From [Phialemoniopsis] sp. UDSM-2020 (taxonomy: Eukaryota; Ascomycota; Sordariomycetes; Thyridiales; Thyridiaceae), in NCBI GenBank assembly GCA_018873225.1, contig JAEILZ010000003.1, positions 1,240,001 to 1,304,000 on the forward strand: DNA of 64,000 nucleotides. Reading direction: 5' to 3'. The stretch's first letter is position 1, and each line of letters starts with the position of its first letter. A model generated the notes under the pieces. It had not been told where the DNA came from. It did not search any database and worked only from the letters and a program-made list of their open reading frames with translations. Shown here in pieces: positions 1 through 64,000 of the stretch. The position numbers and the translations under genes were made by a program.

Positions 1-977
1 TTGTTCGGTACTTGGTACGGGTGGTGTACGCCATACGCTAGTCAGGTTCCGGGACTCAGCGTTTTTGTCTTGCCAAGATGGAAGTGTCTTGCCCTCTGGC
101 TAGCCGTGACTATTCCAGTATGCGGCTGCTTGGTGTACGGCTATGGCAACGGCGCCAAGTGCCGGCTAGCTCGGATTCCCAAACCAGAGCGTCCAAGTCG
201 AAATCGCTGTGTTCTAGGTGCGAAATATTCGCTGCTTCACTTGTTGCAAAACACCCGAACATGGGATGCGAATAATCTTTTCGCCTCAAATTCGCAGGCT
301 GGAAGTGCGTGGGATACCATAAACTCCGCAATGTCTGTCCCACTCTCAGACCACGTTGCGTGGTCCATCCTGGATTACCTTATTCTACAATCGGGCTCTG
401 ATCTTCAATGCCACTTTCAAGTCATGCAATTATCTATTTTGTTGTCGCCAGTGCTCGGCGCCGTTTACCAAGCTGGACAAGCATGCCTCGAGCATGTCTC
501 AGCTATGTAACATCGGCAATAAACAGGAACACACACCATACAGAAAACGCGCCGCGTCGCCTATCTCAAGGGATGTCGAACGGCGGATGCTGGTATGCCG
601 GACCTGGCATGCACACTAGGGCCCTCCCAGGACGCCACGCGGGCGCGCTGGTCGTGGCCACGTTCAGGACACTAATTTTTGCCCCTTGCATGGAAGCCCT
701 TGATCACGATGCCAACGAACGGTGGCACTCCTTAGCCACTGGTGCTTCTATTCACCCGGGTTAGATACTATAGATATCTAACCACTTCCTGCCGGTGAGC
801 TCTTGCATGCTGTGTTTTTCCTTTTGCGACATTCACGAGCAATTGTGATCAGAATGCAGTCAGATTAGGCTCTACGCCTGGGCAGAAAGATGTCCTCGAA
901 TCATTGCTATTTATGCGCATACTATGCAATGCTATTAACTGTCAAAAAGTACTCTACCATACAGGAAAGGTGCAATT
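1..977. other. left-edge stretch without a supported gene
   Basis: A reading frame open at the left edge runs on the plus strand to 510 (about 169 codons). It has no recognisable domain, has fungal-unlike composition and overlaps other equally long frames. It could be the tail of a gene cut by the edge, but nothing supports that. The rest is the 3' flank of the pirin gene. Confidence 0.4.
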
Positions 978-1865
978 TTAAGCAGTGTCTAGGACGATGA
1001 CCTCTGCCTCGACAGACCCAATGCTTTCGACCAAGAGCTTGTCACCAGCATTTACAGAATCAACAAAGACGCCGTCTCCTTCATGCAGAACCGCATCGTC
1101 TCTGCCGTCCAGGCGAACGCTCGCCTTGCCACCTTTGGTCATGGGAAGGTGCACAAATACTTTTCTCTTGGTTGCCGCCGTGGCTTTCGCTCCAACCGTC
1201 CATTCAAAGGTGGTCTCGGGTGCAACGAGCCCGGCACCCATGGCAAAGTCTGCGTGGATGGGAATTGTATCGGGGATCACCGGTACAGCAGCTTTTTCAT
1301 CGGCCACCGTTGCATCGACGCCAGCCTTGAGAGGGCTCAAGATAGTGACGAAGGACTTCCGCTTCAGGTCCTCATCGAAGTGCTGCGTGTGATAGGTAGG
1401 CGGCAGTCCGCGCCGCCACGGGGTGACCCAGATTTGCAGAAAGTGCACTGTGTCTTTGGGGTGCTCGTTCATTTCGCTATGTGCAATACCTGTGCCTCCC
1501 GTGGTGAATTGCACGTCGCCGCGATGCATGCGGTAGAACTTGTCGCCCTGCCCAGTCTCATCGTCCTTGCGAACCATGGAGTCTCGGTGGGTCAGCTCGC
1601 CGGATAGGATGTAACTGAAGATCTCGTAGTCGCGGTGAGGGTGTGTGGGGAATCCCGACTGGGCCTTGACCCGGTCTTCGTTGAGCACACGAAGTGAACC
1701 AAACCCAGCGAAGTCTGGGTGATGCCAGCCCGCGAAGGGAAAAGAGTGATAGGTGTTGAGCCAGCCATGATCCGAGTGGCCCCGGGTTGACGACCGGTGG
1801 GGTGTGATTTTGGCGTGGTGGAGGAGTGTCTTGGACATGACGCTTCTGATGTTCGAACTGGCCAT
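978..1865 (-). CDS. pirin family protein
   Basis: This single-exon gene encodes 295 residues, the usual length for pirins. Pirins are bicupin proteins, usually binding Fe(II), with reported roles as nuclear cofactors or quercetin dioxygenase-like enzymes. The N-terminal cupin carries all four expected metal ligands: His75 and His77 in FPTHPHRDYE, and His129 and Glu131 in GIAHSEMNE. The second cupin is at about residues 175-290 and is less conserved, as is normal. The first ATG gives MASSNIRSVMSK; an internal start at Met10 is also possible because pirins often begin close to that point. No signal peptide or membrane segment is visible, so a cytosolic or nuclear location is inferred. The family call is firm; the substrate is not known. 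Confidence 0.93.
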   Translation of the reverse strand: MASSNIRSVMSKTLLHHAKITPHRSSTRGHSDHGWLNTYHSFPFAGWHHPDFAGFGSLRVLNEDRVKAQSGFPTHPHRDYEIFSYILSGELTHRDSMVRKDDETGQGDKFYRMHRGDVQFTTGGTGIAHSEMNEHPKDTVHFLQIWVTPWRRGLPPTYHTQHFDEDLKRKSFVTILSPLKAGVDATVADEKAAVPVIPDTIPIHADFAMGAGLVAPETTFEWTVGAKATAATKRKVFVHLPMTKGGKASVRLDGRDDAVLHEGDGVFVDSVNAGDKLLVESIGSVEAEVIVLDTA

Positions 1866-4800
1866 GTGCTTGTGTCTCCGGTTTTCGAGCTGAAGAAGGT
1901 TTGTGATGGAGATTATGGGGTGTGTTCTCGTTCACTTGTGTAAGTGCTGGTCTTGATGTGGATGTTGGATTTTGAGTGATCAATTAATTCTGGCCATGGC
2001 CTGAAGATGCAACTTTATACACATTGTTCGGTCTCCTCGATTACCGTTAAGAAGCTGCTACCTCCTTCGGCAATCTTTTCTTTCTCATTATTTTTCATGC
2101 TTGTATAAACATTGTATGAGCATGAACAAGATATATGGTAGTGTAAATGTCGTCAAGTGCTGACAAAGATGGTTGGTGTCAAGCAGTTCAATGACAGGCC
2201 GCTGACCAGAGCTTAGCTGATGCTGACAGCCCGGGTTGCTAACATCTGATAGGCCAATCTTGCCTGGCTTTAGTGGGTTGCAGGGTACGAAGGTACAAGA
2301 CGTGCGCTAGCTCATTCACTGAGCAGGCTTTCCAAAGATTTGCAGCTTTGTTTTATCAATTCCATTTCGAGCTCATAATATTATCTTCCACTACCAGTGC
2401 ATTATGAGAACTTGTCTTTTCAAGAATCTTCACCGGTTTGTATCAATCTGCCCAGACATTGTCTGGTTCGAGCGAGGTCCTCCTTCACTATGGTAAATGG
2501 TTGCTACCCGTCCAAGCTAGGGAAGATCGAGCAGGCTGTTCAGGCACAAGGGCTCAGATCGTTCTGCTTGACACGCCACTCTCCAGTCTCTTCTTCCACT
2601 TCTTGGAGGCGGAGACATCAGTCGGAGTAACTTTGTCAATCACTAAAGGCGAATTAACTTCTGCACCACAAGCTTACTCCATACGAAGAGCAAAGTACCT
2701 TGCACTCGTACCTAGCTAGCGGCGAACTCTGCACGAAGGTATCGACAATCTTGTCTCTGCCACGCTCGTCCTGGTCAGCCAATGGGAGCCGACCAGATGA
2801 GGAATGTATGGAGATAGTGCCGGCCGGCACCAGATGTGCGGCTGTTGACCGCACCTTTGGAATGGATGAGCATTCCAGCGCGAGGCTGGCCAGGGGCAAG
2901 TGGCGCTCCCTTTGCAACCCACGCATGGCAGAGGGGGATCCCCTCCTGGCTGCTCTCTGGGCCATCGAGCGCTCCCACGAATTATGGTTCCCATGGCTCT
3001 CTCCATCTCTCTCGAATTGACTGCTACTCCGTACAGATCTTCGGTCGGTCCACAAGATCGCACGAGTTTCTACATGTGGCTCCAAAGCGAGCAGGAGAAA
3101 AAACGGGGGAGAGATGCATGGCGAAACCTTATCCAACTTTCTCTTCCATCACTCACACCATATGGGCTCCGCCTGTCAAGATCTTAGGACGGACATCCAA
3201 CAAAGGAGCTTGCGGAGGCCGGCCACGATACCCGCTCCCCGTCGTCCTTGCACTCTTGGCGATCCAAGCTCCCCTTGTCTCTGTGCTAAGCAGCCGTCAC
3301 TCCAGCACCAAGCCGCGTCTGTGTGCTAACTGCTTCCACTCTGCCTATGTGTGTGTTGTGGAGAATAATAGACAGCACTTGCGCGATCGTGTCTCTGCTC
3401 GGCCAAAGCACCAAGTAGTTATTGTCTCACCCAGAACAGCCTCTCGAGAAATAGTTCTTCTTGAGGAAGCAAACGGTGCAAGTTTAGCCCACCGTTCAAT
3501 TTGGTGTGGCCCGGCACTCAGTGAAACCAACGCCCCGAACACCTCTAAGAACGCCTGACTCTGAACTGCCCCGAAGGGAATGTCTCGCAGCGCCAAAGGA
3601 GGAAATTGCATACACTGTAGGAATGGGACGGTGACCGTTGCCACAGTTGTCTCTGATCCAGTCTATTTTTGTTTGCTCTCCTCCCACCCTCCCCCCTTTG
3701 TTAGCCCGCCGCGCGCGGATAGAGGGCGTTACTTGTTCCTGAACAGTGAATGCTACGATCGGCTGGAGGTGCCTCGAGTCATGAAAGCTTTTTGAGCTCG
3801 AAACGGGGGATCTTTCTTGTCTCTCCTGTTCGGTCCTTATCTAGATATTGAGTTTTGTGTTTCTGAATATGGCCTATGGGCTTTAATGTCACAACGATGA
3901 GGGCTTGGATAGATCGGTAGCTGTTTCGCAGCGGATTGGTCGGGAGGGTGGCCCAGACGGACTTGATCCCGGTCTAACCGGAGCTCGACGCTCCTCATGA
4001 GCCGGAGTGCATGTATTGCCATTAATTGCGCACTGAAACTCGATACTATGAAAGCACTTTCGTGCATTCTGATCACCGTGCAGCGTTCTGATTCGCCGGT
4101 TCTTGTCTGTGCGTGTGTGAAGTGCATCATAAGTCACCGGCAATGGCCAGTGACCATTGGTGATATCTTCATCTTGGCGACAACACTTTAAAACCTCAGT
4201 GCATCTCTAATTATAAAGAGGATAATGAAATATAACTATGTATTTTTATGAAAATTACTCCGCGGTACCAATTACCGCGTCCCTTGATAAATATTGTCGA
4301 AAATGTGTCCTCCGTGATGCGGCTGCTCGTACGGGGCCACATCAGATATATCAAATAAAATGCTCTCTCGCAAGGCAAGCGCCTCAACTAAAGGAAATTA
4401 TGTGACTTTGTATGGTACTCGTTGCCGATTTATCGTGTACTTGGGTCATAGGCACTGTGCGAGTGCTGTTCTTTTGTTGTTTGTCATATTGCATTTCCGT
4501 TGTCAGGATTAATATCAAATTCATGTTTTCAAATAACGTGCACTCCGTAAAATAGCAAAAAATCCATAATCGCACCACCACGACTCCAAGACACTCAAAA
4601 GCCATATCAGAGGATATAAAAAAACCAGGAGATAAAGATGGTTTACTTTTTGGCTTGCCAAAACATAATGATGTAGCTCATAGATAGCGATATACGAAAG
4701 AGCCTACCCACAACCTCTGTGTTGCATGTGGGAATCTTCCGGCGTCGATATGGGGCCATGTTTCCCAGAGCTGGATGCACATTAGACTGCATCCGAAGCT

Positions 4801-5439
4801 ACATAGACCCGCAGAGAACTCTCATCTTGGCGTTCCTAGGCGACTCATGCTCATCTGTGTCGGCCGGTCAGGGGCCAGACGCGCAGCTCAGCACCTGACA
4901 GTGGAAGATCAGAGGGGAAACAAACAGTACAAGTCGCTGTAGACGAGACATCGGTACTCAACAAGACTACCATGGGTACCGCCTATCAATACAAAGGCGG
5001 AAGAAGCAAAGTCGACTCAAGCTTTCTGAGGCTGGACATCAGAAGGCGACTTGATTAAGAGCTTGTAGTGACTTCGCAAGCTTCGACATCACGTATCACC
5101 AATGTAGAAGACAAACATAAGACTTGAAAATTTCTTTTTAAATTCTGTAGGAAATATAAATGTTGAGATTGAGCGCCTTGGTCATCATTTGACGTCAGGA
5201 GACCAGACCAACATCCGGCATACACAGGCGTGGTAAGAGTGCCCAGTATTTACAACGAAACCAGACAGGCTTTCCAGCCCATACGGCGATAAAATGCAGA
5301 AATCCAGTATCTCTGCTCCATAACACCAGACCATGCGTGATGCAAAAGGGGACATTTGTCCGGACCCTATGGCGCGAAAGGTCGCAGAACCAAGACCAAA
5401 GACCTATAACGATAGCGTAACTCCAGAGCAAGATGCGAA
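1866..5439. other. 3.6-kb gene-poor spacer
   Basis: No gene is supported here. The longest frame (2836-3558, plus, 240 codons) is crowded by overlapping frames on both strands and has no domain or splice structure. Roughly 4190-4720 is conspicuously AT-rich compared with the neighbouring genes and contains one small perfect hairpin (listed separately). The segment near 1866-2050 is the likely promoter and 5' UTR of the pirin gene. Confidence 0.5.
4261..4279. repeat. 7-bp perfect inverted repeat (hairpin)
   Basis: CGCGGTA at 4261-4267 is the exact reverse complement of TACCGCG at 4273-4279, with the 5-base loop CCAAT between them. It stands out as a GC-rich palindrome inside an AT-rich stretch. 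No function is claimed. Confidence 0.45.
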
Positions 5440-6756
5440 CTACACGGTGCCGTAGGTCTCTGCATTCTCAGCGGGGGGCTTCGGCGGTTTGGTGGTCGAG
5501 TATAATCTGAACTGGAAGAAGATGACCAGGTCTTCGACGATAGTTCCCAGCGAGCCGAGGAGCCATGGCAGGGCGGTTAGGAGGTAATCACCACTCTGAT
5601 CGTAGGCGACCAGACTGGCGCCGTACGTGAGATTGCCAGTCAACGACAGCAGGAAGAAAAGCAAGGCAAGACCTATCGGCTTCTTGTTAGTTGTCTCGTC
5701 CTCGCTCGGTATGGGGACAAATTCTCACCTTCGCAAGACTTTTCACGATAATTCTTGATAATCTGCGGGATCCTCGCACACAGATAACACGCGGCACTGA
5801 AATATCCCAATGCGAGGCCGATAATCTCCAACGCGGTCTGTGACTCGGGGATCTGCGGGTCCGGGACTTCGGGTGCGCCCTCCCAGGCGCCCATGTGGTA
5901 CGAGGCGTAGTATCCCGCAGCGCCGACAACCCACACAGCTACAAGGCTGACGGTGTTGTGCAACCAGGGATTGCTGTCGGGCGTGTCGTCCTCGCCCGTG
6001 ACGATGCGGGTCAGCGGGTCCAGGTTAGACTCGGAACGGCGTGTGGAATGCCGGCGGTGGGAGCCGGGCAGGCCGAGACTGGAGCTCCGGCGTCGCCGGA
6101 GGAGCGGCTCGTCCTCCACATCGTCGTCGTCGTCGACTGCGCCTCCATCCGTAGTGGCACCGTTCTGCCGACGGTGCTGCGATCGGTGCCTGCGTGCTCT
6201 TCGGGCGTTCTTGGCGTTATAGTAGAGGCTCTGGAGAATCAAGACGAGGTCGGCAAAGCAGAAGTAGCAGGCAAGAGCGATTGCTGTAGGAGCCAGATGA
6301 GTGCAGAGGGCGCCTATGAGCATCTATGTTAGCATCGCGAGTGATGGGGTAAAACCTTGGAAGGTTCAAGCTCCGCATAAATGGAGTATTATGGAGGATT
6401 CACACGCCAATCTTGCAGCATTATCCATGTGGCGTGGAAGCACGGAGGAAGGGTTGCAGCAGGGAAACACCTACCGGCCAAGTTCGCTATATCGCCAACC
6501 ATCCAGACGAAGAGAAAAGCCATTGACAGCCCATCGGCGCTCTGCGACTTGTAGTTTGTGATGAGTTGCGGTAGCTACCAAGCCGGTCAGCTACGTTCCC
6601 TTCACGGAGTCCAAAATACGGAAGGGGTCACCCTACCAAGAGACATATCCACGATGTCAAGCTTATGCTCCCAAATATGCCAGACAATGCCTCGTTGACG
6701 GGCGGCGAAGCCAGCCCCGCCAGTCGGATGACCGACAAAGACAGAGCTGTGGCCAT
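5440..6756 (-). CDS. PQ-loop vacuolar amino-acid transporter (Ypq/Rtc2-like)
   Basis: The spliced gene has four exons on the minus strand: 6756-6637, 6574-6475, 6313-5729 and 5672-5440, giving 345 residues with all phases consistent. The two diagnostic PQ motifs are present: LLLPQLITNY (Pro42-Gln43, formed across the first intron) and ARIPQIIKNY (Pro256-Gln257). Seven hydrophobic segments are expected, split by a long hydrophilic loop (about residues 105-180) rich in Arg, Ser and Asp. Family members in yeast (Ypq1-3, Rtc2) sit in the vacuole membrane, export cationic amino acids and resemble lysosomal PQLC2. The C-terminal half ends with the conserved SCEGLALLFFLLSL block, also created by splicing. 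The chosen start gives a short N-terminus; an in-frame ATG at 6876 would add 40 residues without family support. The exact substrate is inferred. Confidence 0.9.
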
Positions 6757-7830
6757 GCTGCGAGGCCGGATTTCGTGAGAGTTAATAGAAGATTGGGGTT
6801 GGTAATTGATCCCTATAGCGTTCTGGTCTTGATATTTATCCAATTGGTGGTTCTCGTTGTCCTCGACGGGAGTCACAGGTCACCTGGATTGAGGAGAAGG
6901 CGGGGATGGTGGTGTCGCGGTAAGAGTCAGCTGCTTCATTGGTGATGCAGGTTTTCTTATCTCCAGATAAGGTCCCTTGTAAGTTGTGGGGCAGTGACGG
7001 AATTGGCGTGTGGTTTCAGTGGTTCTGCTTTCAAGAGTGTACAACTTTCGTCTGTAATTATCTCGCATTTTCTCGACATTCAGAGGACCAATTCACAGGG
7101 TTGACCGGTACGTACGACACACTGGGCAGCTGTCATACTAGAGAGCTCTGTCTGCAGCAGCGCCACCGTTGCACCGAGACATGCAGCTATCGAGAGAGCT
7201 ACGCTGGCCTTGTACCTCCAAAGCTGAGAGCTTGCCGATGATCCACCCGCTGAGGAACCATGGTTGGACTCCAAGCTCAAGATAGTCAAGCGCCAACTCG
7301 AACGTGTTGCAGGTCCCGTCGCGTAGTCTATCGCGCCAACCGCGAATCACAGAAGTGCTATTTACAAGTGGTAGCCAATCGAGCGACCAGCAGACCATGA
7401 TCTACTCAATGCGACAGATGCGCGCGGGAGAATCCGATTCATTGGCTCCGAATTTTCTGTCGATTTAACCATCTTAGACACCCATAAACAATCCTGCTGG
7501 TCAGTGCTGGCAAGGCTGGCGGTGTGTGTTGTCACATGTGGACAGGCCTGCTGACTACCAATAGGCTGCAAGGGTCACCTGGGTTCCTCTGACAACAAAT
7601 AACTACAAGGGGATCATTGTCGTGACCCGATAATCAGGCCGCCCACGGTGCCTAAGAGACAATTCTTGTCTGAATTGAGATAGTCGGTTTATTTGATTTC
7701 TTTGCCTTTTGAATCGATCTGGAACCGGTACTTTTTAGAAGCTGTATCTGATCATTTCACGATATTTGTGTTGTTGAATTGGGTGCGGGACCTGAATCTC
7801 AAAGACAGTTATATTCGATCCAAGTCAGCA
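6757..7830. other. intergenic, shared 5' flank
   Basis: This is the divergent promoter region between the PQ-loop gene (-) and the S1/P1 nuclease gene (+). A minus-strand frame at 7138-7398 and another at 7080-7289 (with a hydrophobic stretch) have plausible-looking splice signals but no family resemblance, and are not called. Confidence 0.45.
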
Positions 7831-8886
7831 ATGAGGTTATCAAACGCCCTCATTTTGGGCAGCGCTGCCTTGCCGGGGGCAGTGGCATGGGGAAGTATGT
7901 CACCAGTCTAAGGCCCCTCAAATCACACAATAGCTATGAGCGCAGGACATCGTGCTGAGACATCGCAATTAGGTCTGGGCCACATCACCGTCGCCTACAT
8001 AGCCAGCAGCTTCGTCGCGCCGCGGACCGAGACCTACCTGCAGGGCCTCCTCCGCAATGACACGGGCGACTACCTCGCCAACATCGCCACCTGGGCCGAC
8101 TCGGTGCGCTACACCAAATGGGGCCGCTTCAGCGGCATCTTCCACTTCATCGACGCCAAGGACGACCCGCCGGCGAGCTGCGGCGTCGACCTCGACCGCG
8201 ACTGCAAGGCCAACGGCTGCGTCGTGACCGCCATCCAGAACTACACGCGGCGCGCCATGGACACGGCCTCGCTGCCCGCCTGGGAGCGCGCCCAGGCCGC
8301 CAAGTTTGTCGTGCACTTTCTCGGCGACATCCACCAGCCGCTGCACACCGAGGACGTGGCGCGCGGCGGCAACGGCATCCACGTGCTCTTCGACGGCCGC
8401 GAGTGGAACCTGCACCACGTCTGGGACAGCAGCATCGCCGAGAAGATGGTCGGGTCGCGCCGCCGCCGGATCTACGAGGACGCCCTGCGCTGGTCGACCG
8501 AGCTGGCGGGCCAGATCCGGACGGGCAAGTATGCGGCCGAGAGCAAGGCGTGGCTCGACGGCATGGACTTTGAGGATCCGATTGCGAGCGCGCTGGTCTG
8601 GGCGAATGAGTGCAATGCCTATGTGTGCTCACACGGTAAGATGGAACCCCCGTGTCCTCTTTGTGAAATGTTTGGGAAGGTTCCTTGGACTAAGCTGACT
8701 TGTGTGTGATCAGTGTTCCCCGAGGGCCCGAAAGAGATCGCAGGCCAGGAGCTGGGAGGTGACTACTACGAGAAGGCGGCGCCGGTGATAGAGTTGCAAG
8801 TCGCTAGGGCTGGCTTCCGACTGGCGGCGTGGCTGGATCTAATGGTCGCAGGCATCGACGCCACCGAGACCATCGACGAGTTGTAA
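7831..8886 (+). CDS. secreted S1/P1-type nuclease
   Basis: Three exons (7831-7894, 7973-8635, 8714-8886) encode 299 residues, a normal length for the family. These are zinc-dependent extracellular enzymes that cut single-stranded DNA and RNA and remove 3' phosphates. The signal peptide (MRLSNALILGSAALPGAVA) is followed by W-G-S-L-G-H, created by the first splice. That supplies the Trp1 and His6 zinc ligands exactly where mature S1/P1 enzymes start. Other signatures follow in order: WADSVRY, FHFIDA, HFLGDIHQPLH, GGNGIHV and NLHHVWD. Four conserved cysteines are visible (SCGVDLDRDC and NECNAYVC). The chosen start is the only ATG that yields this signal peptide. The gene has very high GC at third positions compared with its flanks, which is typical of well-expressed fungal genes. 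Likely used for nutrient scavenging outside the cell. Confidence 0.95.
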
Positions 8887-11800
8887 CTAGGTAGTGGTCG
8901 CCCGGCTGGTCGGGAAGCCTTGCGGGAATGGCCGCCGCTTTGCATGCTTCGGACCTTCAAAGAAGGCCGAAGGAAGCTCTTGGGTTACGCTGAAGGATTC
9001 CATGATGCTTGTATATCAAATCAAAGGGGATCCCACGAGGTTCGGTTACCGGCTAGATGAAGCCAGGGGGAATATCATCGCGGTTGTCTTGGCGTTTTCA
9101 TCTCATGTTCCAGCGGTGTGGCCAGCCTTGGCCCCCGTACTAGTCCATCATCGTGATCTGGCTCCTACGTACAAACAATGGTTACCTGCACTTGCCTGTT
9201 ACAGAGTAGGAAAAAGTTCTTGGGAAAGGCAGGCTCTGCATCCCTCGCTCGACTACGGAGAATTCTTGAGACAATGGATAGGCATATGGAAATTGGGTAA
9301 GCATACAAGCGAGCAACGCCACTAGCATCCCCCGGTCGTGGTCAGGGCTTGCCGATGCTGCCGGGTTACGGTGCAGTCCTTTCTGTCTGGCTTCGACTAG
9401 CAGGGCAACCGCCTCCGCACATCAGTGTTTCAAAAACTGGAGGGAAAGGAAGCACGCCTCTGCACGCTCACGATCGGGAAGCTCGCGTCCTGACTGAAGG
9501 AGTCCAGCCTTGTGGGAGGCACGTGAGGCCCGGGATGTTAATTACTTGTTGGTCACGGCGTTGTTTCCAAAACACCACGGGGGAGGGCTGCTACGTTTCA
9601 CCAGCAAGACTTGGCACAAGCGCAAAACAGGCCATGTTGATGTCATTTTCCTAGGTCCTAGCAGGCCCAGGAAAAATTATCAAGACCTCAGAGATAGTGG
9701 CTCTCTGTACTCCGGTTTTTGGAGTATGCTTAATCATGTTGCCGACTGTGCCGTGGCGTCGAGCATGTTATGCACTTTTAAGTGGAATAATCATTGATGT
9801 AAGTGACATAACGGTATCGAGCGCTAATGCTGGCAATGTTGCTCGCCTGATCTCACCGCTCCAGCCACAGTGAGTTTCCTTAGTATCGTCAATCATATAT
9901 TAGGGCATATAGCTGTTGACCAGCGTGTGATCACTCGAAAGGATTACTCTTTTTCAACTATGCATGGCTCACGATGCTTTGTCCAGGAGTAGGTAGCCAA
10001 CCGTGGGACTAACAACGAAAAAAGCACAGGGTTGTGATGGCTAAGCTTAAAGGGGGAAAGGCGCTAGCGGGCTCTCCCTTGGCGGGGAGGAGCAGCCCCT
10101 AACACCCCTAAAGCCCGTCATCTCAAGCCTCAAACACGAGACAAGGGTGGAAATTGAAGGGGCCACACCTTTGAATCCTCCATCTTGGAGGTTCCGGCCT
10201 GTTGGAGACATTGCAATTGGTAATGACAAACCTAGACCGCCGACTAATGCAACAGATTGCTGACTTCTGGATCTCGGATGCCAGAAAGCCGGGAAAGCAG
10301 GACTAATCCACCGTCTCGGTGCTTGTGCAGGCCAGTATGTGCACTGAGAATTCGATTATCGTTGACATGGAATTTGGTGGTGGTGAGTGCTTGCCAATTT
10401 TTTGGAGGCTTCGCTCTTTCACTTTATGCCATTGCAAAGGCACTGCCTCTTGGAATTTCCTCAAACTTCGTTTTCCTGGTAGAAGGAACGCTTGATGATC
10501 TGCTGTGCAAAGCGATAATCTCCTGTGAATCCTCGAAAATCATTGAGCCGTGTCTTTTACGTGAAGGAAACAGCGTCTGGTTTAAACGACGACAAGATCA
10601 CCACAGGGTTGAGCGCATCAGATTTAGGCGCCCTGTAGCACTACCTCGAGCGTCCATTACACGGTACTTGTTTGCCTCAGTGCTGAGGTAACGGTATCGC
10701 ATTGCAAAGGGGCCTATTGAGGGTTGGAGAGTTGAGAGGTAGCACTGGAGGAGGGATCCTTTGGTTGGCCCTGCGACGCGAACAGACCGGCCGCGCTTAA
10801 GGGGGTTCGAGGTTTGAGGCTCGTCCTGCTTCATCGTCGCCTGGGGTCGAAACCCGCCTCGCCAGAGACCCCGGCCGCTCCTCGCTGCTATTGGCTAATC
10901 TTCAGACGGGCAGGGAAGGGCAGGGATATGACAGGGGGTTTCGGCGGGACCCGCCCCCGAACCTCTGACATTTCAAGCCGCATCAACGTCCAGCCAGTCC
11001 TTCAGCCTGAACAACCAGCCCGATTTGGGACCCCGAGCTCTCAGGGATTTCTTGTCTCTTTGTTGGGTCTTTCTCTCTCTATCACTGCTGCTTGGCCCTT
11101 GTCACAAGGCCTGCGACATGTCTGTTGCACTTGGTCCCCAGTACTTCGTCCAGGAACCTCTGCTCTCTACAGATCGACATAGCTCGTCAATCTTCTAACC
11201 CCGTAGCCTGGGTGTGGACGCTCATCGTGTTCGCCATCCCTCCTGCACCGCATCACAGATCCCGCCCTTCTCGCTCAACCCTGGTCAGTCTCCCCTTAGG
11301 GCGGCTTTCGGCACCCTCGTTTGTATGTATCTTGGCACATTCTGAAAGTAGCTAAGGTGGGTAAACCTGGACGACATGGGTCACCCTCTCCCCCCATGCA
11401 ACTGCAGCCGGGGTCTGCACACAGCTGTTACGTTCTACACGATGCTTCTCTCGCTTTCTGAGCTCCAGCAGTACTTCATCTCCCTGCATCACGTTTGGGC
11501 GCCGTGGGGACAAGGTCTTGCTTCCCCCACCACCCATGTCGCTTCCTCCTGGCGAGATCCTCCTGTCATGGACCCTCGCCATGCATCCGACCTGGTCGCC
11601 AAAAGCTTGGCGCTCCGGGGCCTGGTCGAAACGACGGCCGGTCCTGCCATTCTGTATAAGTACTCCGAGGTCTTGGCTCCGTCTATTTCATCTCTTCCCT
11701 CTCCTCCAGTTTCTGATTCTCAAGCAAGCTTCTTCATTCCTTTCTATTCCGTTTCCGTTTGCTGCGCTGGATGTGTCTCATTCGTTCGTTCTCTTCAAGA

Positions 11801-11994
11801 AAGGCTATTGCATAGTGTTTCTTCTTTTTTGACCTTCGATCCAAACCAAGTGGCTGTGACCATTCCTTTCTACGTATCACGATAACGGTCTGGAACCAAC
11901 TTATCGATTCGATTCTCGCGTGTATACATATTGCACCTACTTCAGAAATCGACTCCGACAACTACAGGACGATTCTTCCTAAACACCAGTCAAG
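8887..11994. other. 3.1-kb spacer upstream of the Gly/Asn-rich secreted protein gene
   Basis: No gene is supported. Frames of 100-145 codons occur on both strands and overlap each other. The last 350 bases look like a promoter and leader: a TATA-like box at 11655 followed by a pyrimidine-rich, CTTC-rich tract, as seen before strongly expressed fungal genes. Confidence 0.5.
11655..11660 (+). promoter_or_regulatory. TATA-like box
   Basis: TATAAG in the context CTGTATAAGTACTCC lies about 340 bases before the ATG at 11995. A long C/T-rich leader (about 11690-11760) follows it. It probably drives the secreted repeat protein gene; this is inference from position and sequence only. Confidence 0.45.
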
Positions 11995-13816
11995 ATGTTG
12001 ATGAAGCACGCTTTGGCCGCCCTCATGGGTCTGGCTGCCATCTCCGAGGCATCCGCCATACACCGCTCACCCTCCAGCTCGCGAGTGATGCGCCGGCAAA
12101 ACTTTGGCAAGGGCAAGGGTGGCGGAAACAACAACAACAATAACAACAATGGTGGAAACAACAATGCGGGTGGCAACAATGGCGGTAACAACAACGCTGG
12201 CGGCGGCGGCAATGGAGCCACCGAGACTTGCCTCGCTGCCAACGCCCTGCAGACTGCTAGTGCCGCTACTGGACAGGCCGGTGGTGAAGTGGCTGATGGC
12301 CAGGTCAACTCTGCGACGTAAGTGCTTTCACCGCCCAGTGCGAACTCTCGATGGCAGCTAAACTTGGGACTCTACAGCGATGCCGCCAACTTCATCAACT
12401 TCTGCTCCGGTGAGACCCTGACCAACGGTGCTCAGATCACCTCGGGCTCTTGCAACGGTATCCGTAAGTACATTGCTCCTAGCGGAGCCCATAGATGGTA
12501 CTGACACAACGACAGCTATGGGCAAGATCCCCGCCCAAAACAAGATGGTCTCGACCGTCATCACCAGCCCCAAGCTCCTGGACAACATAGCCGCCAACAC
12601 GGACTTTGATGTGACTCTCAAGGTCGACAACATGCAGCTGGGCTCGTTCACCAACGCCCAGAACACCTACTACTCGGCTCCCCAGGACCTGAGCGGCCAG
12701 GGCACCGTCATTGGCCACACTCACATCACTATCCAGGACACCGGCGCCGGTTTCGACTTCACCCAGCCCCTTGATGCCTCCAAGTTCGTCTTCTTCAAGG
12801 GTGTCAACGATGCCGGTGATGGCAATGGTGGTCTCAAGGCCACCGTCGATGGCGGTCTCCCTGCTGGTAACTACCGTGTCTGCACCATGAGCGGTGCTTC
12901 CAACCACCAGCCTGTCCTCATGCCTGTCGCCCAGCGCGGTTGCCAGGAGGACTGCCGCTACTTCACTGTCGGCGGTGCTGGAGGCAATGCCGGCGGTAAC
13001 AACAACGCTGGTGGCAACGCGGGCGGTAACGCCGGTGGAAACGCTGGCAACAACGGCGGCAAGAACAACGCCGGCGGCAACAACGGCGGCGCTGCCAACG
13101 GCGGAGCCAACGCTGGCGGTAACGCTGGAGGCAACGCCGGTAACAACGGTGGTGCTGCCGACAATGGAGCCAACGCCGGCGGCAATGCTGGCGGTAACGC
13201 TGGCGGCAATGCTGGCAACGCCGGAGGCAACGGCAAGGGAAAGGGTAACAACGGAGCGGCAACCTCTTCTGCAGCCGACGCCACTCAGACTGACGCAGGC
13301 AATGCAGGTGGTAACGCCGGTGGCAACGCAGGTAACGCTGGCGGCAACGCAGGCAATGCCGGTGGCAACGGTGGCAATGGCAAGGGCAAGGGCAACGGTA
13401 ATGGTGCAACCACATCTGCTGCGACTCCAACAACGTCTGCTAATGCCGGTAAGGATTCGGAAAAGGGGGCTTCGGCCGCCCCAACTAGTGCTGCTGCCGC
13501 AGCCACCTCCGCAGCCGCGAACCCGGGCAAGGGAAAGGGCAAGGGTAACGGCGGTGCCGGCGCTGACGCTGGCGCCGGCGCTGCTGGTGCCCTCGGTGGC
13601 GTCGCGGCCCCGGCGGTCGAGGACTCCGGGGACGCCGCCCGCCCCTTCAGCGTCAACGGCAACACGTTCGTGAACAAGGGCGCCGCTGTACAGCGCGCCT
13701 GCGCCATCCAGAACAACGCCTGTGCTGATGCCGTCAACGGCGGCAAGATGCAGGGCGTCACTGTCACGCAGTGCAACGAGCAAGAGGCGGCCTGCAGGGC
13801 AGCCGGCGGCGCATGA
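11995..13816 (+). CDS. secreted Gly/Asn/Ala-repeat protein (fungal family often mislabelled ribosomal protein S17)
   Basis: Three exons (11995-12317, 12378-12463, 12516-13816) encode 569 residues. A signal peptide covers about residues 1-21, and a putative dibasic processing site (RVMRRQ) follows. The first low-complexity block (GKGKGGG, N-runs, GGNNNAGG) precedes a globular domain with the conserved PAQNKMVSTVI, VDNMQLGSF and VIGHTHITIQD motifs. Then comes a long (GGNAGGN)n tract, and finally a Cys-containing module near NGNTFVNKGAAVQRAC. I recognise the globular and C-terminal modules from uncharacterised extracellular proteins of filamentous ascomycetes; annotation as ribosomal S17 in some genomes appears to be an error. 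Four cysteines in the last 60 residues probably form two disulfides. A cell-wall or biofilm-matrix role is inferred from the secretion signal and flexible repeats. No GPI signal is seen. The family assignment rests on memory, not on a search. Confidence 0.85.
12970..13410 (+). repeat. degenerate coding repeat of Gly-Gly-Asn-Ala units
   Basis: The tract encodes repeated G-G-N-A / A-G-N-N blocks with codons varying as GGC, GGT, GGA and AAC, AAT, GCT, GCC, GCA. The repeat is therefore clearer in protein than in DNA. Lys-Gly interruptions (KGKGNG) recur at about 13235 and 13385. Array length is likely variable between strains. Confidence 0.85.
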
Positions 13817-16800
13817 GCTTGAGCTACACATGTCGGGTGCGAGACGGGCGAAGCTGGATACCCTCTTGACGCAAGAAAAGAGTGCTTCGTCCTGTCTCGC
13901 TCCCGGTTGATCCCGCATCACTGTGTCAGACCAAGCACGTGTGTTTAATGGTTGGCCTTTTCGTTGTACATCATCTAATTTTCCTATCTCGTTGTTGTTC
14001 AGGCCGTTTTTGTGTAATGTTGTTGAAGGGCGCGCGGGTTGGCGGGACCCCGGCCTCGACACTGCTTCTCGGGATGCAGAGAGATTCCTCGTCTCCTCAA
14101 GATTTTCTGTCCTCTTTTATTTACGATTACTTTTTTGCTATGTGGAAAAAACTACTTGGTTTGGTGGTCATTGGGGAAATACCAACTTTTCTTGCATAGC
14201 TAGAAGGGGAGGGGAGAACGAGGGAGACGCATTCTAGCAATGCTCAATAGAACCCTTTTTCTTGTTTTACACTGACTTCCAACTTGTCTGCAATTACTTG
14301 TGATGAGCTGCTGCCTTTCTGTCTGCAGTCCCAAAAAACGAGAGGAACCCAAGTGATCAACAGAGATGAGCAAAGATGCGAGCCAGTTTCTGCCAAGAAT
14401 AGCTCGTTCCTGCAAGGACAATCTGGATCTGGATCTGCTTCATGCCTCTGATGCCTCAAACAGACCCCTGGAGCTCATCTTAATGCCTCGGAGCTGCCTA
14501 ATTTACCAGGAAAGAACAAAGTGCGGTGGGTGTCTGGCGCCACTGCTACCCTGAGAATAATAAAGGGGGAGGGGGGGCTTAGACCTGTGCTGGAGACCGA
14601 GGCTGAAACGCGCTTGGGCTTCTCTCGCGTTTGCCGCATCTCAAGACTCCAGGACTTGTTTCGTTGCAGGAAGCGCCACCTCAGAGTTGTTATACATGGT
14701 GATGGCAATAATGCTTTCCTGGTCGATGTCTGCTCTTTTCTTTCCCTGGTCACATCTAGACCAGGACGGCTTGTATCCGGAGTGGCCTGGACTGCAAGGA
14801 GGCTTAGGTCCAGATTCTGACGCTCTGTGTTCTGTATGACTTGTAGTAGGGCCTGAAACAGAAAGCTATAATACCCTTTGCCTTTGATTTTCCTCTGGCT
14901 GAGCAGGATGGTAGACTGGCAGTCTTTGATACGGTGTTCCGGTCATCATCCACGGGGACGGCCCTGTAGCAATGCCGCATTGTGTGCAGACCCCGAAGTG
15001 GCTTGCTAACTTGCAGACCAGTGGACCGGGCATATGGAAATGATTCATCAGGACCACTATTCTGGACAAACATCACGGGCGATGTTATCCATACCGGCAT
15101 GACCGGAGTCAGTTATGATGAATGACCATAATTTGTGAACAAAAGCTGATGACGAATACCGAACAATGTGTCGAAGAGGAGCAAACAACGAGAATCATAT
15201 CCCTAGGAGCACTCAATACATGTGGTATCAATGATCAACCTACCTTTGTCTGTGTTATCAACTTCTGTACTCCTCAGAAGGCATACAGACGAGGAAGGCC
15301 AAGGAAGTTAGAAGCCCTTGAGGTCATGACCAGACTGTTCAGCTGTTACTCTTGAGAGACAATGGTTGAGAAACGAGACAAGAAGAACAGAAGATGTGGT
15401 TATGGTCTGCAAGACCGATTGACATCCAAAAACAATGGCTTAGCTAGACAAATGTTGACGTATCCTCACACCAAAAATGTCCCGTTGTGTACATCCTGTC
15501 TCCTTTGTCTGCGCAGCGATGGTCCTTCGACTTTCTCAAGTGATTGAATGGCACTTGTAGGCAAAATAGCATCTCGAAGAGGCCGTGACACAGACTTGAG
15601 CAATGCCTAGCAATACGTACTCGATACTTGGCTGCGAGGCCGGAAGCTTTACATAGCAAGACCTCACGTCTGCATTGCCTGGTATTGAGTCGTTGTACTC
15701 GAGCCAAACTTATGTCCAACTGCAGCTTAGGCAGATCTCAAGTGTTACTCTCTTCATATTCTTGACCAGATCGGGTACAGCTGCCTCGTGGCATATACAA
15801 GCATATCCATTCCTAGATCTGGGCCGACCGAGTACCAAGCTAAGGCGAAGGCCAAGACCTGCACATTTCCACTACGCTGCGCGCCGCCCCATGCTCGGTC
15901 TTCAATGTCCGGCGTCATCTACATTGTCATTTCCTGTATTTAATAATGCATATGCTACCCAGACTTACACAACTACACTGAGCTTATACTACCAAAAGGT
16001 TAATGTTTAAAATTGCTATTCTGCTTGCCAGGCTGAATACGAGAGACAGAGCTGAGAAAGCCCCGGAGCCGGGCCGGAAGAGCTTATCCAGCCTCGCTCC
16101 ACCTCTTCCGGTCGATCCCCGCACCCTTACCCCAGCTTCCACCCCGGATCTGGGCACCTTCAGCGAAGCTTGGCCCTGGGCAAGCAGCGCCATAACCAAA
16201 AGCCGTCTCGTAATTTTAAGCGATCTCCTCCTCTTCTGAATCAGGACAACCTCTACCGCTGGGCTAGGCTTACTCGCGTAGCCCCGGCTTCTACGGGACC
16301 CTTACCTCTTAGTCTTTGGGGGAATGTTGACGACAACCTTGTAGATCGCGGCCAACACGCAGCTTATTTCCACGGCCAACCTCTCCCGGAGTGAGGAGCC
16401 GCTTTCCCACATTTTACCTGATGGTAGTTGGCATGGGACCCCCTTTTTGCAGCTGAACTAGAGGGGATCGGGGTCTCGAGTCTCACCGGTCCTTGCGGAG
16501 AGGGAAGTGTTGTTCCATGCGGCATGCCTGTCCCCAATATTTGAATTGTAAGCAGTAGAAACAGCGCGTGAGAGTTGCATCTGTTCCAGTGCTTGGGTTA
16601 CCTTTCGGCAGTCGTGCATGGTCCCCGCAGATTGAGCCGGACGATCTCCCCTTTCTGCAACCACAGACATTTAAGAACCCTTTCCCTACCCCCAGTCCCT
16701 TCACACGTGGCTCTGAAGCTGTTGTGTTCCTGAAGTTGTCCCTGATCGGCATTCTTCAATCATACCGTACCTTCCACCCCAAGACACTACACCGACGACA

Positions 16801-16820
16801 CACCCAAGAGCTTAGCCACA
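13817..16820. other. 3-kb gene-poor spacer
   Basis: This stretch contains the 3' flank of the repeat-protein gene and the promoter of the MFS gene. Between about 15980 and 16400 both strands stay open for 70-80 codons and the sequence is more GC-rich than its surroundings. That could be a degraded mobile-element fragment, but no transposase, reverse transcriptase or terminal repeat was recognised. Confidence 0.4.
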
Positions 16821-19093
16821 ATGTCTGCGGCAGACGACCGATCCATCACCGAGACAAAGGTGGCGGGCGCCGAGCACGTCGACCGCGATGTCGCCAAGGT
16901 CGTGCACGCCGACGGCACCATCGACTATATCGATGCCAAGGCCGTCGGTGGTGACCTGGAGGAGATGCCCCTGGGTTACTTTATGAGTGTGCAGTTTATC
17001 GGCACGCTGACGGTAAGTCTCGACAACTCGATGAGTCAGTCTTGTGGACATCTCACAAACAATAACTGACTGGTGTGATAGGCTCAATGCCTGGCCAGTA
17101 TCTGTGCCTACCTCGGATGGGTTCTGCCTGCCAACACTCTGTAAGCAGGCGCCTCCCCCTTGCCTTGTGATTAAATTACGCGACGATGACTGACCCCGAT
17201 TCTTTTCGCGTATCACAGCTCCCTGATCAACGCCGACCTTGGCAATTCGCCCGACATCAACTGGGTCGGCACGGTCTGGACGCTGGGCAGCTGCATCGGC
17301 TTCCTGCTCGTGGGCCGCCTGTCCGACCTCTTCGGCCGCAAGTGGATGGTCATGGCGACGACGGGGCTCGGCCTCGTGGGCTGCATCATCGGCGGCTGCG
17401 CCAAGAACATCGAGATGCTCATCGTCGCCAACCTCTTCAACGGCCTCGCCGCCGCCGGCCAGCTGTCGTTCGGCATCGTCATGGGCGAGCTCGTGCCCAA
17501 CAAGTTCAGGGGCCCCGTCGTCACCCTCATCTTCCTGTCCTCTTTACCCTTCGCCGTCTTCGGCCCCGTCATCGCGCGCTCCCTCTACAACAACACGTCG
17601 AGCCGCTGGCGCTGGAGCTACTACCTCGGCATCATCTTCAGCGTCCTGACGCTCGCGCTCTACCAGTTCCTGTACCACCCGCCCTCGTACGAGCAGCTGC
17701 ACGTCGCGGGCAAGTCCAAGTGGCAGGCGGTCAAGGAGATTGACTTTATGGGCATCTTCCTCTTCGTCGCGGGCTGCGTGCTCTTCCTCGTCGGCCTGTC
17801 GTGGGGCGGCACCTCGTACCCCTGGACCAGCGCGGCGACGCTCTGCACGCTGCTCATCGGCCTGGCGACCCTGGCGGCTTTTGTCATTTGGGGTGAGTGC
17901 TCCATTCCTGTTCCCGGTCGTCTGTGCCAAAGTATGTTTTGCTGACTTGCACATTTGTGTGTCAAAATAGAGGGCTACTTCTGCAAGGTGCAGCCGCTCA
18001 TGCCTCTGCGTCTCTTCAAGAACAAGGGCTATGTTGGCATTGTCCTGATCGCGGTATGTAGAGATCTCACCTGCAAGGATTCTGCATCCTCGATGCTGAC
18101 CGAGTTTCATCCCAGGTTGTCGGTGCCATGGTATACTACAGCGTAAGTTTTGGCTATCTCTAGCAACCTGAGTCAATTTGACTGACCCGAGTTTCACCAG
18201 ATGACAATATTGTGGCCCACCCTGATCGGCACCTTGTACACCACCGATGTCATGGAGATTGGCTGGCAGAGCTCGGTCGTCGGCGGCGGCATCCTACTGG
18301 GTCAGGTGATGGGCGGTCTCGCCATCACATACGTCCCCAAGGTCAAGCTGCAGACCATTGCCGCCTCCGTCATGGCCATGGCCTTCATCACGCCCCTGGC
18401 CGCCATCACGCCTGCGACTCACTCCATGACGATTGCTCTCGGCACCTTGGGTTTGATCGGTACGTTGCCTCACAAAGACATGTCTTCGTCCAGATATCAG
18501 TCCACATGATAGCTAGCTAACCCCTTTTCCGCACCGCAGCCATCGGCTTCGTCGACAACATCTCCTTCCCAGGAGTCACCCTCGTCTGGGAGGCCCAGGA
18601 CATCGGTCTGGCGACCGGCGTCATGGGCTCGCTGCGCGCCCTCGGCGGCGCCGTCGCGCAGGCCATGTACGTCAACGTGCTCAACAACAAGCTCGGCGAG
18701 AACATCCCCGCCTACGTCGCGCCCGCCGCCACGTCCGCGGGCCTGCCCGAGTCGTCGCTCAAGGCGCTCTTCGCGGGCATCACGGCCGGCGACTTCTCGC
18801 AGGTCCCCGGGGCCACGCCCCAGGTGCTCGCGGCCGTGGGGACCAGCCTCAAGACGGCGTACCAGGAGAGCTTCAAGATTGTGTTCTTCTGCACGATCCC
18901 GTTTTCGGTGATCCTCATCGCGGCGTCGTTCATCGTGCCCAACATGGAGAAGTTCTTGCATCTCAACGTGGCCAAGAGGCTGCAGGGCCACGTGGGGCAG
19001 GAGGCGGCGCCCGGTGCTGGTGCTGCTGTGCCGATGGAGCCCGTCAAGGGCGAGAGGAGGCAGGAGCAGGCTCCGGCAACGGAGGAGGTCTAA
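16821..19093 (+). CDS. MFS exporter, TRI12 / fungal toxin-siderophore efflux type
   Basis: Seven exons (16821-17012, 17082-17140, 17219-17892, 17971-18053, 18116-18142, 18201-18459, 18540-19093) encode 615 residues with consistent phases. Exon 5 is only 27 bases. Features match the fungal trichothecene-efflux (TRI12-like) branch of the major facilitator superfamily, with about 14 predicted membrane helices. The MFS motif A loop is GRLSDLFGRKWM, and the conserved segments INWVGTVWTLGSCIGFL, GLAAAGQLS and SRWRWSYYLG follow. The N-terminal 45 residues and C-terminal 40 residues (acidic/basic, proline-poor) are cytosolic. Members export trichothecenes, other metabolites or xenobiotics at the plasma membrane, and some related proteins carry siderophores. 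No biosynthetic gene cluster lies beside it, so the cargo cannot be told. Confidence 0.92.
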
Positions 19094-21650
19094 GGAGTGT
19101 CAACGGGTATTGTATGTGATAATGATCAGGCGACATGGGATGATTTGACATGGGTGACAGCCCGGGAGGAAGTTTGGTAGAGAGGAGTCAGCAAGAGTTA
19201 AGACCGAGACTGTTGGGAAGGAAAGATCCGTAATAGAAAATCTTCTTTCCACTTTGGATCTTGACATATTGACAAGGGAAAGACCTTTCGGTTCGTTCCA
19301 TCAAGCATATGATACTTAGTGCACATGCAAAATGGCTATAGATACAAAGAAACATGTTCTTTCTAGGTCGTATTAGTCGGTCGCTAGAAGATTCTGCTGC
19401 ATGTTCTAGAGAACCGTTGAGTGTTTGGCAATGGTTCTAGGCGCGAAGCCTCGCGGGCGACTAACGGTCATGCCATGGTCACACAAAGAATCCGCGAAAG
19501 GCGACATGAAGAAATTTGGTACCTAGCCCTGCGCAGATTGCTCTGTGTTACACAAGCCAAATCTGGTATGTAGCACGGATGTCTTGGCGCGTCGCTTTAG
19601 GATTCGACAATGCACACGGGCATGGTTCAGCGGTGCCGCGAATAGAACCATCGAATGGGATTGCTATCCCTGTGGGACCATGTCCGAAACATTGCAACGA
19701 GCACAGCAGAGTGGCTGAGAGAGCCCAGCTCACGCTTCATGGTCGATCATTGACCGTGCTTTGCCGACCGGCCGGGGGCAAGCTCACGGCGGCCGAGTAT
19801 GCCCAGCTGCACGAAGCTAGTCTTTTTGTCTTTTTAGACGGACATCACAAAAGGGTATCGATGATGGTCATTCCGCTCGAAGAGGCCAAGAAGAGCGGAG
19901 CTGGAGGGTCCAGGCGGAGTCCGTAATTATAGTTGCCAAGACTCGCTGTGCCTCGCTCTTCCCCAGTGTGCTCCAGCGATGAGCGGAGAATCAATGGCAA
20001 AGACGGCAAAGTCTCCTGCACAACAGTTGAAACATGTCTGGGTGCTCGCTCTTCGAGGGCTAATTGAAGAAAACAAGCTTCCGAGGAGCTGACGTGGTGA
20101 TTGTAGGAATATGCATGCCTTTGTTTGCGTGAGCCTCGGCCACGGTTTACGTGATTTGATCATGAGCGAGCAACGGCTGAGCCGAAGTAATGGGAAGACC
20201 CTAACGGGGACGAATCGAAAGTCAAAACGCCACTGTTCCAATACAGCGTGCGCAACGGCGGCGGGAAGGGCGAAAGCGTGCAAAGTCTCAGCGCAGGACC
20301 TAGTGCGAGCCAGGAGCGAGCTATTTTGGGCCGTGGAATGGCAAGATGACGCTCCGAATGCCGCCAATCGCATGGTCTAGTGGACGTTTTTGGGTGGATT
20401 CATCTATCTGGTCTGCCTAACCCGTCTGTTTCCTTACAGCATGTAGGTATGGTTTGCATGTTTTAGAAGGATGCAAAGCTGGTCGCGATATCGTCTAATG
20501 ATGTCTGTTCTGGACGTTCGCTCCGACGCCGCAGGTTGACTCCTGTTCCATCTACGGAGGACGAACGTACAAGTCCATGAACCCGGATGTGAGCCCATTT
20601 AGACAGGGCCAAGCTTCAAGACAGCGGTAAAGGATCATTTGCCTGAGGGCTGTCATGCCATGGGTCCCATTTTCAGCATGCCGTGCTTACTGTGGGATCC
20701 ATGGATAGAATACCTAGGCAGCCAGGTGGTAATGGATTATCCTTACTCGATAGCCAACAATGCCTGGGAGGCAAAAGCAGTTGTCGAGCTTTAACTTTCA
20801 AGGTTAAATAATTAGGTCCTGGCTTTTGATCGGCGCTCTGTCTTATTGGCCGGCCGGCGCCTTAGCCACCTCTCCAGGGCTGCTGGCGCTGTTCTCGCGT
20901 CTTGTCCTTGGGTCATCGGACCCGGGGGACACGGGGGGGCTGTGCAGAGGAAGAGGCAGAGAGGGACTCAGCTCGACTTGCCTAGCACCCTAGCGCGCCA
21001 TGGCCTCGGCGTGACTGGGCTGTGTCCGCTTCGGGTGCCACAATTGGCACCCACAACGTCACTACCCATGCCCGGACCCCGGCCAAGTAACAGAAACTGT
21101 CGTGCAGAGCCGCCCAACGGCGTGCCGCATTGAGTGCTGGTCTTGCCTGCACTGATGACTGGATTTCTTGGCCTTGGGCCACTCATCACTCCGGCTTACC
21201 GACCAGCTTTGACGAGAGAGGAAACTAGGCTGATGCTAGGGCCAGAGCCAAGCCTAACTAAATATGAGGATTATATCCTTTATTTTAAAAAGGACGTGAG
21301 GTCATCTCCTTTGTCGACCCTCTGATCGTGAAAAGGTGTTCCCGTCTTCTTTTCCTCCATTCTTGTGCATTTACTGTGCTGCTTCTTGTTTCTACACTGC
21401 TAGAAACGTAAGCCCAGCCCGCGCCAAGGTGTGCCGACCTAACCTGCGACAGAGGCCTGTTTACAGATCCCCTTTTGGATCTTGACCCTCATCTTTCACC
21501 CTTTTACCCGTCGTTTTCTCAGCGGGCGGCACGGTTGAAAGAATCAGAGATCTAGTGTCGAGCATTCTGCGCGGCACCTGTTGCGTCGATCTCGTCTTTT
21601 CAACCACCACACAACGTAGCGCAAGCCATTGCGCTTCGAAACCTGTAGCC
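19094..21650. other. 2.6-kb gene-poor spacer
   Basis: No gene is supported. Overlapping frames at 19516-19926 (+) and 19927-20373 (-) have no domains, signal peptides or splice structure. The last 400 bases, including an A/T-rich patch around 21265-21290 and a CT-rich leader, probably form the promoter of the aspartic protease gene. Confidence 0.45.
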
Positions 21651-23128
21651 ATGGCTTCCAGGTTACTCTTCCTCTCCTCCCTGATTGCTGCCTGCAGCGC
21701 AGCTTCAGTACAGGCGCCGCGAGATGCCTCAGCACCAGGTCTTTTGTCGCTACCCATCGAGCACCGGCAGCTCGAGCGACCGCTCATCGCTAAGCGCCAG
21801 GCCGACACTAACGTGCCGCTACTCAACTACACCTCAGTCAACTACATGATTGCGCGTAAGTCGGCTGCGCTGTCCCTACTCAAATCGCGCTGCAATATGC
21901 TTTGTTGCTGACATTTCCCGCCCTGTTTTTTTAGTGAGTCTAGGTTCGTCGGGTCAAAAAGTCAAGGTCACGATCGATACCGGTTCCGACGAGCTGTGGG
22001 TTTCGCCCGACTGCCAGGACACCAGCTTGAGCTCTCTGCAGGAGAGGCTATGCATCAGCAACGGCCAGTACAACCCGGCTAGCTCTACGAGCGCGGAGGA
22101 CCTGGGCACCTCTGGCAAAATTCCCTACGGCAAGGGCAGCGTCAACTTTGACTACTACAGCGACACCATCGCCCTGCCCGATAGCAGTAAGTTTTGCATT
22201 TCCACCCCCGTAGCGGGAGCAATGAGACCGTTTTGCTGACTTGAAACTCTGTGCAGCCATCAACCTGAAGAACGTCACCTTCGGCGTTGCCACGTCCAGC
22301 GAGGACATCTACTCGGGTATCCTGGGTCTGTCGTATGGCAACAAGGTCAACCTCAAGTACAACAACTTTGTCGACGAGCTCGTCGCGCAAAACGTGACGG
22401 CCACCAAGGCCTTCACCATCGCCCTCGGCTCCTCGGCCGCCAACAACGGCGGCATCCTCATCTTTGGCGGCGCCGACACCAAGAAGTGGACGGGGCCGCT
22501 CGCCAGGCTGCCCATCCTGCCTCCCCAGAACCGCGAGCGCATCGCCCGCTACTGGGTGCAGATGGACTCGGTCGGCATGACCCTCGGCGGCAACTCCAAG
22601 GGCTATTCGGGCGGCAACATGCCCGTCGTGCTCGACTCGGGCTCCTCGCTGTCCTACCTGCCCTCGTCCATCGTCTCCGGCATCGCCACCGACCTCAAGG
22701 CCAAATACGACCGCTCCCTCGGCTTCTACTTTGTCGACTGCAAGCTCACGAGCTCCAAGGACACGGTCGACTTCACCTTCTCCGGCTTCAAGCTCGCCGT
22801 CTCCCTCAAGGAGTTCATCTGGGATCTTGGTGATGGCCAGAACTGCGTCATCGGCGCCCAGGCCGTCACCTCGGACACGGGCATCACGGCCCTGCTCGGC
22901 GACTCGTTCATGCGCAGCGCCTACACCATCTTTGACCAGACCTCGGGCGCTGTCTACATGGGCCAGTACCAGAACTGCGGCCAGAATGAGGTCGTCATCG
23001 ACGCCAACGGGCCCGGCAACCTGACGGGCGAGTGCAAGGCCGACAACAAGAATGCCGGCGCCCGCCTCGGCGGCTCCGGCGTCGCTGTTGCTGCTGGCCT
23101 CGTCATGGCCTTCATGAGCCTGTTGTAA
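21651..23128 (+). CDS. GPI-anchored pepsin-like aspartic protease (yapsin-like)
   Basis: Three exons (21651-21855, 21935-22186, 22257-23128) give 442 residues. A signal peptide (about residues 1-19) and a propeptide ending at a Lys-Arg site (IAKRQ, about residue 50) precede the pepsin fold. The two catalytic aspartates are Asp83 in TIDTGSDELW and Asp279 in VVLDSGSSLSYL; the first motif is built next to the first splice. Conserved YGKGS (the flap region) and ILGLSYG are also present, and the cysteines in the C-lobe fit the family. The end is a Gly/Ala/Ser-rich ω-site region followed by a short hydrophobic tail, typical of GPI attachment. Yapsins sit at the plasma membrane or wall and process wall and secreted proteins, often at basic residues. 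Role by homology is firm; GPI anchoring is inferred. Confidence 0.94.
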
Positions 23129-24011
23129 GAGGATCACACAAAATACACGGGTTGGGAAGTGATTAGAGATACGGGGTTTGACGACTGTTCGTTTCGGTCC
23201 GCACATAAACACAGCGAGATACGTTATTTCTTTCTCGGGTCTGGATATACAAACAGGCGATTCTACTTGTCTAGAAAGCTTGGACGTCTTGTTTATATGG
23301 AAACGGGAGGATATAGACGATGTACATGACGGGATATTAGGCTCGGTCTGATTTGGGGAGTGCACTGCATCTTGATTTTTGACGTATATATACCACATGA
23401 TATCCTACCTGAAAGACATTGGTTCCCAGAGAGCACTTCTGATATCTCTTTTCTTACCCAATCTGGTGTGACTACTGTACCCTGTTTGTACATGACACCA
23501 GGCTGTCCGATTGGACCAGCAAGTCATCTTCATGTGTATGCATTGGGATAATCTCGATATAACCGAGCAAACGGACCTTCGCGTATGGGGGAACAAAATG
23601 TTGCCCCTTCCTATGTGTCCAATAATTCAGGCCAGAGATATACGTCTACAGCTTGATCAAGGGCGGATCACACAACGATTGATGCGCCTGGACTCTTACA
23701 GGACCGGTAACAGAGCCGACTACATCACGCTCATGAGTTCCCACGATACAGCTATTCCCGTCTCCAAGGGCAATAAAATGCCGAAAAGAATGCAATGGTA
23801 TTTGCACATCAGCCAAGTGATGTCCTTTATCAAAAATATGTATAGATATAACAAGCCACGAGCCCATGCTCGTGCCCTCCTCGGAACTCCTGGGGCTAGC
23901 CCATTCCCAGCCTCGCGGGTATTACCACCTCTCTCCTTTCTATATTGACTTGCCTCGCAGCATCTGGCTCTCAGTCCTCGTCGACCCTTCACACCTCCTT
24001 CCATCCACGTA
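23129..24011. other. intergenic between convergent genes
   Basis: This is the 3' flank shared by the aspartic protease gene (+) and the small secreted protein gene (-). Frames of up to 145 codons on both strands are not supported by any domain. Nothing else is seen. Confidence 0.5.
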
Positions 24012-24259
24012 TCATGCCGGTGCTACGCCGGGACGGAGAGGCCTGTAGAAGCGTTAGTATATCCTGCCTGGGATACCATGCGAGTATTGAGTTATTCGAC
24101 ATACGCGCAGCCCTGAGGTGTAGTGACGCCGAAGAAGCAATCGTCCGACGCCTTCTGGACGACCTGATCTGCGAATACGGGCGTGATGACGACGCCTGCG
24201 CTGGCGATCGATGCATAGCATAGGGCCGCGAGGGCGGTGAAAAGCGCCGAGGTCCTCAT
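24012..24259 (-). CDS. small secreted protein, 61 residues
   Basis: This gene is too short for a usual frame threshold and is split. Exon 1 is 24259-24105 and exon 2 is 24042-24012. The 62-base intron has a GTATGT donor, a perfect TACTAAC branch point and a CTACAG acceptor. The protein starts with a textbook signal peptide (MRTSALFTALAALCYASIASA) followed by a 40-residue mature part with two cysteines, in ASDDCFFG and PQGCAPLRPG, which could form one disulfide. The strong intron signals and signal peptide are direct evidence; without the intron the frame stops a few codons after the donor. No family is recognised. Small secreted proteins of this kind in fungi are often effectors, antimicrobial peptides or wall components, but that is not shown here. 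Confidence 0.72.
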
Positions 24260-25502
24260 CTTAAATATTGTTTCTGGTGGCGAGAGAAGAGGGAGAAGGA
24301 GACAATACGTTTGTCAACGGTCGTTCGAAAGACTGAAGAAAAAAGGGTTCGAGGGCGTCGTGGCGAGAATAGAACAGACCAGCTGAAGAACGGCAAAGAT
24401 AATGATGCAAATCACACACGCCTTCGCGAAAGTATAGCACACACACTCACGCCGAAAAGAATGAATAGGGAGCCAAGAGAGAGAAGGGAAAGGCAAAAAG
24501 GGAGAAGGGGAAAAGCCAGCAGAGAGGGTCTCTGGGTGGTGGTGCCGCTCTGCGACGAGAATTGTCGGGGCCGTGGCCAGGGGCGGAGGTGGTCCGTTTC
24601 AGGATTGAAACGAAACGGGCAATTGACTGGCTGGGATGCGCTGCGTGTCACTGGAGCACGACGCTTGAAGAAGGCAAGGAAATGAAAAAAATACTATTGA
24701 CCTGGAAGCAGACGAGATATCGTCGTATGTAATAATCGCATCGGTATCGCGATGGGAGACGATTATGAGGTCTCAAAAATTGTGGTGGTTGTAGGTGTTG
24801 GGAGGAGTGTGAAGTTGAAGTTGGGGGTTGTTGCGGCTTAGTGTGACGGATCTGCCCCTGGACGTGCAGTAGGCGCTCGACTGTGATGGTCTTAATTGGA
24901 CCAACGCCTTTTTCGCATGTGATATCCACCTGATCAACTTTCTCACTGAAAGGCAGTCGAATGTATTTGCAAAATGAATTGAGACACTCACTATGCTGAA
25001 TGAAGCCTTCTACTAGCAGATACTTGAGAGAGACTTAAATGAGATGCTAACGGCTTGGAAGGAAGAAGACGGCGGGCTGCAAAGGCGGCAACCAAATCAA
25101 AAGCGTCTCTTATAAATTAGGCACAGAACAGCAAGGAAAACAGACCAGTCTTTCCCCAAACCAGGTGATTCATAGGGCGAGAAAAGTCCAAAGTGCTGTC
25201 ACAAGTATCAAATAAACCTGCGTTTCCAACATCACCGCCGAGCGAGGAATGACAGACTAAACCCAGGTGCCTTTGGTCCCTCCTTTCTTTGAAGGGCGAA
25301 GTTTGCGATGCTCGTACATTATGACATTATCTGGATATTGTACAGGACCTGGTCCGAATTTGTTCTAGCCCGTGCTGCTGTCACCTCGGACTACCTCTCC
25401 TTTAAGCTCATAACCATGATCTTCCTTTGGTAGGTCACATCTCGTGACCAATGCTTGTGCCCATCATCCACAGTCCTTCAAACTACTCGAAATGTTCTTG
25501 AA
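24260..25502. other. intergenic, promoter of the small secreted protein
   Basis: No gene is supported. The first 250 bases are rich in purines on the plus strand (CT-rich leader on the minus strand), consistent with a 5' UTR for the 61-residue secreted protein. The right end is the 3' flank of the Asterix-like gene. Confidence 0.5.
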
Positions 25503-26163
25503 TCACGCAGGGGGCGCCGGGGCCGGGGCCTCGGTGCCGGAACCGGGCTGTAGACCGGGCTGGGGAGGGAGGAACATGGGCATGTATGTGACGAGGAGGG
25601 ACATAACTATATGCATCGTCAGCTCGAGGTATCCTCTCGTGTATATGATAGAGGCAGTAGTGGCTTACCGGCCATGCCGACGGAAAAGTAGCCAGGAGTG
25701 GCCTGGTTCTTCCGCGACTCCTCGCTCTCGCCGAGCCAGCTCTGTACGCTGAAAACGACAGCAGCCCTATCAAAGACGTTAGCCCACCGCATCCTAGAAG
25801 AATTGCTCGTCTCTGAGATCCTTCTGCGCGCCGCCCCGTTGTCTTGTAAAGTAAAGAGGTATCGACCATGCCACCTCATGTCTCTGGCCTGGATCTCATG
25901 TGCTACGCTGCATAGCTCGGGGTAGGCGGACTCGAAACGTACCAGCCGACATAACGGTTGCGCATGAACATTGCGGCCATAGGGAGGGTCGAAGAAAGCG
26001 TTGACGAGAAGTCGGACGCATCGCTCTTGGCCGAGGGCTCCTGGTAAGGGACGACTGTTTAGGAGAAGACGGGGTTAGTTTCCAGGTGGCGCAAAGGGTC
26101 ATTCGGGGGCAATCGAGTCAACTCACCCAGGTCCGGGCGGCGCATCTCCTTCTTGGACGACAT
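25503..26163 (-). CDS. Asterix / PAT-complex subunit (WDR83OS homologue, UPF0139)
   Basis: Four short exons (26163-26127, 26054-25943, 25766-25669, 25606-25503) encode 116 residues, none of which shows up as one long frame. The start MSSKKEMRRPDL, the block STLPMAAMFMRNRYVGW, the segment QSWLGESEESRKN and the end MSLLVTYMPMFLPP match the eukaryote-wide Asterix family. In animals Asterix pairs with CCDC47 in the PAT complex, an ER intramembrane chaperone that shields polar transmembrane helices during insertion at the Sec61 translocon. Two or three hydrophobic segments are expected after residue 35. The Pro/Ala/Gly-rich C-terminal tail (about 20 residues) is typical of fungal members. Intron phases all agree, which makes the model secure. 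Function is by homology. Confidence 0.93.
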
Positions 26164-28978
26164 CTTGAACTTCGCTGCTTACTAGCGACAGAGCAAGGAT
26201 GATTGGGGCGTTGCGACGGAGTGCTGCTTTCACAATGTCAAGCTGATGAGAGCTGTCCCCTATACTTTGGCTCTGCCCGCACAATGAAGTCAACTGCTAC
26301 CCCAGCCTTATTTTGCCTAGCTCAGGATTACCTAAGCTAAAGTAGATAGGTCTCCTCCTCTTCCCCCAACCCTCTCCCAAGAGCCTAGCCCATTGGTAGC
26401 CCGCCCACCAGACCAGCTGGAGGCTTGCTTGCGGGGGAAAGCGTCCAAAAGTCCCTGTGCAGATTCATCCAAGCCATTGGGACCAGACGGTCGATTTCAT
26501 TACGTTTGGTTTGCTGTGCACAGGCTCAAATCCCCTCAACTCGTCTTTTTTTGTCTCAGTCTTGAACTTTGAGAGTCGCTCCTCTGGCATGGTTGATCCA
26601 ACTCCCGTGTTTTCTTCACTCACACCCTCATCGTACAGAGACATGTCGGTAGTTCGTATCAATCTAAGTGATGCTCATCATGTGTGACCAGAATGACCTC
26701 GGAATATTTAATCTATCGCCTGTCACGGATAGGAGGCCGTGGTGGATACCACACGACGTGCACCGATGTTGGGGGAGCCACGCATCAAAGACCCTAGTTC
26801 GGCCCTGGAGTCGGTTGCCGTACATAGGTCGGGCGCGGAGGATCTCGCTCAAGCTTTCCAGTATCTCTTTCCGTTAATACTCTACCGTTGCATGCAAAGG
26901 TTGCGGGCCGAAGTACGATCTCGCTGTCAGGTATCGACCGTTGGGCGAAGGGTTATCCCACTTCCCAACCCATTACCGGTCAGTACTAGAGCATCACTAT
27001 CATAGTGAAGAGAAAATCTCTCGTGCGTCACATTTTTGGCTCCTTCAATAGTCACAGGGTAGTGAATATGGGTTGGTGCAAATGTCTCATCGCCACTCGA
27101 CACCACAGATGCTTTAGCACTGAATCGGCTATGTGCCCATTGGGCAGGCGGGGCGTGGCCGCGCATCCGAGATGGTTTCTGGCTGGCTGAGGGTTGGGAA
27201 CCAAGCCCCCAATACCCTCTGACCATCGTACATGCAGCTGGGCACTCCAAGCACACACCCGCAGACGATATCAGGCTATCTGACGCACTAGATCTCAAGA
27301 GAGAATGAATACCTGGTTCACGTTCCCCTTGTCATCCCTGACGTAAGATAGGAGGAGCATGAGATTGGGGAGTGGAAGAGAAGAACAGACGATGCTTTGT
27401 GCAAATTTGTCCTTTTTGTTCATTATCTGCATTATTTTCTTATTACTCCATACTTTAAGTGACTCCATACTCTGTTCGGCACGTTGGTTCCTACCGGATG
27501 GGGTATTGCGGGTTGTTCGGGGTTTCTAGGGCGAAGCGATAGGGAGTCGGCAAGTTTGAGTCAATGTGTAATCAAATATTGGCAGCACGCGGCGTCGGGT
27601 CCAGTATGGACCATCGTGGGTATTTCGTGGGTAGCCAAGGATGACTTGAGGACAAGCGTCTCTCTAGCGGGTGATTTGTCAGTGGCGCAATTCCCGGGGG
27701 CTCGGGGGAGATTTCGGGGAGTGGGTAGAGGCAAGAACGAAAAGGGGATATCGAGTCAAACTCCTATAGTACAATGCAGTGCATGACCAGGAGATGTATG
27801 GGTGTGTCTTATTCTCAGAGACACTTTGTTGCGTTGAGAAGCAGGCCGGAGGAACAACGGGAACTTGCCGTAGAGTGGCGCGCTGTGTCGAGTCCTTTCA
27901 GGTTTCTTCTTGTTCTGGCTGACAACGGGCCCTGTGCGAGATAGGTGATCCCGAGCGAAAAAAGAGACAAATCAGTAATGACAGGGGGCAGGGGTCTTCT
28001 ATCTTCGTCCGGTTGGCTGCGAGCTCCATCGTACCCGTGCCGTCCGGGCGACCCTGAGCCTGTATGTAGATCCCCAGTCGGTATCTCGAGTTGTACTTGC
28101 ATTACAGACAGGCGACGAGAGCACACTGGGCAGGGGAACTATGACGGCAGGTGGAAGCAAGTTATGAAGAGGAAAAGGGCCTTTTGGCGATTGCGCGCGG
28201 ACATACACACACACACTCTCTCTCTCTCTCTTTCTCTTGTCTCGAAATACCCGACGCCTGCCTGCCTCTTGTCTCGTTTCCCGCACCTAGTTACCGTGTG
28301 TGCCAGGGACTTTGTACTTTGTAGATTCCCGCCCACTTAACATCCATCGACTTCCCTAGTGCAGTAAGTAAAATCTACGGAGATCCCTGGTCGCACGCCA
28401 GGCGAGACCCGGCTCCCAGCAGCAGCGCACAGGTGCTAGGGCCACACACTAGTGCGGGTGCTACATGTACCGCCAAAAAAGCAAGTGCGCAATTCATTCG
28501 AGGTGCTCCAGTCTGCGTGAGTGAGCGCACACGGCGGCCACCGCATCCGCATCCGCCCTCTTTCTACACACCCACCTGGCCAAACGCCGCTTGGGGTCAG
28601 CCAACCACTGCCATCCTAATCTGGGACAGGACGACATTCAACTACACACCATCCCAGAACCCCATCCCATCTAGATCTCTCCCTCCCCCCGCCGTACTCC
28701 CTACAGCCTCGCTCTGTTTATCTTCATCTTTCATCTCGAAAGCTTCTTCTTTCTGCGACGCTTCGGATTCCGATCAATCACCCCCACACATTCGACCTTG
28801 GTACCGAGGGGCCCATATATTCTTACCGCCTCAGCCTCACCTAATCCGTCGAGTACCTCTCCCCGACCTCGACTGGTTCTCGGCAACCGTTGAGCCACAA
28901 CCTCAACCCCATCAACCACGTCTCCAGACTACCAAAATACCGGATCGCAGATATGCTGCTCACGCTTTGCCGCCAGCG
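26164..28978. other. 2.8-kb spacer and MED12 leader
   Basis: Divergent promoter region between the Asterix-like gene (-) and MED12 (+). From 28433 to 28978 the plus strand is open in frame with MED12 (182 codons, very Pro/Ser-rich). I treat this as 5' leader, because the ATG at 28979 gives the family-like start. A CA/CT microsatellite lies at about 28204-28236. Confidence 0.5.
28204..28236. repeat. (CA)n-(CT)n microsatellite
   Basis: A run of CA dinucleotides passes directly into a run of CT dinucleotides, about 33 bases in all, some 750 bases upstream of the MED12 start codon. It is probably length-variable between strains. Confidence 0.85.
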
Positions 28979-31900
28979 ATGACCTCGAGACCCTCTCTGG
29001 GCGTCCAGCAGCGACAGCCCCAGAGGTCGCTGAGCGGCTCTGGCATCCCCCAGAGGCCACCGCACCAGCGCACTCTTTCTCAACAATACCTACCGCCGTC
29101 GCCCATACGGAAAGAGGCCTTTTCTGACTTCAACACCCCAGATGCCGGCGATGTCGCGCAGGGTAGGATGGGCAGTCTCCGACGGGGAGGGTCCCGGCTC
29201 AAGCTGGAACTCTCCCACGAGACGTCGGACCAGACGCTCATCACCGAATCCCCCAGCGCTCTCGAATCGTCGCGAGCCTTCACACCATCGCGGATAATGC
29301 CCGCATCAGAACCGTCAGAGCTTGGAGACATGAGCCCCCAGGCGTCGACACAGGGCGACGCAGATTCCGGACGCTTACCCATGCCGAAGCGTCGCCCTCG
29401 ATTTGCGCAAGCCACCAACCGGCCCGCTGCTACAAAAGCGACACCGGCGCCACCTGCGAAAAAAGACGTGCGCCCCAAGATATGGACTGTAGAGGTTCCG
29501 GCGGATGCGCCACGTTTCTCAAAGCGCGGAAGGGTCGACCCGAGAACCAAGATCGCGGCCCCAGCCTCGGGCAGTGGTACCGATACCTCTCTGACCGGAA
29601 ATGCCGACTTCTTTCCATGGTCTGGCGGCCACGCCGAGGACCAGTGGTCAGAACAGATCATCCGATCGGGCTACTTCGACAAGCCTCCAGCTTCCGGGAC
29701 CACCGAGACATCGTCTGCCAAAGCCGCTCTGTTCCCCATGCTGAAGCACAAAACGGGATTGCACATGCTCTCTTCCATATTCACAGGCGTTCTAGGACAG
29801 AGGAGACACAGTGGTCAGATCAACCCGACCTCGACGTTCAAACCCCCTCCGCGAGTGACGGTCACAGATTCTAAGCGGGAAGGCTGGCTGAAGGACTTGG
29901 CAACGCCGACCATTCCGATCCGCCGCCTGAGTCGCACTATTCCACATGGCATCCGCGGCAAGGTCCTACTAGATCAATGCCTAAACAAAGAAATACCTAC
30001 AGATCGCGCAGTCTGGCTGGCAAAGAACGTGGGCGCGAACGAGCTGAGGGCCTTCAGACGCAAGGGCGTCAATGGCGCTTTCGTTATGGGTGGCGAGACC
30101 AAATGGCTCAAGGACTGGACTGGCAGTGTGGAGCAATTCCTCGAAACCAGGATATCCGCGTTTACCGACGACGACTGGAAGGCCAAGGTCAACTATGCGT
30201 AAGTGAAACGTCGGCGATCTTGCCTATTCAACACATCGACTAACACCATGACAGCATACGTCTTGCGACTAACTTATATGCCGAACACCTATTGGACCGA
30301 GATCACTATATGGACTGGCTAGTCTCCAGCCTAGAAAACAGCACGCAGGCAAAGCTTCCCATGTGGATATTGCTTGTTCAGATATACCTCAAAGACATCT
30401 TGTCACTTAGAAGGCATGGCCGCAGGCTGGTGACCGCACTCCTGAGCCACCATGCAGCAGTAAGTTGACGATCCCGATGCTGTCTTCAATGCTGTCAAGC
30501 TAACATGCACCAGATTCAGTCCAATCCCGATAAAGACATCCTTCAACCACTAACCTCAAACCTCTCGTCACTTGTCAACAAGATCCTGAAGAACAGCCCT
30601 CATAATTTCGTCTGTCCCTCCATGTGGCCGAAATACCGGGACAGCGTTGAGTCGTCACTCACCCCTGATGATGCTCGAATCCACTCTGCCTTCAAACACG
30701 TCAACAATAGGAACGAGCAGGTCGCTGTTGACAGTGTTCGAACAAACCCCGCGGCGAGAAACGTGTTGGTGAGGTTGCTGGACTCCACGCTGCAATCCCC
30801 TATCTCGAACGAGCTCGCGGCGCAGTGCTGGTCGGTCAGCAGAGACAAAAGTGCCTTGGTTAGGACTGTTTTGGATTGGTGCACATCCCTTTACAGATCC
30901 GGAATGGCCAAGGTGTATGTGGCTGCCCGTCTTCTGACGACATGGAACAACCACGGTGTCGATGTTACGACCGCCATTCTCGACTTTATGGGCTCGGAGA
31001 AGCCAGAGGAGCCTCAACGCAAGAAGATAGTATACCATCTTGTCTCTGAACTTATCCGATACGGCGACTTTTCGATTTCGCGCTATGTGGAATGGCTTAT
31101 TGCGCGTGGTGGCTTGCACAGCCCGGAGGACGTGGACCCGGAAGCCCCTGTCGACACGCGACTGCTGATCGAACTTCCGGTCCATTCCATGAGCGATTCG
31201 CTGAGGACATTACGAGCAAGCATGCTCCGCAGAGCCTCCTATGTGGTCGACGACGAGTCTCAAGACTTTGCTATGGCCATCGATGCCATCCAGACATGCA
31301 TCGGCTTTCCTCTCGGACACGACATACCTATGAACGGAAGAAAGCCGATGTCGGTCGGCAAACTGTCCAAGAGAATCGGTAAGAGCAGTCGCGCTCTCAA
31401 GACCGAGATTGCATCGTGGTTGAGAGATGCCTCTGTTCGCATGGATGCAGGGGCGAAAGGCGAAAAAGAAGGACTTGGTATCTCACTCTCTCTTTTCGCC
31501 GCTATGCGATCTATGCTTGAAGCTGCCGAAGACTACTCAATGTTGGCTCAGGTGCTGGAAGTTGCATCTGGGATGTCTGACGTTGAGCTCTTGGCTTCTT
31601 GTGCCGACACCATCAGCCTTCATCTGGAGGTATTCGCAGCCATCGGCAAAGCCCAGGAGCTGTTCGCATCTCTGCTAGCGAGATTAAAGGCCTTGGTAGA
31701 TGGTCAAGGCCTGGCAGCACGGCCTCTACTGGCTGCTTTGGCAAGCTTAGCACCGCGCTTGCCCGGTCACGAGGAGCTCGGGTCACAACTCAACAATGAC
31801 CTGGTCCGTAGCGATCGGAGCACAATGGTCGACGCTTGTTCGCCAGTCTCCGATAACATGGCTCTCAGGCTGCAAGATGCGGAGAGCGAGCTGCACGAAG

Positions 31901-33723
31901 AAATCGAGAAGCTCCTAATGAACGGCACGAGTATGGATCGGAATACGATGGAGAGGCTATTCGGTACAGTCATTGAGAGGCTTCAGGGTTGCTGGGCCAA
32001 GGTCGACGACGAGCGGCAGCGAGCATACGCGCTTCTTTTGACCCGTCTGCGGTTGTTCGATGTACACCATTTCGATAATCTCATGTCGAAATGGCTGTGC
32101 ATGGTGCGCACATCCGTCGAGCGACCCCCTCTCCAGCATATTTTCCCCCTCCTTGTCAGCACGGGCTGCTTGGGGCTGCCGTTAGTTCTCGCCAGTGCCT
32201 CTGACCGCATCCCCGCCAATAGTGCCTTGAACAGGGCTCCTCCCAGCTCAATTGTACAGAGTACCTGGAAGACGCGATATGTTCAAGGGGTTCTCCAGCT
32301 TCTGGGTCAGCCCCTTCCACATCACCCAATGCTCAGCGACGAGGAGTGCTACCGATATTCCGTTCTACAAAGCCAGACGGGCAAGACGCATCTAAAGGAG
32401 CTGCTCGTCCTTTTCCGAACTGCCTTGGCCGAGTATTCCCTTTGCAAGCAGCACGGCGGCACCGATCTCCCGCTCGACGAACCTCAGACTCTCAACCGTT
32501 TACTGGAGCATCTCAAGACCTTGGCTGTGATGGACTCTACCTCTGTTTCTCAAGCTCTGACGGCGAGGAGCGCGGACCCAGCGATTGCTGCGTACCTCGA
32601 GGAACTGACTACCAAGTTGCTCATCCCTAATTGCTCGGAAGGAGAGCACATTTCGTTCGAAAAGGTTCTCGAGCTTACCAACGAGTTCACCTTGCCGTTC
32701 TGTCAACTCAAACTCGTTGCGAGTCTGGGATCTGGTGATACCAAAACCGCAGACGCCGCTGATGGGGTCCAGTCCCACCTGGAGATGTTTGCGAAGGCGA
32801 TGGACAACGCTATCGAAGCCAGAAACATCACATGGACCGGAATGCTGTCGTGCCTGAGCCCGGAAATCACGCAGCACCTGAAGAACAGAGCCCAAGCTCG
32901 TTTTTTCGACGTCATCCCTTCTATGAAGAACCCCTCGCCACCAGAGAGGACGCTCGAGCAAAGTGTGCAAATGGCTGAAAACCTGCTTTCCGTCATTGAT
33001 GCCGTTGTCAGGGAGGGCACCATGGGCCGACCACCGCAGCTAATCGCGGCGATGGCTGACAAGCTGGCCGACATGTGGGAGATTCTTTCGACGGGCGACC
33101 TCGCCTCCAAGAAGGCTGTGGTTAAGCACTGGCTCCCACTGCTCCTGACCTTTACGACTCTCCACACCACGACCTTTGACACATCGAAGGCGAGCAACGA
33201 GATCCGCGGTAGGATTCTCCTCATCTTTTCTGGCATTCTCCAAGAGCTCGACGTACTGCCTCCGGATGCCGAGCTGGACCATCAGCTGAAGGAGCGTGTC
33301 TTTGATCTCGGGCTTGTGCTCGTGGACAATCTAGCCGACGATACCCGCCTGCAGTGCGTGCGTATCTTGCGCGATTCGACCAGCGACCAGAGAACCCAGT
33401 ACATATTCTCATTTGCGCCGCCGCCTTGGGATCATCTCATGCTCTCGCATCGAGACAGGCCAGGATCAGTGGCTTCAACAGCCGCGGCTGCTGCCGCCAA
33501 CAACAATAGCAACAGCAACAGCACTCAGGGACAGACTCCCGCACCTCCCACACCGGCACCACCGCGCTACATGGGCATGGGCGTCTGGAGCCAGCAGCAG
33601 CCCGAGAGGTTGTCCAAATTTGTGTATAGACAGTGGGACGTGATCAGCGATCCGAACCCGAATGTTGGAGAGAACGACTCGAGCCTGAACCTCAGCCTGT
33701 TTGAGGCCATCAAGCTTCAGTGA
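28979..33723 (+). CDS. SRB8: Mediator complex subunit 12 (SRB8)
   Basis: Three exons (28979-30198, 30255-30459, 30514-33723) encode 1544 residues, in the range for Sordariomycete MED12. MED12 is part of the CDK8 kinase module of Mediator, which activates the CDK8/cyclin C pair and represses or tunes RNA polymerase II transcription in the nucleus. The diagnostic Med12 domain lies at about residues 280-345 (FKPPPRV, REGWLKDLA and the following IPHGIRGKVLL, DRAVWLAKNVGANELRAFRRKG). The rest is a long alpha-helical region without catalytic motifs, as expected. The N-terminus is Pro/Ser/Arg-rich and disordered. Near the C-terminus there is a low-complexity Ala/Asn/Ser and Pro stretch (about residues 1465-1500). 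The ATG at 28979 was preferred over the upstream in-frame start because it gives the usual MTSRPS-like beginning. Confidence 0.94.
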
Positions 33724-36041
33724 CGCTGCACATGTGTGTTTTGCATATTTATTGGTTTTTGTGTTTTTGTGTTTATTTTTTTTATTTTTTTTTTGTCTTT
33801 GTTCTTGTCTTGTTTACATCATCAAGTTCTTGCATCGAGAGGCACTGTTGGAGATACCATTGACGATATTGATACACTCGGGGGAACCGGACGGCATTGC
33901 GTGGCGTGGCTCTTTTCAGGAGGGGTTGTGATGGATATGACGCTCGACGACCTGCGTTTTGCACGCCTCTGTTTCGTTTTTGATTGCTAGGAGATGCGCA
34001 GCGTTGTGTCATTGATACTGTTGGAAGTATATACGCCAGAGCGTGGCATCAATCGACGGTGGAGCCCCTTTTGATTAGGGGCATCGTGTACGGAAGTGGC
34101 ATTCGGCGAGATATCCGGATCGCGTATAGAGCATATGGCATCAATGGCACAGGCAATGAATGAATTTTGAAGAGAGGAAATAGTTGGTATACACATACAA
34201 TGGGGCAGCCAGGTTAGACGAGATGGTGCCAGAGGAGCTGGGGTCACAGTCCATCCAGTGTGTTTTATTTTCCGCATCATGATATCCAAATCCGAACATG
34301 GTTCAAATTTCAAGCCGAAGAGTATACTTTTATCGTGAATTCAAGGCTCTTAGAGTCGTCTTGCTTGCCTCGGCCTTCGGCCCTTGTTTGACCTAGAGTG
34401 AGATGATGAACCTGCAAGTTTTGGCAACGGTCTCTCAAGTTGTGTGAGGTACGTACTCCGCGGACTACTGATATGGTCTCACTGCAGCCGAAAAGGAGAT
34501 ATACGAGAAAGGAGGATTTTCAAGAAGAGGAGCAGCTCCGCAGAGGATATGATAATATTCAGCATACCGCTGTCTTGGCGAAATGAGGTCTGCAGCCGAG
34601 TGCCTCCGCTTGCATTTGCCCCTGTTGTCGACCCCTCGGGGCAAGGCAGAATGTGCGTAATGCCGTTGGCAGAACGCCTTGTTCGTTTCGAAAGGCAACT
34701 CCTGTTATACTTGACATTCCTCTTCTCGTCCTGGTGCCATCTTCCCGTGTCATCTTGTCTCTGCACGATGTAACGAGAGCTGAACCTTGCCGGGCTGAAC
34801 TCCGGGGTTTGCTGTCTCGCAATAACCAGACCCGAGGAGGGGGAAGGGACTATCTACCGGCGCGTGCACTGAGGGCCGGGCCCGGGTATTGATTGACGGC
34901 CGGTAGAATCCTGCCATGGGCCCGGGTGTCACTGATACGCGTGTTACGCGTCCACAGCGAAAGGGGGAAGATATATGTACCGGTATGTTCCATCTTGGCA
35001 AGTCTTGCTCAGTGATGTCATTTACAGAGAGGGAAGCGGCCGCAGCAGTAGGAGACCTCTTCTCCAAATCCAGTAGACTTGCATCAAATATGTCATTCCT
35101 CGACAGCGTGTGTCTTGTCTTGCTTTGCTCTTGTGCACCACTGTATGTTGGCCTGCCGAGTAGGTAACCTAACCCTTGAATGCGCCCCACGGCCAACTCC
35201 GGGCGGTTCCTAGAAAGAGTGGATACGTACGAATGAGCGAATTGGGAGAGGGTGGCTGTGCCATGGTCTGTGTTTGGGAGAGCAGGGAGACCCTTTTTGG
35301 GCGGTCGTGGCCCAGATCTGTTTGGTCTGGTGGAGCGGGTGGGCTAGTAAGAAGATACTTTCCATGTGTGGGCGTCGGAGTGTGGAAGCATGTCCTTCTT
35401 TAACGAAATGGCCGCTACCCCGGGTCTCAATAAAGTGGGTGGCTTGGGAGGCAACCCAAAGCTTCGGCCACCAGCCGACGAAACCAGCACAACAGCACAG
35501 CACATGCAAGAAGCGGCACAGCACACAAGCAAGCCCTTGAGTGCATCAGCAGTGCAGCCAGTCTGGTAGGCAATTCAACGTCCATCATCATAGTTACTTG
35601 GTAGCGCCCAGACAAAAGCACAGGCCGTTGGAGGCCCGTTTCCTTGCTTCCAAGGTTCTACCACCCACCTCGGCGCTGCCCCCACCGCCCAGTGAGGCTG
35701 AAGAAGCACCAGCACTCGTTTAATTTGTTACGACAAGCGATTGACAGAGAAAGCGTGACTTTTGTTCGAGATTCCAGGGATTACGACATTGGTTTCTCAG
35801 ACCTCAATCCTCCCTTCTCCATCTTCACATCAACTTCTTTGTTTCCTTATAAGCTTGCCCATATAGCGAGCGACCCGCTTCCCATCTTCAGGCACCAGTG
35901 TCTCGACTCGCAGTACCAGCCCGTCGTCCCAGTCTTGGCTCTCTCTCTCACTCTGTGACGTGACGACGCCTCTTTTCACTCACTTCCAGCTATCCCGGGT
36001 TCATCCCCCCATCTCAGTAGCAGAATCCAATTGCCCATTAA
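33724..36041. other. 2.3-kb spacer upstream of the zinc-finger gene
   Basis: No gene is supported. A T-rich tract follows the MED12 stop (about 33745-33815), in the expected place for transcript ends. Frames of up to about 150 codons at 34430-35540 overlap on both strands and have no domains. The last 400 bases are C/T-rich and probably form the leader of the zinc-finger gene. Confidence 0.45.
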
Positions 36042-38242
36042 ATGTCCACCAGTTGTTCCCAATGCGATTCGTCACCCGATAGCCACGGCTCACCGGCAAT
36101 GGCACGCCATGCTGCCTTGCCACGGTCTCTCGAGGCCACCGAGCCCGACGCTCGCGACGATGATGCCCACGATTCGGCACTCGCTGCCCTGTCTGATCTC
36201 AGGATAAGCACGGGAGCCTCGCCTCAACTGTCGAAGGCACGCGACACCAGAAGTATCGCCCCGATGGATCTCAACTCCCTGTCAGCGCGATCCTCCACCA
36301 TCGCCAGGCGGCAGCTCTCTGGCGGAGGCATCGCCGGCGCTGTCGTCGGGTCTGTCGTTGGTGCCGCGCTAATTCTGCTATGCGTATCACCTTTTCTCCT
36401 ACGGCGCAGACGCCATGCCCGGGCTCGTCGTGAGCAGGCCGAGCTCGCGGCCGAGATGGGCTTGGCGGCCGAGACTGCACCCGGACGAGGGGAGTCAGTT
36501 GTGGCATCGCCTGCTACTGACCGCCGCCTGTCTGTCGACCACTTCGGCCACCCCGGTGCTGGCGATGCCCAGCCCCAGGTCAAAGACTACGATATGGACG
36601 GCAACTCGTACGATAACGTGACCCCCTCTGGGACGGCAGTGCCTCAGTACGCAGCTGCCTTCACCGCACCACCTCCCGGCGACGAGGGCGATGGGCACGC
36701 ACATCCGGCGGGCGCCGCGGCACCACCTCCGCTGGCCATGCCACCACCTCCAGCTCCCGTGTCGCCAAGTACAGATCGTGCCCAGCCGCCGAGGAAGTCG
36801 TCTCTCAGCAATGCTATTGAGGGCCTAGCCGAGAAGGCCACGGCCCTCTTCCACCGCTCGAGCACGCGTTCCTCGTCTCGAAGTGTCCCCATGGTGTCGC
36901 CCACCAGGTCCCCTACCATGCACATGGATACGACGGAAGACGTCCCGATGCCTACCTTCTCGGAACAGCAGACCTACTCGCCGGTGATGATGACCGGCGC
37001 TGCCGCCGAATACTTCTCTGGTGCACCCCTATCGCCGCCGGAGTCAGAATACTCACCGCCTCCGCAAGCCACCTACGGCTCGACCGAGGCCGGTGCCACG
37101 CCCATGAACTTTATGAGCATGCCGCGGGCTGCCATCCTAGCCAAGTTCGAAGCCCCTTCTCGCCAGGGCAGCCAAGCCGATGACTTTTCGCCCATGAGCC
37201 CGACGTCCCCGGGGATGATCAAGAGCGAAGCGGAGGACGACGAGGACGGTGCAAGGGGCTTGCCGAGGACACCAATGATGATGCGGATGAAGATGCCGAG
37301 CCCGCCACACCCCGCCCCCGGGACCGTCAACCCGATGGACGTCTGGGCGCCGGCCAACGCGTCGGAGAGGGGCCATAGGGTGGCCGCGGAGCTGGACAGG
37401 ATGCAAGAGAGCCCGCCGCCGCAGGCTGCCAGCCCACCAATGCAGGTCTACCACAGCGTTGTCGAGGAGCAGCAGCCCTTCAATGAGCAGCCGACGTACA
37501 ACGAGCATCATACTTCCTATGAGCAATCAGCCTTCCAGGAGCCGCAGCAATTGCAACAGCCTACGATTGTGGAGCCAGGGCCCGAGAACAGACCGGACGA
37601 ATTCATCGCGCACGAGACTGACGTTTCTACACCGCCGCCCGGGTCTCAGTCGTCGGTGCCCTCAACGTATACTACGCCCGACACAAGACTTACGGAGCCT
37701 ACACCGGGATATATGAATACACCATCACCACACTCAAATGAGGCCAGCACACCGGCGCATAGCTCTGGTAAGTCACATACTCGAGAAGAAGCTGCGATTG
37801 GATCAGATCCATGCTAATGACTGTAATAGTGAGCGGATCTTCTCCCAGGACGTTTACCTGCGAAGAATGCGGCCGTATCTTTGACCAAGTCCACAAGTTG
37901 AAGTAAGCTGAACCTGCCTCTATCTACTGCGTCTGTGTACCCAAAGACTAACATGTATCTCTTAGCCACCATAAGCGGTACCACGAGCGTCCTCACGAGT
38001 GCACACATCAGGGCTGCGGCAAACGGTTCGGCACCAAGACTCATCTCGACCGGCACATCAACGACAAGCACAAGAAGACGCGCAAGTACCACTGCACCAT
38101 CGCTGACTGCGCCTACTCCAAGCAGGGAGGCAAGTCTTTCCCGCGCAAGGACAATTGGCGCCGACACATGCAAAACAAGCACAATCTCAACCCGGAGCAC
38201 GATCCCGTTGAGGTTGTGGACGAGGCCATGACCGGAACCTGA
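36042..38242 (+). CDS. membrane-spanning C2H2 zinc-finger protein (putative tethered transcription factor)
   Basis: Three exons (36042-37767, 37830-37902, 37966-38242) encode 691 residues. An in-frame stop directly precedes the ATG, so the N-terminus is fixed unless an upstream exon is missed. Residues 1-93 are hydrophilic and have no signal peptide. Residues 94-120 form a Gly/Ala/Val-rich hydrophobic segment (GGGIAGAVVGSVVGAALILL) followed at once by RRRRHARARR, the usual cytosolic stop-transfer signal of fungal single-pass proteins. A long Pro/Ser-rich, disordered region follows. The C-terminus carries three C2H2 fingers built across two introns: CEECGRIF (about 586-606), CTHQGCGKRFGTKTHLDRH (about 610-635) and CTIADCAYSKQGGKSF with an RRHMQNKH end (about 640-672). 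Nuclear DNA binding would need release from the membrane; that is inference. Its target is unknown. Confidence 0.83.
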
Positions 38243-39251
38243 AGGGACCTCCTTGGTATCAGACAACTTCTTATCTATTGCCCCAGGCGGTCGGTCAAGT
38301 AGCCCGGGAAGGACCAACTTTGCCGACGGATGTCCTGGAGGAGACGTTACCTCCAGAGGCGTAAATATCCTCGAGACCAAATTGTGTGAGTGGGTACAAA
38401 TTGCGAATCAGCTTGCACGTACGATCCGCCGACCAGTTCAGGTTCTTTGGGATGGAGACAAAAGGCCAAGTCGGCCGTCCGATCGTTTCAAGTCCGAGCT
38501 CCCTCGAGCTTAGGGCACTCAAAGACCATGCACGGGAGCAGGTCAAGTTCGAATGTGCTTCAACAATGGTGTGAGAGGGAAACAAAAATGTCGACTCGCC
38601 CTTCTTGCAACTAGTGTTTTCTATTTGGGAGCGGGTTTTATCATGGGGCGGGATAGGGAAAACAGCACTGCATTTTGGAAACGTCATTCTGCAAAGGGGG
38701 ATATTCTGCCGACCTTTGGAAAGTTGTTGCGAGATATCCATCATCTGGACGGTATGCGAATTTGTATTGACGTGCGGACGACGTCCCCTTCCTTTTCACC
38801 GTCGACCTAGCGACGAGGATTCTATGTATTTCTAGTTTATTCTGCTTCCTCGCGGGAGACATGACCCGTTCGGGATATTCTCGTCCATACCAATAGGCCA
38901 CGCGCGACGTGGCTTCTGATGCCCACAAGATGCGTGCCCTTCTCTATGTCTTTCTCTAAGGCCTTGTTTGGCCCTGTTCTGATAAGCGAGGTCTTAGTTG
39001 TAGACCGCACCCATGCGCCAACGATCAACTGAAGCTTGCACCGGATCAAGCTTAGAGTCAAGCAAAACGGGCAGCCGTTCGTAAGCCTGCAACAAGCAGC
39101 CGCTAGGCAATGGCCGCAATGAGCAGGAGTACGGCTCTCACACGAGATCGTGATCTCAAGCCTCGTTAAGGGTGAGGGTGTGTAGCGTGCCAGCTCTCAA
39201 GACAGCACTATCTCTGTCTATCTTCTTTTGCCACCATCAAAATCTCAAAGC
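38243..39251. other. intergenic between convergent genes
   Basis: Shared 3' flank of the zinc-finger gene (+) and RRP40 (-). A 149-codon minus-strand frame at 38295-38744 has no domain and is not called. Confidence 0.55.
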
Positions 39252-40057
39252 TCAGCTCAGCTCCTTGACCAGCTTCCTCACGAGCTTCTTCTGCGCCGCC
39301 ACGTCGAGCTGCCGCTCGTCCGTCTCGGTCACGGCCCGCCCGACGGCGAGCACCGTCCTCGTGCTGTCGCTGCCGACCCACAGCTTGCCGTTGCGGCCGA
39401 CGGCCGTCTCGAACGACAGGCCCGCCGCGCCCAGCTCCTCGAGCACGACGACGCCGCTCGCGCCGCTGCGCGGCATGAGCAGGCGCCGCGCCATGCCCTG
39501 CGAGACGGCGTAGACGGTGTCGGCCTTTGACGCCGGCAGGGGGCCCAGCCCGTCTGCTTTCCCCGTGGAGGCGCTCACGCACTCGAGCTCGGCGTCCATG
39601 TGCCTGTTGGCGAGGCAGACGCGCGCGTAGACCAGCGTGCCGGGCGCGAACTGCGGGCGCGTCTTCTTTGTGGCGTTTTCGAAGGCGAGGACGGGAAGAA
39701 GGGCGTTGGGGGTGTGCGGCGTTAGGGAGACGAAGTGGAAGTCGCCCGAGGAGTGGTGGACTTGGCCGAGGACGAGGTCGCCTACGGCGGGGACGTACTG
39801 TTGCTGTTAGCTTTTCTTGCCATGTAGAGAGTGGTGTATAAAAGGGGGGGAAGACATACGCGGCCGCCGTTGTACTCTATCCACATCGAGTTCTTCCTCT
39901 GGTCCGTCACGAGCTGGCCGGCGACGGTGGGCACGATGTCGTTGGGGGGAACATGGCGTAGGCCTGGGCCGAGGCGGAGAGGGAGCTTCTTGTGTGTTGG
40001 TATGGAGGATGGGTCGATGGGGTCGCCGGGGAGGACGACTGGCCTTTGTGTCTCCAT
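39252..40057 (-). CDS. RRP40: exosome complex cap subunit RRP40 (EXOSC3)
   Basis: Two exons (40057-39860 and 39797-39252) encode 247 residues; the yeast protein has 240. RRP40 is one of three S1/KH cap subunits of the nuclear and cytoplasmic RNA exosome, which trims and degrades RNA 3' ends and matures rRNA. The N-terminal domain begins with VVLPGDPI. The S1 domain starts at the exon junction with YVPAVGDLVLGQV. The KH domain carries the family signature G-R-N-G at residues 200-203 in AVGRNGKLWVG. The start at 40057 was chosen over an upstream in-frame ATG (40138) because MET-x-RPVVLPGDP aligns with the family start. It is divergent from SSZ1 across 453 bases. Confidence 0.95.
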
Positions 40058-40510
40058 GGCTATGTGCAGCTCCGAGGGTTTGCGGGTGAGAAAGTAGCTG
40101 GTGTTGTGGTGGCTGGTCTGGATTGTATGAGCTTTCAACTGATGCAGCTCGAAGTCTCTCTGTAAGTTTTTGGTAGTACCAATTTGACGTCCTGATGTGG
40201 GGTCTCTTTCTTCTGGCTGAGCGCTGAGTGGGGTGGAATTTGGGTGGGTTCTTGTTCTTTTCTCGGCCTGGAACCAAGGATCCTTGCAAGGCTTGCATTC
40301 TCGCAGAGGAGAGGACCGTGCCCAAAATTTTTGAAATTTTTGGGGGAATCTTTTTCAATGTCGATTTGCTGAACCCCACCATCAAATCCCAAAGCATCGA
40401 CAAGACTCTCTACCCAGAGGCATTGATTCCATTTTGCCTGTCCGCCCTGCATACTTGCTTTCTAGTATCCTTCTACTCCGAAAGACCCCAAACAACAACA
40501 AGTCGAACAG
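40058..40510. promoter_or_regulatory. divergent promoter between RRP40 and SSZ1
   Basis: The 453 bases between the two start codons must hold both promoters and both leaders. No clear TATA box is visible. AAATTTTTGAAATTTTTG at about 40324 is a short direct repeat with GAAAATTTT-like character, of the kind found near ribosome-biogenesis genes in yeasts; this resemblance is only suggestive. Confidence 0.5.
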
Positions 40511-42332
40511 ATGACTGCTGGTCCTGCGCCCGGCGACCGGGTCGCCATTGGTATTACCTTTGGTAACTCCAACAGCTCCATCGCCTACACCGTCGACGAC
40601 AAGGCTGAGGTTATTGCCAACGAGGATGGAGGTATGTAAATGGTCCAGTGCAATGGGACGAAAGTAATAGACTGATTCTTATTCCTTCTTCAGACCGTCA
40701 GATCCCCACCATTCTGTCATATGTCGGCGGCGACGAGTACTACGGCCAGCAGGCTAAGGCCTTCCTGGTCCGCAACCCCAAGAACACCGTCGCCTACTTC
40801 AAGGACTTCCTAGGGCAAGAGTAGGTTATATAATTTCGAGGGCCCCCCGGATCATTGCTGATTAGGTCTATAGGTTCAAGTCGATCGACCCTACCCACTG
40901 CCACGCCTCCGCCCACCCCCAAGAGAGCGACAACTCTGTCTCCTTCACCGTCCAGGACAAGGAGGGTGAGGACGCCGAGCCCTCCACCCTGCCCGTCTCC
41001 GAGGTCACTACCCGCTACCTGCGACGCCTCGTCGGCTCTGCCTCGGACTATCTGGGCAAGAAGGTCACCTCGGCCGTCATCTCCGTCCCCACCAACTTCT
41101 CCGAGAAGCAGCGCGCCGCCTTGATCGCTGCCGCCAACGCTGCCGGCCTCGAGGTCCTGCAGCTCGTCTCCGACCCCATCTCGTCCCTGCTGGCTTACGA
41201 TGCCCGCCCCGAGGCTGAGGTCAAGGACAAGATCGTCGTCGTCGCCGACCTGGGCGGCACCCGCTCCGACGTGGCCGTTGTTGCCTCAAGGAGTGGTATG
41301 TACACCGTCCTCGCCACGGCTCACGACTACGAGTTTGTCGGCGCTGCGCTCGACAAGGTCCTCATGGACCATTTCGCCAAGGAGTTCATCAAGAAGCACT
41401 CCGGTGTCGACCCTCGCGAGAACACGAGGGCTCTGGCCAAGCTCAAGCTCGAGGCCGAGGCCACCAAGAAGGCCCTGAGCCTGGGCAACAACGCCAGCTT
41501 CAGCGTCGAGTCGCTGGCCGAGGGTTTCGACTTTGCCAGCACCATCAACAGGTTACGGTACGAGACCATTGCCCGCAGCGTCTTCGAGGGCTTCAACCGC
41601 CTCGTCGAGTCCGTTATCAAGAAGGCTGGCCTGGACGTTCTCGACGTCGACGAGGTCATCATGGCCGGTGGCACTTCCCACACGCCGCGCATCGCCGCCA
41701 ACTTTGGCTACATCTTCCCCGAGTCCACCACCATCCTCGCCCCCAGCACCAGCCCCTCCGCCATCAACCCCTCCGAGCTGCAGGCTCGCGGCGCTGCGCT
41801 GCAAGCCTCGCTCGTCCAGGAGTACGAGGCCGACGACATCGAGCAGAGCACGCACCCGGCCGTCACGACCGTTAAGCACATCACCAACGCCATCGGCGTG
41901 ATCACCCTGTCCGAGGTCGGCGCCGAGGAGGGCTTCACCCCGATCATCGCCCCGGAGACCGCCGTCCCCGCCAGGCGCACCGTCCAGGTCGCCGCGCCCA
42001 AGGAGGGCGGCGACGTCCTGATCAAGGTCGTCGAGGGCGGCACCCACATCAAAGTCACCAAGCCCGAGCCCAAGGCCACCAACGGCGACAGCAAGCAGGC
42101 CAAGGTCGAGGACGATGACGAGGAGGACTCGGACTTTGACGACGAGTCGGACGAGGAGGAGGAGAAGCGCGAGAAGGTCTGGAAGGTCGGCGGCGCGCTG
42201 GCCGAGGCCGCCATCAAGGGCGTCAAGCCCAACGCCAAGGTCGAGGTCACGATAAACGTCACGGCCGACCTGGGCGTCACCATCACGGCGAGGGAAGTCG
42301 GCGCCAAGGGCGGCGTCCGGGGTACCTTGTAA
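40511..42332 (+). CDS. SSZ1: ribosome-associated Hsp70 SSZ1
   Basis: Three exons (40511-40631, 40694-40820, 40874-42332) encode 568 residues. Ssz1 is the atypical Hsp70 that forms the ribosome-associated complex with the J-protein zuotin and helps Ssb fold nascent chains. The nucleotide-binding domain begins with VAIGITFGNSNSSIAY (the first phosphate loop) and contains SVPTNFSEKQRAAL, VVADLGGTRSDVAVV and VIMAGGTSHTPRI. The usual Hsp70 adenosine and linker regions are degenerate, as in Ssz1. The substrate-binding part is reduced: it has an acidic linker (VEDDDEEDSDFDDESDEEEE) and a short beta domain ending in TITAREVGAKGG. The C-terminal EEVD of cytosolic Hsp70s is absent, as expected for this family. 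Confidence 0.95.
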
Positions 42333-43136
42333 AGAAAAGACAGATGTGGTGTGGCGGAAGAGCAGAAGAAGAGGAAAGTATCGGCATGGCAAGACGCAAG
42401 AAAGATGCTATGATGGATAGACAAAGAGACACACCAAGTCCTCCCGCCTTTTCCCAGTGATGGACACAGAAAAGGGACCTGCGCGTATAGACTACTATTG
42501 CTTTTTGGTTGGTGTCGTTGGGACGAAAGGGCATCTGGGCAAAGTAAAGGGTTTGATAGATTTAATAGACACGAGAGAGTTGTTCTAGCTTGATTCTCCA
42601 TCTCATGGTATACTGCGCAGGCAGATTGGTCATTGGGTCTTGTGCGTGACGTGTGATGTCAAACGAAATTTAGAGATCGAGGTTGCCCCTTTCTCTCTTC
42701 TCTTATTCCCTTTCCTCACTTCCTTCTGGCATTGCTGCTGACCCGCTATATCGCTCTAACGACTGTGAAGACTTGTGATAAAGCGAAAAAGGTCCTCCAG
42801 AGAAACAATGATATATACCCCTCCCAGAGCTTTTCCCGCTCAAGGTATTTGCGCCCAGATAATCTTTATGCCTCCTTCTCCTCCAGCCCAAAGAAGGCCG
42901 GAGGGAATGAGGGGCATGTTCGCAAAACTCCAACCCTTGCTCGCCATGATATGTAATAGAAAGACTCCCAGCGCTGCGCTTTCAATAGAAGAACTCCACC
43001 CATTGTCCCACCGTTTCTCCCTTTCACATCTTACAAATGGAGCGTGATGGCCCAATACCCTTTCGAGCCATACCTCCATGATACATACAACGGATCTGGA
43101 CAGATCCCTCACTGCGCCGGATCAACATGTTCCTGC
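42333..43136. other. intergenic between convergent genes
   Basis: Shared 3' flank of SSZ1 (+) and the NT-C2 gene (-). No gene or repeat is seen. Confidence 0.6.
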
Positions 43137-44853
43137 TCATGAAACAGCCCCCGGCAGCCGCCAGGCGACGAGATCATCTCGCACCTCGAACTCGCCCACT
43201 TCACTCGGCCGCTTGAACCCTTCGCGCCCGCGGTCGCTGCCCAGCGTGGTCGCGAGGCTGGCCATGCTCTCCGAGGACCGCAGCGACCGGCCGCCGCCCG
43301 TGCTGCCCGCGCCCGAGGGGACGCGCACCGAGATGACGTCGTCGCGGCCCCGGCTCGGCGGCCGCTGCTGTGGCTGGTGGTGGCTGCTGCGGCTCGACGG
43401 CCTGTGCGTGACGGTATGCAGGCTGCCGCCGCTGTGCTGCCGCGAGTGGTGCGGGGCGTGCGACTGCTGCTGCTGCTGTTGACGCTGCTGGAACAGGCGA
43501 GCGTCGCGAGGCCGGAGGGTGCCTCCGCCGCCGCCACCGTCGAATTCGTCGGATCCAGAGTCGTCGCGCGCCAGCAGGTTAGGACGTGAGCGCGCGTGGG
43601 GCGGGCCCCGACTGCGTGGAGATGACGAGGCCGTCGACGCAGTGTCGGAGGATGATGCTGCCGTTGTGGTCGTGGCTGGGGTCGCGGCGGTGCGGCCGCC
43701 AGCGGTGGTGTAGAGCTCCTGGCGGAAGCCGGAGCCGCCGCCAAAGATGTCCTCGATGCACTCGTCGGCGGGCATGTCGCCAGGCTGACAGGCCCATGAG
43801 GCGGCGAGGGCACGGCGATACATATCCTGCACCTCGGAGGCGTCGCGGGATTTGGAGAGGTTTGGGAGCTCTGTAGTGTGTTAGTGCACTGGTGCAAAAA
43901 TGATACCGGTACAAGTAGACTTACGGCCCGCATCGTCTTGTTCAACCTGCTCGCCAGCCATGATGCCAGCGATGCCTCCAAAGACGGGCGCCGTCTTGAG
44001 CGCTGGCGCAATGTAATTCCTCTCGCCATCCGTCTGGATCATCAATATGCCGATCTTGAGGGTGCTGTTGACTTTGCTCTCCTGCATGAGGTATCTCCGA
44101 ACAATGCCCTCCTCTGCATCAGCGCCGGCTAGCTCCTCGTCCCGGTCCAGGCTGCTCCTGTCTGTGCCTCCAGTCTGCGCGCTCACAGAGCTTCTCTGTC
44201 GAGCATGTCCTCTGCTGTGCGGGCCCTCGGCCGTGCCCGGGCGCACCTCGCGCACAATCGCCTCGCTCTCTTCCACGTATTCCGCCAGGTTCAGGGTCAC
44301 CTTGCCCAACACAACCTTCTCATTGTGCCCCGCGCCGCCCGAGTCGAACTCTTGCAGGATCTCGAACTCTATGGGGCACTCGGACAGGTTGTTATTGCGG
44401 TCGATGGCGATGCGGACGGGGACAACCTTGGAGTAGTGGTACTCGACGCGGTGGTTCGTAATCGGGGCCTTGTGCGTACGCCCTCGGTGCTCGCCATGTA
44501 TTGAGTGCGGCAGGTGCCATTTGATGTGGGAGAGCCCAGAGACAAGCGGGACGTTGTTGAGGTCGTAGATCTACCAAGCACAAACGGTATGTTAGTGCGA
44601 CATTCCCTCGGGCAAAGAGCGCACCGCACTCATTGGATGACTTTGTATTTGGGTCGTACCTTGAGATGTAGTTCGAATTTCGGCTGTGTGAGTTGGAGTT
44701 ACGTCAGCCAATGCGATCAGAACCTCGATGCCATTGCGCCGCAACATTGCGCGCGCATACAACGGGAGCGACTCTTACCCTCCTGGCCTTATTTACTGCC
44801 GGTAGAACATGAATGTCAGCGAGTGCTGGCTTTGGGAATTTGAAGGAAACCAT
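43137..44853 (-). CDS. NT-C2 domain protein (EEIG1/EHBP1-type N-terminal C2)
   Basis: Four exons (44853-44779, 44683-44660, 44570-43925, 43870-43137) encode 492 residues. Exon 2 has only 24 bases (PKFELHLK). The first 160 residues match the NT-C2 domain found in EEIG1, EHBP1 and fungal PF10358 proteins. Visible markers are MVSFKFPKPALADIHVLPAV at the start, then IYDLNNVPLVSGLSHIKWHL, PITNHRVEY and VVLGKVTLNLAEYVEES. This domain is thought to place proteins at membranes or between actin and endosomes. The middle part holds VNSTLKIGILMIQTDGER, also typical of the fungal family. The remainder is disordered, with Gly-, Ser- and Thr-rich blocks and a short poly-Gln tract at about residues 377-385. 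The conserved start and the microexon make the model solid; the cellular role is uncertain. Confidence 0.9.
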
Positions 44854-46330
44854 GGCGCAAGAGCAATGTCAAGGTGGTCGCCCATTGGAGGGCAGGATGT
44901 GGGATAGCAATGAGGGAGCAGTAGTGTTGTATATATCACGACAATGCGGCCGCGCCCCGAGTCACGGAACTGTGCGCATTGGGTTCTGACAAGGTGGTAT
45001 CATGGCGGGAGAAGACTGCTCTTGCTATATGGGACGACACTGGGGGAGGAGCGTGCGACAGATAAGAGGAGGGAAGGCGGCTGTCTGGGCTCGGGTTGTG
45101 TTGTGTGATGTTGTGCGCTAGTCATGGTCGAGGGTAGGTTCAAACTTACTGAGCGAGGCCATCGATGGAGCTCTTTGCTTTGCTGCTACCGCCGCCGCCG
45201 GTACATTTGGTTTGGTGTGGTGTCTGACTGACTGACTGGTGTGAATGAAGTACCAGGTAGGATCAGATGGGGTGCGTGTACTGTCTGTCTCTGCGTATCT
45301 TGTGCTTGTGGGGGATGACAAAGCCCCAAACTCAAGCAAGGCCAGAGCCCAAGACCCAGGACCCAAGAGCAACAGCGCCGGCACTGACAAGTGACTGGAA
45401 TGTAGTCTAGAACGGGGACCCGGATCCGGCTAAGGCTATTTGGTAGATAGTGTCTCGGATGCGACGGAGCGAGAATGCCTGCAAAAGAAAGGGGCTGGAC
45501 AGTCTAGCAACCCGAAAGTAAGCAGTAAGGAGGGACGGAGCGCTCTCCAAAATGGGGGAGCTGGCGGTTTAGTGGTTTCGAACTGGGGATGCGTATGGGA
45601 AATGGGAATAGATTGAGGCAAAAAAGTCGCCGGGACGAGGAAGCGAGGCGACTTGATTGAGGGTCCGGCCTTGCGATAGTGCGCCTCGTCCAGTCTCGTC
45701 TCTTCCTCCCTGTGTAGGTACCTGTGGGCGCGCCGTTTTTGGGCCTGGTACTTGGTTTTAGCCGCTTCTGCACGCAGACGTCATGGTCCAGAACCCCGAA
45801 AAGGCACCGAAAGAGGGGATGATCTGTTTTCGTTGCTGACTGTGTTTACCAATGCTCTGGTAATTTTTGACACTTTGGTGAGAAATAAAAGAGTTTCAAT
45901 ACCACTTATTGCCAACCTAGGTAATACACCTTCTGTATCATATCCACATACTTACGAAGGCAAAGGAGGCTCAAGTTGCGCCAAGTCGACATCGAGGCGG
46001 GCCCAAGGCGGATTTCAATGCATAGGACGAGGCCTCCTCTGAGTTGCTTTGGTAATACGAGTATACACACAGAAAGCGCAGTGGTCTAAAATAAGCATGT
46101 TGGTACTGGCCGGACTGAGCCTAGGCTTGAACAAGTGTTGCCAATCTCCCGGTTTGACAAACTTGACAGTGGAGTTAATGATAAGATCAGCGCCGCCTTG
46201 GCGATCCAGGTGAGCGCCAGTGGATACTTCATTTTGATGCATGTCATTCAATCTCATCATCGTCTATTCACTTGGAACGAGCGCAATGCAATTTATCTGC
46301 TCTGTAGAGTGATTTCACATCCATGGGTGT
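44854..46330. other. intergenic, NT-C2 promoter side
   Basis: 5' flank of the NT-C2 gene and 3' flank of the trypsin-CorA gene. Minus-strand frames at 45118-45390, 45436-45621 and 45504-45773 are without domains and overlap one another. Nothing else is supported. Confidence 0.5.
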
Positions 46331-49300
46331 TCAGACAGCTACTTCTTGTGTCCCAGCTTGCTTGCGCATATTACTGAACTTCCTCAGCTTGAGCAACCAA
46401 CCGCCAGTCTGACCAGCCTCGGGTCCCATACTTGCATTTGCACCAGACATTTTGGGCATATTCTGCGGAGGTGGCTTGGATATAAATATCAGGGCGTTGC
46501 AAAACTCCGGGGTTGGCACTGGATTCTCACTTACGAATGACTCCTCTTTCTCCCGTGCAGAAGAGCTGGCCTGCAATCGGCGGGCGAGGTTTTGCCTCCG
46601 CACCTCATCTTTCATGTCGTGCATTCTCTGGTCCATCTTGTCGCTCATCATGTCCGACTGCTTCCGAATACCAATATGCGCAGCATACAACCCGGTGTCG
46701 ACCGAGAATGAGGTGAAGATATATCTCAGTGCCGTCTTCAACCAATTATTGTAAATGAAGTTCAGCGTTATGACGAGGATCGCGAACGAGATGGGGACTT
46801 GAAAGCGAGGATTAGTTAGTATACCGTGCGTTCAGATTGGCTTCAACGGGTTCTTGCATATGAATGTTGCCTGCTCGGCCAGATTCCAGCCACTACTGTT
46901 CCCTAAGAAGGCCGAGTTGTTCATGCCAAAGAAACTGGTCAGGAAAGTAAGGGGTAGCTGGTATGATCGGACTGGATCAGCTAGGTCCAACAAGCTGGGT
47001 CAAAGATACTGACAAAGATCATTGCAGTAATGGTGAGCGCTATGATCGCCTGGCCTTGACCCTGAGCCTCTTCAGTCTGCTGGATAGAGAGCCGAATTTG
47101 CATCAAGGTCGCTTGTTGCTGTTTAAGCTGCAAAAGGTGCTCGAGCTGCAGGCGTTGGTTGTTACCACGATCAATGTCGAGCCAATGACAGAACTTGGAC
47201 GGGTCAAGACTCACATTTTCTGATACAGCTACGACCCTCGCCTTGGATCGTTCAAGCTCTTCGATGCGACCCTCAATGCTCGATACGAGCTTTCGGACAG
47301 CGAGATGGAACCTAGATTCATCATGTAGGGAATGTGGCATGACCTTAAACAAGTTCTCAGCCCTCCTCTGAAACTTTCTCAAGACAAAGTCCTGCTGCTC
47401 GGTAATTTTAATCATCGCGTTAAGGTCTTCAACAATCTGCTCAGCTTCTTTGTGAATCACAAGTTCGTTCTCAGTGTTGAGAAACGAGGACACAATTGCA
47501 GCCAGTCCCGTTCCAGTGTTAGATGTTCTATTGAACTGTTCTGAGCAGAACTGCACGGATTCGAAGGCCTTTCTTCGTCTTCGATCCTACAAACAATCAA
47601 TATGCTTAAAACAGATGATGCTAGTGCATTGCCACATACTATATTATCGATAGCATCGGCGAAGATGGCTGTTGCAGATGGGGCAGATATCTAACCAGTA
47701 TTGTCAGTACATAGTTCTTGAATATGTTGACAGGGACAGACTTGAGCCGTTGAGGGGTCAAAGAGAAAATTGGTGGTCTCTTCAAGGATGACCAATGCCA
47801 CGTCGAGTACCGTATTGATGCGACCTGGTGTGAGATGACGAAATCTTTCTCTAATAGACCGGTGAGCTTCTGAGCTGCGTTCGAGGTGAGTGCCATATCG
47901 CTCAGGAAAGCATGTGATGATAGTATGGCCATCCAAGATCCACATCCAAAGCTGGTCAACCATGATCATGGAAGAGGCCTTGCGACTTAGTGTTTTGGTG
48001 GCCTGAAACATGATCTGTTCTTCGTCCTTCCACTTCGTCGACTTGGCATTCGAGCAGGCTGCCTCGTGAAGAGTATGGCGTGGGTACAAAGGCGGTTGGT
48101 GATACAAGTATTTTTCAATAAGTTTCGTATCACGATGCATCGCCATGGCTTCATACAGTCTTGCAGCAGAGAGAAGCACCATTGCCAGCAGATGCCTATC
48201 GTCTCTCGGCACGTCCCAAGAGTCAGAGGCGAGTTCGGTCCCAAAATCTGCGGAAAGCTGTAGCCTGAAATTAGGGTCAGTTCGGGCCTTGTGTTTTTCT
48301 TCTTGCCTGGCAGTCCATTTATCTCTCTCGGCGTTGGGTTTCTTCGTCATTGAGTCGATTTTGAGAGCCACGCGTTTCTGTCGTTGATAGATCTCCCATT
48401 GTAGATACGGCGTCTAGTGGCAGTAGTGAGTTGAAGGCAACTTAAGCAGATGAACGGTACCTACGAAGAGCACGATATCTTCCAATGCTGCGCCAGCGGA
48501 GTCATGATCTTCAGTATGGTCAGTAATTTTCTGTCGTCTATGCTACCGGAATGGAATACTTACTAAGCGTGACACCCTTGCACAAAGGCCCCAAATGTCT
48601 CTTGTGATAAGGAGCTCCAAATCTGACGTTCGATTGTCGTTGCCAATCGTGTTGCTGTAAAAGGGATGAAGTCCTTGTCGACGGCTCATCGTGACTATCA
48701 CCGGTCTCCTTCCCAGGGCTATCCTCTCCAAAATACCTCGCGAGCGCTTCCTATGAACGACAGCCATTAATGACATAAAAACATAGTTCTCTGGAGTTAC
48801 CCTTACTTGAACCCACTTCATTAATTAGTTATGGTATCAAGCCAAAGATAGAGATTGTTGTCACTTACAGCCATGTTGTTCGATGGTAAGTGGAAGTAAC
48901 GAATACAGCCACGATCGACCGTGCGCGAAACAAGTGAAGACATCAATGCAGGTAATGGAACCCTTTGGTTAGGGAAATGTCCTGAGAATTGAACATCATC
49001 CACTGCTATCCCATCGTTCCACTGGAGATATTGGGCACTGTACAAGGAATCTGGATCGGGATCGGTGTCGTTCGATTCCTCTTCAACCCTCTCCTGGATG
49101 AGTCCTTGCCCCCTTGTAAGCTTATAGAGAAGAGATTCTCGATGCCTCCAGTGAATTAAGCTACTTCTCATCGCATCAATCAGGTGCCTGTCGTCACTCA
49201 GCTTGACGGCTTCCCGCAGGCGACTAATCCGTGACTGTCTGGGTGTTTGTTGTCGTGGGCTTGGGTCGGGACCCGTAAGACGTTCTTCGTTATGGAAGAT

Positions 49301-51144
49301 GTATTGACCTTGTTTGTTCCATTCCCCGTGGGTGGTCGTTGAATATGGGGCCCCAGGACTTGTGACTTTGGCTGGGTTGAGATGAGAGCTGGCGGATTCT
49401 TGTGCTTCCACTTTTTCCATTTTGTCCTGTTGATGCAAGTCGGCTTGCCGTTTGGCCTCTTCGGCATACATATCTCCTAAATCTTCGTTCCCTCGCTCGT
49501 AGTACGCTTCGGAAATATCGAACAAGCACCGGCTTGTCGAGAGAAGATTACAATTGCCAATCTTATTCATGACGGTCTGCAGTGGCATGACGAAGGCAAT
49601 ATCGTCTGTGCCAGCAATGATGTGACCATACACGGTACCCGACCAGGGTTCAACAACCCAAGAGCCAGAGTCGCCTTTTCTAAGAGATCGGCCTTTATGA
49701 AAGCATAAATCAGCTCGGATCTAATCACTCGCACCAGGATCCACACACCTTTGGCATTTCCAAAACTCACTGTCCAGACCAATTCGACATTTCCAGAGCC
49801 GAGCCTGATCTCGGTAAGTTTTCTTGACAGTGTTGCCCACACTTTACCACTGACACCGGCCATAATACAGACCTCAGTCGGCGACTCGCTCTGAACCGGT
49901 GGCGCAACTTTCTGCAAATACCATCTCTTATGGACAGGGAAGGGGGGAGAGGCCAGTGGATCGCCTTGCTCAATTTCAACGCAATTTGGAAGCCTCAAGA
50001 ATGGATCAGTAACAGAGACCAAAGCCCACTCAGATCCGGTTCTGACATCTGCTCCGATATCCTTGTGCAGGATCAGTCTGTCAGAGCTGGCGATTTCTGA
50101 ATCCTCCAAACGGTCAGCCTCCCTTGGCTTTACAACAATGGGCGGCTCAAGATCCTCTGTCAGTTCCTTTCTCTCTATCAGTTCCTTGAGCACGTCTTGT
50201 GTACTCCTTGTCTGCCGGGTTTGGGAGGCCTTCAGACTTGAATGCCAATTGGTGACAGCCCAGGGCTCTCCGTCCACTTCCAGCAGTCCACCGATTGTGA
50301 AATTACGGTTAAACGGTCCCTCGCTATCGGTAGCGAGAACGCCGCATAGAGTATACCGCGGTGGAGTGGTGCGTAGAGAAGCAGAGTCTTCGAGCGCTGT
50401 CCAGTTGTAACATGTCTGGTAACACACTTTGAGAGGCTTGTAACTTTTGAGAGACAGCTTGCTCGCCAGTATCAGGTGGACCTCCTTCACCTGCTCCTCC
50501 GAGGCCAAGTCGTCATGACCAATGCGAATATATGATACTATGTCGGTTGAGTCATTAGGATTTACTTGTCGTGCTCGTTCAATGAAAAGTGTGCCTTCGC
50601 TCAGTGGTGATTCCCATGATTTCAAGTATTCACGAAGTTTGACTCGTGCACTTGAAAATTTGTCCTCTAGCTCTCCTTCAAACTCTTCGATAGGTTCGAC
50701 GCTTATCTTTCTCACCGTCTGAATAGTCTGCATTACTCTCCGAATCTGCTCCTGCACGTCTTGAGCTTGACGGGTTTCCCTTGCTGGGTGGACGTGATGT
50801 TGTGTGCCAAGTGATGAACTACCGTTGTTCTGTGCGTCGTTTGTCTGACCAACTCTCTGCTGAGGGTTCTCCTGTCGGGCCACCTTCTTCACCTCTGGCT
50901 TCCTGTCGAGGAGTGATGGTGATCGCTGGTTCCTCTGCTGCCCAAGGCTAAATAGCTTTTCAAAGTGTTGCCTGCCCCTTTGTTTGATCACGTCCCTCTT
51001 CCGCGAAGGCTCCTCTCTCGGGACTGAAGAAGGGATCGCGAGATTGTCAGTTCGATGGGCTTGGTGGCCACCGGCGGCGTCTCCAGTTGCCGTGTTTCGG
51101 ACTGGCTGTTTCGATGCTTCCAACTCACGGGTAGCCGTCGCCAT
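46331..51144 (-). CDS. trypsin-like domain / CorA-like membrane domain fusion protein
   Basis: Eleven exons encode 1416 residues: 51144-49749, 49692-48869, 48815-48807 (9 bases, W-V-Q), 48750-48564, 48508-48465, 48413-47742, 47690-47640, 47586-47014, 46957-46858, 46797-46535 and 46462-46331. All phases agree. Residues 1-130 are disordered. A trypsin-like domain (about 235-510) has His301 in VTNWHSS and Ser474 in RKGDSGSWVVEP, the latter assembled by the first splice, then SGTVYGHIIAG. Glu372 in SEWALVSV occupies the place where a catalytic Asp is expected. From about residue 690 the protein follows the fungal CorA-like family: RYFHLPSNNMAWVQEALARY, PYLQWEIYQRQ, MMVDQLW-like IMVDQLWMWIL, EEAQGQGQAI, and two membrane helices around the Gly-Met-Asn motif (1263-1265). 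The intron after exon 9 is GC-AG. The last intron (72 bases) keeps the frame open and may be optional. Ion transport and signalling are inferred. Confidence 0.82.
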
Positions 51145-51403
51145 TGCACGATCTTTCTGGAGAATACAGAAAGAATACTTCCAAGGAATTACACGTCAAG
51201 TGCGAAATAGATTGAGGAGAAGCAAATTGTCTCAACAGTTTCCCCCCACGCCACGTCACTGCATCTGCAGCCAATGAGCGTGATGTTGATGCAAGCCAAG
51301 TTCTTTTTGATCAGGCTGAGCGGCATTTCTATCAACCAGCTGGGGATCTCCCCCGCATCATGTCATCACTGCAGAGGTGATTCCGGCGGAAAGCCTGAGC
51401 CGG
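51145..51403. promoter_or_regulatory. divergent promoter of the trypsin-CorA gene and its membrane-protein partner
   Basis: Only 259 bases separate the two start codons, so regulatory sequence and leaders are shared or overlapping. No TATA box stands out. Co-expression is inferred from the arrangement. Confidence 0.55.
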
Positions 51404-53163
51404 ATGCTGTTAAATCACGCAGCAGAAACCATGTTAACTACCATGAGGAATAATGGTGATAGCAGAGTACAAGCTAGCAGTGTCAAGTCTTCCAAGAAAG
51501 AAATAATGGTCACGCCAGCACCCTCGCCTACCACCGGACAGAACCGCGTTCCCACACGACGACACAGAGAAAGTACAGAGACAGAGGTGGAGAGATGGAA
51601 GTCACAGTGTATGGAGCAGCTTTGGGGCATTGTCAAGAAACAAAATGTTCCGAATGATCAGAATGCGGTCTGGCGGAATAGACTAAATTGGCTTCAGGTA
51701 TATTTCAACAGTTACGCGCAACATGTTCCTATGTTAGAGGTGGCTCCTGGCCAACCTTGCGCTGATGAGCATACAACAACGGAGGGGTGTAGAGAACAGG
51801 CGCATGAACGAAAGGGAAAAGAGGAGAAAATAAGACAAGACGACAATGAGCGGCTGCTACAATATGTGAAACTCATCAGGATGAACTCCGACATGAGGCG
51901 GAAAGACATGGAATATCAGCTTGGAATCCGTGCGGGCGATCAGTCAGAAGGCAAACACACAAAGAGTGGTGTTCAGCCTGGAAACGACAGTCCTGAAATA
52001 AGCCACCCTGAGGAGACAACAGTCGACGAAAATCACATGAGTGAAAAAGCGGCAGGCAAACGCCCAGAAATTCTTCAACCTGGAAGCTCCATCTCTCAAC
52101 CCAGCAAATCAAAGCTATTCAGATCCTCGCAGCTCATCCCTGAGACTCTTGGTGGAGAAGAAAGGGAGAGACTGTTCGACCGTAGCATCTCTGCTGCCGG
52201 GTGGACTTTGTTCGGCATAAAAATACTTATCCAAGGAGGCACGTCAACCAAGCAAAGCGCTTGCATCTGGCAGCAACACATGTCTATTAAGGATGTTCTA
52301 TGCCAGCAGTTCCCAATAGCCAGCAGCGCAGAAATGCTGTCAGGTAGGCTCCGGGAGCGACTCCTATCTCTAAGGAACCTCACGTTACATGCCGACATCT
52401 CGGTGGTCTGGACGGAGCATTTACCGGATCATCTCTTGCTGTCATACGGTGACGAAATTAAGACACTGAAACTCTTTGGTCTACCATCGATGATCGAAGC
52501 TTGCTACGAGGCTGCTGAACATGTCAAAATTAGCGATGACAAGAAAAGTTCCTGCTACGGAATGAAAGAGTAAGTTCTTTTCAATGTTGCGGTGAACTGT
52601 GACTGACATGTCACTTAAGCGAAGCGATCTCCTACTCGTCCGAGTTCCTCTTAGAGACTCTATTGACTTATCGCCTTTTGATACCCTATCGCGATACGGC
52701 CTGGGCTACCAAGATGTTGTTGCCAGTTCCACGTGGGCCATGGTTTACGCCGAGGAGGCTAGGTGCGAGCCGTCATCAAAGGATCAACGATCGACGGCTC
52801 AAAGACTTTGAATTGCGACCCGCCGATGATGCATTATCCCGTACCCGTCTAACCACTTACTCGGCACTGTTCCAGAGATTTCCACACTGGGGCTTAAGGT
52901 TGCAGACACTCATGGAGGAAGCGGACGACCCGACGCCCATGTCTCGAGCCGGCCGTTGGGCCGAGAGACATAGAGGGCCTCGGCACGTTTTCTGGGTCAC
53001 GATCATAGCCTTCGCTGTTGCCACACTGTTTGCAGTCATTGCCGGCGCATTTGGCATTGCTCAGTTCTGGGTGGGTTGGTGCGCGTGGCAGCAGGACGGC
53101 AGCCTCGTCGGGTGCAACCCCCGGGGGCAGCCGGACCCAAAGCCGACTTCAACACCAACGTAG
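51404..53163 (+). CDS. uncharacterised fungal membrane protein, single C-terminal helix
   Basis: Two exons (51404-52569, 52620-53163) encode 569 residues; the 50-base intron has a GTAAGT donor. Nothing enzymatic is recognised. Residues about 40-250 are charged and probably disordered or coiled (RWKSQCMEQLWGIVKK, KEEKIRQDDNERLLQYVKL). The middle region has VVWTEHLPDHLLLSYGDE followed by TLKLFGLP, a pattern I associate with a fungal family whose proteins end in a membrane anchor. The C-terminus begins with ISYSSEFLLETLLTYRLL and includes RFPHWGLRLQTLMEEADDP and one strong transmembrane helix at about 513-536 (FWVTIIAFAVATLFAVIAG). About 30 residues follow it. The first ATG in the frame is 51404. 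The close divergent pairing with the CorA-like gene suggests a common process, which is not identified. Codon use is less GC-biased than the housekeeping genes. Confidence 0.78.
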
Positions 53164-54347
53164 GTTGTGGTCTCACATTGCGAGGATTTGAGAACAAGAA
53201 AGATCAAGGCGAGTACGTCACCAGAAGGTTGGAGTGTATCTTGGAGTCTAACGTTCTGCCCTTGCAGAAACGGGTGGACGGCAGACCGGTTGTTGGGTTT
53301 TACGCTTGTGGAGATGTTCAACTACGGAGGGCTAAAAGTTGGTTATGATGTAGAAAGATGTCCTCGCAATGATCAATAAATGGCTAACCAAAGCCTCTCA
53401 CTCGTAGTTTCCAGTAGTTGCTGAAGCTTATTGCTTGAATACCCCTTTATTATACCTGCATTGCAACGTTCAAGGGGTAAGATCAAGGAAACTGAACAGA
53501 CTCATTGTAGTTGCGGAGATGAAAAGAGAGAGCATGTCGATCATGAAAGCAAGTTGGTCATTGACGACTTGGTCTTAAGGTTGATACGAGTTTCGGAGAC
53601 AAGGCCCGCCCAGTCGGAAATCAGTAGGTCCGAGTAACGACAAGATAAGCATGAAACATCACACTACATCAGGACATCACAAGTCCAAAGTATCTACCGG
53701 ATTTCCCTCGTTCGTGTCGGAGCGGGGAGGCTCGCAACCACATCGGCACAGCATATCCACCTGCCAAACTCGGACAGCCTGCCAACGAAAAGCCCCGCGT
53801 GAGGGACAATCAGCTGCGTCATAACGAGATAGGAGAAAGCATTCGAGTCCGCGCGGTCCATCGGCGGCCATGCCAATCACGATTTTCTTCGGCGGAGACG
53901 GTCCCGGGGCGGGGGTTCTGGTAGAGTCGTATCGAATGCATGGCGATGGTGGTCCGCGCGCTTAATGATCCCCTCAAAGATCAACCAACAACATACACCT
54001 TCCTACAATCCACCTAACTTTGCGAAAGCTTGTTTGTCTCGAATGGTCATACCGCTTTGGGGTTGTACACGTGTAGATCGCACGTACGGAACATGTCTCT
54101 CCAGACATGAACCCTTGGACCTCACAGTTGAGCATACGTCCTGAACTCGTCTTTCACGGGGGTTTTCTTTCTGATTATCTTGTTCATTTTGGTACAGTAG
54201 CAGAAACTATGTAAGATCCCGAGGCATCAAGTTATAAAATTCCTACGAGCATATATCCTTTGCCTACTCTTCTTGTCTCGCACCGGAGTAGTGTACCCGG
54301 TCACCGCTTGCTATTATCTCGATGGGCCATATGCAAGAATGCGGCGC
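53164..54347. other. intergenic between convergent genes
   Basis: Shared 3' flank of the membrane-protein gene (+) and the UstYa-type gene (-). AATAAA at about 53376 may be a polyadenylation signal for the plus gene. No further gene is supported. Confidence 0.5.
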
Positions 54348-55414
54348 TCATGGGTACTTATCCCTGTCCAACGGCGTAGCATGCATAACGTACCCAATCC
54401 GGTTGTCCAGAACTGTGTCTCGTCCGTCCGGCACCACGGCGCCGAACTTGGGGTGAATGAGCAGGCCCTCCTCGAAGGGGTCGACCTTGACCTTCTCCAT
54501 ACCCTCGAGAAGCAGCTTCCAGTTGACGCACTCGTGCGCAATCGTCCGGTTCCCACCGGGAAGGATGCTCTCATTGAACCAGAACATGGTCAGTGGTGTC
54601 TCATCCGCCTTGCACATGACGGCCTCGATGAGCATCTGGATGCAGTGCACTGGATGACAGTATCAGCACTGAGAATAGGGCTCATGGTCAGCTAGAAGAC
54701 TTACTACTGTGCTCCTTTTGCAAAGCCTGTTCTTCCTCCGTCATGTCAGGGAAATAATGGTCAGGGTAAAATGTGTGGTGAAGACGTTTCTGTGGTAAGT
54801 TGTGAGCATAAGACCCCGTTCTACTAGGAAATTTGTATCTTTTTTTCAACTTACCAAGCAGTGAAGTTGATGGATAAAGGCATAGTTGGCCAGGTAGTTG
54901 CCATTGGCCATCCGGATACCTTCCTTCTCTCTGCCGAGCTTCTTCATGTACTCCTTGGGCACCTCGGCATAGAAGTACTGCATGATGGCGTGCCAGTTGC
55001 GCTCGAGCTCAGGGCTCGGCTCACCCACGAGCATGGTGTCCTTGGCCATCTCTGTGTGCTTGAAGAATGTGGGCTCATACTTGATATAGTCCCTTATGGG
55101 TGCTGAAGCGGAGTGTTAGCCAGACATGAGGAGTTGCCAGATTGTGAGCCATTCAACCTACTGTCCACGACATTGGCGCCGTGCAGTCTCTCTTTCTTCC
55201 ACCACCAAGACGAGGCAGTAAGAAGAGCAGCAGAATAGGCCAACAGAACCACAAACCCAATGATCACCATCCAGCCGCGCCGCCGGCGGGTTGTCTTGAA
55301 CTGTGACCGATCTCCATCATAGATGAGATCGTCTGACTCTCTGGCAGAGTCTGAAGTCTGGTCGTCTGGGACAGGCGAGTAGGCCGGGTCGTTGTTTTTC
55401 TCTAGAATCCCCAT
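54348..55414 (-). CDS. UstYa / DUF3328 family oxidase
   Basis: Four exons (55414-55162, 55102-54855, 54789-54705, 54649-54348) encode 295 residues. UstYa-type proteins are single-pass membrane oxidases of fungal RiPP and other pathways, where they carry out oxidative cyclisation or chlorination of peptides. Residues 1-46 are cytosolic and end in RRRRG. One transmembrane helix covers about 48-70. Two copper-binding-type HXXHC motifs are present: HQLHC at 162-166, at the end of exon 2, and HSMHC at 194-198, where the last three residues depend on splicing exon 3 to exon 4. Between them are the usual Tyr/His-rich residues (HHTFYPDHYFPDMT), followed by CIQMLIEAVMCKAD and ECVNW. It stands divergent from the peptide precursor gene at 56158, with 743 bases between. 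That neighbour makes peptide modification the likely job; the chemistry is inferred. Confidence 0.93.
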
Positions 55415-56157
55415 ATTCGCGAATGTGTCAATGTGAAAGGAAGGGATTTGGAAGATGTGGGAAGGAGTGTCAAGTTGAAAGATGGAGTGAACATGAGCGA
55501 TCGGGTAATGTAGCAACGAAATAATACCCGGGTTGTCGGGTGAGAAAGCAAGAAGAGGAGTAGACGTCGGTTATCACGGGGAAGAGCCTCCTCGGATCAT
55601 CACTAAAGCTCGTAGCATGACAGCTCTACCTTCTCTAATTGGTGTAGATCGACTGGGCTTACATGCATTGTCTGGGCGGCCGCGAGGGGTGAGCCAGTGT
55701 TGCTCAACTACCTTCCTAATGGCTTCGTCGGGTGTAACGCAAGCGGTCATGATGATATAGCAGGAGCTGGCGGAGGATAAATGCCTTCCTAAAACACGAT
55801 GGCGTAGGGCTGCAGTGGTCAAGGACAAGACGCCGTGCCGTAGTCTTACAGAGAGGGGTTGATGTACGACTGGAGTCGTGTTTCGCGGCAACGGTATCAC
55901 AGATACATTCGCATTCGTCATTGGCCTACATATGTCGTCGAAAGAAGATCTTGAGCGTCTTAGGCAGGTGAAAAGCGATCCGAGGAGAAGGTCCCCAGAG
56001 ATCCGAGCATGCAGCCCAGTCCGGGCGACTCATAAAGGCGGTGCCGCTTGTACTTGAAGTCGTGTGAGGACCACTCCGCCAACTTGGACTTGCACTTGGC
56101 TTTACCAACATCGTTCTCACATTACATCTTTTCGACCCAGAACCTCAGACTATCAAG
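55415..56157. promoter_or_regulatory. divergent region between the UstYa gene and the precursor gene
   Basis: The 743 bases separate the two start codons of the putative RiPP locus. A TATA-like CATAAAGG lies at 56031-56038, 127 bases before the precursor ATG. A minus-strand frame (55574-55921) is open but has no domain. Shared regulation is inferred from the layout. Confidence 0.5.
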
Positions 56158-56585
56158 ATGCAGCTCAAGCAGCTTGCCTTCGTGGCTCCCTTCCTCCTCG
56201 CCCTCGTCAATGGCTCTCCCATCGCCGAGACCAGTAAGCTCCTCACCGCTCAGGTAAAGAGTACAACTGACTGACGTGAATATCAGAGAATGTAGCTCGT
56301 GAGGTGGCCGAGACCGACGCTGACAGTGTCTGGCTCTGGAAGAAGCATGTCGCTGCCGATGCAGGTCACATTTTCTGGGCAGGCAAGAAGCGCGGCGGAG
56401 CCGAGACTGACGCCGACAACATCTGGCTCTGGAAGACCAAGCGCGACGGTGCTGTGACCGACGCTGACAACGTCTGGCTGTGGAAGACGAAGCGGGACGG
56501 TGCCGAGACTGATGCCGACAACATTTGGCTGTGGAAGAAGAGCAAGCAGCTGCAGAAGGACTCTGATGATGTCTGGCTGTGGTAG
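56158..56585 (+). CDS. Kex2-type repeat precursor peptide with Trp-Leu-Trp cores (putative RiPP precursor)
   Basis: Two exons (56158-56233, 56287-56585) encode 124 residues. A signal peptide covers about residues 1-19 (MQLKQLAFVAPFLLALVNG). From residue 33 onward there are six repeating units, with core positions DSVWLW (38-43), GHIFWA (52-57), DNIWLW (69-74), DNVWLW (86-91), DNIWLW (103-108) and DDVWLW (119-124, ending at the stop). Units 2, 3 and 4 are followed by KKR or KTKR, standard Kex2 sites; units 1 and 5 are followed by KK or KKSK. Units 3 and 4 are exactly 17 residues apart. This is the layout of dikaritin precursors (ustiloxin, phomopsin, asperipin), and a UstYa-type oxidase stands next door. 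An alpha-pheromone precursor is the main alternative, but the cores lack the usual Cys and GQ elements. The final product, size and ring structure are not known. Confidence 0.86.
56310..56585 (+). repeat. six coding repeats of the precursor peptide
   Basis: Unit cores begin at nucleotides 56322, 56364, 56415, 56466, 56517 and 56565. The DNA of units 3, 4 and 5 differs mainly at third codon positions, while the encoded T-D-A-D-N-x-W-L-W-K block is kept. Confidence 0.9.
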
Positions 56586-57142
56586 ATATTTCGAGTTGGA
56601 ACAATTGTGAAGAGATTCTACCCTGGCTTGTGTCTTTTTCTGTCGTCTTCGTATTCTCAAGCCGTTTCCTGAAGCTCCCTGGTGTCAAGTCGATGCGCAC
56701 TGTCGGGCCTTACATTCATTTTGTCTAGCAGATAAGCTCTAAAGAATGTTGAATTTCCTGCGATTGTTTGGTGGGAGCCGTTTTCTTTGCATAGTTCTTC
56801 GATCCTGAAGTAGACTACTTAAAGCATAGTGCCCGGCACAATGTACGAGAAGAACATTGCCCCTGTACAGAGCGCTGGCCTAGAGTCTGCTCGACTCAAG
56901 CTTCTTTGTTGCCATGCAGAAACATGATGGATGGCTAAGCTTTCTTGGCATCTCGTAGGCACGGCAGGGTGCCCGAAAGTCTGGGGTGGAGACCAGATTG
57001 ACTGCATGTGTTATCACCGATAAGATAAGAAGCTCTTATCGACAACGTGTGGGCATTTTTCCTTCTTCAAAAGTCCAGGTGAGCCAAGGCTTAGACAGTG
57101 AGTCGGCAATATTCGCGTTAAACAACTCTCAAATGCTGTGAG
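56586..57142. other. intergenic, precursor 3' flank and POP1 promoter
   Basis: Nothing supported in these 557 bases. A further oxidase, protease or transporter gene was looked for here and not found. Confidence 0.6.
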
Positions 57143-59971
57143 ATGGGGCCCAAAGAACGTGCTGTCTCCGTCAAGGAGCAGCAGGCGTCTCAAAAACGAA
57201 AGGAGTCACCGCAGCCCGGCCGCGGGTCCAAGCAGCAAGGAAATGGCGACAGCCAGGGTGGACGCGCCGCAAAGCGTGTCAAGGTGTTCGATGCCAGGAG
57301 CATACGGAGTCAACCGTCCGCCGCGGCCAAGCACGATGGCGAGCTGGATTTGCAGGCCTTCTTGAGCTCCCGGCAGTTCGAGATTAAGGCTCTCGAAGAA
57401 AATATGCGCAAGTCCAAGGCTGTATCGGCCCGGCGAGCTTTTCAAGCGGTCCCCCGTGACATGAGGAGGCGGACTGCAAGTCACAATGCCAAGAGGCTCC
57501 CCAAAAGGCTTCGGCGGAGAGCGCGTTTTGAAATGCAAACGGACAACACGCCCACCGTGGACTCGCGGAGGAGAAAACCGCGAACGACCAAAGCCAGGAT
57601 TCGCGCCGAGACCGCGAAGAGGCTGGGCATCTTAGCCAAGAGGAAGAGAAATCGGCAACTTAAGGATGCAGCTGGTAAAGCTGCAGGAAGTGACGCAATG
57701 GTCGTCGACTCTTACATACAGTCGCGGCCGGCAAAGCCCAAGGTCAAGAAGAACAAACTTGTCGACCCGCCGAAGAAACGTTCCAAATTTGCCAAGCGTC
57801 AGCGGGAAAAGGTCTGGTTGCCCACACACATCTGGCATACCAAGAGAGCGCGGATGACGGAACCCACGAATCCACTGTGGAAGTTTGCCATACCACTCAC
57901 GCCAACAGAGAAGGTCTATCGGCCGACTCACCGTGCCTCCACCATGAAAGGAGCTATGTGTTGGGATACGAGCTACATCAGCACGATCCGGCTGAAAGGG
58001 AATCCCGATCATATCGATTTACTAACCTCTCTCCAATCAGCCTCGGGGGGCAAAGCAATGAGACAGAAGATCAGGGACGGTGCTCGAGGAATGACACAAT
58101 TATGGAGAATGACAGATGTGAGCGGTCGGATTGATCCAGACAAAAACATTATGGCCGGAATGGCGACAACAATATACAACCCGGAAGCCAGGTCTTCGGA
58201 TACCGAAGAAGTCGCGGATGAAGCTGCTAAACCTTCTAGGGAAGTATTCCTTAGGCTGCATCCAGCATCATTCCAGTACGTCTGGGACGAACTCCTCCAT
58301 ACCATCAAGTCTCGTGATCTTCGAGTTACTCTGCAAGATCTCCGCTGGGAAATTGGCAGCATCGAAATTACTGGTCCTGGCTGTACAGAAGCTCTCAAGG
58401 GAATTCTGCAACCGATTCGGGAGAAGGGAAAGTCAAAGCCAACAACAGAAGCCACCGAAGTCCACGCAAAGACGTTTGAGGAACTTCCTTGTGCTACAAA
58501 TCCAGCCTCGCTTCCCAAAGACGTCATTTTGTCTTTTATGGTAGAGGATCCCCGCCTTCACTACCCACCCAGGACATATCAGGGCCCAGCCCCTGAACCT
58601 GGAGACGTTGGATTGGACTACATCAACACCTTGAATGACTGGCCTGCTGATGCTGGCATCAAGCCTTCGTCACTGTTTGATGATGCGGCGCGGCTCCGCG
58701 CCTCAGAACTGCCCTCTCTGGGAGCACTGAATCGGCGCAAGTCTGCGAGACTGCCCGGGAAGAAACTTGAGCGCACCCCTGCCGATCCCCCTATCCCCGT
58801 CATCTTGATGGCGTCGCGCGGAGAAATGGGTTTAGCAACTCACGGCTCATGGACTCTGCTTGCACCCTGGAAATGCATTCTTCCTATATGGCACAGTCTG
58901 GTCCACTATCCGTTGTCTACAGGTGGCAACCCTCGCTTTGGAGGATTGAACGAGCTACGACAGGTTACTTACGAGCAGGGTCTCCCATGGTTTCCCGGCG
59001 ACTATCCAGGCACACATGCCGGTCTGCAGTGGGAGCTCAAAGAGCGCGAGAGGAGAGAGAAGGAGTGGAAGCGCCGCCCGAAGAGCAAGAGACCAGTGTG
59101 GGAATCACTCGATCTCGGCGCTGGAAGGAAGGGTGAGATTGGATCCGGATTTGCCTGTGACTGGGAGTTCCTCTTTGAGATGCCACCTCTCGAGCATGCC
59201 CAGGCGAACAAACCCGCGGAGGATGGCAAGTTGCCTACAGAGGGGCAGCTGCACACGAAAGACTCGGTACTGGCAAACCATCCTCTTAGGAAAGTCACGC
59301 ATCATTCGAAGAAATCCTTCGGCGAGTATCTGTCGCATCCTGAGAAGAGGACGACCAGTGTTGAGGGACTATCAACTGTCAAGATCACTATGCTGGGACG
59401 TGGAGTGCCAGCTCCCTGCGCGAGGATTTACCGCCTTCCCCCGCGACCCAAACCCGCCGAGCAGGGTACCCAGACTGAAGTGCCTGCAACAATCCCTCCG
59501 TCAAAACCCGGCGCGCTTCCCTTTGATCTGCGAGAGCAGTGGCTCAATCTCGTCCCTCAGAGCTCTCAACGGAACGGTACCGTGGGGCATAAGAACAGCT
59601 CAACGAAACGACCGCCACAGCCCAAAGCTATGCCCAAGGACGCGGATCCGCAGACCCGCAAGCGGCTGCTGGCCCAGTCGCTCCTTACGACTGAGCTGCC
59701 CTACCCGCGACCGAAGGGCAATGAGACAGACATGGGTGGGTACCCACTAGTTCCAGGCCAGGAGGACCTCATGGGCTTTGTCACGACGGGCGAGGTAAAC
59801 TTGAGCCTCGGAAGGGGCTTCGGCATCGGGCATTTGGCGACGAAGAAGGCACTCGAGGCGGCGGACCCGACGAACTTGACCCGGCCCAAGTCGACCGTCG
59901 AGGCGAGGCTGTGTATTGTACGAAATGTTGGGGAGAGCGTGGGCTGGCTTGCGCAGTGGGAGCTACTGTAA
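57143..59971 (+). CDS. POP1: RNase P/MRP protein subunit POP1
   Basis: This single-exon gene encodes 942 residues. POP1 is the largest protein of RNase P (tRNA 5' processing) and RNase MRP (rRNA processing) and acts in the nucleolus and nucleus. The N-terminal POP1 domain includes FQAVPRDMRRRTASHNAKR and RLRRRARFEM at about residues 99-135, with very basic neighbours. The WLPTHIWHTKRARM segment and the RLKGNPDHIDLLTSLQSAS stretch are also typical. The POPLD domain near 560-650 carries CILPIWHSLVHYPLSTGG and LRQVTYEQGLPWFPGDYPGT. The C-terminus, VRNVGESVGWLAQWELL, is the family's end. Length and motifs fit filamentous fungi. It closes the accessory island on the right. Confidence 0.95.
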   Translation: MGPKERAVSVKEQQASQKRKESPQPGRGSKQQGNGDSQGGRAAKRVKVFDARSIRSQPSAAAKHDGELDLQAFLSSRQFEIKALEENMRKSKAVSARRAFQAVPRDMRRRTASHNAKRLPKRLRRRARFEMQTDNTPTVDSRRRKPRTTKARIRAETAKRLGILAKRKRNRQLKDAAGKAAGSDAMVVDSYIQSRPAKPKVKKNKLVDPPKKRSKFAKRQREKVWLPTHIWHTKRARMTEPTNPLWKFAIPLTPTEKVYRPTHRASTMKGAMCWDTSYISTIRLKGNPDHIDLLTSLQSASGGKAMRQKIRDGARGMTQLWRMTDVSGRIDPDKNIMAGMATTIYNPEARSSDTEEVADEAAKPSREVFLRLHPASFQYVWDELLHTIKSRDLRVTLQDLRWEIGSIEITGPGCTEALKGILQPIREKGKSKPTTEATEVHAKTFEELPCATNPASLPKDVILSFMVEDPRLHYPPRTYQGPAPEPGDVGLDYINTLNDWPADAGIKPSSLFDDAARLRASELPSLGALNRRKSARLPGKKLERTPADPPIPVILMASRGEMGLATHGSWTLLAPWKCILPIWHSLVHYPLSTGGNPRFGGLNELRQVTYEQGLPWFPGDYPGTHAGLQWELKERERREKEWKRRPKSKRPVWESLDLGAGRKGEIGSGFACDWEFLFEMPPLEHAQANKPAEDGKLPTEGQLHTKDSVLANHPLRKVTHHSKKSFGEYLSHPEKRTTSVEGLSTVKITMLGRGVPAPCARIYRLPPRPKPAEQGTQTEVPATIPPSKPGALPFDLREQWLNLVPQSSQRNGTVGHKNSSTKRPPQPKAMPKDADPQTRKRLLAQSLLTTELPYPRPKGNETDMGGYPLVPGQEDLMGFVTTGEVNLSLGRGFGIGHLATKKALEAADPTNLTRPKSTVEARLCIVRNVGESVGWLAQWELL

Positions 59972-62900
59972 GGCTTGTGCGAGGTATTGCTGTGTTGTGC
60001 CAACTGTACAGTATGGCATTGTACTTTTATGAGACAAGACTAGAGCCTCATTGCTGAAACTAATGAATACGAAGGGTCACTTCCCTTAGCTGACGAGGCT
60101 GGCAAAACAGCGAGATCACTTGCATCCCTGACTTCCTGTTCCTGTCTGATCTACGATGCGGTCATGGCGCCCTGGCAGCTGAGATGCGTTGTCATGGCGG
60201 CTCTTTTACGCCGCGTAAAAAGAAAAGCCCTCTGCCAACTTGCATAGCGCGGAAGAAGCAATGTCGACCTGACAGCGCCGTACACTACCATGAGAGTACC
60301 TAATGCGAGACGGCTCCGAGCTACGGATACTTGTGGATGTCACAAACTACATAATACCTATCGAAGATGTCACGCTCGGTCCCTGTCATATCTGTAGACA
60401 GACTGCAGTGAAGCAAAGACGTCGTTGCCGCCCGTGTCCGCGAATCGCATCAAGGGGAAACATCGAGGTCACGCTCAAGGCGGGGGTGTTTTTGAGCAAG
60501 GACAAGCCGCCCGCCTGACTTGCATCTAATGCGACCGTTGCAGGCTTGGCATCGCACCGGGCTTGCTGAACTGCCAACGGCGGCGGGCGGTTGGTAAGGC
60601 GAAAGCAAAGCAAGGTTGGTAGGGCGAAGGGGCGAAAAAGCAATTCTAAGTGCAATCACAGAGCAGGACTGGTGTAAGTTGGAGATACGTAGGGCGCAAA
60701 AGTCCCCGCTATGTGGTGCATTGTCTTGGTCTTCTCCATCCCTTTGTGACGCGATTCGAGATGTTAGCTTGGTCTTGGTCGTTTACAAAAAATAGCCCTC
60801 TGAAGCGGTGAGAGATGGTGGGCGCGCTTGACGATGAGTATGACCGGGTCATTCTCTTGATGGCATGACGAAGCGGGAGACCGGCCGGTTGGCGCCGTGC
60901 GCCGCTGTCAGAATGGCGAGGTGCATCTTGAGAGACATGCAGCACCCGTCCAACTGTTCGCATTTCTCTTAAGCTCTCATGAAGCTCTGTATGCCAGGCC
61001 GAGGCTAGTACTGCGCGGAACCAGAGACACAGCAAATTTGCCCACCCGGAGCCGGGGCTGAACTCGACGGAGCATCGCATCGTCTTTGTCTTTACATGAG
61101 CATTTGCCGATGCGTCGATGCAGCAATTCTCCTATCTTGCAGCATTATTCAGGGGACTGAACCCTGAAAAGGTCCACTGATCGTCCAAAGACCCGCTGCA
61201 ACGACATCACACTTGCAACGGTGACCTAGACTGGTGGCCACATCGCGATGAGCTGCTTGCCAAAACCAGTTACACAATCCGTTGCCATCGATCGGGGTCC
61301 CTAGTTCGTAGACAAAGAGTAAGAACTGTCATTCTCGCCCTCTAAGCGAGGATTGCAAGTCCATCTCCCAATGTCGTCGCCATATGAATCTGAGGCACGT
61401 GTACGTCAGGTACTGGAATGACCGCCTGGAATTATTCCTTCTTTTGCTGGAGACAGTGTATTGTGTCTCACCCGGACAAGTTGCCCGTCTGGGTTTAGCA
61501 GGCGGCCGAGGCTAAGACACGCAGTATGGAGAGACTGAGCCGCCGGGCCCTAGTGCGCTGGCGTAAGTAAAATGGAGTGCCGGAAACCTTCTCCATGTCT
61601 CTCCATGACCATCTCCCTGGTCAGGTCAAGATGCCCTTGTAATAAACAATTGCGTTGTTGTTTCAAAACAGTTGAGCACAGACAGCTGGAAGGAGCGCTT
61701 GAGGAGCTCCAGCGCCGATCTTCGCGTACAGGGCATGGGTACCTACAGGTATGCGGTCTTACAGTGCAAGGGCGGCCACCTAGCTTGACAACGCAAAGCA
61801 AAGCAAACCACCTCGTCGACACCAGCTCCGTAGAAATGCCTAGCCTGGTAGCTCGGGCCCTCTCTAGCTTCACGAGATGGCGCAACCGGGCGATGTGTGC
61901 AGGTAGCTTGGTGTAGCGCCAGATCGAGGGTGCTGCCAGCGGGCGTCACGGAGCACTGACAACCAACCACCTGGTCCAGCTGCCCGGTTTGGGGATATGG
62001 ACGTGCGGGCTTTCTGGCTGTGTCAAGAGTGCTTGCTCAAGAAGGTTTGACGTGCGAGCCGGGCCTCGCTCGTCCTTTGCGGCGCGATCCACAGCACACC
62101 CTCTTTTTTCGTTCCCTTCCCATGCCGCTAGACTGACTGCTGACCTGGCCCCACTGGTGAGCCCATATGCACCTGGGATATTACCTGGCAGGTATGCTGG
62201 GAGGACGGGGATAGGCCCACGGACCGCTGACAAAAAGTCAGGTGGATAGCGAATACCTGTGGGTTGCATGGGGGTGGTGGGATGTGGATGTCGATTGTGG
62301 ATGATGGAGGGACCAAGAGTCGGGCAGATTTGATTTGATTGCATTTTGGTCTGCACGTCTGCATGTCTGGCTGGCAGGATGAGTATTTGCACTTGCTGGG
62401 TGTGCAGACCGCCTGATGCTCTTTCTTCTACTTCTCTTTTCGTCTTTTCCATCTGTTCGTTCTTTCCTCCGACTCTTTTGGCCTTTCCTTGCTCTCAAGA
62501 CCTGAGAAGGAACCAAACATCGCACCAACGGTGACTTTGCTCTCCGCGATAACAAAGAGTACGATACCCCAGCCCCTGGTCACTTCGTCCATTGCACGGC
62601 AGTTGGCTGTCGTCCAATGGATGCACCTCCACTGTGGTGACCTCGAAGGCGATATATCCGCCTGACACCGTCCAATAGGCGCAACAATAACACCCGCCGC
62701 CCAAGCCCGTGGTTGACGCCACCAAGGTCAACACCCAGACTGGAGCACCTCGGTCTCGAGATCCCGCCCATTCTCGAACTGATCCTGTTTTGTAAAAGGC
62801 CAGTAGAGCTCAGACTCTTTCGATTGCTCTGGTCTCTCGGGTCTCGACAAGCACAACAAACAAGAGGGCTCTACTCCATAGCTAATACCACCCTCTCGTC

Positions 62901-63138
62901 ACCTCTCGTCACCGTCGATCGCCCACCCGCGCTCTGGCCCTTCATGCATCCTGGCCCCAGACGGCCCATAACGCATTGCACATATAGACGACACGCAAAT
63001 TTAACCGCAAGCCATGGTCGTTCGGCTTCACGTGCCCATCCTCAACTGAGCAGCCCCTCCCCCTCATAATCTCTGCTGCGCGCCAGCACGGAGCTGCTTT
63101 CCCGCCCGCGGGCAACTCCTCCGGCAGAGTCGCGCACC
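59972..63138. other. 3.2-kb gene-poor spacer
   Basis: Frames of 60-168 codons occur on both strands, none with a domain, signal peptide or splice structure that I could support. The last 500 bases are C-rich and probably form the promoter and leader of the RING gene. Confidence 0.45.
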
Positions 63139-64000
63139 ATGAGCTCAGTTGTAGCGCATGTGTCGTCGCCGCCGGTCTCGCCACCCAGGGCGCGTACCGC
63201 GCCCGCCGGTGGTGGCGGGGTCAGCGGCCTCGCGGGGAAACGCCTGTCCGGGCTCGACGAAAAGGCATATCGGGCCGTGGTCCTCCACCTCACCGACAGC
63301 AAGTCCGAGGCCGACATCGACAGCGAGCTGGCCGCCCGCGCCGCCGCGCTAGGTATCTCGACGGCGCTGTCCCGCCCGGCGAGTGTCGCCGCCCAAAAGC
63401 CGTTGGCGAACACGTCCTGCGCCGAGTCGGCCATCACCGTCGCGACCGGCGGGCATGCGCGGAGCTTCTCGACTGGCTCCAATGCCACGGCGAGTACGGC
63501 ACTCACGTCGCATTCCTCCGTCAGGGAGCTGGCCAAGGCGGACGGCGTGATTGTCGACGTCATACGGAAGCGGACGAGCCGCCTGAGCTTTTCGCAGTAC
63601 GACAAGTACCTGGCAAATGTCGACCTGGACATCAAGCAGCCCAAGCTCGACAGGCTGAACACATCCGACTCGTCTCCGAGCATTTTCAGTTCCAAGTCTA
63701 GGAAAGGCTATACGAATTTCAGACGCAGTCTTGAGAGAGTATCTTGGCTGAGGAAGAGGTCGACAGACATAAGCGAGCGTGCCTCCATGTCATGTATCTG
63801 CTGCCGCGAAGACTTCAAGCCCGATCAGACACTCCACCACGTGTCCTGTGGCCACACCTACTGTTCCAACTGTTTGCATGTGCTAATCAACCAGTCGTGT
63901 GCGGACGAGTCCAAGATGCCACCACGCTGTTGCACGCAGCCGATCCCGGCCTCAATTGTCAAGTCCATACTGAATGTCGATGAGAAACACACGTTTCTGA
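63139..64000 (+). CDS. RING/RBR-type E3 ubiquitin ligase, cut by the right edge
   Basis: The frame starts at the ATG at 63139 and stays open to the window end (287 codons seen). Residues 1-215 are mostly disordered, with an early GLDEKAYRAVVLHLTDSKSE segment. A zinc-binding module begins at residue 219: CICC, then HHVSCGHTYCSNC (Cys237, His239, Cys242, Cys245) and PPRCC at 264-265. The spacing C-x2-C, C-x-H-x2-C-x2-C followed by a Cys pair about 20 residues on fits the first RING of RBR (RING-in-between-RING) ligases, which are common in fungi. The later IBR and second RING would lie outside the window, so RBR rather than simple RING is an inference. It shows no stop and no intron so far. Confidence 0.85.
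   Translation, partial: MSSVVAHVSSPPVSPPRARTAPAGGGGVSGLAGKRLSGLDEKAYRAVVLHLTDSKSEADIDSELAARAAALGISTALSRPASVAAQKPLANTSCAESAITVATGGHARSFSTGSNATASTALTSHSSVRELAKADGVIVDVIRKRTSRLSFSQYDKYLANVDLDIKQPKLDRLNTSDSSPSIFSSKSRKGYTNFRRSLERVSWLRKRSTDISERASMSCICCREDFKPDQTLHHVSCGHTYCSNCLHVLINQSCADESKMPPRCCTQPIPASIVKSILNVDEKHTFL

Follow-up and report, generated by a model that had tools for sequence, protein, structure and literature searches.

The window analysed here is a stretch of 64,000 nucleotides from [Phialemoniopsis] sp. UDSM-2020, corresponding to positions 1240001-1304000 of contig C5 in a 44.2-Mb genome of 11 contigs. It carries a gene for a small repeat precursor (56158-56585, plus strand) and a UstYa/DUF3328 gene, the start codons of which point apart across 743 bases (Table 1). 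Spliced at a single 53-base intron, the precursor gene is translated into exactly 124 residues, the length given in the earlier note. The intron at 56234-56286 is supported by comparison of the spliced product with the homologue P0001, to which it is 85% identical across 100% of its length. The N-terminus of the precursor is hydrophobic and alike across the aligned homologues when read by eye. The Pfam scan matched no family to it.

Table 1. Features of the precursor/UstYa locus and other Pfam-matched frames of the window (positions are those of the window)
Feature	Position	Strand	Remarks
UstYa/DUF3328 gene, 295 aa, three introns	54348..55414	-	exons 55414-55162, 55102-54855, 54789-54705, 54649-54348
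Second HxxHC motif, HSMHC, residues 194-198	54642..54711	-	split by intron 3 (54704-54650)
First HxxHC motif, HQLHC, residues 162-166	54858..54872	-	translation
Likely single membrane helix of UstYa, ~residues 48-69	55208..55273	-	by eye
Divergent intergenic region, possible shared promoter	55415..56157	.	743 bases
Precursor exon 1	56158..56233	+	codons 1-25 plus the first base of codon 26; spliced translation
Signal-like N-terminus, ~residues 1-20	56158-56217	+	hydrophobic, by eye
Precursor intron, GTAAGC...ATCAG	56234..56286	+	GT..AG, 53 bases
Precursor exon 2, all repeat units and TAG stop	56287..56585	+	protein ends WLW; spliced translation
Unit 1, TDADSVWLW, then KK	56313..56339	+	spliced translation
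Unit 2, divergent type, DAGHIFWAG, then KKR	56358..56384	+	spliced translation
Unit 3, TDADNIWLW, then KTKR	56406..56432	+	spliced translation
Unit 4, TDADNVWLW, then KTKR	56457..56483	+	spliced translation
Unit 5, TDADNIWLW, then KK	56508..56534	+	spliced translation
Unit 6, KDSDDVWLW, C-terminus of protein	56556..56582	+	spliced translation
POP1, adjoins precursor	57122-59968	+	Pfam
NT-C2	43884-44570	-	Pfam
Hsp70	40866-42329	+	Pfam
Med12 and SRB8, two frames	28325-33720	+	Pfam
S1/P1 nuclease	7912-8706	+	Pfam
PQ-loop	5676-6323	-	Pfam
Pirin	981-1931	-	Pfam

We observed that the precursor has the Kex2-type repeat architecture of near-identical units parted by dibasic sites, with such a site after each of the five internal units. 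The six Trp-rich units described in the earlier note are present, but five are of the [IV]WLW type and one is of an IFW type, and only three read D-N-I/V (in order: DSVWLW, (GH)IFW(AG), DNIWLW, DNVWLW, DNIWLW and DDVWLW). At the DNA level, three copies of the repeat match a 50-nt reference copy at 72-88% identity, which is more than expected by chance. Among the five WLW units, synonymous sites differ while D, D and L are fixed. The divergent second unit is the counterpart of NTMFWAG in P0001 and perhaps also of PSVIWPA in P0046, and a second unit type is likewise interleaved with the WLW type in other precursors. In P0046 (Xylariomycetidae sp. FL0641), the unit GDEWKDEGGPSVIWPA-KR alternates with WLW units; it is perhaps the counterpart of the window's IFWAG, and this precursor may perhaps give two products.

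Homologues of the precursor were searched for with the single sequence, which gave four matches at E <= 0.1, and with a five-sequence profile, which gave 14 matches at E <= 10. We kept 12 homologues, all with E <= 3.9e-14 in the profile search (one of them reached 2.6e-64 in the single-sequence search), and left P0049 (E 2.5) and P0050 (E 8.5) out of the counts as weak fragments, though both hold WLW. The closest relative found was that of Thyridium curvatum (Sordariomycetes, Thyridiales), with 85% identity. The proteins, including that of the window, are small (76-179 aa), and none of the nine out of 13 that were scanned with Pfam had a family over the cut-off.

These 13 precursors contain 50 WLW units, counted with WLW as the search key, so that WLW itself is found in 50/50 by construction and other types (IFW in the window, MFW in P0001, VIWPA in P0046) are omitted. 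The residue preceding WLW is Ile in 31 units and Val in 19, with no other residue in any of the 50, and Asp occupies positions -5 and -3 in 49/50 units each. The D-N-I/V-W-L-W core proposed in the earlier note is therefore too narrow; over the 50 units, the family motif is D-x-D-x-[IV]-W-L-W. The spacers between units are variable across precursors, the protein stops directly after WLW in all 13, and the core is retained in at least two fungal orders. Tyr is absent from every one of the 50 units and from 12 of the 13 precursors, the sole Tyr belonging to an N-terminal extension that P0041 carries. When P0047 is set aside, each of the 35 internal WLW units in the remaining 12 precursors has a dibasic pair at most four residues away. 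P0047 (Naviculisporaceae sp. PSN 640) has such a pair at neither of its two internal units, and it retains WLW, which points to selection on the unit as such. The P0047 units lacking a nearby dibasic pair also suggest another processing route in this protein.

The divergent gene scored 143.8 bits with PF11807 over residues 41-243 (cut-off 25; E = 9.2e-42), and it holds both HxxHC motifs, HQLHC and HSMHC, in agreement with the earlier note. In 24/24 aligned sequences (the window's protein and 23 of its 36 homologue matches), the motif pair keeps its four His and both Cys. The window's UstYa shares 47-75% identity with these 36 homologues over the part compared, and 22-40% over fragments with other UstYa genes of the same genome; this UstYa and its homologues probably constitute a separate orthologous group. 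No chain in the PDB matched the protein in a single-sequence search at E <= 0.001. For the family member CctR, excerpts of PMC12435403 report that mutants of HxxHC residues lose activity, and that two copper ions are bound per monomer; they propose that the domain lies on the lumenal side of the organelle.

The UstYa proteins of Kalmusia and Karstenula (P0005 and P0027; Dothideomycetes) are 72 and 75% identical to that of the window, and in a midpoint-rooted tree of 24 rows they were placed among Sordariomycetes with 94/94 support. After removal of Cucurbitaria, a long branch, the transfer test gave a p-AU of 0.047 for a group that was named after the tree had been seen. The case for a transfer of this UstYa between classes into Didymosphaeriaceae is borderline.

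The precursor and UstYa genes recur together in other fungi. A precursor was tied to a UstYa when the contigs of the two were equal in size, which was read as the same contig. By this measure, the searches with both proteins tied 6 of the 12 precursor homologues to a close UstYa relative, and four of these six pairs lie at locus tags one or two apart: Xylaria scruposa (precursor/UstYa P0004/P0012, locus tags 445704/445705), Xylaria sp. CBS 124048 (P0048/P0018, 690495/690496), Xylariaceae sp. FL1272 (P0041/P0016, 474023/474021) and Biscogniauxia mediterranea (P0043/P0022, 645333/645331). Equally sized contigs alone tie the pairs in Xylariaceae sp. FL0255 (P0044/P0015) and Xylariomycetidae sp. 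FL0641 (P0046/P0007). The other six precursors (P0001, P0002, P0003, P0042, P0045 and P0047, the closest one from Thyridium curvatum included) and 30 of the 36 UstYa homologues had no tie; as the lists hold one representative per 90% cluster, these cases neither support nor refute the pairing. The earlier note had proposed a search for the same gene pair in other fungi, and had named precursor homologues that never occur near DUF3328 genes as the refuting outcome; the six ties go against that outcome. Chance pairing of the two genes is unlikely in view of this recurrence.

We also looked at the surroundings of the pair. A Pfam scan of 30 of the 209 open frames of at least 100 aa in the window matched eight, none of which is a typical RiPP partner. 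Among the same 30 of 209 frames there was no peptidase gene typical of dikaritin clusters, and no transporter or methyltransferase beside the pair (a search for MFS proteins scored 9 of 1269 candidates). Tyrosinase had 21 matches genome-wide and none on contig C5. The window holds one UstYa gene, the next one listed on C5 starting at 1882284, about 0.6 Mb off. As to promoter motifs shared by the two genes, the only one found in the intergenic region was a weak 26-nt inverted pair (55573-55598 and 55977-56002, 73% complementary), which may be a regulatory site or due to chance.

Genome-wide, 34 UstYa exon matches were grouped by hand into 18 loci. The 17 loci other than that of the window were examined in 18 stretches, each of 10 kb (so that the C8 group was covered by 20 kb), with a home-made detector of repeated units preceding dibasic sites, which works without splicing and can miss intron-bearing genes. 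Besides the window locus, candidate repeat precursors were found near 7 of the 17 (six clear, and a weak one at L024). The detector had been loosened after a stricter version (0/5 control tiles) missed the window precursor, so the counts are descriptive; the loosened one gave one spurious-looking match, just over threshold, in five window control tiles. The cores at these loci were PYKITTF, KEDDF, YNNAAGW, YVWASPG, YPIPPSV/YPIPASD, LRNGAWG and the weak HHQGKG. Three of them contain Trp, and Trp cores beside UstYa are thus not unique even in this genome, in agreement with excerpts of PMC7329392, in which Trp-bearing precursors next to DUF3328 are no rarity.

Among these candidates, L015:6833-7285 (plus strand; C1, ~514.3 kb) has five repeats of SEAQSPDILYNNAAGWGR-KR with both Trp and Tyr in the core, and lies amid four UstYa exon matches that make up about three genes. 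L017:2140-2748 (plus; C8, ~1888.1 kb) has nine repeats of DVEPAYVWASPG-KR beside four grouped UstYa matches. At L029:2845-3306 (minus; C5, ~1880.4 kb), ten repeats of EDAALRNGAWG with GRE and KR joints lie beside a UstYa; this precursor, like that of the window, contains Trp and is free of Tyr. Near other UstYa genes we found AADYIYPIPPSVSPE and AADYIYPIPASDAPE (eight units; L019:2118-2603, minus), EERQILPYKITTF (six units; L012:3184-3603, minus) and LPQVYGAHQLKTKEDDF (four units; L013:3258-3569, minus). The weak candidate at L024:1353-1757 (minus), EKREPHHQGKGKKGKK, also near a UstYa, has His-His motifs and may be of low complexity only.

The general kind to which the window locus belongs is that of Kex2 repeat proteins with DUF3328 neighbours, which, according to excerpts of PMC7329392, are common (1758 of 7878 such proteins, the other 6120 having no such neighbour). 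In this respect the locus is a conserved variant of known dikaritin-type logic. The dikaritin-type pairing claimed by the earlier note stands in the wide sense, a DUF3328/UstYa gene beside a precursor. It does not stand in the narrow sense of five gene types (excerpts of PMC12048977), with no tyrosinase on C5 and one DUF3328 gene in the window instead of several, nor under the rule drawn from known dikaritin products that Tyr is the cyclised core residue: ustiloxins, phomopsins and asperipin-2a are all described in PMC7329392 as bonded through Tyr. Most Kex2 repeat precursor types are, in the same excerpts, confined to one genus; the window precursor differs from most DUF3328-adjacent ones in having no Tyr and one core across at least two orders.

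The nearest known system appears to be the asperipin-2a locus of Aspergillus flavus (aprA/aprY/aprT/aprR), where a repeat precursor is likewise accompanied by a single UstYa homologue and no tyrosinase (excerpts of PMC6514808), and where one precursor holds more than one repeat type (PMC7329392, in part). Its core, however, is FYYTGY with Tyr ethers, in contrast to the Tyr-free [IV]WLW, and no transporter or reductase was identified here among the 30 of 209 frames scanned. Ustiloxin B and phomopsin share with the window repeated cores, Kex2 sites and DUF3328 genes, their signal peptide having a possible counterpart in the signal-like N-terminus read by eye, and the phomopsin ring joins Tyr to Ile, so that Ile takes part (same excerpts of PMC6514808). 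Their clusters differ in having a tyrosinase, two or five DUF3328 genes and a cyclised Tyr (PMC7329392, in part), whereas the window has one UstYa and no Tyr, on a contig with no tyrosinase. CctR, the cyclochlorotine hydroxylase, is a HxxHC(x)nHxxHC dicopper enzyme of the same DUF3328 family, but its substrate, which it hydroxylates, is a non-ribosomal cyclic peptide (PMC12435403, in part). From gene content and motifs, we read these two genes as a dikaritin-type locus, ustiloxin/asperipin-like, with Trp-only units.

Plant BURP-domain cyclases and the bacterial Trp-crosslinked RiPPs cihunamide and darobactin offer a working resemblance only, that of oxidative side-chain crosslinks in short ribosomal peptides; BURP copper cyclases and the radical SAM enzyme of darobactin belong to families other than UstYa. 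Cihunamide is a bacterial product crosslinked by a P450. Cihunamide B carries a Trp-Trp bond, and such bonds therefore do occur in short peptides (excerpts of PMC13383641).

In the mechanism that we favour, the precursor would enter the ER via its signal peptide, and UstYa, anchored in the membrane, would oxidise the [IV]-W-L-W units at a dicopper centre that its two HxxHC motifs form on the lumenal side. Kex2 would cleave after KK or KR, and a carboxypeptidase would remove the basic residues, leaving each unit with a free ...WLW end like that of the natural last unit; N-terminal trimming may come next. A point against this course is that Kex2 cuts less well at KK than at KR. Oxidation would most likely fall on the two invariant Trp, on the beta-branched Ile/Val that invariably precedes them, or on both. 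That UstYa oxidises the WLW units at all is, judging from the paired genes and motifs, probable. Because the beta-branched residue is invariant and the Trp is paired, a Trp-Trp or Trp-Ile/Val crosslink would be the single most likely product, at a little under even chances.

The Trp-crosslinked cyclic peptide put forward in the earlier note is thus overstated; it is one of several outcomes, the chemistry of DUF3328 enzymes being diverse, with halogenation, hydroxylation (as by CctR), macrocyclization and isomerization reported in excerpts of PMC12435403. As a sub-case of oxidation by UstYa, the units may be modified with no ring formed, by hydroxylation of Ile, Leu or Trp or by formation of dehydro-Ile, -Val or -Asp, to give a linear modified peptide. 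We consider this outcome quite possible, if clearly short of an even chance. It is consistent with a single UstYa in the window, with the lack of tyrosinase on the contig and with the absence from the units of Tyr, the cyclised residue of known products, and a title cited in PMC12186524 ascribes the dehydroamino acids of phomopsins to UstYa proteins. Trp itself is not enriched beside DUF3328 genes (20.5% of the 1758 precursors with such a neighbour and 24.5% of the 6120 without) and Tyr is (65.6 and 38.2%; excerpts of PMC7329392), which counts against Trp as the usual target, lowers somewhat the odds of a crosslink and of the favoured mechanism, and slightly raises those of a linear peptide. 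Against the ring-free outcome, asperipin-2a is macrocyclised in a four-gene cluster that has a single UstYa and no tyrosinase (PMC6514808, in part), and the two invariant Trp, two residues apart, resemble crosslinked aromatic pairs such as the YLY joined by the P450 ApyO (excerpts of PMC13192836).

Two further readings were weighed. If the peptide were secreted linear and unmodified, resembling a hormone or pheromone, the neighbouring UstYa would act elsewhere; the unusually conserved WLW core, the six precursor homologues with no tie, and the 6120 Kex2 repeat proteins with no DUF3328 nearby, where Trp is slightly commoner (PMC7329392, in part), would fit this reading. The six ties, four of them at nearly adjacent locus tags, argue against it, and we hold it to be improbable. 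We take the WLW units to be unlike alpha-factor-type pheromones. The pheromone reading was set aside because mating-factor precursors, with three exceptions, have no DUF3328 neighbours in the excerpts of PMC7329392, which also weighs against an unmodified peptide. The other reading is that the repeat protein stays uncut and functions as such, for instance in the wall or at the surface, its dibasic residues being incidental; the internal units of P0047, with no dibasic pair nearby, speak for it. It is very improbable given the dibasic pairs at all 35 internal units of the other precursors, the small size of the proteins and the Pfam scans, in which none of the nine proteins covered had a family over the cut-off.

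Oxidation of the WLW units by UstYa is the reading that we retain. In its most specific form, that of a Tyr-free RiPP family in which one dicopper UstYa would join two Trp, or a Trp and the C-beta of Ile/Val, by a crosslink within [IV]-W-L-W, it is a tentative and rather unlikely proposal. Among the titles, abstract openings and passages of openly licensed PMC papers that came up, we found no Trp-cored dikaritin and no product with this [IV]WLW core. Some of these precursors may be listed in supplementary tables of PMC7329392. In openly licensed full text, the strings DDIWLW, DAIWLW, DDVWLW, DAVWLW, DNIWLW and IWLWKK matched solely in two papers, both on long non-coding RNA.

With a Trp-only substrate, a single UstYa and a contig lacking tyrosinase, the locus is a compact system in which to probe the chemistry of DUF3328 enzymes on Trp, and the 13 precursors with their 50 units form a natural alignment showing which residues matter. 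The conservation of WLW raises the question of a common biological role. The unit stays the same across orders, and the two genes lie beside a housekeeping gene with no cluster evident; the product may therefore be a signalling peptide that fungi conserve rather than a fast-evolving toxin.
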